Shown: positions 1-60,867 of the stretch, in pieces
How the letters are laid out: each line of letters opens with the position of its first letter
Numbering within the stretch: the stretch's first letter is position 1
Source: Labedella phragmitis
GTDB lineage: Bacteria; Actinomycetota; Actinomycetes; Actinomycetales; Microbacteriaceae
Length of the DNA stretch: 60,867 nucleotides
Assembly: GCF_004078635.1 (NCBI RefSeq)
Contig: NZ_RZNB01000009.1
Coordinates: 1-60,867, forward strand
Reading direction: 5' to 3'
Made by a program: the position numbers and the translations under genes
Notes under the pieces: model-generated
The model's input: the letters and a program-made list of their open reading frames with translations, nothing else
Told to the model about the DNA's origin: nothing
Databases searched by the model: none

Positions 1-2430
1 TCGCACTGCCCTCGACACACTCCGCCGGCGGGTCCTCACCCGTCTCCACGAGAACGTTGCCGAGCCGGTTGTCGCCCCGCGAACCGTCGGGAAGAACCCT
101 CACGGAGTACGTGACCGTGGCGGTCTGCCCGGGCAGCAGCGAGCCCGTCACGACGATCGTCTGATCGACGACGGCGCTCGGGGTCAGGGTGTCGACGGAT
201 GCGACCGGCTGCGCGGTCACCTCGGCGTCGTCGAGCACCTTCGCGAGGTGGTCGGTGAAGTCGACGGCGCCGACGGCGTTGCCGCTGTTGGTGAAGGTGA
301 GCGTGTAGGTGAGCACGTCACCGGCGTCCACGGAGGTACCCGATGCCGGGTCCACGGACTTCGAGGAGGTGACGTTCGGCAGGTCCGTCGAGGTGCATTC
401 GAGGTCACCCGGATCGCACGTCGCGGGCGGCGGTGCCGACGGGTCGTCGAGGAGGAAGTTCGTCGCCCGGTCGTCGCCGCGCTCGTCCTCGTCGTTCACC
501 GTGACCGTGTAGGTCACCGTCTCGACCTGCCCCGCCGCGAGCTCGCCCGTGACCGTGAAGACGCCCTGCTCCACGTCGCTCACCGAGAGCGCGTCGTCGG
601 AAGCCGCGGGGTTCGTCGTGAGCGTCGCATCGTCGAGCACACCCGTGAGGTTGTCCGACTTGTCGACCGAGACCGGCCCCTGGCCCTGGTTGTCGAACGT
701 GATCGTGTACGTCAGCGTCGTGCCCGGAACGATCGGATCGCTCGATGCCTCGACGGCCTTCGAGACGAGAAGCCGCCCGATCGGCGTGAGCGTGCAGTCC
801 GGACGCTCCGCGTCCGACGGCTGACACACCGGCTCCTCCGGAACCGGCGGAACCTCCCCGTCCACCGACTTCAACAGGAAGTTCGCCGCGACGTCATCGC
901 CCCGCTCCCCGTCCGCCCGGATGGTGACCGAGTACGTGACCGTCGTCGACGCACCCGCGTCGAGCGAACCCGTCACCGCGATCCGTGCACCATCACGCAC
1001 GACGCTGAGCACACCCGAGCTCGGCTCCGTCGTGACATCCGCGTCATCGAGCACATGCGTGAGGTCGTCGACCTCGTTCACCGTGCCAGCACCCTGCCCG
1101 ATGTTCTCGAAGTGCAGCGTGTACGTGAGGACCGTTCCCTCGGCCACCGGAGACTCCGACGCCTCGACCGTCTTCCACGAATCGATCTCACCGACAGGAT
1201 TGCTCGTGCAGTTCGGATCATCCGACGCGCACTCCTCGTCGACCGTCGGCGGAACGTCGTCCGTCTCCCGGAGGAAGTTGCCGAGGTGGTTGTCACCCCG
1301 CGAACCATCGGGTGACACGGTCACCGCATAGGTGACCGTCACCGTCTGACCGGCCGCGAGCGAGCCCGTCACGACGAGTGAATCCGTACCGAGCACCGGC
1401 GACAGTGCGTCATCGGAGGACACCGGCGACACGGTCACGGCCGCGTCATCGAGGACGCGGGCGAGATAGTCCGTGAAGTCCACCGGGCCGACCGCCAGGC
1501 CGTCGTTCGTGAACGTGAGCGTGTAGGTGAGCACGTCGCCGGCATCGACGGACGTGCCGGACGCGGGGTCGACCGACTTCGACGAGGTCACGCGCGGCAG
1601 GTCCGTCACCGTGCAGTCGGTGCTGCCGGGAGCACACTCGGTCGGAGGTTCCTCGGAGCGGTCGCTCACGAGGAAGTTCGCCGCCCGATTGTCCCCGCGC
1701 GCATCCTCCTCGTTGACGGTGACAGCGTAGGTCACCGTCGCCGTGCCACCGGCACCGAGCGTGCCCGAGAGGGAGAAGACGCCGTCGATCACCGGCGAGG
1801 CGACGACGGCCCCGTCACCCGTGACCTCGGGAGCCGTCGTGAGTGTCGCGTCGTCGAGGACACCCGTGAGGTTGTCGGAACGCGAGACGGTGCCCGTCGC
1901 CGCTCCCGAGTTGGTCACGGTGACCGTGTACTCGAGGGTCGTGCCGGGCACGATCGGGTCGGCGGAGGCCACGACGGACTTCGTGTAGCTCAGCTGCGGG
2001 ATCTCGTTGACCGTGCAATCGGGCGCGTCGGGATCCGCGGGGACACACTCGAGCTCCTCGGGGACGTCCCGGCCGAGGAAGTTGAGCGCACGGTTGTCTC
2101 CCCGCTCGCCGTCGGGTCGGATGGTCACCGTGTATGTGACGGTGCCGATCGTGCCGGCCGGGACGGAGCCCGCGATGAGGATCCGGTTCCCGTCGCGCAC
2201 GGCGGTGAGACCGGCGCTGCTGGAGATCGTGCCCGTCACGTCCGCGTCGTCGAGCACAGCCGTGAGGTCGTCGAACGTGTCGACCGTCGCGGCCGCCTCG
2301 CCGTCGTTGTCGAAGGACAGCGTGTAGGTGATCGTCGATCCGGCGGCGAGCGGCGAGGACGACGGCACGGCGTCCTTCCGCTGCGTCAGGCTCGCTCCCG
2401 GGACCTCGACGGAATCGCACGGAGCGCCGA
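1..2430 (-). repeat. higher-order repeat: two copies of a three-unit (about 1.2 kb) DUF11 block
   Basis: Inside the surface-protein gene the DUF11 units recur every 0.40-0.41 kb, but unit types recur every third unit. The segment at 309-400 pairs with 1527-1610, the one at 700-770 with 1930-1985, and the one at 1115-1160 with 2325-2370, an offset of 1.21-1.23 kb. Between paired units most differences fall at third codon positions while the protein is nearly unchanged, for example SKSVDPASGTSVDAGDVLTY in both. Confidence 0.8.
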
Positions 2431-5203
2431 TCGCCTCGGAGTCCGGAACGCACGCCGAGTTGGTGAGCACCTTGTCGCCCGCGCCCGTGTAGGTCACCGT
2501 GTAGGTGAAGACGGCGGTCTCACCCGCGGCGAGCGGCCCGCTCCACGACAGCGTCGGCGCGGTGTACGTCGGCTCGTCGACGGCCCGACCGTCGATCGTC
2601 GCGGTGATCGAGTCCGCCTCGAACGTCGCGTCGTCGAGGACCTCCGAGAGGTCGTCGGAGAAGGACGCGGGAGCGGCCGCACTGTAGTCGCCCGGTCCCG
2701 CATTCGTGACGCGAACGGTGTAGGTGAGGGTCTCGCCCACCGCGGGAAGCTCGCTCGAGCTCGAACTCTTGCCGATCGAGAGGGCGGGGAGTTCGACCTC
2801 GACGACCGCGCACGGTTCACCCGTCTCGGGATCGACGCCCTCAGCCGTCGCCGGATCGCATGCCGGCGGCGTCGGCTGGTCCCCGGGCGGTGACGACGGA
2901 GCCCAGGCGACGTTGCGCATCTCGCCGTCGCCGTCACGGTCGCCGAGCGTCACGGTGTACGTGATCGTCACGGCCTCGCCCGAGGCGAGAGGTCCTGCCC
3001 ACGTGATCGTGGATTCGGCGTACGACAGCTCACCGGCGGCGGAGCCAGCGACCATCGCGGTCGCGTCACCGTTGTACGCGGCGTCGTCGAGCACGCCCGC
3101 GAGGGTGTCCGCGAGGTAGGCGGGGGCGGACTCCGTGAAGTCGCCGTCGCCCGTGTTCGTGGCCGTGACGGTGTAGGTCACGGTGTCACCGGAGCGGGAA
3201 TCACTCGTCGCCGTCGAGGTCTTCTCGATGTCGAGAGCCGGGAGCGGGCAGATCGCACTGGGCCGGAACTGGGCGAGGAAGCCCTCCATCGGCTGACCGC
3301 TCTTGAGCTGCACGATGATCTCGTTGGGACCCGTCCTCCAGTCGTCGCCGAGGCTCGTCTCCGCGCCGTTCTGCAGCTGGAATCCCGCGTACAGGTACTG
3401 ATTCGTCCCCGCCGGGGCCTGCGGAAGACCTGTGGTCTTCCCGCTCTGCGGGACGCCGTTGACGAAGACCTCTGCGACGTTGTTGTCGGCGTAGAAGCTC
3501 AGGTCGAGTTTGAGGGACTCGGGCGACACGTCGGGGTCGAGGACGAAGGCGTAGCGGTAGTACCAGTCACCCGTCGGACTGTTGGGACTCGCGATCGTCT
3601 GCTGTGAGATCCACTGGGCATTGCCGTACGGGCTCGCAGCCCACGCGGAGGGCACGATGTTGCCGACGTTGGCCGACGCCCACGTCTGGCCGGCCGGCGG
3701 CATCTGCACGGGATACGAACCGGTGCCGAACGGTCCGATGACGTCCCAGTTCGCATCCTTCGCGTTGTCGGGGAGGACTCCGCCCGTCGCGGCGTTGTAG
3801 CCCGTGTTGAAGATGTTGCCGTCGGTCGTGCAGTCGACGAGGGGACCCGCCGTCGGCACATCGAGCGTGACCTGGTAGTCCTCGACCTCACCGGAGGTCA
3901 TGAGGCCCGTGGGCTGACCGGCGCTCGCGGCGTCCGCCGCGATGCGCAGTCGCAGGAAGGTACCGTTCGAGGGCTGGGCGTCCGCCGGGACGGTCCACGA
4001 GAGCGTCGCCCTCCCGTTCGCGCAGGGGACGACGCCGGAGCGCTCCCCGGTGTCGAACCGGCCGTTGCCGTTCCAGTCGATCCAGCCCGAGACGTATCCG
4101 GACCCCGTGCACGACGTGGCGGGGAGGGTGTAGGTGCCCCCGGGATTCGCGGTGATCGGTGTCGGGACGACGCCATCGTCGCTCGTACCGTCGCCCGAGG
4201 CGTTCGCGCTGTAGAGGGGCGCGCCTTCCGACGTCGTCCGCGCGCCGAGACGAAGCGTCGGCTGGCCCTGCGTGCCGAGCGTGAAGGTCGAGTTGGACAC
4301 GGCCGTCGTGCCGACCGGCACGGTGCCACCGGTCCACGCCGGGGCGATGAGGGCTCCCGCCGCGCCGTAGCTCGCGGGCGCGTCGCCGAAATCAGAGCCG
4401 AGGACCACGCCGAGTGCGATGGCCGAGACGCCACCGCCCTGGAGGGTCACCGCGGCGCTCGTCGCACCCTCCATGAACGCGACGGCCATGGGGCCACTGC
4501 CGCCGGAGCACCACGCACCGTTCGGCGTGAGGCGGAGCGTGCCGTTCGCGTTCAGGATCGCCTGAGTGCTCGTGGTACAACCGGCGGGCGCCCGATAGCG
4601 GTCGATGATGCGCCACGTGGCCGTCTGGAGCGGACGCGCCTGGATGTACTCGTTGCTGGTGGCCTCGACCGTACTCGTCTCCGCATCGCCCATCACGAGC
4701 CCCTGGAGGGGAACCGGCACGCCGTCGAGGGTGACGGAACAGCTGAAGGTGAACGTGGGCGCCGCTCCTGCGACGGAGTTCGCGATTCCGGAGATGAGCT
4801 GGTTGTTGGTGCCCGTTCCGCCAATGTTGTAGAGGTCGTCGAGACCGTCGCCCTGGAAGTTACCGGGACGATAGGCCCGGATGGCGCCGCTCAGGCCCGT
4901 GATCGTGCACGTGGTCGCGAGGGTCTGACCGCCGATCGTCCGCGTGTTCGTGCGGGACGTGCCGTTCGTGATCGCCGTGCCCGCCGTCCCCCATTCGAAC
5001 CAGTCGATGCTGCCTCGATGCGCTCCCGAGCCACCGGAGGCGTAACGCGCTTCAGCAGGAGCGACGGGCAGGAAGGCCGTCAAGAGGCCGCTGACGACGG
5101 CCACGAGCGCCACGACCGCCGCGAACGGCAGAACACGTCGCTCGATGTTCGATCGCCCGTCTCGGCTGGCTCGGCGAAGTCGGCGGGGGACTGTGATCGG
5201 CAC
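1..5203 (-). CDS. giant secreted surface protein, CshA-like head plus DUF11-type repeats (3' end outside window)
   Basis: Open through the left edge, so at least 1734 residues. Start is GTG at 5203, with GAGGG seven bases upstream. Residues 1-60 are an arginine-rich n-region, a hydrophobic core and a VAPAEA-like cleavage site, so it is exported. Next comes a stretch with GSIDWFEWG, RAYRPGNFQGD and LYNIGGTGTNNQ, which matches the CshA non-repetitive domain of surface fibrils. Around 3890-4200 a module ends in GEVEDYQV, the hallmark of GEVED domains. A further beta-rich module follows (3250-3850). From about 3240 down to 1 there are eight tandem units of about 135 residues with LTYTLTFTNSG and LDDA motifs, typical of DUF11/DUF7507 stalk repeats. 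A sorting signal cannot be seen because the C-terminus is missing. Likely a cell-wall adhesin or stalk; function is inferred from architecture only. Confidence 0.88.
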   Translation of the reverse strand, partial: MPITVPRRLRRASRDGRSNIERRVLPFAAVVALVAVVSGLLTAFLPVAPAEARYASGGSGAHRGSIDWFEWGTAGTAITNGTSRTNTRTIGGQTLATTCTITGLSGAIRAYRPGNFQGDGLDDLYNIGGTGTNNQLISGIANSVAGAAPTFTFSCSVTLDGVPVPLQGLVMGDAETSTVEATSNEYIQARPLQTATWRIIDRYRAPAGCTTSTQAILNANGTLRLTPNGAWCSGGSGPMAVAFMEGATSAAVTLQGGGVSAIALGVVLGSDFGDAPASYGAAGALIAPAWTGGTVPVGTTAVSNSTFTLGTQGQPTLRLGARTTSEGAPLYSANASGDGTSDDGVVPTPITANPGGTYTLPATSCTGSGYVSGWIDWNGNGRFDTGERSGVVPCANGRATLSWTVPADAQPSNGTFLRLRIAADAASAGQPTGLMTSGEVEDYQVTLDVPTAGPLVDCTTDGNIFNTGYNAATGGVLPDNAKDANWDVIGPFGTGSYPVQMPPAGQTWASANVGNIVPSAWAASPYGNAQWISQQTIASPNSPTGDWYYRYAFVLDPDVSPESLKLDLSFYADNNVAEVFVNGVPQSGKTTGLPQAPAGTNQYLYAGFQLQNGAETSLGDDWRTGPNEIIVQLKSGQPMEGFLAQFRPSAICPLPALDIEKTSTATSDSRSGDTVTYTVTATNTGDGDFTESAPAYLADTLAGVLDDAAYNGDATAMVAGSAAGELSYAESTITWAGPLASGEAVTITYTVTLGDRDGDGEMRNVAWAPSSPPGDQPTPPACDPATAEGVDPETGEPCAVVEVELPALSIGKSSSSSELPAVGETLTYTVRVTNAGPGDYSAAAPASFSDDLSEVLDDATFEADSITATIDGRAVDEPTYTAPTLSWSGPLAAGETAVFTYTVTYTGAGDKVLTNSACVPDSEAIGAPCDSVEVPGASLTQRKDAVPSSSPLAAGSTITYTLSFDNDGEAAATVDTFDDLTAVLDDADVTGTISSSAGLTAVRDGNRILIAGSVPAGTIGTVTYTVTIRPDGERGDNRALNFLGRDVPEELECVPADPDAPDCTVNEIPQLSYTKSVVASADPIVPGTTLEYTVTVTNSGAATGTVSRSDNLTGVLDDATLTTAPEVTGDGAVVASPVIDGVFSLSGTLGAGGTATVTYAVTVNEEDARGDNRAANFLVSDRSEEPPTECAPGSTDCTVTDLPRVTSSKSVDPASGTSVDAGDVLTYTLTFTNDGLAVGPVDFTDYLARVLDDAAVTVSPVSSDDALSPVLGTDSLVVTGSLAAGQTVTVTYAVTVSPDGSRGDNHLGNFLRETDDVPPTVDEECASDDPNCTSNPVGEIDSWKTVEASESPVAEGTVLTYTLHFENIGQGAGTVNEVDDLTHVLDDADVTTEPSSGVLSVVRDGARIAVTGSLDAGASTTVTYSVTIRADGERGDDVAANFLLKSVDGEVPPVPEEPVCQPSDAERPDCTLTPIGRLLVSKAVEASSDPIVPGTTLTYTITFDNQGQGPVSVDKSDNLTGVLDDATLTTNPAASDDALSVSDVEQGVFTVTGELAAGQVETVTYTVTVNDEDERGDDRATNFLLDDPSAPPPATCDPGDLECTSTDLPNVTSSKSVDPASGTSVDAGDVLTYTLTFTNSGNAVGAVDFTDHLAKVLDDAEVTAQPVASVDTLTPSAVVDQTIVVTGSLLPGQTATVTYSVRVLPDGSRGDNRLGNVLVETGEDPPAECVEGSA

Positions 5204-5477
5204 GGATTTTTCCCTCGGGGCAGGCGGCAAGGTCGGAGTACCGGCACGCGGATGCAGTGAGCACGCGATCAGGACACTCTCTGCAAGCTACTGGCGGCAC
5301 TGCTCGAGCGACTCATACTCGACCCGACGCGAGTTCAAGACCACCCCCGAATCCACCCCGGCCGCTCTGACGGCAGCATGATCGCCCCGATAAGCAAGGT
5401 CGTCGGGGATTTGCGCCAACGGGCCGACGTTCGACCAGACTGGGAACGGAACGCCGCACACACACGAGGAGCAGGTC

Positions 5478-6626
5478 ATGGGTTGGTTCGATCACACGAG
5501 GAAGACCGCCGCACCGGACGAGAGCGGCAGGCCAGTGGTGAAGCGGCCCGCCTCCGCCCTGTGGGGTGACGGCTTCGGCCGGCTCGCCACGCGGAGCGTG
5601 CAGGTCATCGCGATCCTGATCGTCGTCATCGGCGTCGTGTTCGTGATCACGCAGTTGACGCTCGTGTTCATCCCGTTGTCGATCGCCCTCATCCTCGCGG
5701 CCGCTTTCCACCCCCTCATGCATTGGATGCGGCGGAAGGGTCTGCCATCGGCGATCGCCACGTGGATCGCACTCCTCGCGATCGTCGTGGTGCTCGGCGG
5801 AGTCGGCTACCTGATCTACGTGGCCGTCCGGAACCAGCTCGACGAGCTCATCGACTCCGCGGCGCAGGGCATCGACCATCTGTACGACTGGTTCCTCACG
5901 CTGCCGTTCGACATCAGCGAGGAGCAGATCTCCGGCTTCCGAGACAGCGCCGTCGACTTCCTCACGAGCAGCCAGTTCGGCAGCGGAGCGCTCGCGGGCG
6001 TCGGCGCCGCGAGCAACTTCCTCGTCGGTCTCTTCTTCATGATCGTCGTGCTGTTCTACTTCCTGAAGGACGGGCCCCGCATCTGGGAGTTCCTGCTCCG
6101 TCCCTTCGAGGGGCAGCAGTATGCGCGAGCTCGCCGCATCGGCGACAAGGCCGTCGACACGCTCGGCGGGTACGTCCGTGGCACGGCGGCCGTCGCCGCC
6201 GTCGACGCGATCGGCATCGGCATCGTGCTCTTCGCCCTGCAGGTGCCGCTCGCGCTGCCGCTCGCCGTCATCGTCTTCGTGCTCGCATTCATCCCGCTCG
6301 TCGGCGCCACTCTCGCTGGCGCGCTCGCGGTCCTGGTCGCCCTCGTCGCGAACGACCCCATCACGGCCGTGTGGGTGCTCGTCGCGGTCGTCGGCGTCAA
6401 CCAGCTCGAGGGCAATTTCCTGCAGCCGATCCTCATGGGTCGCTCGCTCAAGCTGCACCCTCTCGTCATCCTCGTCGCGTTGACCGCCGGAACGATCCTC
6501 GGCGGCATCGTCGGCGCGGTCCTGTCGGTGCCGATCGCCGCCGTCGCGTGGGGTGTCATCTCGGTGTGGAACGGCGAGCACGAGCCGGCCTGGCCCGCGA
6601 AGCAGAAGCGCCCCGAACCCCAGTAA
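5478..6626 (+). CDS. AI-2E family (PerM/YdiK-type) membrane transporter
   Basis: 382 residues. ATG preceded by GAGGAG. After a short polar N-terminus (about 40 residues) there are roughly eight hydrophobic segments in the AI-2E family order: a pair at about 40-75, one at about 90-115, a long amphipathic region at 120-175, then segments at 180-200, 240-290, 300-325 and 335-365. The conserved C-terminal pattern NQLEGNFLQPILMGRSLKLHP is present. Members of this family export diverse solutes (autoinducer-2, ions); the name does not prove AI-2 transport and no lux genes are nearby. It is a single gene, divergent from the surface-protein gene and convergent with the TetR gene. Confidence 0.9.
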   Translation: MGWFDHTRKTAAPDESGRPVVKRPASALWGDGFGRLATRSVQVIAILIVVIGVVFVITQLTLVFIPLSIALILAAAFHPLMHWMRRKGLPSAIATWIALLAIVVVLGGVGYLIYVAVRNQLDELIDSAAQGIDHLYDWFLTLPFDISEEQISGFRDSAVDFLTSSQFGSGALAGVGAASNFLVGLFFMIVVLFYFLKDGPRIWEFLLRPFEGQQYARARRIGDKAVDTLGGYVRGTAAVAAVDAIGIGIVLFALQVPLALPLAVIVFVLAFIPLVGATLAGALAVLVALVANDPITAVWVLVAVVGVNQLEGNFLQPILMGRSLKLHPLVILVALTAGTILGGIVGAVLSVPIAAVAWGVISVWNGEHEPAWPAKQKRPEPQ

Positions 6627-6637
6627 CCCCTCACGTC

Positions 6638-6681
6638 AATTCGGCGATGGTGCGCGTAGTTCCACGCACCATCGCCGAATT
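6638..6681. terminator. perfect 17-bp inverted repeat between convergent genes
   Basis: Arms 6638-6654 and 6665-6681 are perfect reverse complements separated by a 10-base loop. The structure starts 12 bases after the AI-2E stop codon and its right end overlaps the stop codon of the TetR gene, so it can serve as a bidirectional terminator. There is no long T tract on either side. The symmetry is long for a simple terminator, and it may instead be a dispersed REP-like palindrome. Confidence 0.65.
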
Positions 6682-7354
6682 AATGTTCCGGGAGGCGGAG
6701 GATGAGGGAGAGATAGTCGCGGAGGGCAGCGGCCATGTCGACGGCGTCGCGGTCGAAGAGCCACTGGAGCTGGATGCCGTCCCAGAGCGCCACGATCGAC
6801 GCCGCGGCACGTACCGGGTCGACTCCGTCGCGCAGGACGCCGAGTTCGCGCAGCGCGGTGAGCTCCTCGACATAATCCCGCCGCAGGTTCTCGAACCGCT
6901 CGACGAAGTACTCCCGACCCGGGTGGTCGGCCGTCACCGCCTCCCCGGAGAGCACCGCGTACAACTCGATGACGCCCGGGATACCGACGTTGGCTTCGGC
7001 TTGCGCCTCGATCGACAGGGCGAACCGCGCAGCACGGCCCCTCGCCCCCTCGCCGGCTCGGCACCGCACCTCGTCCGGGTCGGGCTCCGGCTCCACGTCG
7101 TCCCGTCGCGCGAGCACCGCGACGAGCAGGTCCTCCTTCGAGGGGAAGTAGTGGAGCAGGCTCGTCTGGCTCATGCCCACGCGCTCCGCGACCTCCCGGA
7201 ACGACCCACCCCGGTATCCGCGCGACGCGAAGACATCGAAGGCGGCGTCGACGATCGCCCGGCGCCGCTCCGCCGACTTCGCGTACGGGCCACGTCGGCG
7301 CGCAGTCCCCGCGACATCGGCGGGACGAACGGCGCCGCCGTCGGGTGCGCTCAT
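6680..7354 (-). CDS. TetR/AcrR family transcriptional regulator
   Basis: 224 residues from the ATG at 7354, which has GAGAGG 11 bases upstream; an 18-residue longer reading from 7408 is possible but adds only a polar tail. The N-terminal helix-turn-helix is clear: AIVDAAFDVFASRGYRGGSF followed by VAERVGMSQTSLLHYFPSKE. The remaining 140 residues are the helical ligand-binding and dimer domain, probably of the BetI-like C-terminal class. It is divergent from the beta-galactoside importer and galactosidase genes, with a palindrome between them, so it most likely represses that operon. The ligand is unknown. Confidence 0.9.
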   Translation of the reverse strand: MSAPDGGAVRPADVAGTARRRGPYAKSAERRRAIVDAAFDVFASRGYRGGSFREVAERVGMSQTSLLHYFPSKEDLLVAVLARRDDVEPEPDPDEVRCRAGEGARGRAARFALSIEAQAEANVGIPGVIELYAVLSGEAVTADHPGREYFVERFENLRRDYVEELTALRELGVLRDGVDPVRAAASIVALWDGIQLQWLFDRDAVDMAAALRDYLSLILRLPEH

Positions 7355-7444
7355 GACGTCACCGGCCTCTCGGGTTCGGGTTCCGTGGCGGTCGAAGGAC
7401 GCACGCACGCGCGCGCGGCGTCAGGCCGCCAGCGTAACGCAGAT

Positions 7445-7469
7445 GAATTTCGAGCGAGTACTCGAATTC
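7445..7469. promoter_or_regulatory. candidate TetR operator
   Basis: Palindromic stretch with the perfect core CGAGTACTCG at 7455-7464, flanked by near-symmetric GAATTTCGAG and CTCGAATTC. It lies between the divergent TetR and binding-protein genes and immediately upstream of the -10 box at 7475-7480, where binding would block the promoter. Confidence 0.6.
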
Positions 7470-7474
7470 CGTGT

Positions 7475-7480
7475 TAGCGT
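7475..7480 (+). promoter_or_regulatory. -10 box of the beta-galactoside operon
   Basis: TAGCGT in a TGTTAGCGT context fits the actinobacterial extended -10. It predicts a leader of about 50 bases before the ATG at 7540. The 11-mer GTGTTAGCGTG recurs on the minus strand near 32877-32887, upstream of the LacI-linked dehydrogenase. Confidence 0.5.
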
Positions 7481-7539
7481 GAGCGCACTCCGGCGCACCC
7501 GGTGCGTCAGCCCACACCACGATGAAGTGAAGAAGGCAG

Positions 7540-8885
7540 ATGAGACAACTCACTCGACGCCAAGCGCTGAGCCTCGGGCTCGGCGCGGGCGCCGCCGCAC
7601 TCCTCTCCGGATGCGCGACGCCCGGCACGACGACCGTCAACACGGCCCCCACGATCGGGGCCGCTCCTCCCGGCGAGACCGTCCGATTGACCTACTGGGC
7701 ATGGCTGAAAGACGCCCAGAAGGTCGCGGACGTCTGGAACGCCCAGAATCCGAACATCCAGGTCGACGTCGTCTGGATACCGGGCGGCAACGACGGGGGC
7801 TATCAGAAGATGTACTCGGCCCTCGCGGCCGGTGGCGGTCCCGACATCGCTCAGGTCGAGATGCGCACGGTCCCCGAGTTCCTGCTCGTCAACGGCCTCG
7901 TCGACCTCTCCCGCTACGGCGCCGACGAGTACGCGGACCTCTACGACGAGACCCTCTGGAACCAGGTCAGCTTCCAGGGCAGTGTCTTCGCGATCCCGCA
8001 GGACTCGGGACCGATGGGCTTCTACTATCAGCCTGAGATCCTCGAGGGCGTGGGCGCCGAAGCGCCCGCCACGTGGGACGAATGGACCGAGATCGCCCGC
8101 GAACTGCGAGCAGCCGGAGGGGTCTACCTCGAGAGCTTCCCCGTGGCCGACGCGTCGACCTTCACCGCCTTCGCCACTCAGGCCGGCGCCCGCTGGCTCT
8201 CGACGGAGGAGGACGGCTGGGTCATCGACATGACGGACGAGGCCACCCTCGAGGTGGCCCGCTTCTTCGACGCGGCGATCGACGAGGACCTCGTCGACAC
8301 GGCGAACGCCCCCTACTCCCCCGGATGGTTCGCCGCGGCGGCCGACGGGAAGATCGCGGCGTGCACGAGCGCGAGCTGGGGCGACGCCCTCATCGAGGGC
8401 ATCAGTGGCGGTGAGGGCAAGTGGCGCGTCGCCCCCATGCAGCGCTGGTCGCTCGCGAACAGCTTCGGCTCGAGCTTCCTCGGTGGCTCGACCGCCGCGG
8501 TCCTCGCCAACTCGAAGCACCCGCGCGAAGCGCTCGAGTTCTCCGTCTGGATGACGACGACGCAAGAGGGCATCGACGCGATGATCACCAACAGCGGCAT
8601 CGGCTGGTCACCCGCGAAGGACGAGATCGGGTCCGTGCGCGAAGGCGCCGGCTCCGACTTCTTCGGCGGACAGGCCTACAACACGGAAGTGTTCGAGCCC
8701 GCGACGCGCGAGCAGAACACCGACTGGTCGTGGTGGCCGATCACGCAGCAGTCGTTCAACATCCTCTCCGACGGCTTCCGCCGCAAGGCCGCCGGGGTCA
8801 GCCTCGTCGACTCCGTCGCGACAGCCGAGCAGCAGATCATGACGGCCTTCCGCAACAAGGGCCTCACGATCCGGAAGGCGGACTC

Positions 8886-8889
<4 letters not shown>
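7540..8889 (+). CDS. ABC sugar importer, solute-binding lipoprotein (family 1)
   Basis: 449 residues. The N-terminus TRRQALSLGLGAGAAALLSG followed by Cys is a lipoprotein signal with a lipobox (LLSGC) and a twin arginine, so it may use Tat. The mature part has the family-1 sugar binder signatures, including LTYWAWLKDAQKVADVWN near the start and AAGGGPDIAQVEM at about residues 95-105. It should capture an oligosaccharide outside the membrane for the two permeases downstream. The beta-galactosidase at the end of the operon suggests a beta-galactoside or galacto-oligosaccharide. First gene of a four-gene operon in which each stop overlaps the next start. Confidence 0.92.
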
Positions 8890-13986
<5,097 letters not shown>

Positions 13987-13995
13987 CCGGCCGGG

Positions 13996-14094
13996 TCAGC
14001 GCCCCGATCGGTCCGGGATGAGGTGGCGTGCGCCGAGCACGGCGCACGCCGTCGCGACGAGCAGCGAGCTGAGCAGATAGGCGGCGATGGTCAT
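13996..14094 (-). CDS. possible 32-residue single-span membrane peptide
   Basis: ATG at 14094 with GAGGGG about nine bases upstream. The peptide begins MTIAAYLLSSLLVATACAVL, one clear membrane helix, and ends in a short basic tail (ARHLIPDRSGR). It fills part of the 328-base gap after lacZ, on the opposite strand. No family is recognised. The good ribosome site and hydrophobic pattern are the only support, so this is tentative. Confidence 0.3.
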   Translation of the reverse strand: MTIAAYLLSSLLVATACAVLGARHLIPDRSGR

Positions 14095-14301
14095 GATGCG
14101 GGTCCCCTCGAGAGTGCGCCGAGCAGCGCCGCGGGTGACGCTACCGAGACCGCGCGTGTTCGCGGCGGCATCGGCACCCTGTCTGTGGACAACGTTCTCC
14201 GAGCCTGTCGGCCGGCCATCAGAGCGACGACGGCCGCGACTGTGACGACGGGTGCTCGACGTCGGGTGCTCAGGGGATCGTCATGGCCGGCTCCGTCACG
14301 G

Positions 14302-14307
14302 CAGGAT
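14302..14307 (+). promoter_or_regulatory. -10 box for the DUF5996 gene, probably leaderless
   Basis: CAGGAT seven bases before the ATG at 14315. The intervening GGGGAGC could also act as a ribosome site on a longer transcript. The rest of the gap from 13987 shows nothing beyond the small minus-strand ORF. Confidence 0.35.
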
Positions 14308-14314
14308 GGGGAGC

Positions 14315-15205
14315 ATGACCGCACAGCGTCGCATGGCCGAGCGCACAGAACTTCGCGTCGACGAGTGGGAGCCGACCCGGCGGACGCTGCACATGTGGCT
14401 GCAGATCGTGGGCAAGATCCGCATGATCAACGCCGATCCCGTGAACCACTGGTGGCACGTGACCCTGCACGTCTCGCCGCGCGGACTCACGACCGGCCCG
14501 GTCGTCGACGCCGCCGGCGTCTTCGAGATCGAGTTCGACCTCCTCCATGATGTCCTCGTCGTCCGCCGCCAGGACGGCCGTTCGGAGTCGATCGCCCTCG
14601 CCGACACGACGGTGGCGGACTTCTACGCCGCGCTTCTCGCGATCTGCGCGCGACTCGACATCGACGCCCGCATCCACGCCGCCCCGAACAAGGTCGACCG
14701 TGCGATCCCCTTCGCGGACGACACGATCCATCACGTTTACGACCCGGATCACGCACGGGCGTTCTGGCGCCAGCTCGTGGACGTGCAGAGGGGCCTCTCC
14801 GCGTACCGCGGTGGTTTCCGCGGCAAGTCGAGCCCCGTGCACTTCTTCTGGGGCGCGATGGATCTCGCCGTGACCCGATTCTCGGGACGACCGGCGCCCG
14901 CCCACCCCGGCGGCGTGCCGAACTGCCCGGATTCGGTCATGGTCGAGAGCTACTCGGCGGAACTCGCGAGCGCCGGATTCTGGCCCGGCGCAGGGGAGGA
15001 AGGCGCCTACTACGCCTACCGCTATCCCGACCGCCCGGGATACCGCGACGCCCCGGTACCGCCCGGCGCTTACTGGGACGACACGCTCCGCGAGTTCATC
15101 CTGCCGTACGAGACGGTGCGCCGATCGAGCGACCCCGACGCCCTCGTGAAGCAGTTCCTCACGGCGACTTTCGACGCCGCGCAGGGCGACGATCGCTGGG
15201 GCTGA
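14315..15205 (+). CDS. DUF5996 family protein
   Basis: 296 residues from the ATG at 14315; an upstream in-frame ATG at 14252 would add only low-quality sequence. Recognised by WEPTRRTLHMWLQIVGKIRM, NHWWHVTLHVSPRGLTT, the central SSPVHFFWGAMDLAVTRFSG and the C-terminal REFILPYETVR, all typical of this uncharacterised family. It is predicted to be cytoplasmic, with many Trp and His residues and no membrane segment. No function is known. It stands alone between lacZ and a lipoprotein gene. Confidence 0.85.
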   Translation: MTAQRRMAERTELRVDEWEPTRRTLHMWLQIVGKIRMINADPVNHWWHVTLHVSPRGLTTGPVVDAAGVFEIEFDLLHDVLVVRRQDGRSESIALADTTVADFYAALLAICARLDIDARIHAAPNKVDRAIPFADDTIHHVYDPDHARAFWRQLVDVQRGLSAYRGGFRGKSSPVHFFWGAMDLAVTRFSGRPAPAHPGGVPNCPDSVMVESYSAELASAGFWPGAGEEGAYYAYRYPDRPGYRDAPVPPGAYWDDTLREFILPYETVRRSSDPDALVKQFLTATFDAAQGDDRWG

Positions 15206-15346
15206 GGCCCCGCTCACCGGTGGATGAACCGAAGCGCGACACGGGCACTTCCGCCGCCGTTCCGGTCCCCCTATGCTCTGGCTTATCGGAACATGGTCGG
15301 CAGACGGGAGCAGGCCCGTGCGCCGGTCCGACGCGGGGGGAGACCG

Positions 15347-15925
15347 ATGACCGGGCGCAGGACGAGACTCACGGCCATCCTCATCGTCGCGCTGTTCGCA
15401 CCGGGGGTCGTGAGCTGCGCGTCGCCGTCGACGATGGCCGAGCCGGCCGGAGGCCCATCGTCGACGGAGACGACAGAGACGCCGGCGGGCCCGGACCCCG
15501 AGTCGCAGGCGCAGGCCCAGGCCTGGCTCGACGCCGCCGTCGTGCCGCCCGGGGCGGAGCCGACACCCGGCGCCCCCGCGAGCTTCAACTCGTTCACCGG
15601 CTGGGTCTGCCAGCCCGTCGCCGAGCTGGAGGGGTACTGGACGGTCCCCGGCATGTCGGTCACGGCGGCGACCAACTGGCTGATCACGAACCCGACAGCC
15701 GATCTCGTCACGACAGCGGGGGAGCCGTGGCCGGAGGACCAGGACGTCGACGGGGCCTCCGTCGGCTACATCCCGGCGGACGGAACGCACCAGGGCATCG
15801 TCTACACCGTGGTGAAGATGCCCGGTGGCAGTGCGATCCGCGCCGAGGTCGCCGCTCTCAGCGAGAACGCCGTCTGCCCCACGCCACCCGACGGCGGAGA
15901 GTGGGGCCTGCCGGGGCAGGGCTGA
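15347..15925 (+). CDS. small secreted lipoprotein, unknown function
   Basis: 192 residues from the ATG at 15347, which follows GGGGGGAG. It has a signal sequence TRLTAILIVALFAPGVVSC with Cys at the lipobox, then a Thr/Ser/Pro-rich linker of about 45 residues. The globular part contains WVCQPVAELEGYWTVPGM and ends with several Cys-Pro motifs (ENAVCPTPPDGG), possibly a disulfide. No family recognised. An upstream start at 15224 would bury the signal peptide and is less likely. Confidence 0.75.
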   Translation: MTGRRTRLTAILIVALFAPGVVSCASPSTMAEPAGGPSSTETTETPAGPDPESQAQAQAWLDAAVVPPGAEPTPGAPASFNSFTGWVCQPVAELEGYWTVPGMSVTAATNWLITNPTADLVTTAGEPWPEDQDVDGASVGYIPADGTHQGIVYTVVKMPGGSAIRAEVAALSENAVCPTPPDGGEWGLPGQG

Positions 15926-16015
15926 CGCGCTGCCACCGCGCCGCCCCGGCCATCTCGCGTGGCGCTCCGCCCTGGCTCGCTGCGCTCGTCGGGACGGGCG
16001 GGGGTGTCCATCTGG

Positions 16016-16021
16016 CAGGAT
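16016..16021 (+). promoter_or_regulatory. -10 box for the gene at 16028, probably leaderless
   Basis: CAGGAT lies six bases before the GTG at 16028, the same box and spacing as upstream of 14315. Confidence 0.35.
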
Positions 16022-16027
16022 CGGGGC

Positions 16028-16381
16028 GTGACTTCGACTCTCCCCTCCCTCGACGGCCTCGTGTTCAAGATGATCTCCTCGACGACCTCGACGGTCGATC
16101 CCGATGCGCCGAGCGTGTTCCGCTACTTCGAGCGCGACGGCATCATCTGGGGCGATTACACCGGTGACACGGTCACCATCGGCCGCTTCGTCGGCACGCG
16201 GAACGACGACGTCATCTGGGTCTCGTTCGTCCACGTCCTCGTGGCCGACGGGTCCGTCGTCACGGGCGACGGCGAGAGCACGATCGAGCGCACCGAAGAG
16301 GGTCTGCTGCGCCTCGTCGAGGACTACGAGATGCACGGAGCCCCGCAGCTCAGTGTCTGCGTCGAGGTCCCGGCGGCGTAA
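16028..16381 (+). CDS. small beta-rich protein, family often labelled N-acetylglutamate synthase-like
   Basis: 117 residues from the GTG at 16028. The alternation FRYFERDGIIWGDYTGDTV, then GRFVGTRNDDVIWVSFVHV and the STIERTEEGLLRLVEDYEMH segment match a small, widespread family of repeated beta-hairpins that databases often label N-acetylglutamate synthase without evidence of that activity. There is no acetyl-CoA binding motif, so the enzymatic label should not be trusted. No signal peptide. Confidence 0.7.
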   Translation: MTSTLPSLDGLVFKMISSTTSTVDPDAPSVFRYFERDGIIWGDYTGDTVTIGRFVGTRNDDVIWVSFVHVLVADGSVVTGDGESTIERTEEGLLRLVEDYEMHGAPQLSVCVEVPAA

Positions 16382-16402
16382 TCGGCGCGCGCGAGCTCGA
16401 AC

Positions 16403-16990
16403 TCAGCCGCGGGCCGCCATCGCGTCGCGGCCCGCGGCCGCCGGCGTCCAGCGGGTCATGCCGAGTCGCGACGTCTCCGGGCGCTCGGGGATGTCGGTCG
16501 GTAGGACGAACGGCTTCCGCACGACCTCGTCGAGGACGACGACGCTCACGACCGTGCGCACCTCGGGGAGCATCGCGATGACCCCGGTCGCGAACTCGTG
16601 AACGCCGCCGACGTCGGTCGCGCGGATGAGGACCATCGCATCGTGCTCGCCCGTCGTGATGACGCAGTACTCGACGTCGGGCATCGCGACGACCTTCTCC
16701 CGGAAGGGCACCCACGATTGCGGGTGGACCGTGACGAAGACGAGGGCGCAGATCGACAGTCCTGCCCGCGCCGGATCGACTCGGGCGGAGAAGCCCGTGA
16801 TGACGCCGTCGCGCACGAGCGCCTCGACCCGGCTGTACGCGCTGGCCCGCGAAATGCCGACCAGATCGGCGAGGGCCGCGATCGAGATGCGACCGTTATC
16901 CCGCAGGACGGTGAGGATCTTATAGCTCACGTCGTCGAGCGGCACATTTCGTCCAGCCGAGGCATCGACTTCCGAGGGCTTGCTGGACAT
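16403..16990 (-). CDS. Lrp/AsnC family transcriptional regulator
   Basis: 195 residues from the ATG at 16990, with GGAG six bases upstream. The N-terminal helix-turn-helix is LDDVSYKILTVLRDNGRISI followed by AALADLVGISRASAYSRVEA (about residues 15-60). The C-terminal RAM ligand-binding domain spans about 75-160, with the VFVTVHPQSW strand and the EVRTVVSVVVLDEVV segment. It is divergent from the peptide ABC operon (start 17137), so it probably senses an amino acid and controls that importer and itself. Confidence 0.9.
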   Translation of the reverse strand: MSSKPSEVDASAGRNVPLDDVSYKILTVLRDNGRISIAALADLVGISRASAYSRVEALVRDGVITGFSARVDPARAGLSICALVFVTVHPQSWVPFREKVVAMPDVEYCVITTGEHDAMVLIRATDVGGVHEFATGVIAMLPEVRTVVSVVVLDEVVRKPFVLPTDIPERPETSRLGMTRWTPAAAGRDAMAARG

Positions 16991-17136
16991 TCTGCTCTCC
17001 GATCGGAGTATCGACTCAGTGACGTACCGGGTCGAGGCGGGATGGCTGGACAGATCGTCACCGCCCATGCCAATCTGATCACGGTCGTCCACAGCACTCA
17101 AGACCCACTTCCCGATTCGTCTCCCTTGGAGTTCAC

Positions 17137-18723
17137 ATGAACGCTCCGCGCCGTCTTGCACCCCTCGCCCTCGGCACAGCCGCTCTCTTCCTCCTCGCCG
17201 GCTGCTCCGGAGGCAACTCCGCGAACACCGACGACGCCGAGCAGAGCGGAGGCTCGCTCGTCATCGACACCGCCTTCTCGATCGAGACCACCGACCCCGG
17301 CCACACCTACGACCCGACCGGCAACATGGTCGCGAAGGCCCTCTACGAGACCCTCGTCGACTTCGAGGGCTCGGACGTCACGACTCCCGTTCCGGGCCTC
17401 GCCTCGTGGGAGCAGAACGACGACGCGACCGAGTTCACCTTCACGCTCGAGGACGGCCGCACGTTCTCGGACGGCAGCGAGATCACGGCAGACGACGTCG
17501 TGTTCTCCCTCCAGCGCATCCAGGGCATGGTCGAGGCGAAGCCGAACTTCCTCCTCGCGGGCCTCACGATCACGAAGGTCGACGACAGCACCGTCACGAT
17601 CGCGAGCGAGACGCCGCTCCTGCAGCTCCCCGCGATCCTCGCGAACCCCGCGCTCGGCATCGTGAACGCCGACGTCGTGCAGGAGAACGGCGGCACGACC
17701 GACGGCTCCGACTCCGCTCAGGGCTTCCTGGACGGCGAGTCCGCCGGATCCGGCCCGTTCGTCCTCGACACGCTCGACCTCACCTCGCAGGTCGTCCTCA
17801 CGAAGAACCCGGAGTACACGGGTGACGAGGAGCCGGCGTACGACCGCGTCGTCATCCGCAACGTCACGGAGAGTGCCACGCAGCTCATCAACCTCCAGGG
17901 CGGCGACACGATGGTCGCGATGGATCTCAACGGCGACCAGGTCGAGGGCCTCGAGGACGGCTTCTCGGTGGACTCCGTCCCGTCCGGCCAGACGATCTTC
18001 CTGCTGCTGAACCAGTCCCCCGATGTCGCGGGCGACCTCGCGAACGTGGACCTCTCCGAGGCCGTCCGCTACGCCCTCGACTACGACGCGCTCCTCGAAC
18101 TCGCGGGCGCGGGCGCCACGCAGGCGACGGGCGTCATCCCCACGGGCTTCGAGGGAGCCCTCGAGGAGGGCGTGACGCAGGACATCGACCGTGCGAAGGA
18201 AGCCCTCGAAGCGTCCGGCTACGACGGGCAGACCCTCCGCCTGCAGTTCCCGAACGACTACCCCGTCGGCGGCGTGGAGTTCACGCCCCTCGCTGAGCGC
18301 ATCCAGTCGCAGCTCGCCGAGATCGGCTTGAACGTCGAACTCGCGCCGGCACCGTTCGCGACCGAGCTCGACGCCTACGTCGGCGGCACCGAGGGCTTCG
18401 GCCTCTGGTTCTGGGGCCCGGACTACGCGGACTCCGCGAACTTCCTCCCCTTCGCTCCGGGCCTCAAGGTCGGCCTGCGCGCCGGCTGGGACGCCGCCGC
18501 GAACACGGAGATCGCCGACCTCGCGGCAGCCGCCGCGAGCGCGACCGACGTCGACGAGCGCACCGCGGACTTCACGGCCTTCGCCGAGGCCATGCAGGAG
18601 TCCGGCCCCTTCGTTCCGCTCATCGTCCCGGGCCGCAACATCGCGACCGCCGACACCGTGACGGGCGCCGTCTACAACTCCGTGTGGGACGTCGACATCG
18701 CCGAGATCACTCCCGCCGGCTGA
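17137..18723 (+). CDS. oligopeptide-type ABC importer, solute-binding lipoprotein (SBP_bac_5)
   Basis: 528 residues. ATG with GGAG six bases upstream. Lipoprotein signal ending ALFLLAGC. The mature protein has the family-5 hallmarks: the early KALYETLVDF segment, ITADDVVFSLQRIQGMVEAK, LANPALGIVNADVV, and the C-terminal domain containing GFGLWFWGPDYADSANFLPF. This class binds peptides, nickel or opines; the local context gives no further hint. First gene of a five-gene operon. Confidence 0.92.
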   Translation: MNAPRRLAPLALGTAALFLLAGCSGGNSANTDDAEQSGGSLVIDTAFSIETTDPGHTYDPTGNMVAKALYETLVDFEGSDVTTPVPGLASWEQNDDATEFTFTLEDGRTFSDGSEITADDVVFSLQRIQGMVEAKPNFLLAGLTITKVDDSTVTIASETPLLQLPAILANPALGIVNADVVQENGGTTDGSDSAQGFLDGESAGSGPFVLDTLDLTSQVVLTKNPEYTGDEEPAYDRVVIRNVTESATQLINLQGGDTMVAMDLNGDQVEGLEDGFSVDSVPSGQTIFLLLNQSPDVAGDLANVDLSEAVRYALDYDALLELAGAGATQATGVIPTGFEGALEEGVTQDIDRAKEALEASGYDGQTLRLQFPNDYPVGGVEFTPLAERIQSQLAEIGLNVELAPAPFATELDAYVGGTEGFGLWFWGPDYADSANFLPFAPGLKVGLRAGWDAAANTEIADLAAAAASATDVDERTADFTAFAEAMQESGPFVPLIVPGRNIATADTVTGAVYNSVWDVDIAEITPAG

Positions 18724-18728
18724 CCGGC

Positions 18729-19811
18729 GTGAGCACGGGAACCACGAGCGCCGGCACGGCCGGCCCACGGACACGGACGCGCCGGGCGAGGTCACCCCTC
18801 GCCCGGTACCTCCTCCGTCGGGCCGGCACGTCCGTGCTCCTGCTCATCGGGGTCACGATCGTGACGTTCACCCTCACGAACCTCGTGCCGGGCGACCCCG
18901 TCTCGGCGGCTCTCGGTGAGGGTGCGGCCCAGAATCCCGAGACGCGCGAGGCCTTCATCCGGTCCCGCGGACTCGACCAGCCGTTCGTCGTGCAGTACTT
19001 CCTGTACATGGGAAACCTGCTGCGCGGCGACCTCGGGACGTCCCTCGTGACGGGACGCGCGGTCACGACGGACCTCGCGACCGCCGTCCCCGCGACGGTC
19101 GAGATCGCGATCGCCGCGATCGTCGTGAGCCTCGCGGTGAGCATCGTGCTCGGCACCCTCGCGGCGTACCGCCGCGGCCTCGTCGCCGACCAGGTCGTCC
19201 GCGTCGTGACCCTCGTGGGATTGAGCGTCCCGACCTTCTGGCTCGCCCTCGTGAGCTTCTACCTGTTCTTCCTGCAGTTGCGGATCGCGCCCGGCTCCGG
19301 CCGCATCTCGCCGTCCATCACGCCGCCACCGCGCGTGACCGGTTTCTACACGATCGACTACCTGCTGAACGGCGACGGCGTGGGCTTCCTCGACGCGGCC
19401 GCCCACCTCGCGCTCCCCGTGCTCGTGCTCTCGCTCGTGACGATCGGTCTCCTGACCCGCTTCATCCGCACGTCCGTCCTCGAGGTGCTCGCGAGCGACT
19501 ACGTGCGGGCGGCTCGAGCGAAGGGCGTGAGCGGCGCGCGCGTCGTGCTCGACTACGTGCTCCGCGGCGCCTCGCTCCCGATTCTCACGGTCGTCGGCGT
19601 CGCCTTCGGCGCTCTGCTCTCGGGCACCGTGCTCGTCGAGTCGGTCTTCTCGTGGCCGGGTCTCGGGACGTACGCGTACAACTCCGCGTCGAACCTCGAT
19701 CTGCCCGGCATCATGGGCGTCGGCCTCGTCGTCGGCGTCATCTACCTCGTCATCAACTTCATCGTCGACCTCCTCTACGGGGTGCTCGACCCGAGAGTGA
19801 GGCTCGCATGA
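18729..19811 (+). CDS. peptide ABC importer permease, DppB type
   Basis: 360 residues from the GTG at 18729, six bases after the binding-protein stop. A basic N-terminal tail precedes the conserved first helix (LIGVTIVTFTLTNLVPGDPV). The EAA loop reads DYVRAARAKGVSGARVVLDY at about residue 260. Six membrane segments in total. Its stop overlaps the next ATG. Confidence 0.92.
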   Translation: MSTGTTSAGTAGPRTRTRRARSPLARYLLRRAGTSVLLLIGVTIVTFTLTNLVPGDPVSAALGEGAAQNPETREAFIRSRGLDQPFVVQYFLYMGNLLRGDLGTSLVTGRAVTTDLATAVPATVEIAIAAIVVSLAVSIVLGTLAAYRRGLVADQVVRVVTLVGLSVPTFWLALVSFYLFFLQLRIAPGSGRISPSITPPPRVTGFYTIDYLLNGDGVGFLDAAAHLALPVLVLSLVTIGLLTRFIRTSVLEVLASDYVRAARAKGVSGARVVLDYVLRGASLPILTVVGVAFGALLSGTVLVESVFSWPGLGTYAYNSASNLDLPGIMGVGLVVGVIYLVINFIVDLLYGVLDPRVRLA

Positions 19812-20740
19812 GCGCCGAGCGCGGCACCGGCAACCGCACGGACGTCCTCGCGGCGGGCTGGCGGACGCGATTGCGGTGGCCTCGGGCCTGGCGGTCTCCG
19901 CTCGGCATCCTCGGAGCCGTCATCGCGGTCGCGTGGGTGCTCGTGGCCTTCACCGCGTCGTGGTGGGTTCCCTTCGAACCGAACGCCCAGGTCCTGCCTC
20001 GCCTGCAGGAACCCGGTGTCGACACGCTCCTCGGAACCGACGGCACGGGTCGCGACATCTTCTCCCGGCTCATGACGGGCGCGACGGTCACGATCCCGCT
20101 CGCCCTCATGCTCGTCGTCGCCGCGATGGTGATCGGCACGGTCGTGGGTGCCGTCGCCGGTTACTTCGGGCGTTGGATCGACGAGACGCTCATGCGCATC
20201 ACCGACCTCGTCATGGCGTTCCCGACGGTCATCCTCGCGATGGTCGTCGCCGCGTCGCTCGGCCCGTCGCTCTTCAACGCCGTCATCGCGGCCATCGTCG
20301 TCTCATGGCCCCAGTACGCCCGCGTCACACGCAGCCTCGTACTCGGTCTGCGCGGCCAGAACTACGTGATCGCCGGCCGCCTGCTCGGTCGGTCGCCGCT
20401 CAAGAGCCTCACCGTCGACATCCTCCCGAACATCGTCGGGCCGATGCTCGTGCTCGCGACCCTCGACATCGGTGCCGCCATCCTGCTGCTCTCGGGGCTG
20501 TCGTTCCTCGGCCTCGGTGCGCAGCCGCCGACCGCGGAGTGGGGGTCGATGATCTCCTCGGCGATCCAGAACTTCGACGCGTGGTGGCTCGGGGTGTTCC
20601 CGGGACTCGCGATCCTCACGGTCGTGGCGGCGTTCAACTTCCTCGGCGACGCGCTCCGCGACATCCTCGACCCCACGGCCGAGGTCGCGCGGGAGAACCA
20701 GGCCGATCGCACGTCCTCGGCGACGGGAGCTGCGGCATGA
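19808..20740 (+). CDS. peptide ABC importer permease, DppC type
   Basis: 310 residues, starting at the ATG in an ATGA overlap. The typical DppC opening with a periplasmic loop (LGTDGTGRDIFSRLMTGATV) is followed by five to six membrane segments. The EAA loop is degenerate (NYVIAGRLLGRSPLKSLTVD). The motif LGLGAQPPTAEWGSMI at about residue 235 is diagnostic for DppC/OppC. Confidence 0.92.
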   Translation: MSAERGTGNRTDVLAAGWRTRLRWPRAWRSPLGILGAVIAVAWVLVAFTASWWVPFEPNAQVLPRLQEPGVDTLLGTDGTGRDIFSRLMTGATVTIPLALMLVVAAMVIGTVVGAVAGYFGRWIDETLMRITDLVMAFPTVILAMVVAASLGPSLFNAVIAAIVVSWPQYARVTRSLVLGLRGQNYVIAGRLLGRSPLKSLTVDILPNIVGPMLVLATLDIGAAILLLSGLSFLGLGAQPPTAEWGSMISSAIQNFDAWWLGVFPGLAILTVVAAFNFLGDALRDILDPTAEVARENQADRTSSATGAAA

Positions 20741-21543
20741 CCGGCGTCCTCACGATCGACGAGTTGACCGTCGACATCGGCCGCCCCCTCGTGAAGGGCG
20801 TCTCCCTCGATCTGCACCCGGGCCGCATCCACGGGCTCGCGGGTGAATCGGGCTCGGGCAAGACCCTCACGTCCCTCGCCGTCCTGGGGCTGCTGCCCAG
20901 ACAGGCCACGACCGGAGGGTCGGTCCGACTCGGCGACACCGAGCTCCTCAGGATGGGCCGTCGCGAGCTCAATCGCATCCGCGGGCGCCGCATCGCCATG
21001 GTCTTCCAGGACCCGTCGTCGGCCCTGCATCCGCAGCTCACGGTGGGCCATCAGCTCACGGATCACGTCCGCACGCATCTCGGACTGAACCGCTCCGACG
21101 CGCGCGATCACGCCGTGGAGATGCTCGAGCGGGTCGCCGTGCCGAACGCCGCCGACGCCCTCGGGCGGTATCCGCACCAGTTCTCGGGCGGGCAGCGGCA
21201 GCGCATCTGCATCGCGATCGCCCTTGCGTGCGACCCCGACGTGCTGCTCGCGGACGAGCCGACGACCGCGCTCGACGTGACCGTGCAGGCCGGCATCCTC
21301 CAGTTGCTGCGCGACCTCGCGACGGAACGCGAGCTCGCGGTCCTGCTCGTGACGCACGACCTCGGAGTCATGAGCGCGATCGCCGACGACGTCGCCGTCA
21401 TGCGCGACGGCCGCATCGTCGAGGCGGCCGATCGGGCCACGATCTTCGCCGCCCCGCAGCACGACTACACACGCGGACTGCTCGCGGCCCTGCCCGGATC
21501 GCGACTCGAGACCGGAACACACCTCGAGGAGGACGGCGCATGA
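20737..21543 (+). CDS. peptide ABC importer ATPase, DppD type
   Basis: 268 residues. The ATG overlaps the previous stop. Walker A GESGSGKT at about residue 35, signature FSGGQRQRICIAIALA at about 150, Walker B VLLADEPTTALDV and the switch His in LLVTHDLGVMS. The usual C-terminal extension of Dpp ATPases (often with a cysteine cluster) is short here. Confidence 0.92.
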   Translation: MTGVLTIDELTVDIGRPLVKGVSLDLHPGRIHGLAGESGSGKTLTSLAVLGLLPRQATTGGSVRLGDTELLRMGRRELNRIRGRRIAMVFQDPSSALHPQLTVGHQLTDHVRTHLGLNRSDARDHAVEMLERVAVPNAADALGRYPHQFSGGQRQRICIAIALACDPDVLLADEPTTALDVTVQAGILQLLRDLATERELAVLLVTHDLGVMSAIADDVAVMRDGRIVEAADRATIFAAPQHDYTRGLLAALPGSRLETGTHLEEDGA

Positions 21544-22379
21544 CCGAACGAATCGTCCTCGACGCACGCGACCTCGTCGTGCGCTACCCGGGTTCTCCGC
21601 CCGTCGTCGCCGTCGACGGCGTCTCGTTCACCATTGCGGCGGGAGAGACCGTCGCGCTCGTGGGCGAGAGCGGGAGCGGCAAGTCGAGCGTCGCGCGCGC
21701 CGTCGCCGGAATCGACCGACCCGCCGAGGGGAACGTGCGGTTCGACGAGGGACCCGTCGAACCGCTCGGCGTCCGGCGGCGGGCCCGCTCGCTCACGGCG
21801 ATCCAGATGGTGTTCCAGGACCCGTCGACGTCCCTCAACCCGCGGCGGCGCGTCGGCGACCAGGTCGCCGACGGCATCGCGGCGGCGCGGGCGCGCGGCC
21901 TCGAGGGCTCACGTCCCGAGGAGTGGTTCGAGCGCGTCGGCCTCGATCCGTCGTGGGTCTCGCGCTTCCCGCACCAGTTCTCGGGCGGACAGAAGCAGCG
22001 CATCGCGATCGCGCGGGCGCTCGCGGCCCGACCGCACCTGCTCGTCGCCGACGAGCCCATCTCGGCCCTCGACGCCTCGACGCAGTCGAGCGTCGCGGCG
22101 CTCATGCGCGATCTCGTCGCCGAGCTGGGTGCCGGCATGCTCTTCATCTCACACGACCTCGCGGTCGTGCAGCGCATCGCCGACCGGACCCTCGTCATGT
22201 ACGCGGGCCGTGTCATGGAGTCGGGAGACACCGCGAAGCTGTGGGCGGACCCGCAGCACCCCTACACGCGTGCGCTGCTCGCGGCGATCCCGAAGCCCGA
22301 CGGGACGGGACGGATCCCCGCCGCACCGACGCTCGATGATCGCGCGTCCTGGACGACGGTGCCGCCGATCACCGACTGA
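21540..22379 (+). CDS. peptide ABC importer ATPase, DppF type
   Basis: 279 residues. ATG overlaps the previous stop. Walker A GESGSGKS, Q-loop QMVFQDPSTSLNPRRRVGDQ (typical of DppF), signature FSGGQKQRIAIARAL, Walker B LVADEPISALD and LFISHDLAVV. With the DppD-type subunit it powers uptake. Last gene of the operon, convergent with the DoxX gene 22 bases downstream. Confidence 0.92.
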   Translation: MTERIVLDARDLVVRYPGSPPVVAVDGVSFTIAAGETVALVGESGSGKSSVARAVAGIDRPAEGNVRFDEGPVEPLGVRRRARSLTAIQMVFQDPSTSLNPRRRVGDQVADGIAAARARGLEGSRPEEWFERVGLDPSWVSRFPHQFSGGQKQRIAIARALAARPHLLVADEPISALDASTQSSVAALMRDLVAELGAGMLFISHDLAVVQRIADRTLVMYAGRVMESGDTAKLWADPQHPYTRALLAAIPKPDGTGRIPAAPTLDDRASWTTVPPITD

Positions 22380-22401
22380 TCAGCCGTCGCCCGGTGCCGC
22401 G

Positions 22402-22872
22402 TCAGCGAGTGCGCGAGCGGCGGGCGCGCGCGGCGCGGAACGCGTGCCACGCGCCCGTCGACCAGAGCGCCCACAGGATGAGGACGGGCTGGAACGGCAG
22501 CCGGGCGAGGCGCGCGGCGTCGGTCGACAGACCGAAGGCGTCGACCCTGTTGACGTACTGGGCGATGTTGCCGGGGAAGATCGCGACGAAGAAGGCGGCG
22601 ACGACCCAGCCCACGAGGGTGCGCTTACGCTTCACGAAGAGCAGCGCCGTTCCGAGCGTGATCTCGGCGACGCCCGAGGCGAGTACCGTCGTGTCCTCGC
22701 TGAGCGGGACGAAGTCCGGCACTTGGGCCGTGAACTCCTCGCGCGCGAACGTGAGGTGGCTGATGCCCGCGAAGGCGAGGAACGAGCCGAGCACGATGCG
22801 CCCCGCCGTCCGCCTCTTGCGGGACCCGCTCGAGATCTCGACCGATCGGCCGCCCGCGTTCCTTGCGCTCAT
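22402..22872 (-). CDS. DoxX-like membrane protein
   Basis: 156 residues from the ATG at 22872, which has a strong GGAGGT five bases upstream; a GTG six bases earlier is in frame but less well placed. Four hydrophobic segments (about 25-45, 60-85, 90-110, 130-145). The FAGISHLTFAREEF motif and the loop with FPGNIAQYVNR are typical of small DoxX/DoxD-like proteins, of uncertain role (quinone or thiol stress functions have been proposed for relatives). Confidence 0.8.
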   Translation of the reverse strand: MSARNAGGRSVEISSGSRKRRTAGRIVLGSFLAFAGISHLTFAREEFTAQVPDFVPLSEDTTVLASGVAEITLGTALLFVKRKRTLVGWVVAAFFVAIFPGNIAQYVNRVDAFGLSTDAARLARLPFQPVLILWALWSTGAWHAFRAARARRSRTR

Positions 22873-23006
22873 GTGCACCTCCGGGGACAGCCTAGGTCGG
22901 CCTGTCTCCCCTCACCGGCCCTTGCGGTCGGTCGATCAGGACCCGTTGCACCCAGACAGCGACGTTCACGACGATTCCTCGGTCTGAGTCACTCAGCGCG
23001 GAGAGG

Positions 23007-23465
23007 TCACACGCGGACAGACACCACTGCTTCAGCTGGTCCTCCGCACTGTTCGCTGCCGCCTACCCGAACCCACTCGGGTGCTACGGGGGTGTCCTTG
23101 ATCCGTGAACCGTCAGCCCTGAGGGTTCGGACCGTGACCTCGCTCAAATCCAGCATGTCCGTCGAGAACGTCCAGGTGTCCGCTGTCTGGTCGACGAGTG
23201 CGATCAGCGAGAGGGGGTCGCCACGCTCCATGTCCGAGCGGGGGGCACAGCCCTCGGCTGTGCACAACCGAACTTCTGCGACGTCCCCCACTTCCCCGTC
23301 GATCCGGACCACGAGGGTGTTGTTCCAGCCGATCGCCGGACACGCCGTTTCAAGTGGAGAGGCGCACCCGGTCAGCGCAAGCGCAATAGCGACACCTGCG
23401 CTGAACACGCCGGGCGGAACGGGCAGCGTCCAAGATCGGCCTTCTCGAACGTCCGAGCTCCACAC
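23007..23465 (-). CDS. small lipoprotein, unknown function
   Basis: 152 residues from the GTG at 23465, but the start is uncertain: no good ribosome site is visible, and an in-frame GTG at 23408 would give a compact lipoprotein signal FSAGVAIALALTGC. The mature part has Cys pairs (ETACPAI, RLCTAEGCAP) and an Ig-like pattern of strands. No family recognised. Not obviously in an operon with either neighbour. Confidence 0.6.
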   Translation of the reverse strand: MWSSDVREGRSWTLPVPPGVFSAGVAIALALTGCASPLETACPAIGWNNTLVVRIDGEVGDVAEVRLCTAEGCAPRSDMERGDPLSLIALVDQTADTWTFSTDMLDLSEVTVRTLRADGSRIKDTPVAPEWVRVGGSEQCGGPAEAVVSVRV

Positions 23466-23606
23466 GGACTGATTACATCACGGAGCGCCCCGCGACTCCC
23501 GCGATCGAGACCAAATTGGAATGGCTCTTCCCGGGACGCCGATAGGCCAACCGCGAGAGTTTCGCCTCCGCTCGGCATCCCTCGCGCAGACCTTCTGAGG
23601 ACCGCG

Positions 23607-25015
23607 TCAACCGATGATGGGTCGCTCCTCTGGAACGTCATAGAGCAGATTGCGCTGGCGCACAGCGAGTGCAGCCGCGAGACCGGCCGGACCGATACGT
23701 CCCGCGACCATGAGAGCACTTAAGACGCACTTCCCGAAGGGCGGGAGTTCTTCGCTGAGTCCGACCGATAGTCCGCACGTGGCGAAGGCCGAGATGACCT
23801 CGAAGAGGATGCGGTCGAGCGGGGTGTCCGTGACGAGCATGAGGAGAGCCGTCGCGGAGAGGACGAGCGTGGCCCCGAGGAACGTGACGCTGATCGCGAG
23901 TCGGAGCGTGCCGTCCGGGATGGTGCGGTTCGCGACGCGAACGTGCCGGTCGCCCCGGGCTTCAGCGATGATGGCGAGGAACAGCACGGCGAGCGTCGCC
24001 ACCTTGATGCCGCCGGCCGTTGACGCCGACCCACCGCCGACGAACATCAGGGCGTCCGTGGCGAGAAGCGTCGCCGGGTGCGACGCACCGGTGTCCGTGA
24101 GGGCAAAGCCGCCTGAGCGCATCATGACGGAGGCGAACAACGAGTGGAAGATCTTGTCGCCCACGCCCAAGCCCCCCACGGTGTCGTCATTCGACCACTC
24201 GAGCGCGCCCCAGATGATCGCTCCCACGACGAGCAGGATCGTCGTCACCGCGAGCGTCAACTTCGTGTGCAGCGTCCACCGAGCCCGATCCAGCCGTGCG
24301 TGATGATCGTGAGGAAGACCGGGAAGCCGAAGCTGCCGACGAAGACGCCGATCATGATCGGAGTGAGGATCCACAAGTCGGGCCCGTACGCGGCGAGGCC
24401 CCCGACGTTCGATGCGAATCCCGCGTTGTTGAAGGCTGACACTGCGTAGAAGACTCCGTGCCAGAGTCCCTCCCACCATGTGTCGTCCACGATCATGAAT
24501 CGGGGGACGAGCACGGCGGCGAGTGCACCCTCGATAGCGAGTGTCGTCAGGACGACGATGCGCAGCAGGCTCCCGACCTCGCCGAGACCGGAGGATCCGA
24601 TGCTCTGCTGAGCGAAGACCTTGCTCTTCACTCCCAGGCGGCGACTCACCGCGCGCGCGAGGAGCAGCGCGATCGTGACGATGCCGAGCCCGCCGGTCTG
24701 AATCGCCGCGAGGATGATGAGCTGCCCGAGGAACGACCAATGCGTCGCAGTGTCCACGGTGACGAGACCGGTGACGGTGACGGCCGAGACCGCGGTGAAC
24801 ATCGCATCGTGCAGGGCCGTGGAGCGGCCGTCTGCTGACGCAGCGGGTAGCGTGAGGAGACCCGTGAACAGAACGGCTGCGAGGACGAACACGAGGGCCG
24901 CTGTTCGAGCGGGCGTCCGCTTGGCGGCGTCGCCGATCCAGGACGTCACGCGACGCGCCAGCGAACGTGGTCGCACGTCGAGCGACGGGCGGATCGTGCG
25001 GGGCGAAAACGACAT
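23607..25015 (-). pseudogene. TrkH/KtrB-type potassium uptake protein, split by a one-base frameshift
   Basis: The N-terminal part reads from 25015 (ATG, GGAG seven bases upstream) into a stop at 24257-24259. The C-terminal part continues in the next frame from 24278 to 23607. The break lies at 24279-24281: HGWIGL in one frame runs directly into WTLHTKLTL in the other, so one base is missing. A repaired protein would be 469 residues with eight membrane segments and four pore loops (VTVTGL, FNNAGF, MRSGGF, GGGSASTAGG). The downstream frame keeps clean coding character to its natural stop, so the deletion is recent or a sequencing error. No TrkA/KtrA partner gene lies in the window. Confidence 0.85.
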
Positions 25016-25193
25016 CATCGGGCTCCGTTTTCCGTAGGCGCGCTGGACACACGCCGACCAGACTTCCCGGCTCACCTCCGCACAGCATAGTCAGGCCCGG
25101 CCGCGTCGACACCCAGACGGTCGCTCGTCGGCCCCGCACCAACGAAGATCGCGATTCGGTCGCTGAGCCCTTCGACGTTCCTCGTGACCGGGA

Positions 25194-25871
25194 TCAGCGG
25201 GCGGCGTCGCGGTCGCGGCGGGCATAGGCGGCGAGGAGCGTGCGCTCCGACTGGATGAGGTACGCGTCGAGCTCGTCGGCCGCGTCGCCCGAGCGGCCCT
25301 CCTCGTGGGCGCGGAGCACGCTCGCGTTGCGGTCGACGTACGGAGCGTGGAGGTACTCCGGGTCGTCGATGATGCCGAAGGCGAGCCGGAGCTCCGCCGA
25401 GACGTTCGCGTACACGCGGTCGAGTCGAGCACTGTCGGCGAGCGACACGATCGCCCGGTGGAACTCCATGTTGGCCGTGCCGACGGCGGCCCAGTCCCCC
25501 GCGGCACGTGCGGCGAGCGCCGCCTCGACCGCGGATGCGAGCTGCCGTCCGGCCGGGTGGCGCGGCGGCGCGGCGCGCATCGCCTGCACCTCGATCATGC
25601 GCCGCACCCGGTAGATGTCGATGATCGACGCGAGCGACGGCACCGCCACGATGACGCCGGCATGCGGGCGTCGGACGAGCAGCCCCTCCTGCGTCAGCAT
25701 CCGGAACGCCTCACGGAGCGTGTTGCGGGAGACACCGAGTGCGTCGCCGAGCGCCTGCTCCGAGAGCCGCGACCCCGGAGTGAACTGCCCGGAGATGATC
25801 GACGACCGGATGTCGGCCGCCGCTTTCTCGGCGCGGTCAAGCACCTCGTCATCGTCAGGCCGTTGGGTCAC
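25194..25871 (-). CDS. GntR family regulator, FadR subfamily (FCD domain)
   Basis: 225 residues from the GTG at 25871. The winged helix at about 15-80 shows IISGQFTPGSRLSEQALGDA followed by GVSRNTLREAFRMLTQEGLL. The C-terminal all-helical FCD domain carries the metal-binding residues in NMEFHRAI and later His in LRAHEEGRSGDA. The gene is probably leaderless (box at 25879-25884). It is divergent from the NRAMP/PxpA operon and is the obvious local regulator for it. Confidence 0.9.
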   Translation of the reverse strand: MTQRPDDDEVLDRAEKAAADIRSSIISGQFTPGSRLSEQALGDALGVSRNTLREAFRMLTQEGLLVRRPHAGVIVAVPSLASIIDIYRVRRMIEVQAMRAAPPRHPAGRQLASAVEAALAARAAGDWAAVGTANMEFHRAIVSLADSARLDRVYANVSAELRLAFGIIDDPEYLHAPYVDRNASVLRAHEEGRSGDAADELDAYLIQSERTLLAAYARRDRDAAR

Positions 25872-25878
25872 AATCGTG

Positions 25879-25884
25879 AGCCTA
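25879..25884 (-). promoter_or_regulatory. -10 box of the GntR gene, leaderless
   Basis: TAGGCT on the minus strand, seven bases before the GTG at 25871. No ribosome site lies between, as expected of a leaderless mRNA. Confidence 0.6.
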
Positions 25885-25949
25885 CCGGCCGGAGACTCCC
25901 GCGTATCAGGGGACGAAACATCGACGTAACGAATTCTTTACACGAAAGA

Positions 25950-25960
25950 TCGTTCAACAA
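25950..25960. promoter_or_regulatory. candidate GntR (FadR-type) operator
   Basis: TCGTTCAACAA fits the FadR-subfamily consensus TNGT-N(1-3)-ACNA. It lies in the divergent intergenic region, just upstream of where the -35 of the transporter operon should be. Confidence 0.45.
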
Positions 25961-25985
25961 CTTCCCTCCGAGTGTTCGACAGTCC

Positions 25986-25991
25986 TAGTCT
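25986..25991 (+). promoter_or_regulatory. -10 box of the 5-oxoproline operon
   Basis: TAGTCT, about 75 bases before the transporter start at 26070. No other good TANNNT box is seen in the interval. Confidence 0.4.
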
Positions 25992-26069
25992 GGGTCGCAC
26001 CCCCGGCCGGCATGCTCCCGTCCCACTCGGCCACCTCGGAACCACCTCTTTCGAACAGGATCTGGACCC

Positions 26070-27320
26070 ATGACCGAATCGACCACCCCGGCGCCCGCGT
26101 CGCCGGACGAGCTCAAGGCCTTCGCGAAGTCGCGTCGCCGCTCCCTGCTCGGCGCCCTCTTCCTCATGGCCACCTCGGCCATCGGCCCGGGCTTCATCAC
26201 GCAGACGGCGACGTTCACCGCGCAGCTCGGTGCGGCATTCGCGTTCGGCATCCTCGCGTCGGTCCTCATCGACCTCGCCGTGCAGCTCAACATCTGGCGC
26301 ATGGTGACGGTGACCGGCAAGCGCGCGAGCGTGCTGGCGAACGAGGCGCTCCGCGGCAGCGGCTACGTGCTCGCCGTCCTCATCGTGCTCGGCGGGCTCG
26401 TCTTCAACATCGGCAACATCGCGGGAGCGGGGCTCGGTCTCAACACGCTCTTCGGCCTCGACCCGAAGATCGGTGGTGTCATCAGCGCGGCCATCGCGAT
26501 CGCGATCTTCCTCGTGAAGCGCGCCGGCGTCGTGATCGACCGCGTCGTCATCGTCGCGGGACTTGCGATGATCGTCCTCACCGTGATCGTCGCGATCATC
26601 TCGCAGCCGCCGATCGGCGACGCTCTCCGTCAGACCGTGTGGCCGAACGAGATCAACTTCGCGACCATCACGACGATCGTCGGCGGCACCGTCGGCGGCT
26701 ACATCACGTACGCCGGCGCCCACAAGCTGCTCGATTCCGGCACGGCAGGTCCGGAGCACATCAAGGAGGTCAACCGCGCGGCGCTCAACGGCATCCTCGT
26801 CACCGGCCTCATGCGGTACGTGCTCTTCCTCGCGATCCTCGGCGTCGTCGCGAGCGGCGTCGTGCTCGACGTCACCGCCAACCCCGGCGCCCAGGCGTTC
26901 GAAGCCGCGGCCGGCGAGGCGGGTCTGCGCATCTTCGGAGCGATCTTCTGGATCGCCGCCATCACGAGCGTCATCGGCGCCGCGTACACGTCGGTGTCGT
27001 TCCTGCCGGTCTTCTCGGCGAAGATCACGGGTCGCGTCGCCGACTACTGGACCGTCGGCTTCATCCTGCTCTCGCTCGCCGTCTACCTCTCCATCGGCAC
27101 GGCGCCGGCCACGCTGCTCGTCTTCGTCGGCGGGCTCAACGGCCTCATCCTCCCCATCGGTCTCACGCTCTTCATGTTCATCGGATGGTTCCGCCCCCGC
27201 GTGCTCGGTGGGTACCGTTACCCGAAGTGGCTGCTGATCATCGGCTCGATCGCGGTGGTTGTGACGTGGTACATGGCCGTCAACGCCGTGGGCCCGATCT
27301 TCGCGCTCATCGCGGGCTGA
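26070..27320 (+). CDS. NRAMP-like transporter of the PxpA-linked (YcsG) type
   Basis: 416 residues with about eleven membrane segments. The fold order fits NRAMP, and the placement next to pxpA matches ycsG of Bacillus subtilis (ycsF-ycsG-kipI-kipA). The metal-coordinating motifs of true NRAMP transporters are absent: helix 1 reads SAIGPGFITQTATF where DPGN is expected, and no MPH motif is seen in helix 6 (the region around GGYITYAGAHKLL). It therefore probably does not carry Mn or Fe. Uptake of 5-oxoproline or a related lactam is a guess from context. A C-terminal segment has the FIGWFRPRVLGGYRYPKW loop. Confidence 0.85.
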   Translation: MTESTTPAPASPDELKAFAKSRRRSLLGALFLMATSAIGPGFITQTATFTAQLGAAFAFGILASVLIDLAVQLNIWRMVTVTGKRASVLANEALRGSGYVLAVLIVLGGLVFNIGNIAGAGLGLNTLFGLDPKIGGVISAAIAIAIFLVKRAGVVIDRVVIVAGLAMIVLTVIVAIISQPPIGDALRQTVWPNEINFATITTIVGGTVGGYITYAGAHKLLDSGTAGPEHIKEVNRAALNGILVTGLMRYVLFLAILGVVASGVVLDVTANPGAQAFEAAAGEAGLRIFGAIFWIAAITSVIGAAYTSVSFLPVFSAKITGRVADYWTVGFILLSLAVYLSIGTAPATLLVFVGGLNGLILPIGLTLFMFIGWFRPRVLGGYRYPKWLLIIGSIAVVVTWYMAVNAVGPIFALIAG

Positions 27321-27371
27321 CGCCCGCGTCGGTACGCCACACCCCATCGCACCAGGACTCCGGAGGACACC

Positions 27372-28241
27372 ATGACCGTCGACCTCAACAGCGACCTCGG
27401 CGAGAGCTTCGGCCGCTGGACCCTCGGTGACGACGCCCGCATGCTCGACATCGTCTCGAGCGCCAACATCGCGTGCGGCTTCCACGCGGGCGACCCCGTG
27501 GGGATCCGGGAGACGGTACGCGGGGCCGTCGCGGCCGGTGTGACGATCGGCGCGCACGTCGGCTACCGCGACCTCGCGGGCTTCGGACGCCGGAACATGG
27601 ACGTCGCGAGCGCCGAGCTCGTGGCCGACGTGATCTACCAGATCGGCGCTCTGCAGGGCATCGCGCGAGCGGACGGCGGCGAGGTCACCTACGTGAAGCC
27701 GCACGGCGCGCTCTACAACACCATCGTGCACGACGAGCGGCAGGCGCGAGACGTCGTCGAGGCCGTCGCCGCCGTCGATGCTCGCCTCGTGATCCTCGGG
27801 CTGCCGGGCAGCGCCGTGCTGCGGATCGCGGAAGAGCGGGGTTTGCCGACCGCGACGGAGGCCTTCGCCGATCGCGCCTACACGCCCGAGGGCACTCTCG
27901 TGTCGCGCCGTGAAGCCGGCGCCGTGCTCCACGACGCCGACGACATCGCCCGACGCATGGTGACCCTCGTGACGGAGGGCACCGTGACCGCGATCGACGG
28001 CAGCGTCGTCTCGGTGCGGGCCGATTCGCTGTGCGTCCACGGTGACAGCCCGGGCGCGACCGACATGGCGGCCCGCGTGCGCGCGGCCCTCACCGAGGCC
28101 GGGATCGGCATCGAGGCGTTCGCGCCCGAGCTCGGCGGCGCACGCCCGGCCACGTCGGAGGGAACGGAGCAGCAGGGTCTCGCCGCCCTGGATGTCAAGG
28201 ATGCCGGAGCGGCACCGCTCGGAGGCGTCGGGCGCTCGTGA
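27372..28241 (+). CDS. pxpA: 5-oxoprolinase subunit A (LamB/YcsF family)
   Basis: 289 residues. ATG with GGAGG six bases upstream. Opens with [14 protein letters not shown], then [14 protein letters not shown] and [15 protein letters not shown], the metal-binding and catalytic signatures of the family. VKPHGALYN follows at about residue 110. With PxpB and PxpC it opens 5-oxoproline to glutamate using ATP. The last 35 residues after APELGG are extra compared with typical members (about 250 residues) and look disordered. Its stop overlaps the GTG of the next gene. Confidence 0.93.
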
Positions 28242-29941
28242 GCGTGCGCGTCCTACCTGTCCGCGACGATGCGGTCCTCGTCGAGCTCGCCGATCTCGAC
28301 GAGACCCTCGCGCTCGTCGCGTCGCTCGAGGCCGATCCGGTCGCGGGCGTCGTCGACGTGGTGCCCGGCGCCCGCACGCTGCTCGTCGCGTTCCGGCCCT
28401 CGGCCGTGTCGGCGGAAGCGCTCGCGCGCGACGTGAGATCGCGCCCGCTCGACGCCCTCGCCGCGCGCGAGGCCACGCTCCGCCGCATCCCTGTCCGTTA
28501 CGACGGCGAGGACCTGTCCGCTGTCGCCGAGCTGCTCGGTGTCGCGGCCGATGAGGTCGTACGCCGGCACGCGGACGCGGAGTACGCCGTCGCGTTCGTC
28601 GGCTTCGCACCGGGGTTCGCGTACCTCACGGGAGGCGATCCGCTTCTCGACGTGCCCCGACGGTCGTCGCCGCGGACGCGCATCCCCGCCGGTTCGGTCG
28701 CACTCGCGGGCACCTACAGCGGCGTGTACCCCCGCGAGAGCCCGGGCGGCTGGCAGCTCATCGGGACGACGGACCTGCCGATGTGGGACCTCGCGCGGGA
28801 GCGCCCGGCGTTCCTCGAGCCCGGCGATCGCGTGCGCTTCGACCTCGTGGGAACCGAGAGGGCATCGGTGTCGGTGGCGGCGACCGCGACCGACAGCGGC
28901 GAGAACGCGGCGGCGAAGGCGCGCGAGGACGACGACGTCGCGGGCTTCGTCGGGCTCGAGGTCCTGAAGGCGGGACTCCAGACGACGTTCCAGGATCTCG
29001 GGCGCACCGGCTTCACGAGCATGGGCGTCTCGGCGTCCGGCGCCCTCGACCCGGTGTCGTTGCGCGCGGCCGACCGGCTCGTGGGGAACGACACGACCGA
29101 AGCGACCCTCGAGGTCGTCGTCGGGGGACTCGAGCTGCGGGCACACGGACCCCAGGTCGTCGCCGTCACGGGCGCAGCCGTCCCCCTCACGCTCGTCCGG
29201 CGCGACGGCTCGCGACGCTCAGCGCCCCTGCACACCGCCATCGCGCTCGACGACGGCGACGAACTTCAGCTCGGAATGGCAACCGCCGGCGTGCGAGCGT
29301 ACCTCGCCGTCCGCGGCGGCTTCGCGGAGGAGCCCGTCCTCGGCAGCCTCGCGACGGACGCACTCTCGGCCGTCGGCCCCGCGCCCGTGACGGCCGGGCG
29401 GCTCCTCGGCGTGCGGCCCACCGTCGGCGCCCCCTCCGTGATGGTCGAGTCGGCCCCCGCCCGCGCGCTGCCGCGAGCGGGCGAGGAGACCGTGCTCGAT
29501 GTCGTGCTCGGTCCTCGCACCGATTGGCTGAGCGCCGACGCGGTCTCCGCCCTCACCGGACAGGTATGGGACGTCACCCCGCAGTCGAACCGCGTCGGCG
29601 TCCGCCTCGCCGGGACCCCGATCGAGCGCGAACGCACGGACGAGCTGCCGAGCGAGGGGTGCGTCGCCGGTGCCCTCCAGATCCCTCCGAACGGCCAGCC
29701 CGTGCTCTTCCTCGCCGACCACCCCCTCACGGGCGGCTACCCCGTGATCGGGGCTGTCGTCGCCGACCAGGTCCCGCTCGCCGGGCAGCTCCCGGTGGGA
29801 TCGCGCGTGCGCTTCCGTGTCGTCGGGCCGTTCCACGAGATCGGCGGGCCCGCGGAAGCGGCCGACGGCGGGAGCGACCCGAGAAGCGACACGAATCCCG
29901 AGCACGACGAGCCCGAGCAAGCAGGAACGGACCACCGATGA
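28238..29941 (+). CDS. pxpBC: 5-oxoprolinase subunits B and C fused (KipI-KipA)
   Basis: 567 residues. GTG start overlaps the pxpA stop. Residues 1 to about 205 are the PxpB/KipI (AHS1) domain, with [39 protein letters not shown] and [10 protein letters not shown] 30-residue linker follows. From about 235 to 545 is the PxpC/KipA (AHS2) domain, with [20 protein letters not shown] and [20 protein letters not shown]. The two are usually separate genes. Both domains are homologous to the carboxyltransferase part of urea carboxylase, which matters because a biotin carboxylase is encoded directly downstream. An acidic C-terminal tail of about 30 residues is extra. Confidence 0.93.
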
Positions 29942-31716
29942 ACGCCCACGCCCCCCAGAAGGTCCTCATAGCGAATCGCGGCGAGATCGCCGTCCGCATC
30001 GCGAGGGCCTGCGCCGATCACGGCTACGCCTCCGTCGCCGTGTACGCCGACGGCGACGCAGACGCGCTACACGTCCGCCTCGCGGATGAGGCGTACGGCC
30101 TCGACGGCGTCACCGCCGCGGAGACCTACCTCGACGCCGAGAAGGTCCTCGCGGCCGCGCTCGCCTCGGGCGCGACCCTCGTGCACCCGGGCTACGGCTT
30201 CCTGAGCGAGAGCGCGGACTTCGCTCGAGCGGTGCGCGATGCGGGTCTCACGTGGGTCGGTCCGAGTCCCGAGAGCATCGAACTCCTCGGTGACAAGATC
30301 TCGGCGCGGCGACTCGCGGAGTCGGTCGGGGCGCCGCTCATCGCCGGCACCACGGATCCTGTCGCCGACCCGTCCGAGGCCGTCGCCTTCGCGGAGGAGC
30401 ATGGTCTGCCGATCGCGATCAAGGCGGCGTTCGGCGGCGGCGGTCGTGGGATGCGCGTCGCGCGACGCCTCGACGAGGTCGCCGAGCTGTTCGAGGCCGC
30501 CGGCCGCGAGGCCGTCGCAGCCTTCGGTCGCGGTGAGTGCTTCGTCGAGCGCTACCTCGAGCGACCCCGGCACGTGGAGGCGCAGGTCCTCGCGGACGAC
30601 CACGGCAACGTCGTCGTCCTCGGCACGCGCGACTGCTCGCTCCAGCGCCGCAGTCAGAAGCTCGTGGAGGAGGCGCCGGCGCCGTTCCTCACCGACGAGC
30701 AGCGCGAGCGTGTGCACACCGCGGCCCGCGATATCTGCGCGGCCGCCGATTATCGAGGCGCGGCGACAGTCGAGTTTCTCCTCGGCGTCGACGGCCTGCT
30801 CTCCTTCCTCGAGGTGAACACGCGACTTCAGGTGGAGCACCCCGTCACCGAGGAGACGACGGGCGTCGACATCGTCGGTGAGCAGTTGCGCATCGCGGCG
30901 GGACTGCCGCTCTCGATCACCGAGACACCAGCGGCGCGCGGGCACTCCTTGGAGTTCCGCATCAACGCCGAGGATCCGGCGCGCGGCTTCCTCCCCGTTC
31001 CCGGCACGATCTCCGTGTTCGCGCCGCCGACGGGTCCGGGCGTGCGGCTCGACACGGGCGTGGAGTCGGGCTCCGCCGTGTCCGGGAACTTCGACTCGAT
31101 GATGGCCAAGCTCATCGTCACGGGGGTCGATCGGGACGCCGCGCTCACGCGGGCACGGCGAGCGCTCCGCGAGTTCCGCATCGAGGGTGTCGCCTCGGTC
31201 CTGCCGTTCCACCGGGCCGTGCTCGACGACGCCGAATTCACCGCCCAGGACGGCTTCGCCGTACACACGCAATGGATCGAGACGACGTTCGCGGACCGCA
31301 CGCCGCCGCAAGCGCTCGCGGAGGAGCCGGTCGGGCCCGACGTCGTCTCCTCCTGGATCGAGGTCGACGGCCAGCGGTTGAGCCTGCGGCTGCCCTCGTC
31401 GCTCGCGGGTGCCGTCGCGCTCGGTGGCGGGACGGCTTCCGGCTCGGCTTCCGCCTCCACCGCGGGAACGAGTCCGTCCGCTGCTGCCGCCGACGGCGAC
31501 GTCCTCGCACCGATGGCCGGCACCCTCGTGCGATGGGCCGTCGAGGACGGCGCCGCCGTGGAGAAGGGCGACACGATCGCGGTCATCGAGGCCATGAAGA
31601 TGGAGACGACGGTCACAGCTCCCGTCGCCGGCACCGCCGAGCTCGCGGACGACGCCCCGTCTCCCGGCGACCCCGTCTCCCCCACCACGGTTCTCGCGCG
31701 GATCACCACCGCCTGA
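29938..31716 (+). CDS. biotin carboxylase with C-terminal biotin carrier domain
   Basis: 592 residues. ATG overlaps the pxpBC stop. The biotin carboxylase part (about 1-445) opens with [20 protein letters not shown] and has the ATP-grasp glycine loop [24 protein letters not shown] and [16 protein letters not shown] variable Ala/Ser-rich linker (about 490-520) leads to the biotinyl domain with EAMKMET, Lys554 being the biotin site. No classical AccD-type carboxyltransferase gene is in the window. Overlap with pxpBC indicates translational coupling, so its natural carboxyltransferase partner is probably PxpBC itself. Confidence 0.92.
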
Positions 31717-31750
31717 GGACGTTGCGGTGCCCTGATCGGACGGTCGTCGG

Positions 31751-32788
31751 TCAGACCTCCGGGATGATGACGGGCTCCGTGCGACCCGACGCGGCCGAAC
31801 GCGCCGCCGCCTCCATCAGCGCGAGACTCCCCAGGTTTCCGGCTCCGGACGTCTCGGGCGCGGTGCCCGAAGCGATCGACCGCGCGAAGTGCTGCAGCCC
31901 GGCGGACCGCCCGTAGAGCGGCATGTCTTCGAGATCGACCGCGACGGGCTCGCCTCCGGGGCGACGGAGCGACACCCTGTCACCGTCGGGGTTGTCACCG
32001 AGCCGGCTGGTGAACTCGATCTGCCCCTTCTCCCCGTCGATCGCCCATTCCCCCGCCCACGCCGTCGGCGCGCCACGGCTCACCCAGCTGCCGCGGTAGC
32101 TCACCACGAGACCCGACTCCATCTCGATGACGATGACGGCGGAGGCCTCCTCGTCGTAGCGGCTGAAGGACGGATCGCCCACCTTCGCGTAGACGCTCAC
32201 GGCCTCCTGACCGGTCGTCTTGCGGAGCAGGTCGAAGTGGTGGATCGCCATGTCGTTGATGAGCGGGTGCGGGAAGCGGTAGTGCCGGTGCGTCGTCTTC
32301 GGAGCGTCGTTGTCCCACTGGCGGAAGTCGATGTTGATCGCCGAGATCTCGCCGATCTCGCCGGCTGCCAGCAATCGCTGCACCGCGCGCGGCGCCGGAT
32401 AGAAGCGGTAGTTCTGGCTGACCTGCAGGACCAGATTCTTCTCCGCGGCCCGGCGCACCGCGACGGCGGCCTCCTCGACGGTGTTGGCGAAGGGCTTCTC
32501 CACGAGCACGTGCTTCCCGGCATCGAGCGCCTCGAGGGCGAGCGGCACGTGGGTCACGGCCGGTGCGGTGATGACGACGGCATCGGCGGAGACGCCGTCG
32601 AGCGCCTCGGCGAGCGACGCGAAGTCCGGCAGATCCGGGCGCTTCATCGCCGTGAGGACGTCCGCTCGGGTTTTCGCGTCGATGTCGACGACCGCGACGA
32701 CGTCGACGTCCGGCACCCGCGGGATGGCGAGCCGGGCCCAGTTGCCTCCCCAACCACCGAGGCCGACATGGATGACGTTGAGTGGCAC
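31751..32788 (-). CDS. Gfo/Idh/MocA family dehydrogenase
   Basis: 345 residues from the GTG at 32788, with AGGAG six bases upstream. The NAD(P)-binding Rossmann fold opens with NVIHVGLGGWGGNWARLAI. The family signature VLVEKPFANTVEEA is at about residue 95, and NDMAIHHFDLLR (about 175) carries the catalytic His pair. Likely oxidises a sugar or cyclitol. It is divergent from a LacI regulator, which probably controls it. Confidence 0.9.
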   Translation of the reverse strand: MPLNVIHVGLGGWGGNWARLAIPRVPDVDVVAVVDIDAKTRADVLTAMKRPDLPDFASLAEALDGVSADAVVITAPAVTHVPLALEALDAGKHVLVEKPFANTVEEAAVAVRRAAEKNLVLQVSQNYRFYPAPRAVQRLLAAGEIGEISAINIDFRQWDNDAPKTTHRHYRFPHPLINDMAIHHFDLLRKTTGQEAVSVYAKVGDPSFSRYDEEASAVIVIEMESGLVVSYRGSWVSRGAPTAWAGEWAIDGEKGQIEFTSRLGDNPDGDRVSLRRPGGEPVAVDLEDMPLYGRSAGLQHFARSIASGTAPETSGAGNLGSLALMEAAARSAASGRTEPVIIPEV

Positions 32789-32948
32789 GAAGAAGCTCCT
32801 GTGATTCGGCGGCTGCAGTACCCCGACAGACTGCTCCTGACCGCCCGTGCGGTCGGCATCGAGGCCGCGTCGTCCACGCTAACACCGGAGCGACGACCAC
32901 CGATCGCGTCGGAGCACGGGCGCCGAGCACGCGCCAGCACCCCTCCCC

Positions 32949-32954
32949 TATCCT
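32949..32954 (+). promoter_or_regulatory. -10 box of the LacI-type gene, leaderless
   Basis: TATCCT, six bases before the ATG at 32961, with no ribosome site between. Confidence 0.6.
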
Positions 32955-32960
32955 GAGCAC

Positions 32961-33980
32961 ATGGCAGGACGGGCGCGCGCGACGATGAAGGATGTCGCCG
33001 CGCTCGCGGGAGTCTCTCCGAAAACCGTGTCGAATGTCGTCACCGGCACGGTCTTCGTGCGGCCCGAGACCGTCGAGCGTGTCGAGGCCGCGATGACGGA
33101 GCTCCATTTCGTCCCCAACCTCAGCGCTCGGGGCCTGCGCAACGGGCGGTCAGGCACGATCGCGGTCGCGCTGCCCGACCTCGCGACCCCCTACTCGGCC
33201 GAACTCCTGCACGACCTGGTCGAGGTGGCCCACGAGCGGGGCCTCGCCGTGCAGGTCGAGGAGACGGGCGCCGAGCCCGGTCGGGAGGTCGAGCTGCTCT
33301 CGCGCGCGCGGGCGCACCTGATCGACGGGCTGATCCTCAACCCCATCCGCGTGGAGGACAGCGCCGTCGAGTACGCCGACCACCTTCCGCCCGTCGTGCT
33401 CATCGGCGAGGTCGAGCAGCGCGTCACGGATCACGTCATCGTGGACAGCCGCGCCGCGTCTCGCGACATCACGCGGCACGTCATCTCGCGCGGGGCGCGA
33501 CGGATCGCGGCGATCGGCGGCGACGAGAATCCCGAGAAGGAGACGGCCGCGAGCCGGCTGCGCCTCGACGGCTACCGTGACGCTCTCCGCGATGCCGGCA
33601 TCGAGCCGGATCCGCGGCTCGAGATCAACCCGCTCCCCTGGACCACCCCCTCGGCGGCCGCCGCCGTCGACGGCCTCATCGCGAGCGGCGTGGAGTTCGA
33701 CGCCGTCGTGGCCTTCACGGACACGCTCGCCCTCGGCGTCCTGCACAGCCTCGCCACTCATGGAAAGCGTGTCCCCGACGACGTCCTCGTCACCGGTTTC
33801 GACGATGTCGAGATGGCGCGGTTCTCGAGTCCCGCCCTCACGACGATCGGCTTCGACCTGCGCCGGGTCGCGGAGGAGGCGCTGTCGCTCCTCAACCGGC
33901 GGATGACGGAGCGCACGGCCCCCGCGCGCTCCGTCACCGTGCCCTACGAGTTGATCGTCCGGGCGAGCACCGGCGACTGA
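32961..33980 (+). CDS. LacI family transcriptional regulator
   Basis: 339 residues. The N-terminal helix-turn-helix TMKDVAALAGVSPKTVSNVV and hinge helix (PNLSARGLRNGRSG) are clear. The periplasmic-binding-like effector domain spans about 65-335, with GTIAVALPDLATPYSAELLH, and GFDDVEMARFSSPALTTIGF near the end. Divergent from the Gfo/Idh gene and likely its repressor, with a sugar as effector. Confidence 0.93.
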   Translation: MAGRARATMKDVAALAGVSPKTVSNVVTGTVFVRPETVERVEAAMTELHFVPNLSARGLRNGRSGTIAVALPDLATPYSAELLHDLVEVAHERGLAVQVEETGAEPGREVELLSRARAHLIDGLILNPIRVEDSAVEYADHLPPVVLIGEVEQRVTDHVIVDSRAASRDITRHVISRGARRIAAIGGDENPEKETAASRLRLDGYRDALRDAGIEPDPRLEINPLPWTTPSAAAAVDGLIASGVEFDAVVAFTDTLALGVLHSLATHGKRVPDDVLVTGFDDVEMARFSSPALTTIGFDLRRVAEEALSLLNRRMTERTAPARSVTVPYELIVRASTGD

Positions 33981-33995
33981 GACGCCTTCATCGAG

Positions 33996-34178
33996 TCAGG
34001 CGCGGCCCTGCAGGATCAGGTTCCAGTAGACCCACGGCAGCACGTACCGGTCGGCGATGAAGGTCCCTCGGTTCTCCTTCGCGAGGCCCGGCCAGAACGG
34101 GATGGACGGCTTCGGCCGGTAGCGGTCGTCGAACTCCGCGAGCACCACGCTCGACCGGGAAACCGTGAACGGGCACAC
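33996..34178 (-). CDS. small protein of unknown function
   Basis: 60 residues from a GTG at 34178, the only possible start after an in-frame stop further upstream. The sequence VVLAEFDDRYRPKPSIPFWP then FIADRYVLPWVYWNLILQG is rich in aromatic residues and looks like a genuine folded or membrane-facing peptide rather than a shadow. No clear ribosome site and no recognised family. It may pair with the small gene 60 bases upstream. Confidence 0.45.
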   Translation of the reverse strand: MCPFTVSRSSVVLAEFDDRYRPKPSIPFWPGLAKENRGTFIADRYVLPWVYWNLILQGRA

Positions 34179-34238
34179 CGAGCCCGTGAGCGGGCGGCCT
34201 CCGACGGAGGCGCCGGGCGCCCCGCCACGAACCGTCCC

Positions 34239-34439
34239 TCAGACGGCTTGATCAGGTCCGAGCGTCGATGACATCAGGTAGTGCTCGATCTGCCGGAACT
34301 GCGGGTGATCCGGCGCGATCTTGACGTTGCCACCGTCGACCGGGAACAGCAGGAGGTACCCGCCGGTCTTGTCGTTACGACGGTAGTTGACCACGTGACG
34401 CAGATCCCAGTGGCTGCCGGTGAGGCTCTCGATGAACAT
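34239..34439 (-). CDS. small protein of unknown function
   Basis: 66 residues from the ATG at 34439. It contains SHWDLRHVVNYRRNDKTGGY, LLLFPVDGGNVKIAPDHPQF and a polar C-terminus; a compact alpha/beta fold is plausible. Codon use resembles the neighbouring genes. No family recognised. Same strand as the small gene at 33996-34178. Confidence 0.5.
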   Translation of the reverse strand: MFIESLTGSHWDLRHVVNYRRNDKTGGYLLLFPVDGGNVKIAPDHPQFRQIEHYLMSSTLGPDQAV

Positions 34440-34510
34440 GCGACCATTTCATCGCATGCGGCGATCGCGCGACAGGAGATTCTCGGAGTCGCCGGGCACG
34501 CCAGAGCGGC

Positions 34511-34708
34511 TCACCGCTTGCGGCGACCACTGACGAAACGCGTCGCCGCGACGAGGACCGCGCCCGCTCCGACGACCCACAGGACGATCGCCACGATGAC
34601 CGCCCAGCGGACCTCCCCGAACTGCCCGAGCAGATTGAATCCCGTTCCCGCGACGTAGAGCAGCGCTCCGACGAAGAAGAGCCTGCGAGTGCGTCGATCC
34701 ACCGTCAC
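34511..34708 (-). CDS. small two-span membrane protein, coupled to the gene upstream
   Basis: 65 residues from the GTG at 34708, which overlaps the TGA of the upstream gene (GTGA). Two membrane helices: LFFVGALLYVAGTGFNLLG and AVIVAIVLWVVGAGAVLVAA, with a basic C-terminal tail. Translational coupling suggests it works with the 547-residue membrane protein. No family recognised. Confidence 0.7.
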   Translation of the reverse strand: MTVDRRTRRLFFVGALLYVAGTGFNLLGQFGEVRWAVIVAIVLWVVGAGAVLVAATRFVSGRRKR

Positions 34709-36348
34709 TCCACACCCGGCCACTGGACGTGCCGGCGCACCTCGGCTTCCGTCATCGGTCGCAGCGTCGCCCACGCTGCCGCGATCTCGTCGGCGTTCGC
34801 CGGTCGGGAACCGCCGACGTTCGCGACGTCGGGGTCGAAAGCGGGACGGACGGCGATGAGGTCGCCGTCCTCCATCCGGGCGAGGCCCGTGCCGTCGACC
34901 ATCCGCCACACGTCGCCCTCCTTGACGCACCAGGACGCGTAGTCGGCGAGAGTGTCGGTCTGCTCGAGGGGCAGGGTCTCGCGGATCAGGTACCAGCAGG
35001 GGGTGATGTCGGGGTTGCTCGTCGTCGCCGCCTCACGGACGATGTCGAGCACCCCGCCGTCCTCGGTGATCATGAGCGTGTGGGCGAACTCGCCCGTGGC
35101 CGGGTGACCGGCGAGCGTCGCACCGGGGAGGTCCGCGACCATCGGATAGGTCCCGTTCTCGATGAAGTACTCGAAGTTCACCTGGGCCTGCAGGGCGTCC
35201 GGGGAGGGCTCGGGCTCGGCGTTTTCGGGCGCGAGGAGCACGGCACCCGCGACGATGAGCGCCACGAGACTGAGCGCCCCCACGATCCGCAGCCAGAGCG
35301 GCTCGAGGAACAGCCCGAGCACGAGGGCGCTCAGCACGGCGACGATGAGGTGCACGAGCTCGAAGCCAACCCAGATCATGGGGATGCTGCCGAAACCGAC
35401 AAGGCCGACGGCCGTCGCGACGAAGGCGAGCAGGGTCACGGCGATGGCGGCTCCGATGCGACGCCGGCCCGTCAACGCGGAGAGGACGATCGCCACCGTG
35501 GCACATGCCACCGCGACCGCGACCGCGAGCACCGCGAGACCCACCATCCCCCCGAACATCAGGACGACGGCCGCCTGTCCCCCGATCGTCAGCGCGACCC
35601 ACAAGAGGAGGGCCGTCGCCGCGATGGCCGCGATGAGACGACCCGGCGTCGGTTCCCCGCGCCTGTCGTCGACGAGGGGGTCGCCGACGAGGGGGAACGG
35701 CATCGGGTCGACACCGCGGTCAGCGCGCATGATCAGCGCCCCACCGCGTGACGAGCCGCACGTCGAGGCGCTCGGCCCGATCACGGTCGCGTCGGTGTCG
35801 ATCTGGATACCCGGGCGCTCGGCGCCGTCGACCGCGACGTTCGCGGGCAGAGCGTGAGCCGCGGTCACTCCCGCGTCGAGGGAGGGGATGCCGGAGTCGT
35901 CACGTCGCTGGCGCTCGTCGGCTGTGTTGAGGAGCACGTGCTCCATGTGCGCGGCGAGGCGCTCGGCCGTCGTCGCAGCCCACGGGTCCACTCGCGTCGT
36001 CGTCCGCACCGCTTCCCAGACCATCGGGAACCGCATCGACTGCAGCCCGCGCACGAACCATTCGGGCTGCCCGTCCCGTTCGGCCTTCTCGAGCCACCCG
36101 TCGATGTCGCGGACGGTCGGCACGAGATTCCGCGGATCCGTCGGGTCGCCCGGCTCGGCGAGGAAGGAGTACGAGACGGACACCTCGCTGAGCTCCTCGC
36201 CGGTCGCGACGGTCGACAGCACGTCGAGCTCCCTCACGTGAGGCTGCGGGACGAGCCCGAACACGGGCCGCCCGAATCGAGCGGCGACCTCCTCGGGGCT
36301 GGCCGGAGCGGGCAGATCGCGCGCGCTCGCGCCGGGGACCTCGTGCAT
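34705..36348 (-). CDS. membrane protein of unknown function with N-terminal soluble and C-terminal exported domains
   Basis: 547 residues from the ATG at 36348 (GGGG just upstream); the reading frame continues upstream to 36597 but that part lies over REP-like repeats. Residues 1 to about 230 are soluble and acidic, with FGRPVFGLVPQPHVRELDVL and PEWFVRGLQSMRF. Residues about 245-390 contain around six hydrophobic segments. The last 150 residues are probably outside the membrane: VNFEYFIENGTYPMVADLPG and a WCVKEGDVWRMVDGTGLARM stretch. No family recognised. Forms a two-gene unit with the small membrane protein downstream. Confidence 0.7.
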   Translation of the reverse strand: MHEVPGASARDLPAPASPEEVAARFGRPVFGLVPQPHVRELDVLSTVATGEELSEVSVSYSFLAEPGDPTDPRNLVPTVRDIDGWLEKAERDGQPEWFVRGLQSMRFPMVWEAVRTTTRVDPWAATTAERLAAHMEHVLLNTADERQRRDDSGIPSLDAGVTAAHALPANVAVDGAERPGIQIDTDATVIGPSASTCGSSRGGALIMRADRGVDPMPFPLVGDPLVDDRRGEPTPGRLIAAIAATALLLWVALTIGGQAAVVLMFGGMVGLAVLAVAVAVACATVAIVLSALTGRRRIGAAIAVTLLAFVATAVGLVGFGSIPMIWVGFELVHLIVAVLSALVLGLFLEPLWLRIVGALSLVALIVAGAVLLAPENAEPEPSPDALQAQVNFEYFIENGTYPMVADLPGATLAGHPATGEFAHTLMITEDGGVLDIVREAATTSNPDITPCWYLIRETLPLEQTDTLADYASWCVKEGDVWRMVDGTGLARMEDGDLIAVRPAFDPDVANVGGSRPANADEIAAAWATLRPMTEAEVRRHVQWPGVE

Positions 36349-36421
36349 GTCCCCATTGTGGGCGGCGGGACGGCAGCACGCTAGACCGCGTCCGGGTGGT
36401 GGCTGGTCCTCGAGCACGCCG

Positions 36422-36506
36422 GTCGCCGAGCCTGTCGATGCGTTCTCCGTCGCTGAGCTTGTCGAAGCGTTCTCGGAGTGGGGCCCTTCGACGACCTCAG
36501 AGACCG
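36422..36506. repeat. REP-like repeat cluster
   Basis: Two tandem 27-base copies (36422-36448 and 36449-36475) built around GTCGCTGAGCTTGTCGAAGC, followed by an inverted, diverged copy (CTTCGACGACCTCAGAGACC, 36487-36506). The inverted copy overlaps the stop codon of the UvrA-like gene. The copies can pair to form a hairpin. The same core occurs at 47917-47946. Confidence 0.65.
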
Positions 36507-38962
36507 AAGGGATTCCCCCCGAGCTGCACCACGAGATACGGGGCCGTGCGGCTCGCTGTCGACGCCGCGACCTCCGCGGGGGTTCCTGCGGCGACAACCC
36601 GACCGCCCTCGTCGCCGCCCGCCGGACCCATGTCGATGACGTGATCGGCCGCCGCGACGACGCTCATCGCGTGCTCCACGAGGACGACCGTGTTCCCCGC
36701 GTCGACGAGGCGCGACAACTGCTCGACGAGGAGTTCGACGTCCGCGGGGTGGAGTCCCGAGGTCGGTTCGTCGAGCAGGTAGAGCGTGTGACCCGTGCGT
36801 GCACGCTGCAGTTCCGTCGCGAGCTTGATGCGCTGCGCTTCGCCGCCGGAGAGCTGCGGTGCCGGCTGGCCGAGCCGCAGGTAGCCGAGGCCGACCTGCC
36901 GGAGCGTCTCGAGTCCGCGGGAGGCTGCGGGCACGTCGGCGAGGAACTCCGCGGCCTCGTCGACGGTCATCGCGAGCACCTCCGCGATCGTCGCCCCTCG
37001 CCAGAGCACCTCCAGCGTCTCGGGGTTGTAGCGGGAGCCGTGGCACTCGGGGCACGGCGCCCAGCTGCCCGGGAGGAAGAGCAGTTCGACCGAGACGGAG
37101 CCCTCGCCCTGGCACACCTCGCAGCGGCCGCCGGCCACGTTGAACGAGAACCGCCCGGCGGACCAACCGCGAGCGCGCGCCTCGTCGGTCGCGGCGAACG
37201 TCGCGCGCACGGCGTCGAAGAGTCCCGTGTACGTTGCGAGGTTCGAGCGCGGGGTCCGGCCGATCGCCTTCTGGTCCACCTGGACCACGCGGCTGACGAG
37301 CGAGTGCTCCGTCGCGCGCTCGGCGAGCACGCGACCGACGAGCGTCGACTTGCCGGAGCCCGAGACCCCCGTGACCGCCGTGAGGACCCCGAGCGGCACG
37401 TCGACGTCGAGCGCGCGGAGATTGTGGAGCGTCACGTCGCGCAGCTCGAGCCGGTCGACCGGAACACGGGGCGTCGACGGCGGGCCGCTCGGCTCGGCGG
37501 GCCGGAGGAAGCGCCGCGTGATGGACGCGTCGACCTCGGCGAGCCCGTCGACGGGTCCGCTGTAGAGGACGTCGCCGCCGTTCGCACCGGCACCAGGCCC
37601 GACGTCGACGATCCAGTCCGCGTGGCGGACGATGTCCATGTTGTGCTCGACGACGAAGACGCTGTTGCCGCTCGCGCGCAGTCCCTCGAGCACCTCGATG
37701 AGCGGTTCGGCGTCGGCGGGGTGGAGTCCGGCGCTCGGCTCGTCGAGCACGTAGACGACGCCGAAGAGGCCGGAACGGAGCTGCGTCGCGATGCGCAACC
37801 GCTGCATCTCACCCGGCGAGAGCGTGGGGGTCGCGCGGTCGAGGCTCAAGTAGCCGAGGCCGAGACCGGTGAGCACCTCGACCCGCGAGAGCAGATCGCG
37901 CGAGATCGTGACGGCGACCTCCGTCCCCTCCCCCGACGACGCCTTCGAGGTGGCAGTGGCGGCGTGCTCGACGGACGCGATGGGCCGCAGCACGTCCGCG
38001 AGGTCGGTGAGCGGCAGCCGGTTGAGTTCGGCGATCGTGCGCCCGGAGACGGTCACGGCGAGCGCCGCGCGCGTCAGCCCGCTCCCCCCGCACAGCGAGC
38101 ACGGCCCGGACTCGACGAACTGCAGCACCTTCGTGCGCTGCGACTCGCTCTGCGAGTCCGCGAGCGTGTGCATCACGAACTGGCGGGCGCTCCAGAACCG
38201 GCCCTTGTAGGGCTTCGCGACGCGGTCGCGTTGCGGGTGCACCTCGACGACGGGCTGCTCCTCGGTGAAGAGGAGCCAGTCGCGGTCCTCGCGCGACAGC
38301 TCGCGCCACGGCCGATCGATGTCGTACCCGAGCACGGCGGTCACGTCGCGGAGGTTCTTCCCTTGCCACGCTCCCGGCCACGCGGTGATGGCGCCGTCGC
38401 GGATGCTGAGCGAGTCGTCGCGCACCGCGGACGCCTCCGTGACCTCGTGCGCGATCCCGAGCCCGTGGCACCGCGGGCACGCGCCGACCGCGGTGTTGGG
38501 CGAGAACGAGTCGGACTCGAGCCGCTCGGCACCCTCCGGGTACCGGCCGGCGCGCGAGTAGAGCATGCGCACCGAGTTCGACAGCGTCGTGAGCGTGCCG
38601 ACGGTGGAGCGCGAACTCGGCGCCCCGCGCCGCTGCTGCAGCGCGACGGCCGGCGGGAGCCCCGTGATGGAGTCGACGTGCGGGGTGTTCCCCTGCGCGA
38701 TCAGCCGCCGGGCATAGGGAGCGACGGACTCGAGGAACCGCCGCTGCGCCTCCGCGAAGATCGTCCCGAACGCGAGCGACGTCTTCCCCGACCCCGACAC
38801 CCCGGTGAACGCGACGATGCTGTCGCGCGGCACGTCGACGTCCACGTCGCGCAGGTTGTTCTCCCGCGCACCCCGCACGCGGATGAACCCGTCGCGGGTC
38901 GCGCCGTCGGCGCCTGCCGCTTCGAGGGCGAAGGAGGGCACGGGTGTTCCGGCGGAGGACAT
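36497..38962 (-). CDS. class II UvrA-like ABC protein
   Basis: 821 residues, shorter than housekeeping UvrA (about 950). Two ABC modules: Walker A GVSGSGKTSL at about 54-63 and GVSGSGKSTL at about 505-514, signatures LSPGEMQRLRIATQL and LSGGEAQRIKLATEL. Zinc-binding Cys clusters CPRCHG, CSLCGG, CEVCQGEG and CPECHG are present. The size and the compact region between the first Walker A and its signature indicate that the UvrB-binding domain is missing or reduced, as in UvrA2 proteins linked to resistance against DNA-binding drugs. No uvrB or uvrC nearby. Probably leaderless. Confidence 0.9.
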   Translation of the reverse strand: MSSAGTPVPSFALEAAGADGATRDGFIRVRGARENNLRDVDVDVPRDSIVAFTGVSGSGKTSLAFGTIFAEAQRRFLESVAPYARRLIAQGNTPHVDSITGLPPAVALQQRRGAPSSRSTVGTLTTLSNSVRMLYSRAGRYPEGAERLESDSFSPNTAVGACPRCHGLGIAHEVTEASAVRDDSLSIRDGAITAWPGAWQGKNLRDVTAVLGYDIDRPWRELSREDRDWLLFTEEQPVVEVHPQRDRVAKPYKGRFWSARQFVMHTLADSQSESQRTKVLQFVESGPCSLCGGSGLTRAALAVTVSGRTIAELNRLPLTDLADVLRPIASVEHAATATSKASSGEGTEVAVTISRDLLSRVEVLTGLGLGYLSLDRATPTLSPGEMQRLRIATQLRSGLFGVVYVLDEPSAGLHPADAEPLIEVLEGLRASGNSVFVVEHNMDIVRHADWIVDVGPGAGANGGDVLYSGPVDGLAEVDASITRRFLRPAEPSGPPSTPRVPVDRLELRDVTLHNLRALDVDVPLGVLTAVTGVSGSGKSTLVGRVLAERATEHSLVSRVVQVDQKAIGRTPRSNLATYTGLFDAVRATFAATDEARARGWSAGRFSFNVAGGRCEVCQGEGSVSVELLFLPGSWAPCPECHGSRYNPETLEVLWRGATIAEVLAMTVDEAAEFLADVPAASRGLETLRQVGLGYLRLGQPAPQLSGGEAQRIKLATELQRARTGHTLYLLDEPTSGLHPADVELLVEQLSRLVDAGNTVVLVEHAMSVVAAADHVIDMGPAGGDEGGRVVAAGTPAEVAASTASRTAPYLVVQLGGNPFGL

Positions 38963-38969
38963 CCGCTCG

Positions 38970-38975
38970 AGCCTA
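38970..38975 (-). promoter_or_regulatory. -10 box of the UvrA-like gene, leaderless
   Basis: TAGGCT on the minus strand, seven bases before the ATG at 38962; same box and spacing as the GntR gene. Confidence 0.6.
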
Positions 38976-39096
38976 GTCCGGATTAGATGACAGCAAAGAT
39001 GTCGCAGTCCGGCGCGTCCGCAAACAGCGCATAGCTGACCTTTGCGCTTCGCTTAACGCGATTAAGGCTTAGAAATGTGCGGGTGCCTGACCGGTC

Positions 39097-40419
39097 TTAC
39101 AAATCTTCCTTTGCTTGTCCATTCTGATCGCTCACGTCGATTAGCTGGTGAGCGCGCCGCACACGCTTCTCCTCGTCATCCAACAGATCGATCTCGTCAC
39201 TATCGGCGGCCCCGAGGAAGGCCCGGATGGCTTGCCCGTGTAACCGCGTGAATCTTGGGGGCACAGCTTCCCCGATCATCTCGCGTACACGGGTGTGACC
39301 CCATCGTTCAAGTGCGTCCCCCCAGCGGAAATCAGCGGGAAGCGTTTGCAGATATGCGCATTCATAGGGGCTGAGCAGGCGGTTTTCCCAAGGGTGAATA
39401 GTCTTATCGCTGCCAACGCGACCACTCGCAGTAGTGATGGTCGCTGCCGGCATGTCAGCTCGCATGCGGCTGTAGCTACTGTTACGGAAACCTTTGATGA
39501 GACGCCAGCCGTTTCCGTCTCGGACAACCGGCCGGAGCAAAGGAGTATCACAACGAGCGCACAGCGCTGCGTCCCGGTCGTGGGAGGTAGCCCCGCACCG
39601 AGGACAAACATCATTCTCCCAAGCCCCTTTGCCCGAATTGGGCGCAATGGCCTCAACCATCATGTATCGCTGCTCCGTCCATACTGGGACAAAGTGCATG
39701 GGATTGCCCGGGTCCGATGCTGCACCAGGGTCGCGAGCGTCAAGTACTGAAGCACCGAGCTGCCCAAGTGCCTCGGTGATTGACACCCGAGGACGAGCGC
39801 CGCCATGGGTTGGCGCGGGGAACGGCGTAGAACCCGGGCGCTCTGCTTTCTCATTTCGACGTATCAAAGTGAGGAAGGCACGCTTCCGGGTTTGAGGGAC
39901 TCCCCAATCAGCGAGATCAGCGACCATCGCAAAAACCTTGTACTCGTCTCGCAGCGCCTCAATGAGTAGGCGAGCAGCGCTAATCGGTGTTCCATCGAGG
40001 GGATTAGGGACTTGACGCGTCAGGAAAGCGGGCACATTTTCGACAACGATAGCGCGCGGTCGAAGCTCCCGTGCAACCGATTCGATCACTGTCACAAGCA
40101 GGTTTCGCGGATCCCTGCCGCCCGCCTCGAGGTCTTTATGGCTACCAAGACCGCTTCGAGCGCTGCTCATGCCCTGACATGGCGGACACGCGGCCAATAA
40201 ATCCGGCCGTTCTGAACCCTCAAGCGATCTCCAGGCGGCGACGGCGTCCGGCCAGGTCTTCCGCAAGTCGCCAGGGATTCCGGTGGCTGCAGGATGGTTC
40301 GCAAGCGCAACGGCCAACCGATCAGGGTCCAGCTCAGCCATCACCCGGAAATCAAAACCGGCCTGGGAGTATCCAATGTCGCCAGCACCGCAGTTGGAAA
40401 ACAAACTGATGGCCTTCAC
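39097..40419 (-). CDS. C5-cytosine DNA methyltransferase with zinc-ribbon insertion
   Basis: 440 residues from the GTG at 40419, preceded by GAGGAG. Motif I ISLFSNCGAGDIGYSQAGF, motif IV CPPCQG with catalytic Cys81, motif VI ENV at 127-129, motif VIII QTRKR at 176-180. The target-recognition region contains a CPRC/CARC pair (Cys272, 275, 287, 290) that looks like a zinc ribbon. The C-terminal SPYECAYLQTLP segment is motif X-like. It should methylate cytosine in a specific site and protect host DNA from the nuclease encoded upstream. Base composition is clearly lower in GC than the flanking genes, a sign of transfer. Confidence 0.9.
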   Translation of the reverse strand: MKAISLFSNCGAGDIGYSQAGFDFRVMAELDPDRLAVALANHPAATGIPGDLRKTWPDAVAAWRSLEGSERPDLLAACPPCQGMSSARSGLGSHKDLEAGGRDPRNLLVTVIESVARELRPRAIVVENVPAFLTRQVPNPLDGTPISAARLLIEALRDEYKVFAMVADLADWGVPQTRKRAFLTLIRRNEKAERPGSTPFPAPTHGGARPRVSITEALGQLGASVLDARDPGAASDPGNPMHFVPVWTEQRYMMVEAIAPNSGKGAWENDVCPRCGATSHDRDAALCARCDTPLLRPVVRDGNGWRLIKGFRNSSYSRMRADMPAATITTASGRVGSDKTIHPWENRLLSPYECAYLQTLPADFRWGDALERWGHTRVREMIGEAVPPRFTRLHGQAIRAFLGAADSDEIDLLDDEEKRVRRAHQLIDVSDQNGQAKEDL

Positions 40420-40446
40420 AGCTCTCCTCGACGCGTTCTCGAAACC

Positions 40447-40638
40447 TTACAAATCGGTTGGGAGCGACCATCCCTCGAGGCCGTCACCGCGATCCGCAAC
40501 TGTTCTGATGATGAGGCTGTCGGTCTTGAGGCATGGTTTCAGATTATCCCGAGCCTCCGACGGAGACGGCTCATGCGGGTCGACCGTCGAGCAACTCTCA
40601 AACCACAGCCTCTCGGAAGACGAGACGCAAATCGGCAC
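40447..40638 (-). other. gap between the two island genes, no convincing gene
   Basis: The 294 bases at 40420-40713 hold a 63-codon minus-strand reading with no ribosome site and no recognisable feature. The gap may contain a separate promoter for the methyltransferase, which would let it be expressed before the nuclease. I see no clear -10 box. Confidence 0.3.
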
Positions 40639-40713
40639 CAGTTCCGCTCGAGATCATCACAAACCGCGCCCACCCACGGCTTGGACGAACCGGGACGCAG
40701 CTAGAAAGCGGCG

Positions 40714-42789
40714 TCATGATGAGGAGATTTGCGAGTTCTCAGTGTTCACCACTTTTCTCGCCTCGTCATGGGCATCCAAGAACTGTTCGTGCGCGACTAC
40801 GGCAGCCCCCAAGAAGTCGCTCCACGTTCGTCGTACAACCTGACCACTGGTAGCAGCGGAGCCGAAGGCTCGACGCTTAGTCGTGTCACGAATATTGATC
40901 CCGTCGGCGATCAGATCGATCACCCATCCGTCGGGAAAGTTAGCGCCTAGAGCTTTATGCTCCTCGAAGAACTGCTCGAAGGCCTCCAAGTAGTTCTCGA
41001 GACGACCGTAGTCGGCATCACCAAAGTCATGCCCGGGCTTCTTCAGCTCCACAACGTGAAGCTGTCGACCGAGGTGAACGAGAGTGAAGTCGGGCCGCTT
41101 GCGCTCATAGCTGATGGCGATGTCGATCTCCTCGCCGTAGTGCTGCTTCCAGAATGCGGCGAACCTGTCACGGAAAGTCTTCAATGCCTGGTTCTCGCTT
41201 ATTACCGACCAGTCGGGCCGGATCAACCACGGAGCACCCGAGATCAGCTGTTGCAAGTCGGCCTCCACGACATCGTCCTTCGCGAGCACCTGCTTCAACT
41301 CTTCAACGGCATCAACGCGCTCGGAAGCGATTTGCGCGTAGCTTGCTAACTCGGCGGTCCTCGTGTGAGTGAAGAGCGGGATCAGTTGCTCTACGGTCTT
41401 ATCCTCGAGTCTTGCAATCGCTTGGAACGAGCGAATAAGGGCCTGGTGAGGCCCGACCAAGAGGACGATGTCAGTGAGGTCGTCGATGTAATCCTGATCT
41501 TCCAGTTCGTCCTCGTGAGCAAGGCCTCCCAACTTAGAGCCGAACTCCAAGACCGCAGAAATTACGGCGGGGTTCTCGCCGTATCTCTCCCGGGCTCGCT
41601 TCTCCAAGGCTGAGTTGCGCAGGAAGATCTTGGTCTTACCTTCCCGCCTCGGGCCCGCCGACGCCTTCGCGATTTCTTTAACTAAGGCGGCACCCCAAGC
41701 CCGAAGCGCCTCACCGTACTCGGAATCCCATAGGATCCCCTGTCGGTCCGTCCGGACAAGGTCCTCGGTATCGTCTTCGTCCAACCACTCCGCGTGTATC
41801 TCGCCCACGAGATAGGACCGCATTGTGAACTCACCTGTGAAGCCCGCGGGCTGCTCGAAATCCCGTGTCGTCGCTACGATCTTCCCCCGGGCGTAGATTC
41901 GAACTCCCGCCTCTTCTTCGTCGCGAATCGCTTGCTTCCCGAAGGCCAACCAACCCGTAACAGGCAACGCCATGTCGTCGTACGGGACTGGGCGGTTGGC
42001 CACGTCAATCCTGGTGCCCTCGTTTACCTCGACCTGAAACTTCGCAATGTCAAACTCGGCGTCGCTGCCCGCATCGTCGCCCGCCCGCAAGTCCACGACG
42101 TGGATCGTGAAGTCGGTTCGGGCAAGCGCGAACCGACGCGAGACCTGGCGTCCAAAAATCTCGCGGTTCGGAACCCGCTTCGGGAGGAAATCACTTAGGA
42201 CCACGGTGGTACCGCTTTTCGCGTCCCAGGTTTGATCATCCGAACCAGCAGAAACCGGCACGTCACCATCCTCGTCCCGAACGATGGTGTCGAAGTCAAG
42301 AATGAAGTGACTGACTCTGTATCCGTTATCCGTCAGGGGTCCGCCAGCCGAGCGCACTTCAATGCGCTTACAGATACCAAAGGGCGCGAGCTTGCCGATC
42401 CCCTTCCGCCCCATGACTGGTCGTTGCTTCTTCCGAGATCGACTGCCGGCGACCGCCCGTGTGCGGCGATCCGACCCCACGGACAGAAAGTAGCGCTGAG
42501 CTTCGGACGGATCCATCCCATGACCGTCATCACTCACCGTGAGCGTCCATCCCCCGTCGATGACCTCGCCGCCCTCATCCTTTGTGGCCAAGGCGGTCCC
42601 GAGAGGGAGCGTTACCGTCACCTTCTCTGCATCAGCGTCGTAGGAGTTCGCGATCAGTTCGGCAACGACTGCGCTCGCCCGGTCGTAGAGCTTTACGCCG
42701 AGCTTGTCGATCGTCAGCCGCGATAAGCGCATCCGATACGGCGCCCGGACAAGATCGTCGTCGACTGGGGCTTCGTTGAGCTCGATCAC
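40714..42789 (-). CDS. GHKL (MORC/MutL-like) ATPase fused to a PD-(D/E)xK nuclease
   Basis: 691 residues from the GTG at 42789. The N-terminal GHKL ATPase shows the N box VAELIANSYDADA (Glu44, Asn48), the G1 motif TVSDDGHGMD (about 85-92) and the G2 motif GRKGIGKLAPFG (127-138). The middle of the protein (about 230-480) is a transducer-like and helical region. The C-terminal part has GAPWLIRPDWSVISENQAL and RPDFTLVHLGRQLHVVELKK, in which Asp567, Glu581 and Lys583 form a PD-(D/E)xK site similar to DUF4263/Shedu nucleases. Together with the methyltransferase this reads as an ATP-dependent restriction enzyme. Lower GC than neighbours. Probably leaderless. Confidence 0.88.
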   Translation of the reverse strand: MIELNEAPVDDDLVRAPYRMRLSRLTIDKLGVKLYDRASAVVAELIANSYDADAEKVTVTLPLGTALATKDEGGEVIDGGWTLTVSDDGHGMDPSEAQRYFLSVGSDRRTRAVAGSRSRKKQRPVMGRKGIGKLAPFGICKRIEVRSAGGPLTDNGYRVSHFILDFDTIVRDEDGDVPVSAGSDDQTWDAKSGTTVVLSDFLPKRVPNREIFGRQVSRRFALARTDFTIHVVDLRAGDDAGSDAEFDIAKFQVEVNEGTRIDVANRPVPYDDMALPVTGWLAFGKQAIRDEEEAGVRIYARGKIVATTRDFEQPAGFTGEFTMRSYLVGEIHAEWLDEDDTEDLVRTDRQGILWDSEYGEALRAWGAALVKEIAKASAGPRREGKTKIFLRNSALEKRARERYGENPAVISAVLEFGSKLGGLAHEDELEDQDYIDDLTDIVLLVGPHQALIRSFQAIARLEDKTVEQLIPLFTHTRTAELASYAQIASERVDAVEELKQVLAKDDVVEADLQQLISGAPWLIRPDWSVISENQALKTFRDRFAAFWKQHYGEEIDIAISYERKRPDFTLVHLGRQLHVVELKKPGHDFGDADYGRLENYLEAFEQFFEEHKALGANFPDGWVIDLIADGINIRDTTKRRAFGSAATSGQVVRRTWSDFLGAAVVAHEQFLDAHDEARKVVNTENSQISSS

Positions 42790-42795
42790 AAGCGC

Positions 42796-42801
42796 ATCCT
42801 A
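42796..42801 (-). promoter_or_regulatory. -10 box of the GHKL-nuclease gene, leaderless
   Basis: TAGGAT on the minus strand, six bases before the GTG at 42789, with no ribosome site between. Confidence 0.55.
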
Positions 42802-42909
42802 TGGCATCTGCGGGAATCGCAAGAGCTGCCGAAACGCTCAAACAAGCACGATCAGCATGCGGGCGTACGGCAGGTATCTCGCCTTGTCCGGCGAACCACT
42901 TGCCAACCC

Positions 42910-42927
42910 CATTACATCGATGTAATG
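42910..42927. promoter_or_regulatory. 18-bp perfect palindrome, candidate operator of the arabinoside operon
   Basis: CATTACATCGATGTAATG is fully symmetric around a central CG, the layout expected for a LacI-family (or GntR-family) site. It lies 41 bases before the binding-protein start. No regulator gene is adjacent, so the repressor must be encoded elsewhere. Confidence 0.65.
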
Positions 42928-42968
42928 CTTATCCCGTTCGTAGGTAGACGTAGTCACAAGGGAGTGAC

Positions 42969-44309
42969 ATGACACCATCAACCCCCATTTCGCGACGGCA
43001 GATGCTCGCGGGAACGGCGGCGGCCCTCGCGGGAACGGCCTTCCTCGCTGGATGTGCCCCGACCGGGCCGGGCTCCCCGGGAGCGCAGACCCTGCAGTTC
43101 TGGCATCTGCTTTCGGGCGGTGACGGCGTGACGATGTCGGGTCTCCTCGACACCGCCAACGCGGCGCAGAGCGCGTATCGCGTGCGACCGACCGTCCTCT
43201 CGTGGGGCACGCCGTACTACACGAAGCTCGCGATGGCGGCGGCGGGCGGCCGTGCGCCGGACGTCGCGATCATGCACGCGACGCGCGTCGCCGGCTACGC
43301 ACCGGGCGGTCTCCTCGACCCCTGGGACGTCGACAAGCTCGCGTCGCTCGGCGTCGACGAGTCGACGTTCCCCGCTCCCATCTGGGAGAAGGGACACGCG
43401 GGCGGCGACCTCTACAGCGTCGCGCTCGACGCCCACCCCTTCGTCCTGATGTACAACACGGACATCTGCGACGCCGCGGGTGTGCTCGACAGCGACGGGA
43501 ATCTCACCCCGGCGACGAGCCCCGAGGAGTTCCTCGAGCTCTCCCGGGCGGTCGCGGCCGAGTCGACCGGCCACGGCCTGTCCTTCGGCTACCTCGGCGA
43601 CGGCGCCCAGATGTGGCGCCTCTTCTACACGCTCTACACGCAGCACGGCCTCACGATGGAGACGCCGGAGGGCGGCAAGAGCGAACTCGACGACGACGCG
43701 GCCATCGAGTCGCTCACCTACATGCAGACGCTCCTCGACGGGGAGATCGCCGCGGCGCAAGCCGACTACGGCACAGCCGTCGCCGAGTTCGCCACCGGGA
43801 ACAGCGGCATGCTCTTCACGGGCGTGTGGGAGCTCCGCACGATGCAGGCCGCCGAGCTGCCCTTCAACGCGAGCCGCATCCCCACCCTCTACGGGACCGA
43901 CGCGGTCTACGCGGACTCGCACTCCTTCGTCCTCCCCCACCAGACGAGCCCGGACGAGGGGAAGCGCGAACTCACCTACCAGTTCGTCGCCGACCTGCTG
44001 AAGGGCTCGTTCGACTGGGCGGAGGCGGGCCATATTCCGGCCTACCTGCCCGTCACGGAGTCGCCGGACTACGCGGACCTCGTGCCGCAGGCCAACTATG
44101 CCGACGCCGCCCAGTACGTGCAGTACGACCCGCCGGCGTGGTTCACGGGCTCCGGCTCGAACTTCCAGAGCGAATTCGGCGCCGCCGTGCAGGGAGTGCC
44201 CCTCAACGGAAACGACCCCGCCGCCGCGATCACCGACTTCCGACGCCGCGTCGACGGTCTGCTCGCCAAACCCAACCCGGCAGACCCCGAAGGGACGTTC
44301 GGATCGTGA
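42969..44309 (+). CDS. ABC sugar importer, solute-binding lipoprotein (family 1)
   Basis: 446 residues. ATG with GGGAG four to five bases upstream. N-terminus SRRQMLAGTAAALAGTAFLAG then Cys: lipobox with a twin arginine, so Tat export is possible. The mature part opens LQFWHLLSGGDGVTMSGLLD and has AAAGGRAPDVAIMH at about 90. The downstream GH51 enzyme points to an arabinose-containing oligosaccharide as ligand. First gene of a four-gene operon. Confidence 0.92.
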   Translation: MTPSTPISRRQMLAGTAAALAGTAFLAGCAPTGPGSPGAQTLQFWHLLSGGDGVTMSGLLDTANAAQSAYRVRPTVLSWGTPYYTKLAMAAAGGRAPDVAIMHATRVAGYAPGGLLDPWDVDKLASLGVDESTFPAPIWEKGHAGGDLYSVALDAHPFVLMYNTDICDAAGVLDSDGNLTPATSPEEFLELSRAVAAESTGHGLSFGYLGDGAQMWRLFYTLYTQHGLTMETPEGGKSELDDDAAIESLTYMQTLLDGEIAAAQADYGTAVAEFATGNSGMLFTGVWELRTMQAAELPFNASRIPTLYGTDAVYADSHSFVLPHQTSPDEGKRELTYQFVADLLKGSFDWAEAGHIPAYLPVTESPDYADLVPQANYADAAQYVQYDPPAWFTGSGSNFQSEFGAAVQGVPLNGNDPAAAITDFRRRVDGLLAKPNPADPEGTFGS

Positions 44310-45286
44310 CCACCGCACCGCAGACCGCTCGCGCCACCGGCAAGGGTCCCACCACGGGAGCCAGCACGCGCGCCATCGTCACCGGCACGTCCGGCCCCGG
44401 CCGCCACGAAGCGAAGGGCCGCCGCGAACAGCTCGTGAGCTGGGCGTTCCTCGCCCCGTTCATGATCGCGTTCGTCCTGTTCCTCGTCTGGCCGATCATC
44501 CACGGCATCTACTTGAGCTTCACCGACCAGTCCCTCACAGGCACGGGCGGCGGCCTCGTCGGATTCGCGAACTACGCCGAGGCCCTCGCAGACCCCACCA
44601 TGTGGCGGTCGATGGGCAACACGCTCTGGTTCACGGTGCTCTCCACGATCCCCCTCGTGCTCATCGCGCTCGTCATGGCGGTGCTCGTCGACCGAGGCAT
44701 CCCCGGCCAGTGGCTGTGGCGGCTGTCGTTCTTCATGCCGTTCCTGCTGGCCTCGACCGTCATCTCGCAGATCTGGGTGTGGATCTTCAACCCGCAGATC
44801 GGAGCCGCGAACAACGTCCTCGAGGCGTTCGGGATGGAGCCGATCGCGTGGCTGCAGAACGCCGACACCAACATGTACGCGATCGTCATCGCGACCGTGT
44901 GGTGGACGGTGGGCTTCAACTTCCTGCTCTACCTCGCGGCCCTCCAGAACATCCCAGCCCAGCAGTACGAGGCCGCGTCGCTCGACGGCGCCGGCCCGTG
45001 GCGACAGCTCTGGTCGATCACGATCCCGCAGCTCGGCCCGGCGACGGTCCTCATCGTGATGCTGCAGGTGCTCGCCTCGCTCAAGCTCTTCGACCAGGCG
45101 TACCAGATGCTCGGCGGCGTCTCGAGCGACACCACCCGCTCCATCGTCCAGTACATGTACGAGGCCGGATTCGTCGGATACCGCTTCGGATTCTCCGCAG
45201 CGATCTCCTACATCTTCTTCGCCCTCATCGTCGTCATCGGCGTCGCGCAAGCGCTCGTCGTCTCCCGGAGGAGGAACCTGCGATGA
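44306..45286 (+). CDS. ABC sugar importer permease, MalF type
   Basis: 326 residues from the GTG overlapping the binding-protein stop (GTGA). A polar Thr/Gly-rich tail of about 40 residues precedes six membrane segments. The EAA loop reads YEAASLDGAGPWRQLWSITI at about residue 225. Ends in a basic tail (SRRRNLR). Confidence 0.92.
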   Translation: MTTAPQTARATGKGPTTGASTRAIVTGTSGPGRHEAKGRREQLVSWAFLAPFMIAFVLFLVWPIIHGIYLSFTDQSLTGTGGGLVGFANYAEALADPTMWRSMGNTLWFTVLSTIPLVLIALVMAVLVDRGIPGQWLWRLSFFMPFLLASTVISQIWVWIFNPQIGAANNVLEAFGMEPIAWLQNADTNMYAIVIATVWWTVGFNFLLYLAALQNIPAQQYEAASLDGAGPWRQLWSITIPQLGPATVLIVMLQVLASLKLFDQAYQMLGGVSSDTTRSIVQYMYEAGFVGYRFGFSAAISYIFFALIVVIGVAQALVVSRRRNLR

Positions 45287-46185
45287 CCGTCACCGCAACC
45301 CGGAGCATCGCCGTTCCGGCCGCCAAGGAGAAGGCGCACCCGCACAAGCCCGGCGACCGTCCCTTCGGTCCCTTGCGCATCGCCGCCTTCGCGGTGCTGC
45401 TGCTGCTCGCGATCGGCTGGCTGCTGCCCTTCCTCTGGGCCGTCGCCACGGCGTTCAAGACGGAGACCGACGCCGCCTCCGGAGACCCCGGCTGGATCGG
45501 AGCGAGCGGGCCGACGACCGACGCGTTCACCGCGATCATGTCGCAAGGCAACGTGTGGTTGTGGGCGGGCAACAGCCTCCTGACCTCCGCGGTCATCACG
45601 GCGATCACCCTCGCGATCTCGGCCCTCGCGGCCTACGCGTTCTCGCGGCTAGACTTCGCCGGGCGCAAGTGGCTGTTCGCCGTGGTCATCGCGGGGATCG
45701 TCGTTCCGCCGCAGGCCATCATCATCCCGCTCTTCTACCAGATGCTCGCGTTCAACATGGTCGACACCTACTGGGGCTTGATCCTGCCGCAAGTGGTCGT
45801 GCCCGCCATGGTGTTCATCCTCAAGCAGTTCTTCGACGGCGTGCCGATCGAACTCGAGGACGCCGCTCGCGTCGACGGCGCCGGGCGCTTCCGGATCTTC
45901 TGGTCGATCGTCCTGCCCCTGTCGCGCCCGATCCTCGCGGCCGTCGCGATCTTCGTGTTCATCGGCGCGTGGAACAACTTCCTGTGGCCGTTCCTCGTCA
46001 TCAACGACACGACGCTCATGACGCTGCCCGTCGGACTGCAGACGGTCATCAGCGCCTACGGCGTCCAGTACGCGCAAGTGATGGCACAAGCGGTGCTCGC
46101 CGCACTGCCGCTCATCGCCGTGTTCCTGGTCTTCCAGAAGCAGATCGTGAAGGGCGTCGCCACCACGGGCTTCGGCGGCACGTAA
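45283..46185 (+). CDS. ABC sugar importer permease, MalG type
   Basis: 300 residues, ATG overlapping the previous stop (ATGA). Six membrane segments. The EAA loop reads LEDAARVDGAGRFRIFWSIV at about residue 190, followed by FIGAWNNFLWPFLVI, the usual MalG pattern. No ATPase gene follows. Confidence 0.92.
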   Translation: MTVTATRSIAVPAAKEKAHPHKPGDRPFGPLRIAAFAVLLLLAIGWLLPFLWAVATAFKTETDAASGDPGWIGASGPTTDAFTAIMSQGNVWLWAGNSLLTSAVITAITLAISALAAYAFSRLDFAGRKWLFAVVIAGIVVPPQAIIIPLFYQMLAFNMVDTYWGLILPQVVVPAMVFILKQFFDGVPIELEDAARVDGAGRFRIFWSIVLPLSRPILAAVAIFVFIGAWNNFLWPFLVINDTTLMTLPVGLQTVISAYGVQYAQVMAQAVLAALPLIAVFLVFQKQIVKGVATTGFGGT

Positions 46186-46215
46186 GCCCGCCGTTCCCTC
46201 GTCATCCGTCCGCCG

Positions 46216-46250
46216 CCGGTCGGCGCGGAGCCTCCTCCGCCGCCGACCGG
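46216..46250 (+). promoter_or_regulatory. strong hairpin between permease gene and abfA
   Basis: Arms 46216-46225 and 46241-46250 (CCGGTCGGCG and its complement) form a 10-bp stem. An inner CGGAG/CTCCG stem separated by one bulged base extends it, with a four-base loop. It starts 30 bases after the permease stop. No T tract, so it may act as an mRNA processing or stability element or a partial terminator that sets the ratio between importer and enzyme. Confidence 0.55.
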
Positions 46251-46305
46251 TGTGCGACGGCGTGCGCCGCGCCGCGCCCGCTCGTCACGACCACCACCGC
46301 CAGCA

Positions 46306-46331
46306 CCCCCACCACCCCCACCCCCACCCCC
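46306..46331 (-). repeat. four CCCCC tracts, G-quadruplex motif on the minus strand
   Basis: C5 runs at 46306-46310, 46315-46319, 46321-46325 and 46327-46331 give four G5 runs with one- to four-base loops on the template strand of the abfA leader. The tract sits about 50 bases before the abfA start. Confidence 0.6.
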
Positions 46332-46378
46332 ACCACGTTCAGCACCGCCAGCACACAGATCCAGTACCGAGGAGAGCA

Positions 46379-47920
46379 ATGTCCACCGCACGCATCACCA
46401 TCGACCGCGACTTCACGATCGCCGAGGTCCCGCGCCGACTCTTCGGCTCCTTCGTCGAGCACATGGGCCGCTGCGTCTACACGGGTATCTTCGAGCCCGG
46501 TCACCCGCAGGCCGACTCCCGCGGCTTCCGGCGCGACGTGCTCGAGCTCGTGCGCGAGCTCGGCCCCACCGTCGTACGCTACCCGGGCGGCAACTTCGTG
46601 TCCGGCTACCTGTGGGAGGACGGCGTCGGACCCGTCGAGAAGCGCCCGCGCCGCCTCGACGGCGCCTGGCACACGGTCGAGACCAACGCGTTCGGCCTGC
46701 ACGAGTTCGTCGACTGGGCGCGTGAGGCCGACGTCGAGATCATGGAGGCCGTCAACCTCGGCACGCGGGGCGTCGAGGAAGCGCGCGCCCTCGTGGAGTA
46801 CGCGAACCACCCGGGCGGCACCTACTGGTCGGACCTCCGCCGGAAGAACGGCGCGGAGGACCCGTTCGACATCAAGCTGTGGTGCCTCGGCAACGAGCTC
46901 GACGGGCCGTGGCAGATCGGCGGCAAGACGGCGCAGGAGTACGGCCGACTCGCTCAGGAGACGGCGAAGGCGATGCGGTTCGTCGATCCGTCGATCGAGC
47001 TCGTCGCCGTCGGGTCCTCGAACCGGCAGATGCCGACGTTCGGAACGTGGGAGCACACGGTGCTGTCCCACGCGTACGACGAGGTCGACTACGTGTCGAT
47101 GCACGCCTACTACCAGGAGCACGACGGCGACGCCGCGTCATTCCTCGCCGAGGCCGTCGACATGGACGCGTTCATCGACGGCGTCATCGCGACGATCGAC
47201 GCGGTGAAGGCGGCGGGCAAGCACACGAAGCAAGTGAACATCTCGTTCGACGAGTGGAACGTCTGGTACCAGTCGGGACTCGACACGGAGGACCAGCCGC
47301 ACGTCATCACGGCGGCGGGTCAGTGGCGCGAGCACCCGCGGCTCATCGAGGACACCTACAACGTCACGGACGCCGTCGTCGTCGGCACGTTCCTCAACAG
47401 CCTGCTCCGCCACGGCGACCGCGTGAAGATCGCGAACCAGGCGCAGCTCGTCAACGTCATCGCCCCGATCCGCTCGGAGGAGGGCGGCCCCGCGTGGCGG
47501 CAGTCGATCTTCTGGCCGTTCGCGCGCGTCGCCCAGCTCGCACGCGGGCGCGTCCTCCGTCTCGCGATCGACTCGTCGCCGGTGTCGACGAAGCGGTACG
47601 GCGACGTCGACGCGATCGACGCGGCCGCGACGTGGGACGAGGAGAACGGGACGATCGCGCTCTTCCTCGCGAACCGCTCGCTCGAGGAGGCCGGCGACCT
47701 GACCGTCGACCTGCACGGGCTCGGAGCCGCGTCGGTGCGCTCCGCCGAGGTGCTGACGGTGCCCGAGGGCGGCGACCGGAAGGCCGCGAACGTCGTCGAC
47801 GACCAGGACCGCGTCGGCCTCGTGCCGCTCCGCGACGTCGACATCGTCGAGGGCGCCGTCCGCGCGACCCTGCCGCCGCTCTCGTGGGCGGTCGTCGTCC
47901 TCGAGGTCGCCCGCGCCTGA
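46379..47920 (+). CDS. abfA: alpha-L-arabinofuranosidase, glycoside hydrolase family 51
   Basis: 513 residues from the ATG at 46379 (GAGGAG upstream). GH51 opening LFGSFVEHMGRCVYTGIFEP, then VVRYPGGNFVSGYLWEDGVG. The catalytic acid/base is Glu173 in WCLGNELDGPWQ and the nucleophile Glu292 in NISFDEWNVWYQ. The C-terminal beta-sandwich spans about 390-513. There is no signal peptide, so it acts in the cytoplasm on imported arabino-oligosaccharides. It follows the importer after a 193-base leader. Confidence 0.95.
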   Translation: MSTARITIDRDFTIAEVPRRLFGSFVEHMGRCVYTGIFEPGHPQADSRGFRRDVLELVRELGPTVVRYPGGNFVSGYLWEDGVGPVEKRPRRLDGAWHTVETNAFGLHEFVDWAREADVEIMEAVNLGTRGVEEARALVEYANHPGGTYWSDLRRKNGAEDPFDIKLWCLGNELDGPWQIGGKTAQEYGRLAQETAKAMRFVDPSIELVAVGSSNRQMPTFGTWEHTVLSHAYDEVDYVSMHAYYQEHDGDAASFLAEAVDMDAFIDGVIATIDAVKAAGKHTKQVNISFDEWNVWYQSGLDTEDQPHVITAAGQWREHPRLIEDTYNVTDAVVVGTFLNSLLRHGDRVKIANQAQLVNVIAPIRSEEGGPAWRQSIFWPFARVAQLARGRVLRLAIDSSPVSTKRYGDVDAIDAAATWDEENGTIALFLANRSLEEAGDLTVDLHGLGAASVRSAEVLTVPEGGDRKAANVVDDQDRVGLVPLRDVDIVEGAVRATLPPLSWAVVVLEVARA

Positions 47921-47946
47921 GCCTGTCGACGCTTCGACGGGCTCAG
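47917..47946 (+). terminator. REP-type hairpin after abfA
   Basis: CTGAGCC-T-GTCGA pairs with TCGAC-G-GGCTCAG around a four-base loop (one mismatch). The left arm overlaps the abfA stop codon. The core GAGCCTGTCGA is the same as in the repeat cluster at 36422-36506, so this is a dispersed repeat used as a terminator. The rest of the gap to 48151 holds nothing recognisable. Confidence 0.65.
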
Positions 47947-48151
47947 CGACCGGAGCACCCGGCGCCGTCGCGCGCGCCCACGGGGGATGATGCGGACGGG
48001 TGACGAACGCCACCCGTCCCGCATCCGTCGGGCAGTGTTGTGATCGTTCCGCTACCCGGCCGTTTCCCGACGGCGAGCGGAGCGGCCACTGCCGGAGGGT
48101 GCGTCCTCCCGCAGCACGGCGAGCGCTGGGCTTACCGCGCCGAACCGTGGA

Positions 48152-48186
48152 GAGGCGAGCCGGTTCCTGAACGACCGGCTCGCCTC
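48152..48186 (-). terminator. 13-bp hairpin downstream of the cstA-ybdD unit
   Basis: GAGGCGAGCCGGT (48152-48164) and its perfect complement (48174-48186) around a nine-base loop, 32 bases beyond the ybdD stop. A terminator for the minus-strand unit. Confidence 0.7.
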
Positions 48187-48217
48187 CCGATTCGGTCGAA
48201 GCGGAGCGCGGGCACTC

Positions 48218-48504
48218 TCAGCAGCACCGCGACCCCGGCGTCCTGTCCTGCTCCGCGAAGCGCTCCCGCCAGAAGGTCCGCTCGTCCGGGACCGGGTCGC
48301 CCGGGTGCTCTCGTCGCTGGTGCTCGACGAACGTCGCATACGCCGTGTCGCCCATCATCGAGGTGACGAACCACCGAACCGCTCGCCACCCGCGGACGAC
48401 GCCCGCGCTCACGAGTACGCCGAGCGGCGCGGCGTCATCGCGGACCGGCGGACCAGCCGACGCCCGCCCGTCCGGCCCGCGCATGGCTCCCGACGCCGTC
48501 GGCA

Positions 48505-48505
<1 letters not shown>
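48218..48505 (-). CDS. ybdD: YbdD/YjiX family protein (CstA partner)
   Basis: 95 residues from the ATG at 48505, which overlaps the cstA stop by one base (TGATG). After a variable N-terminus of about 35 residues comes the family core WRAVRWFVTSMMGDTAYATF, then VEHQRREHPGDPVPDERTFW and a C-terminal Cys pair. This small protein always accompanies CstA-type peptide/pyruvate transporters and is thought to be needed for their function. Confidence 0.88.
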
Positions 48506-50829
<2,324 letters not shown>

Positions 50830-50906
50830 GACGAGTCCTCCCTCAAGGATCAAGTCGGTGTCGTGATGCTAACAGCGCCGTACGCCGTCCGCCCACTCCT
50901 TGTCCT

Positions 50907-50945
50907 CCCCTCCCCTCCTCCCTCCCGCCCTCCCCCAGGCCCCCC
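50907..50945 (-). promoter_or_regulatory. G-quadruplex motif upstream of cstA
   Basis: Seven runs of three to six G on the sense strand (C runs at 50907-50910, 50912-50915, 50920-50922, 50924-50926, 50928-50930, 50932-50936, 50940-50945) with loops of one to four bases. It lies 78-116 bases before the cstA start, within the promoter or leader. Confidence 0.6.
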
Positions 50946-50963
50946 AAAGCCCTACACCCGTTC

Positions 50964-50991
50964 GAGGGCGCCACCTACATCTAGCGCCCTC
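50964..50991. repeat. hairpin of the GAGGGCGCCA family, copy 1
   Basis: GAGGGCGC (50964-50971) and GCGCCCTC (50984-50991) around a 12-base loop. Related in sequence to the larger hairpin at 51197-51244. Confidence 0.55.
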
Positions 50992-51038
50992 ATGACCGAC
51001 GTGCCGCCCTCGCGGGATCGGGACGGGCAGCGTGTGTC

Positions 51039-51128
51039 GGTCGAGGCGGACGGGGCGGACGACGCGGTCGAGGCGGACGGGGCGGACGACGCGGTCGACG
51101 CGGACGACGCGGTCGAAGCGGACGATGC
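51039..51128. repeat. tandem repeat array, 27+27+18+18 bp
   Basis: Two identical 27-base copies (51039-51065, 51066-51092) and two shortened 18-base copies (51093-51110, 51111-51128) of GGTCGAGGCGGACGGGGCGG plus GACGC, built from 9-base modules. Degenerate GGCGAGCGG units follow to about 51175. The plus strand could encode repeats of VEADGADDA in a 63-codon reading from 50991, but there is no ribosome site and I do not call a gene. Confidence 0.7.
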
Positions 51129-51196
51129 GGCGAGCGGACGATGCGGCGAGCGGCGAAGCGGCGAGCGGCGAAGCGCCACCTGAGAGCACGCGGGAC

Positions 51197-51244
51197 GAGG
51201 GCGCCAGTTCCGACTCGAGGGCGGGAGTACCAACTGGCGCCCTC
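51197..51244 (-). terminator. 13-bp hairpin downstream of the GH15 gene (GAGGGCGCCA family, copy 2)
   Basis: GAGGGCGCCAGTT (51197-51209) and its perfect complement (51232-51244) around a 22-base loop that itself contains GAGGGCGGGAGTACC. It lies 22 bases beyond the GH15 stop. Confidence 0.65.
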
Positions 51245-51265
51245 ACGCGGGTGTAACCCTTTGGG

Positions 51266-53044
51266 CTAGGAGGGGAGGGTGCCCGCGAGGGCGTCGGCGG
51301 CGCGGATGAGGGCGAGGTGGGTCAGTGCTTGCGGGGTGTTTCCCGCCTGCCGCTTCGCAGCCGGGTCGTACTCCTCGCTGAGCATGCCGAGATCGTTGGC
51401 GACAGCGAGCAGGCGCCCCATGAGTGCCTCGGCATCGGCCGTGCGACCCGTCCGCGCGTACTGCTCGACGAGCCAGAACGAGCACGTCAGGAAGGGGTTC
51501 TCCGTTCCGGGGACTCCATCGACGCCCGTCTCGGCGCGATACCGCAGCACGAAGCCGTCGGGCATCAGGTCACGCTCGATGCGCTCGACCGTCGCGAGCA
51601 TCCGTGGATCGTCGGGAGCGCAGAACCCCACCTGAGGAAGTTGCAGGAGAGCCGCGTCGACCTCGTCGGTCCCGAAGTACTGCGTGAAACCGCCGTGCGC
51701 CGTGCTGACGCCGTGTGTATCGATGTCGGCGCGCACCTCGTCGCGGAGCGCCTCCCACCGCGTCGCATCGCCCGGCAATCCGTGCTCGCGAACGCCCCGG
51801 ACCGCCCGGTCGAAACCCGCCCAGACCATTGCGCGCGAGTGCACGAAGTGCCGCTGTTCGCCCCGGATCTCCCAGATGCCGTTATCCGGGGCGGTGCGGG
51901 TGCGTTCGAGCCGATTCAGGAGGGCGCGCTGAAGCGCCCAGGATTCGGGCGGGTCGGCGAGGCCGACGCTGCGCGCGTCGTCGAGGCAGACGAGCGTCTC
52001 GCCGAGCACGTCCGCCTGGAACTGCTCGACGGCACCGTTGCCGATACGCACCGGCGACGCCCCTTCGTACCCCGGGAGCCGCGCGACGACTCGCTCCGGA
52101 AGCTCACGCTCCCCCGCCAGCCCGTACATGATCTGCACGTCGTCGGGATCGCCGGCGATCGCCCGCAGAAGCCACGACCGCCAGTGTTCGACCTCAGTGC
52201 GAAATCCGTGACGCAGCAGCGTCGAGACCGTGAGCGACGCGTCGCGCAGCCACACGAACCGGTAGTCCCAGTTGCGCGAACCGCCGAACGCTTCGGGAAG
52301 CGACGTCGTCGCCGCTGCCACGATTCCGCCTGTCCGGTCGTGCGTGAGAGCACGGAGGAGCGTGAGCGACCGTCTCACGTGATCGCCGTGCGGCCCCTCA
52401 TGCGTGCACGTGCGCTCCCAGTCTGCCCACCGGGCGACGGTGTCGGCGAGCAGCACATCGACGTCGTCGGCGACCGGCACCTCGCGCCACGACGGGAACC
52501 ACGTCAGCACGATGTCGACCGTCTCACCCGCCGCGACCTCGAAGTCGCCGGCGTGGCGCGTGCCGTCGGCGTGGAGCCTCGGGCCGGTGACGAGGACGCC
52601 GTCCGGTCCGCCGATCGCGAGCAGACGGTGTGCGTCCACGATCTGTGGCAACTGCCGCACCCATGGCACGATGTCGGCGAAGTCGGGACGCACGATGAGC
52701 TCCTGGCGGAACCGGACGGTGCCGCTCACGCCCACCACACGCCGCACGACCGACGAGGTATCGCCGTCGGTGGGCATGAACTCGATCGTGTCGGCCTCGC
52801 CGCTGCCAGTGGTCCAGCGGGTGCGCAGGATGACGGAGCCGTTCTGGTAGGAGCGATCAGCTTGCGCCGGCGCGACCGGTGCGAGGGCCCAGCGCCCGTG
52901 CTCGGGACCGCCGAGAAGCGCCGAGAAGACGGCCGAGGAGTCGAACCGGGGCACGCACAACCAGTCGATCGATCCATCGCGGCCGACGAGCGCGGCCCCC
53001 CGGCTGTCGCCCAGCAGTGCGTAGTCCTCGATCGGCAACGGCAT
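51266..53044 (-). CDS. glycoside hydrolase family 15 (glucoamylase or trehalase)
   Basis: 592 residues from the ATG at 53044, which has GGGGAGG five bases upstream. Opens with MPLPIEDYALLGDSRGAALV and DGSIDWLCVPRFDSSAVFSA, the N-terminal beta-sandwich of bacterial GH15. The (alpha/alpha)6 barrel follows from about 250, with NWDYRFVWLRDASLTVSTLL and NGIWEIRGEQRHFVHSRAMV. The catalytic base is in SEEYD (Glu557/558). No signal peptide. Actinobacterial members of this group include trehalases as well as glucoamylases and dextran-active enzymes, so the substrate is open. Confidence 0.92.
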   Translation of the reverse strand: MPLPIEDYALLGDSRGAALVGRDGSIDWLCVPRFDSSAVFSALLGGPEHGRWALAPVAPAQADRSYQNGSVILRTRWTTGSGEADTIEFMPTDGDTSSVVRRVVGVSGTVRFRQELIVRPDFADIVPWVRQLPQIVDAHRLLAIGGPDGVLVTGPRLHADGTRHAGDFEVAAGETVDIVLTWFPSWREVPVADDVDVLLADTVARWADWERTCTHEGPHGDHVRRSLTLLRALTHDRTGGIVAAATTSLPEAFGGSRNWDYRFVWLRDASLTVSTLLRHGFRTEVEHWRSWLLRAIAGDPDDVQIMYGLAGERELPERVVARLPGYEGASPVRIGNGAVEQFQADVLGETLVCLDDARSVGLADPPESWALQRALLNRLERTRTAPDNGIWEIRGEQRHFVHSRAMVWAGFDRAVRGVREHGLPGDATRWEALRDEVRADIDTHGVSTAHGGFTQYFGTDEVDAALLQLPQVGFCAPDDPRMLATVERIERDLMPDGFVLRYRAETGVDGVPGTENPFLTCSFWLVEQYARTGRTADAEALMGRLLAVANDLGMLSEEYDPAAKRQAGNTPQALTHLALIRAADALAGTLPS

Positions 53045-53124
53045 GTGAACCTCCCCCGTCAGGCTATGCCGCGATCGCGGCGGCGTCCGCCCCTCGACGG
53101 CGGGATGTGGAGGGGGCAGATTTC

Positions 53125-54333
53125 TCATGGCTGTGAGCGCTCGTCCGACCGGAGGGAGGCGGTCCCGGCCGCGACGACCGTGAGCGCGGCGAGCGAGAGC
53201 CCGGACAGCAGCGGCCATCCACCGGCTTGGAACGCGAGGCCGAGCAGCCAGCTCCCGATCGCGGATCCCGAGTAGAACGCGATCGTGTAGAGCGCGCTCG
53301 CCTGACCGCGCCACTCGCGTTCCGCTCGTGCCCCGACCCACGCCGTGGCCGTGGCGTGGCAGCCGAAGAAGCCCGCCGTCAAGGCGGCGAGTCCGACGAG
53401 CAGCACCGGCACCGAGTCGCTCAGCATGAGGAGGACCCCGACGACCATCGCCCCCAGACCGATGAGGACCACCGAGCGGCGGCCGAGTCGCGTGCTCCAC
53501 CACCCCGCCACGCGAGACGACGCCGTCCCCGCGAGGTAGGTGAGGAAGATGAGCGACGCGAGCGCCGGCGGGATGAGGAACGGCGGCGCTTCGAGCCGGA
53601 ACCCGAGGTAGTTGTACACGGCCACGAAGACGCCCACGAGGAGCACGGTCACGGCGAACAGCACGCGCAGGGTCGGATCCGCGAGCGCCCGGCCGATCTT
53701 CTCGCGCCAACGCAGCCCCACTCCCGCGGGCCGCTGCACGGCCGCGGGAGGCGCGAGCACGACGAAGAGGATCGCGCTCGCGAGACTCACCCCGGAGACG
53801 ACGAGGAGGGCGCTCCGCCACCCGAGCTCCTCCGAGAGCAGGCCTGCGAGGATGCGACCCGCCGCACCGCCGATCGTCGTGCCCGACACGTAGGCGGCGG
53901 CCGCGACCGAGGCCGCCGCCCCGGTGCTGCGGTCGTGGATGTACGCGACGGCGAGCGCCGGGACCGCGCCGAGAGCGGCACCTCCGAGGAAACGGACGAG
54001 CATGAGCAGCTCGAACGTGGGAGCGACGGCCGCGACCACCGAGAGCACGGCGGACGCGAGGAGCGCGATCCGCATCGCCCGCAACCGGCCGATGCGCTCG
54101 GCGACGGACGCCCACGGCAGTACGGTGAGGGCGAGTCCCCCGGTAGCGACGGAGATCGTGAGGGCAGACTCGGCCGGCGTCACGCCGAGGTCCCGCGCGA
54201 TGAGGGGCAGGACCCCTTGCACCGCGTAGAGCTCCCCGAACGTCGCGAGTCCCGCGGCGAGCAGGGCGACGAGCATGCGCCGCTGCGAGCCGTCGGCCGC
54301 GTCACCGGGGATCGGTGCCGGTCGACTCGCCAT
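53125..54333 (-). CDS. MFS transporter, YnfM/drug-exporter type
   Basis: 402 residues with twelve membrane segments. LIARDLGVTPAESALTISVA and WASVAERIGRLRAMRIAL (motif A loop) are typical of the 12-helix exporter group, as is VRFLGGAALGAVPALAVAYI in helix 4-5. Likely exports a small molecule; substrate unknown. Probably leaderless, and followed after 80 bases by the GH15 gene, which has its own ribosome site. Confidence 0.88.
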   Translation of the reverse strand: MASRPAPIPGDAADGSQRRMLVALLAAGLATFGELYAVQGVLPLIARDLGVTPAESALTISVATGGLALTVLPWASVAERIGRLRAMRIALLASAVLSVVAAVAPTFELLMLVRFLGGAALGAVPALAVAYIHDRSTGAAASVAAAAYVSGTTIGGAAGRILAGLLSEELGWRSALLVVSGVSLASAILFVVLAPPAAVQRPAGVGLRWREKIGRALADPTLRVLFAVTVLLVGVFVAVYNYLGFRLEAPPFLIPPALASLIFLTYLAGTASSRVAGWWSTRLGRRSVVLIGLGAMVVGVLLMLSDSVPVLLVGLAALTAGFFGCHATATAWVGARAEREWRGQASALYTIAFYSGSAIGSWLLGLAFQAGGWPLLSGLSLAALTVVAAGTASLRSDERSQP

Positions 54334-54339
54334 ACGTCG

Positions 54340-54345
54340 AGCGTA
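54340..54345 (-). promoter_or_regulatory. -10 box of the MFS gene, leaderless
   Basis: TACGCT on the minus strand, six bases before the ATG at 54333. Confidence 0.55.
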
Positions 54346-54500
54346 GGCCCGCCCGTGCGCTCACTCCCGCCGCGCGACCGGCCGCCGGCGAGACCCGGCT
54401 CAGCCTCCTCCGCGCCGGGGTTCTGCTGCACGCTGTGAAACTGGGCCGTCGCCGACGTCGTCGCGTCCACACCGAAAACGGTTCCGCTGGTCTCCCCGCG

Positions 54501-55439
54501 TCACAGGGAGCGAAGGACGCGGTAGCGGTCTGCCAGGGCGCGCTGGGTCACGGCTGCGCTCTCATTCAGCCATTCGTAGGCATGCGGCGTCCCGGGATGA
54601 ACGTGGAGCTCGAGAGGAACATCGGCGGCCGCCAGCTTCTGCGCGTAGGCGATGCTCTCGTTCCGCATGAGATCGAGATCGCCGACCTCGATGTAGGCGG
54701 CCGCCAGGCCACGGGCGTCGATCAGGCGCGCGGGAGAAGTCGTCTCCGAGACCGGGCCGTCGGCGCGGGCGTTCCAGGAGGTCGCGTTCATCGTCGCGGT
54801 CCATGCGAGGAAGGGCGCGAGCGCCTCGCTGGCGGTGGCGACCCTGTCGTCGAGCATGGCGTAGATCAGGATCTGCTGGGCGATCGTGATTCCACGATCC
54901 CTCGCCATCACGGCAGTCGCCGCCGCGAGTCCGCCGCCGCCGCTGTCACCCATCACAGCGATGCGGGCATGATCCACCCCGAGCCGGTCGGCGTGCTCGA
55001 TCAGCCACATCACCCCGGCGAAGACGTCCTCGCTGAGCTGTTGGCCTTTTCCCTCGGGGGCCACGCGGTAGCCGACTGACAGGATGGGGACGGATGTCTC
55101 GGCGACGTAGACGCGCATCCTGCGGTCGTAGTGCTCGAGGGTGCCGGCCACCTGACCGCCGCCGTGGGCGTAGACGACGGCGGAGCCGGGACGGGCGTCA
55201 CCGTTGGTGTACCAGCGGGCCTCGAGCGTGACGCCGTCACCGACCGACATGCTGACGTCCTCTCGGTCGACACCGTCCGGGACGGGCGGTGCGAGCTTAC
55301 CCATCTCCGTGTACTGGTAATTGATGACATCTCTCAGCGCCCGCACGTCGTTCGCGGGGGGCTCTGTCATGTTCATGAACTCCGGAGGGAGCTGCGCTAT
55401 CGCCTGCGCGAAGTGATCATCGAGACGATAATCGGTCAT
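54501..55439 (-). CDS. alpha/beta hydrolase, hormone-sensitive-lipase type
   Basis: 312 residues from the ATG at 55439 (AGGAG upstream). HGGG oxyanion motif at 92-95, nucleophile Ser166 in VMGDSGGGGLAAATA, acid in YIEVGDLDLMRNE (Asp254 or Asp256) and His286 in HPGTPHAYEW. Members hydrolyse short-chain esters or lactones. It lies downstream of the enoyl-CoA hydratase-like gene on the same strand, both divergent from the HxlR regulator. Confidence 0.9.
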   Translation of the reverse strand: MTDYRLDDHFAQAIAQLPPEFMNMTEPPANDVRALRDVINYQYTEMGKLAPPVPDGVDREDVSMSVGDGVTLEARWYTNGDARPGSAVVYAHGGGQVAGTLEHYDRRMRVYVAETSVPILSVGYRVAPEGKGQQLSEDVFAGVMWLIEHADRLGVDHARIAVMGDSGGGGLAAATAVMARDRGITIAQQILIYAMLDDRVATASEALAPFLAWTATMNATSWNARADGPVSETTSPARLIDARGLAAAYIEVGDLDLMRNESIAYAQKLAAADVPLELHVHPGTPHAYEWLNESAAVTQRALADRYRVLRSL

Positions 55440-55623
55440 TGGTGTTCTCCTTAAGACGTGGGACGCGGCCGTGACGCGCCTCGTAGATTGATGTCGACGC
55501 AGAGCCCGGGGCATGCCCGGGTCGCGCCTCCCGCCGCATGCGGGACCCCGAGTGTCGGATGGTCCGAAATGCCTCGACATCCCCAGGCAGTGGACTCTTC
55601 ACTCCATTGGCTGCGGGGCGGGT

Positions 55624-56475
55624 TCAGGAACGTCGGGCGAGGTTCGCCCGCAGGACCTCCTCGAGGTTGAGCTCGACCTCGCGCGTGTGAGCGCCGGCCG
55701 CAAGTGCTGCCTTGGCCAGTTCCCCGGAAGCAGGGGTGAATGTTTCCCCGAGGTAGCGGTCCTCAGCGCGCAGTGCGTCCTCGAGCGGTCCGTCGGCGGC
55801 GTCGATCGCCGCAGTGGCCGCGACGCGGACGCCTGCGGGCAGAGCGGCGATGGTCACTGCGACCCAGTCGACGTAGGCGTCCAGTTCCGCCGCGGGCAGG
55901 GCTCGGTTCACCCATCCCCAACGCTCGGCGGTCGCCGCGTCGATGAGACCGCCGGTGAGCACGATCTCGAGGGCGCGAGCGCGACCCACGAGCCGGGGCA
56001 GGTGAGCGGTTGCGCCAGCGCCGGGAACGATGCCCGTCAGTGTCTCGAACTGGCCGAATGCGGCGGTTTCGAGCGCTGCGAAGCGGAGGTCGAGGCTGGA
56101 GATCATCTCGGGGCCGCCGCCACGGGCAAGTCCTGCGACCTTCGCGATGGTGGTCTGGGGCAGACGCCGCCAGCGTTCGTGGAGCCGCATCATCGGGCCG
56201 GTTCCGACGAGCGTCTCCTCTGCGATCGGCAGTGCGGCGTACGTCTCGGGGTTTTCGACGAACGTCAGGTCGCCGTGTGCGATGAAGAACTCCGGATTGG
56301 CGCTCTGGACGACGATGACGTGCAGGTCGGGATCGTTCTCGGCCGATGCGGCAACGGCGTCCAGGTCGAGGAGGAGCTGGGCCGTCATCAGGTTGACGGG
56401 CGGGACATCGATCGAGACCCACAGCACGCCGTTCTGGCGCTCGAGGTGGAGGGTGGGCAGGGACTGCTCGGACAT
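55624..56475 (-). CDS. enoyl-CoA hydratase/isomerase family protein
   Basis: 283 residues from the ATG at 56475 (AAAGGAA upstream). The crotonase fold is visible in LWVSIDVPPVNLMTAQLLLD, the oxyanion region AGLARGGGPEMISSLDLRFA and the FGQFETLTGIVPGAGATAHL segment. The usual FAAGAD motif is replaced by FFIAHGDLTF, and the canonical catalytic Glu pair is not obvious, so the activity may differ from hydration. Separated by 185 bases from the hydrolase gene. Confidence 0.88.
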   Translation of the reverse strand: MSEQSLPTLHLERQNGVLWVSIDVPPVNLMTAQLLLDLDAVAASAENDPDLHVIVVQSANPEFFIAHGDLTFVENPETYAALPIAEETLVGTGPMMRLHERWRRLPQTTIAKVAGLARGGGPEMISSLDLRFAALETAAFGQFETLTGIVPGAGATAHLPRLVGRARALEIVLTGGLIDAATAERWGWVNRALPAAELDAYVDWVAVTIAALPAGVRVAATAAIDAADGPLEDALRAEDRYLGETFTPASGELAKAALAAGAHTREVELNLEEVLRANLARRS

Positions 56476-56495
56476 GGGTTTCCTTTGCTTGATGC

Positions 56496-56512
56496 GGTAT
56501 CTCTGGTATACC
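56496..56512. promoter_or_regulatory. candidate HxlR operator and promoter
   Basis: GGTATCTCTGGTATACC, containing the perfect palindrome GGTATACC at 56505-56512, sits between the divergent genes. TATACC (56507-56512) is six bases before the HxlR ATG, so it doubles as a leaderless -10 and binding there would autoregulate. A further GGTAC pair occurs just inside the coding region. Confidence 0.5.
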
Positions 56513-56518
56513 TGGTGC

Positions 56519-56920
56519 ATGACAGGTACTTCAACGAAACCTGGTACCCCTGAAGACCAGGCCGTCCCGGGCACGATCGTCGGTCCGCAGCGCGAGCTCC
56601 TGGATCAACTTCTCGACAAGTGGGGCCAGCTGCTGCTGACGTCGCTGTGCCAGCGGCCGCGACGCTTCAACGAGCTCAAGAGAGAACTCGACGGGATCAC
56701 CCAGAAATCACTCACGCAAGCTCTACGCCGGCTGGAACGCAACGGCCTCGTCGAACGTCACGTGCTGGAGCAGCGTCCCATTGCAGTGGAGTACCGCATC
56801 ACGCCGCTCGGCCGCACCCTCGATAAGCCCTTCTTGACCCTCCTTGCGTGGACGGCCGACCACCTCGCCGAAGTGCAACGACACAGGGACGCATACGACG
56901 ACGGCTCAGACAACCTGTAG
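56519..56920 (+). CDS. HxlR family transcriptional regulator
   Basis: 133 residues from the ATG at 56519. The winged helix of the family is complete: LLDKWGQLLLTSLCQRPRRF, NELKRELDGITQKSLTQALR and RRLERNGLVERHVLEQRPIA, then VEYRITPLGRTL. It lacks the usual conserved N-terminal Cys of redox-sensing members. Divergent from the hydratase/hydrolase genes, which it most likely controls. Confidence 0.92.
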   Translation: MTGTSTKPGTPEDQAVPGTIVGPQRELLDQLLDKWGQLLLTSLCQRPRRFNELKRELDGITQKSLTQALRRLERNGLVERHVLEQRPIAVEYRITPLGRTLDKPFLTLLAWTADHLAEVQRHRDAYDDGSDNL

Positions 56921-57067
56921 CTGCCGATTCGGTTCGTCGTTGGACCGCGTGTTCCACGAGTTGCAGTGACCCCGTGGCCACCTCGACCACCCCGACGTCG
57001 GCACGCTCGACGTCGGTTCTCCACCCTCCGGTCGACACGAGGGGCAGAGGGATCGTCCGGTCCGCGC

Positions 57068-57073
57068 TAGCGT
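57068..57073 (+). promoter_or_regulatory. -10 box of the dehydrogenase gene at 57080
   Basis: TAGCGT six bases before the GTG at 57080. The spacer GGAGGG could be a ribosome site if transcription starts earlier, so leaderless initiation is likely but not certain. Confidence 0.45.
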
Positions 57074-57079
57074 GGAGGG

Positions 57080-58120
57080 GTGACGGAGCACATACGTACT
57101 GGAGTCATCGGCTACGGACTGTCGGGGCGGGTGTTCCACGCGCCCCTGCTGGCTGCCGACGGGGACTACCGGCTCGACGTGATCGTGACGGGAGACCCCT
57201 CCAGAGCGGACGACGCGCGCGGCGCGCACCCCGGCGCCGAGGTCGTCCCGAACCCCGACGAGTTCTTCGAGCGCGCGGGCGACCTCGACCTCGTCGTGAT
57301 CGCGACCTCCAACGCCTCGCACGCCCCGCTCGCGCACCGGGCCATGGAGCTCGGTCTCGCCGTCGTGGTGGACAAGCCGTTCGCCGTCGGCACGGCGGAG
57401 GGCGCGGAACTCCTCCGCGAGGCGCAGGAGCGCGGAAACGTCCTCACGGTCTTCCAGAACCGGCGCTGGGACGGCGACTTCCTCACCGTCCGAGCCCTCG
57501 CCGCTCGCGGCGAACTGGGCGAGGTGTTCTCGTTCGAGTCCCGCATGGAGCGGTGGCGGCCGACTCTCCGTGCCGGGTGGAAGTCGGAGGCCCGCGTCGA
57601 GCAGGGCGGCGGCGTGCTCTACGACCTCGGTCCGCACCTCATCGACCAGGCTATGCAGCTCTTCGGTCCCGTCTCCGCGGTACACGCGGAGATCGACACG
57701 CGCGGCGCCGGTCGTTCGGCCGACGACGACGTCCTCCTCTCGATGACCCACGAGTCGGGGGTGCGATCGCGACTGTCGATGAGCACGGTCAGCGCGCTTC
57801 CCACCGACCGCTTCCGCGTGCGCGGCACGAGCGCCGCGTTCGTGATCGGCGGGCTCGATCCGCAGGAGCAGCAGCTCGGCGACGGTGTTCCGCCGACCGA
57901 CCCCGGCTTCGGCCGCACGCCGGAGAGCGCGTGGGGGCTCATCGGCGCGGGCGACGAGCAGCACCCCGTCGAGACGCTCCCGGGGGACTACCCCGCGTTC
58001 TACCGCGGGCTCGCCGAGGCGATCCGCGGCGAGGGTCCGCTCCCCGTCGACCCCGCCGACAGCCTCGAGGTCCTCGCGATCATCGAGGAGGCCCACGCCT
58101 CCGCCGAGCATTCGCGCTGA
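57080..58120 (+). CDS. Gfo/Idh/MocA family dehydrogenase
   Basis: 346 residues from the GTG at 57080. Rossmann fold opening GVIGYGLSGRVFHAPLLAAD, a variant typical of the YdgJ/YhhX-like subgroup. The signature AVVVDKPFAVGTAEGAELLR is at about 95-115, and GGGVLYDLGPHLIDQAMQLF (about 175-195) carries the catalytic His. Substrate unknown; relatives act on sugars or cyclitols. 26 bases ahead of the barstar-like gene, possibly co-transcribed. Confidence 0.9.
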   Translation: MTEHIRTGVIGYGLSGRVFHAPLLAADGDYRLDVIVTGDPSRADDARGAHPGAEVVPNPDEFFERAGDLDLVVIATSNASHAPLAHRAMELGLAVVVDKPFAVGTAEGAELLREAQERGNVLTVFQNRRWDGDFLTVRALAARGELGEVFSFESRMERWRPTLRAGWKSEARVEQGGGVLYDLGPHLIDQAMQLFGPVSAVHAEIDTRGAGRSADDDVLLSMTHESGVRSRLSMSTVSALPTDRFRVRGTSAAFVIGGLDPQEQQLGDGVPPTDPGFGRTPESAWGLIGAGDEQHPVETLPGDYPAFYRGLAEAIRGEGPLPVDPADSLEVLAIIEEAHASAEHSR

Positions 58121-58146
58121 CCCGTGAGCACGACGCCCGGCCGGGC

Positions 58147-58554
58147 ATGCGCGTCGACGCGCTCGTGACCCTCACCCTCCGCCTCGACGGACGCCGGATC
58201 ACCGACATCGCATCGTTCTACGACGAGGTGAACCGCGTGTTCATGACCGGCGAGAGCTGGACGCTCGGCCCGAGCCTCGACGCCCTCGACGACCTCCTCT
58301 ACGGCGGGTACGGCGCTCTGCTCGGAGCGGACGGCGTTCGTGTGGAGTGGACGGACCACGACGCGTCCCTCCGTGCGCTCGGTCGGGATGCGACCATCGC
58401 GTATCACGCCGCCAAACTCGAGAACCCGGTGTACGACGCGGAGCTGGCGGGAACGGCGATCGCCGAGCTCGAGGCGGGCCGCGGCCGTACATACGGGGAG
58501 ATCGTGCTCGACGTGTTCGCGGGGCACCCGGAGATCGAGCTCATCCTGGTCTGA
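58147..58554 (+). CDS. barstar-like (RNase inhibitor family) protein
   Basis: 135 residues from the ATG at 58147; a GTG at 58165 is an equally possible start and nearer to the family's usual N-terminus. The core ITDIASFYDEVNRVFMTGES, WTLGPSLDALDDLLYGGYGA and the YGEIVLDVFAGHPEIELILV end match the barstar family, which blocks barnase-type ribonucleases. No RNase or other toxin gene is in the window, so it is an orphan here. It might inhibit an endogenous or foreign RNase. Confidence 0.82.
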   Translation: MRVDALVTLTLRLDGRRITDIASFYDEVNRVFMTGESWTLGPSLDALDDLLYGGYGALLGADGVRVEWTDHDASLRALGRDATIAYHAAKLENPVYDAELAGTAIAELEAGRGRTYGEIVLDVFAGHPEIELILV

Positions 58555-58562
58555 CGCATCCA

Positions 58563-59363
58563 TCAGCTGCGGCGGTGGGGCGCTCCGTTGAGATCGAGGA
58601 TCGTCCCCGACGCCCACTGCGCGTCGGACGAGGCCAGGTAGAGGATTGCCGCGGCGACCTCCTCGGGCGTCGCGACGCGGCCGAACGGACTCTGCTCCCG
58701 TATCGCGTCTCCTGCGGCACCCGCGAGACGCGTCGATTGCCGCTCGGTGGCCACGAACCCCGGGGCCACGGTGCTCACGGCGATGCCGTGCGGGGCGAGG
58801 TCGACCGCGAGGGACTGCCCGAGGGCGTGCAGGCCGGCCTTGCTCGCCGCGTACGCCGGATGCTCGGGCTCGCCGACGAAGGCGCCGCGCGACCCCACAT
58901 TGACGATCGCCCCGCCGGTGCCCTGCTCGACGAGGTGGCGCGTCACGCAGAAGATCAGGTTGGCGGTACCGATGAGATCGACGTCGACCATCGCGCGCCA
59001 CGCCCCCTGCCAGGCCTCGTAGGAGGCGCCGACGAGCGGATGCCGATTCGTCGCCGACGGACCGACGGCCGCGTTGTTGACGAGCACGTCGAGCCCCCCG
59101 AGTCCACGGACGGCGTCGTCGGCGATGCGCCGGGCCTGATCGGCGTCGCTCAGGTCTCCGGCCACGATGACGTGCCCGCTGCCCGCGAGGAGGGCGAGCG
59201 TCTCCTCCGCCTCGGCCCGACTGCGCCCATGGTGGATCGCGACGCGGTCGCCCGCGGCGGCGAAGGCGACGGCCGTCGCCCGTCCGATTCCGCGCGAGGC
59301 TCCCGTGACGAGGACTCGGCGGCTCGCCCGTGTTCCGGCGGTCGCAGCGGCGCCGTCGCTCAC
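58563..59363 (-). CDS. short-chain dehydrogenase/reductase (FabG-like)
   Basis: 266 residues from the GTG overlapping the upstream stop (GTGA). Cofactor loop VTGASRGIGRATAVAFAAAG, NNAA motif (VLVNNAAVGP), catalytic Ser in VNVGSRGAF and Tyr/Lys in YAASKAG. The C-terminal AAAILYLASSDAQWASGTIL is classical FabG-like. Substrate unknown. Translationally coupled to the SDR upstream. Confidence 0.92.
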   Translation of the reverse strand: MSDGAAATAGTRASRRVLVTGASRGIGRATAVAFAAAGDRVAIHHGRSRAEAEETLALLAGSGHVIVAGDLSDADQARRIADDAVRGLGGLDVLVNNAAVGPSATNRHPLVGASYEAWQGAWRAMVDVDLIGTANLIFCVTRHLVEQGTGGAIVNVGSRGAFVGEPEHPAYAASKAGLHALGQSLAVDLAPHGIAVSTVAPGFVATERQSTRLAGAAGDAIREQSPFGRVATPEEVAAAILYLASSDAQWASGTILDLNGAPHRRS

Positions 59364-60130
59364 GAGCCGGCCGGCCGTTCGCCGGTGATGCCCGCGAGCG
59401 CCTCGATGAGGCGGTCCTGGAAGCCGGTGTCGAGAGCCGACGGGTGCGGTCGCTGCTGTCGCTTGTGGTGCCAGTAGCCGCCCGACACGTCGCGGGGGAT
59501 CTCACTGCTCGTCGCGAACCACGCTTGCGTGACGTGACCCTGCTCGAGGTCGCCGGTCGCGGACGGACCGCCCATCCTCGTCGGCACCCATCCCGGGTCG
59601 ACGGAAGCGGTCAGCACTCCCCAGCGCCGGGCGAAGGCTGCGGCGAGGGCTGTCACGTGCAGTTTGCTGTCGGCGTACGCCTGACCCGCGTCCCACCGTC
59701 GGGTGTCCCAGTCGAGATCGTCGAGTACGTCCGTTCCCGAGCGATGCAGTCCGCTGCTCAGATAGACGAGACGCTCCGGCCGCTGGATGAGCACCGAGAG
59801 GAGGTAGGGCGCGAGGGTGTTGATCGCGAACGTGCGGGCGTGCCCGTCGGCGGTCGAGCCGCGCTCGGGCTCGAGGTAGACGCCGGCGTTGTGGATCACG
59901 GCATCCATTCGACCGAGCGCGTTGACCTGGTCGGCGACATAGTGGGTGTCGCCGGCGCGCGACAGGTCGCCCGTGACCACGCCGAGCGCGTGGGAGCGGA
60001 GCGACCCGAAGGCCTCCGCCCGCTCCTCTGTACGAGCGTGCACGACGACGTCGTACCCCTCGGCGATGAGGGCCTCGGCGGCGGCGCGACCGAGGCCGTC
60101 GACCGATCCGGTGATGAAGATCCGAGCCAT
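59360..60130 (-). CDS. short-chain dehydrogenase/reductase
   Basis: 256 residues. ATG with AAGGAG six bases upstream. Cofactor loop IFITGSVDGLGRAAAEALIA, HNAGVYLEPE, Ser in LVYLSSGLHRSGTD and YADSK (Tyr/Lys). The sequence SVDPGWVPTRMGG after the active site, and the missing C-terminal SGTIL pattern, place it with the retinol-dehydrogenase-like or atypical SDRs. First gene of the pair. Confidence 0.9.
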   Translation of the reverse strand: MARIFITGSVDGLGRAAAEALIAEGYDVVVHARTEERAEAFGSLRSHALGVVTGDLSRAGDTHYVADQVNALGRMDAVIHNAGVYLEPERGSTADGHARTFAINTLAPYLLSVLIQRPERLVYLSSGLHRSGTDVLDDLDWDTRRWDAGQAYADSKLHVTALAAAFARRWGVLTASVDPGWVPTRMGGPSATGDLEQGHVTQAWFATSSEIPRDVSGGYWHHKRQQRPHPSALDTGFQDRLIEALAGITGERPAGS

Positions 60131-60275
60131 GGGGAGCTCCTTCCGATGTCCCCACGCTAATCGACCGGCTCACCCACCTCGGGGCCTCGACACGGCGACT
60201 CGTTCCGACCCCCGGCCCGAACCGACGCTCGGTGCGCTGACGGCACCGGCGCGATCACACCGGACGATGGCCCCA

Positions 60276-60403
60276 TCTCTGAGCGCATCGAAGCGACGGT
60301 CTCTGAGCGCGCAGTCGGGCGACCCTCAGAAACGGGCACCGATCTGCTCGGCCCGCCCCATACGGTCCCTGAGCCTGACGGACGGCGTCATCCTGAGCCT
60401 GAC
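60276..60403. repeat. two pairs of CTGAGC-containing direct repeats
   Basis: TCTCTGAGCGC at 60276-60286 and 60300-60310, and CCTGAGCCTGAC at 60368-60379 and 60392-60403; both pairs have a 24-base period. They lie in the 361-base gap between the SDR and HNH genes, which otherwise shows nothing recognisable. The CTGAGC core recalls the REP-like units at 36422 and 47917. Confidence 0.5.
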
Positions 60404-60491
60404 CGTCGTCCACGAAACGGCTGCCCACCGGCTTTTCCACCTCGGCACACGTGTCGAGGGGAATGTCGGTGGTGTGGTGTTCACTGTTCCT

Positions 60492-60867
60492 ATGGGGGAA
60501 CACGAGACGCAGCTTCGAGTCGCGATCGCGCACGCGGTCGACGAACTCGTCGCGCCCCTCGGCGCTCTCGTCCCCGGCCGTCTTTCCGGTGACGATTACC
60601 TCACTCTTCTGAGCGAGGTGGAGTCCCTCGGTCGCGTCGTCGACGCTCTCCGTCATCGGCTCGCGGGCGATGCGAGGTCCCGCGCCGGCGGTCCCGTCGA
60701 CACGTTCGGCCAGCTCGGTCACGCCACTGCAGAAGAAGGACTCGCCGCACTCACCGGAGTGTCCGTCGTCACCGCGAAGAACCGCATCCGTGTCGGTGAA
60801 GCTGTGACCCCGATGTTGTCGCCGACCGGTTCCGTCCTCGCCCCCACCCACCGGCACATCGCCGCAG
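60492..60867 (+). CDS. DUF222-type HNH endonuclease family protein (5' part only)
   Basis: 125 codons to the window edge, from the ATG at 60492. The helical start VDELVAPLGALVPGRLSGDD, LSEVESLGRVVDALRHRLAG and then GLAALTGVSVVTAKNRIRVG is the typical DUF222 N-terminus found in many copies in Microbacteriaceae and other actinobacteria; the HNH nuclease motif would be at the missing C-terminus. Function is uncertain; such genes are often considered selfish or phage-related. Confidence 0.85.
   Translation, partial: MGEHETQLRVAIAHAVDELVAPLGALVPGRLSGDDYLTLLSEVESLGRVVDALRHRLAGDARSRAGGPVDTFGQLGHATAEEGLAALTGVSVVTAKNRIRVGEAVTPMLSPTGSVLAPTHRHIAA

Follow-up and report, generated by a model that had tools for sequence, protein, structure and literature searches.

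The minus-strand gene pair at 39097-42789 of the window (the whole 60,867-nucleotide stretch of Labedella phragmitis DNA analysed here) encodes a GHKL-nuclease and a C5-cytosine methylase within an island of 59% GC, and is probably a Type II-like restriction-modification system that arrived by horizontal transfer and combines an ATP-gated GHKL nuclease from a sister branch of BbrUII/HgiDII with a methylase obtained by partner exchange. Judged by its sequence, this is a known kind of system, but both of its halves belong to lineages usually partnered otherwise.

Locus layout and the acquired island

The coordinates and named residues of the original prediction proved correct (Table 1), and the methylase partner it described is complete. 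Both genes start at GTG codons, with AGGA just before that of the nuclease and GAGGAG just before that of the methylase. Open reading frames and a profile search bear out the lack of a helicase, and with no translocating helicase at the locus and the methylase and nuclease genes adjacent, the arrangement is that of a Type II restriction-modification system.

Table 1. Features of the gene pair and its island (positions in the window; residues in the respective protein)
Feature	Position	Strand	Details
Low-GC acquired island	38978..42893	.	blastn against three congeners; GC
C5-cytosine DNA methyltransferase	39097..40419	-	440 aa; PF00145, 4.8e-32
Zinc-ribbon-like insertion, residues 272-290	39550..39606	-	two CxxC pairs; target-recognition region of methylase
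Intergenic stretch, 294 bp	40420..40713	.	six-frame translation and tblastn
GHKL-ATPase/PD-(D/E)xK restriction endonuclease	40714..42789	-	691 aa; ORF, NF050001, PADLOC REase_II, AlphaFold2 model
PD-(D/E)xK nuclease domain, residues 508-668	40786..41268	-	domain model, Foldseek, profile, conservation
Long helical region, residues 357-503	41281..41721	-	model; most divergent part of nuclease
S5/transducer-like domain, residues 201-355	41725..42189	-	model secondary structure, Foldseek, conservation
GHKL ATPase domain, residues 18-200	42190..42738	-	HATPase_c_3; conservation; Foldseek

The low GC content noted for the island is confirmed, and its foreign origin agrees with blastn comparisons to three congeners, in which DNA similarity ends at 38977, 38979, and 38891 on the left and begins at 42899, 42894, and 42896 on the right. 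The site is variable in the chromosome, with the gene pair apparently acquired horizontally. None of the three congeners presents a clean empty site by blastn, because other DNA occupies that place in each of them. The island ends carry just short or weak, chance-like pairs of direct repeats, a promoter scan found none, and a terminator scan returned one terminator-like site, scoring under the shuffle mean.

It is very improbable that the island is decaying and non-functional. Its composition is atypical, and the 294-bp gap contains no recognisable gene remnant, including that of an older methylase (best E 0.014 in a tblastn search using the nucleases and methylases from the collected loci); however, both frames are open, the catalytic motifs are intact, and the Shine-Dalgarno sequences are good.

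Architecture and family of the nuclease

As predicted, ATPase and nuclease form a single polypeptide, GHKL at the N-terminus and PD-(D/E)xK at the C-terminus. The GHKL motifs comprise an N box (E44/N48), G1 around D87, G89, and G91, and G2 around G127-G132, with E44, N48, D87, G89, K129, G130, and G132 present in 30/30 rows of the nuclease alignment, G91 in 29/30, and R128 in 25/30; G127 is invariant, as is R349 of the S5/transducer-like domain (30/30). Within the nuclease active site, D567 and E581 are conserved in all 30 rows, K583 in 28, and E509 in 27. Foldseek searches with the AlphaFold2 model of the whole protein (pLDDT 85.1) match TRAP1/Hsp90, MORC2 (E 9.1e-12), and MORC3 (E 6.8e-11), with the alignments to MORC2/Hsp90 ~450 columns long, and the expected likeness to MORC extends over the ATPase-S5 part; the MORC ATPases share this fold, whilst the window protein carries a fused nuclease. 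The MORC family is also marked by a motif of its own in the S5 domain (PMC2292703). The nuclease domain modelled alone (pLDDT 91.2) has the anticipated PD-(D/E)xK-type fold, with Foldseek matches to NucS, N.BspD6I, Shedu, and FokI, and profile matches to NucS/EndoMS.

This architecture had been considered unusual, a view that known families do not support. The NCBIfam model of BbrUII/HgiDII restriction enzymes, NF050001, spans the nuclease end to end (E 7.3e-71, residues 18-679 aligned with 1-650 of the 659 model positions), with a score of 239.6 bits against a curated cut-off of 550 bits and against 751-771 bits for strict members (three among eight proteins scanned), which places the window nuclease in a sister branch rather than among the strict members. 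PADLOC REase_II also matches (4.3e-30). The BbrUII/HgiDII systems resemble the window in having a C5 methylase alongside and no helicase; however, the window methylase lies outside the branch containing the methylases that accompany L061 and L067, two of these strict NF050001 members, in a tree constructed without M.HgiDII itself.

The combination of GHKL, S5, and a C-terminal RE-fold nuclease with E-D-ExK was described in 2008 as paraMORC3, tied to restriction systems (PMC2292703), and by that description the window nuclease qualifies, with an S5-like domain, though its locus is without a helicase. A minority of MORC gene neighbourhoods are likewise helicase-free, with methylases or nucleases (Iyer et al. 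2008, PMC2292703). A phage protein annotated ParaMORC3 shows 24% identity to the window nuclease (2e-24) and adjoins a Dcm gene. A further GHKL-nuclease fusion, VcSduA, stops phages and needs both active sites to do so, according to PMC12137116; its GHKL then PD-(D/E)xK order and related nuclease fold are those of the window protein, but it is described there as a single-protein system, in contrast to the nuclease and methylase of the window. Full-text literature searches returned no paper that joined GHKL with restriction endonuclease, methyltransferase, and phage defence, or HATPase with restriction-modification and cytosine methyltransferase.

Gene pairing and partner exchange

Nuclease and C5 methylase occur together at 57 of 69 loci (68 collected and the window), with a pair counted where the nuclease has at least 500 aa, the methylase at least 280 aa, and the two lie <3 kb apart. 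Together with NF050001 and paraMORC3, this rules out categorical novelty for a two-gene GHKL nuclease/methylase system, and, with the NF050001 and PADLOC REase_II matches, lends sequence-level support to the predicted restriction role. A recognised pair is lacking at 12 of the 69 loci, some of which reflect cut-off or broken genes, and a methylase was not recognised within ~6 kb on each side of three clade-A-type relatives in one archaeal-labelled MAG. These MAG relatives and the loci lacking a recognised pair suggest that such nucleases may function without a partner.

The window nuclease could be a Shedu-like guard, in which an ATP-gated nuclease responds to some property of phages, DNA ends for instance, and the methylase is incidental or an antidote. 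This reading, which we consider unlikely, is consistent with the domain order of VcSduA, described as a single-protein system in PMC12137116 and PMC12409362, with the contact of the nuclease domain with Shedu by profile (0.08) and by fold (8ps5, 1.5e-2), with a weak PADLOC SduA match in the relative L066 (1.1e-3), and with L002 and L003, where a methylase was unrecognised in the flanking stretches examined. The Shedu membership suggested for the window nuclease, however, fails at the Pfam level despite the related fold, with SduA_C (PF14082) scoring 13.2 bits against a gathering score of 27 bits, and 17.9 and 23.5 bits in the only two relatives that showed it. The recurrent C5 methylase pairing and the match of a restriction family over the whole length of the nuclease also argue against a guard of this type.

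In the reading that we prefer, that of a restriction-modification system, the tree conflict between the two genes points to partner exchange. The nuclease tree places the window within clade A (support 100/100), separate from clade B (100/100), with rows of the two clades only 11-18% identical over residues 386-500; the methylase tree places the window in a zinc-ribbon (beta) class (100/100), distinct from an alpha class (100/100). The paired relatives of clade A mostly have alpha methylases, whilst beta methylases otherwise partner clade B nucleases or, in the case of cousins, a restriction enzyme of small size that has no ATPase. Alpha methylases are found with clade B nucleases too. All four clade/class combinations occur in nature, of which A+beta is the scarcest among the loci collected, represented by the window alone. 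The clade A nuclease and beta methylase of the window, along with the B+alpha pairs, indicate that methylases and nucleases have exchanged partners, and the descent of the window methylase from a separate zinc-ribbon lineage indicates that this pair arose in that manner. A sample of 396 genomes of the same order yielded no further A+beta pair, with the methylase search (1e-40) matching the own genome only, and the nuclease search (1e-30) matching the own genome and one partial sequence (residues 24-385). Literature searches on neighbouring subjects turned up no paper reporting that members of this family swap partners.

The zinc-ribbon cysteines 272, 275, 287, and 290 are invariant in the methylase alignment (8/8 rows), with the spacing motif present in 10 of 58 collected methylases; full-text searches found no paper on a zinc-ribbon methylase in restriction systems. 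The small Type II enzyme adjoining the methylase cousins (PADLOC PDLC03564) suggests that the GHKL nuclease occupies the slot of a restriction enzyme. Attempts to name this enzyme gave only PADLOC REase_II and one sub-cut-off Pfam match, DUF4726, with NCBIfam, PDB sequences, phages, and plasmids offering no name beyond 'endonuclease'.

Target choice and the role of the two partners

GHKL ATPases such as Hsp90, MutL, and MORC are DNA or protein clamps; to our knowledge, the control of a fused nuclease by ATP is poorly known. By analogy with MORC, Hsp90, and MutL, ATP binding would bring the nuclease into a dimer via its GHKL domains, and this dimer would close on DNA, allowing the C-terminal PD-(D/E)xK domains to cut unmethylated target sites, with the methylase predicted to place 5-methylcytosine into a short recognition sequence. 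ATP gating, sequence specificity, and an anti-phage role are inferred for the window system.

M.HgiDII is reported to recognise GTCGAC (PMC5867850). Site avoidance gave no support for this sequence as the target of the window system, with an observed/expected ratio of 0.98 in the own genome (G000, 400 kb) versus 0.91, 0.89, and 0.94 in G001 (400 kb), G002, and G003 (200 kb each). Across 64 palindromic hexamers and 16 tetramers, CAGCTG is lowest relative to the congeners (0.78 vs 0.89, 0.99, and 1.14; ranked only where at least 20 sites are expected), a difference too weak to use.

Comparison of clades and classes found no specificity module in the nuclease, with one column tracking methylase class against two in the reverse control; the single A+beta pair gives this comparison little power. 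The lack of a nuclease segment following methylase class is compatible with a variant of the restriction-modification reading in which the nuclease does not read sequence itself, and is directed by, or in complex with, the methylase, the target-recognition region of which determines the site, making partners exchangeable. Alpha methylases 47-55% identical also serve clade A and clade B nucleases that are just 23-26% identical. This variant is nonetheless quite unlikely, as the methylase cousins adjoin a small enzyme of conventional type, which presumably recognises its site unaided, and the window nuclease domain is somewhat nearer B-beta than B-alpha nucleases. That proximity could reflect specificity held in common, but the domain is even closer to L004, which has a different methylase.

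Since all four clade/class combinations exist, which half reads the target is testable by gene swaps and cut-site mapping, and, with the window methylase the sole PF00145 match found in a search of the host genome, the host methylome could give the site directly. It is a long shot that ATP-gated GHKL restriction nucleases can replace one another freely, where cutting is allowed being decided by the methylase partner, or by contact with it, and not by a reading head in the nuclease. If true, two GHKL clades only ~24% identical could each work with one methylase lineage, another lineage could have either a GHKL clade or a small enzyme unrelated to it, and the window would be a natural hybrid showing this to be so.

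The island and its site

The GHKL nuclease and C5-cytosine methylase genes of the window, each preceded by a purine-rich Shine-Dalgarno sequence, lie in a stretch (38978-42893) with a GC content of 59.2%, compared with a mean of 69.8% (sd 1.3, minimum 67.2) over 246 overlapping, island-sized windows outside it. DNA similarity to three congeneric genomes stops on the left at 38977, 38979 and 38891 (identity 86%, 85% and 85%) and resumes on the right at 42899, 42894 and 42896 (identity 91%, 88% and 87%), with the congeners carrying different DNA, of ~2.8, 8.5 and 6.6 kb as judged from flanking-gene positions, between the same two flanking genes. This different DNA, together with the breaks in similarity at the island edges, identifies the locus, on sequence comparison, as an acquired island whose site is variable. 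A clean insertion is not seen, because each of the three congeners (L231, L232 and L233) holds other DNA there rather than an empty site. This variable cargo site is bounded by a uvrA-like gene on one side and a sugar ABC operon on the other.

Coordinates of the features discussed
Feature	Source	Coordinates	Strand	Remarks
GHKL nuclease gene	window	42789-40714	minus	691 codons, GTG start
C5 methylase gene	window	40419-39097	minus	440 codons, GTG start; downstream of nuclease gene
uvrA-like gene	window	36497-38962		flanks cargo site
Flank at the sugar ABC operon	window	42969-44309		flanks cargo site
ParaMORC3 and Dcm pair	L061	6028-9178		between portal and replication genes
Clade-A-like GHKL nucleases	L002	5923-10479		three in L002 and L003 together
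Clade-A-like GHKL nucleases	L003	6004-7992
PDLC03564 small Type II enzyme	L075	4250-4915
PDLC03564 small Type II enzyme	L245	5286-6062
PDLC03564 small Type II enzyme	L249	2197-2970
PDLC03564 small Type II enzymes	L317	1234-2713		two, adjacent

The nuclease and the methylase

The nuclease matches HATPase_c_3 in Pfam (2.4e-16), with all nuclease-domain matches sub-threshold, the BbrUII/HgiDII family restriction enzyme of NCBIfam over residues 18-679 (7.3e-71; 239.6 bits, below the cut-off of 550), and REase_II in PADLOC (4.3e-30). The closest full-length relatives found are L033, from the same phylum (43% identical), three copies from a MAG bearing the label uncultured Cenarchaeum (41-42%) and one from Haloarculaceae (39%). 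In an alignment of the window and 29 relatives, E44, N48, D87, G89, K129, G130, G132, R349, D567, E581 and Y600 are invariant, with K583 kept in 28 of the 30 rows and E509 in 27. The AlphaFold2 model built from this alignment (pLDDT 85.1, pTM 0.62) matches TRAP1/Hsp90 and MORC2/MORC3 over ~450 columns in Foldseek. Modelled alone, the C-terminal 191 residues (pLDDT 91.2) have NucS, N.BspD6I, MspJI, Shedu and FokI as best PDB structural matches, none below an E-value of 1e-3 (best 2.1e-3, probability 1.00), and a sequence profile of the domain recovers NucS (4.3e-5) and EndoMS (2.6e-4). Fold, motif and profile jointly establish this domain as a PD-(D/E)xK nuclease.

The methylase (PF00145, 4.8e-32) is the sole PF00145 match in the host genome, and carries two zinc-ribbon-like CxxC pairs inserted in its target-recognition region, all four cysteines being invariant in 8/8 aligned rows.

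Occurrence of the pair and exchange of partners

Scanning viral contigs with a six-sequence nuclease profile yielded 64 loci, 54 with a C5 methylase match within the fetched stretch. Pairing, defined as a nuclease of 500 aa or longer lying less than 3 kb from a methylase of 280 aa or longer, was tallied over 53 of these, 15 other loci and the window, and was found in 57 of the 69 (44/53 on viral contigs, 12/15 elsewhere, and the window); these are loci, near-copies included, rather than independent events, and the viral share reflects sampling. Among the 12 loci where no pair was recognised are L002, L003 and L064, together with contigs on which genes are truncated or broken; L070, outside the tally, is a thirteenth nuclease without a methylase.

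One pair is carried by the P2-like phage PhiR44_1 (L061), under the record labels ParaMORC3 and Dcm. Nuclease and methylase adjoin a Vsr gene and DISARM genes on Deinococcus plasmid p96k (L063), and lie close to a pair of genes for a cyclase and a Pycsar effector on a Haloplanus plasmid (L062). The three nucleases of the Cenarchaeum-labelled MAG (68-77% mutual identity), two of them in a tandem flanked by transposase genes, have no C5 methylase recognised nearby.

In the nuclease tree (58 rows) the window falls in clade A (11 rows, 100/100), separate from clade B (12 rows, 100/100), and in the methylase tree (51 rows) in the zinc-ribbon class, beta (9 rows, 100/100), separate from class alpha (10 rows, 100/100).

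Methylase class beside each nuclease clade (rows are not independent events, several B+beta rows being close kin)
Nuclease clade	alpha	beta	another class	none found
A	7	1 (window)	1 (L004)	2 (L002, L003)
B	3	8		1 (L180)

Alpha methylases of A-linked and B-linked loci are 47-55% identical, whereas their nucleases are 23-26% identical. Identity (31-37% to beta, 29-33% to alpha) separates the window methylase only weakly, and its assignment to class beta is drawn from its position in the tree together with its cysteine insertion. A broader methylase tree, built by a quick method, groups the window and class beta (SH-aLRT 100) with five methylases encoded near a small enzyme of 221-272 aa, matched at all five loci by PADLOC family PDLC03564; it places the window in that set as a whole, at no particular branch. 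In four of these loci the small enzyme is encoded convergently with the methylase; in L317 it is divergent, with a second methylase, outside the grouped set, between them. All four cysteines of the window methylase recur in one of the five methylases, and the other four have three of them, the first being shifted. The small enzymes gave no NCBIfam match among those scanned, and no Pfam match above cut-off. This grouping, taken with the clade A and B pairings, indicates from the trees that one methylase lineage partners clade B, clade A (window only) and an ATPase-less enzyme.

With a single A+beta sequence, one nuclease alignment column follows methylase class rather than nuclease clade, against two in the reverse control; on that same sequence, the window nuclease domain is slightly nearer B-beta than B-alpha, and L004, with a different methylase, more strongly so. 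Restriction-site avoidance gave no usable signal.

Known systems and proposed mechanism

Iyer et al. (2008, PMC2292703) describe paraMORC3 as a combination of GHKL, S5 and a nuclease of the RE fold that has E-D-ExK; for MORC genes they note a minority of neighbourhoods that contain methylases or nucleases and no helicase. VcSduA has the same domain order as the window nuclease and protects against phage as a single protein, with both active sites required (PMC12137116), and a 2018 paper cites M.HgiDII, for GTCGAC, and M.BbrUII as 5mC methylases (PMC5867850). Given these precedents, the claim in the original prediction of a minimal new type of system fails. The restriction role proposed for the locus is supported. 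Its predicted fold, intact motifs and methylase pairing are demonstrated, and it is an apparently intact restriction-modification island.

The clamp behaviour of the GHKL proteins MORC, MutL and Hsp90 provides the analogy for the mechanism, in which ATP binding would close the GHKL dimer over DNA, with the nuclease domains then cutting the unmethylated target; ATP gating, target site and phenotype are what we infer for the system. The system belongs to a known kind, as a divergent branch whose partnership has been recombined, and the window is of value for filling one cell in a natural swap experiment, not for representing a new type.
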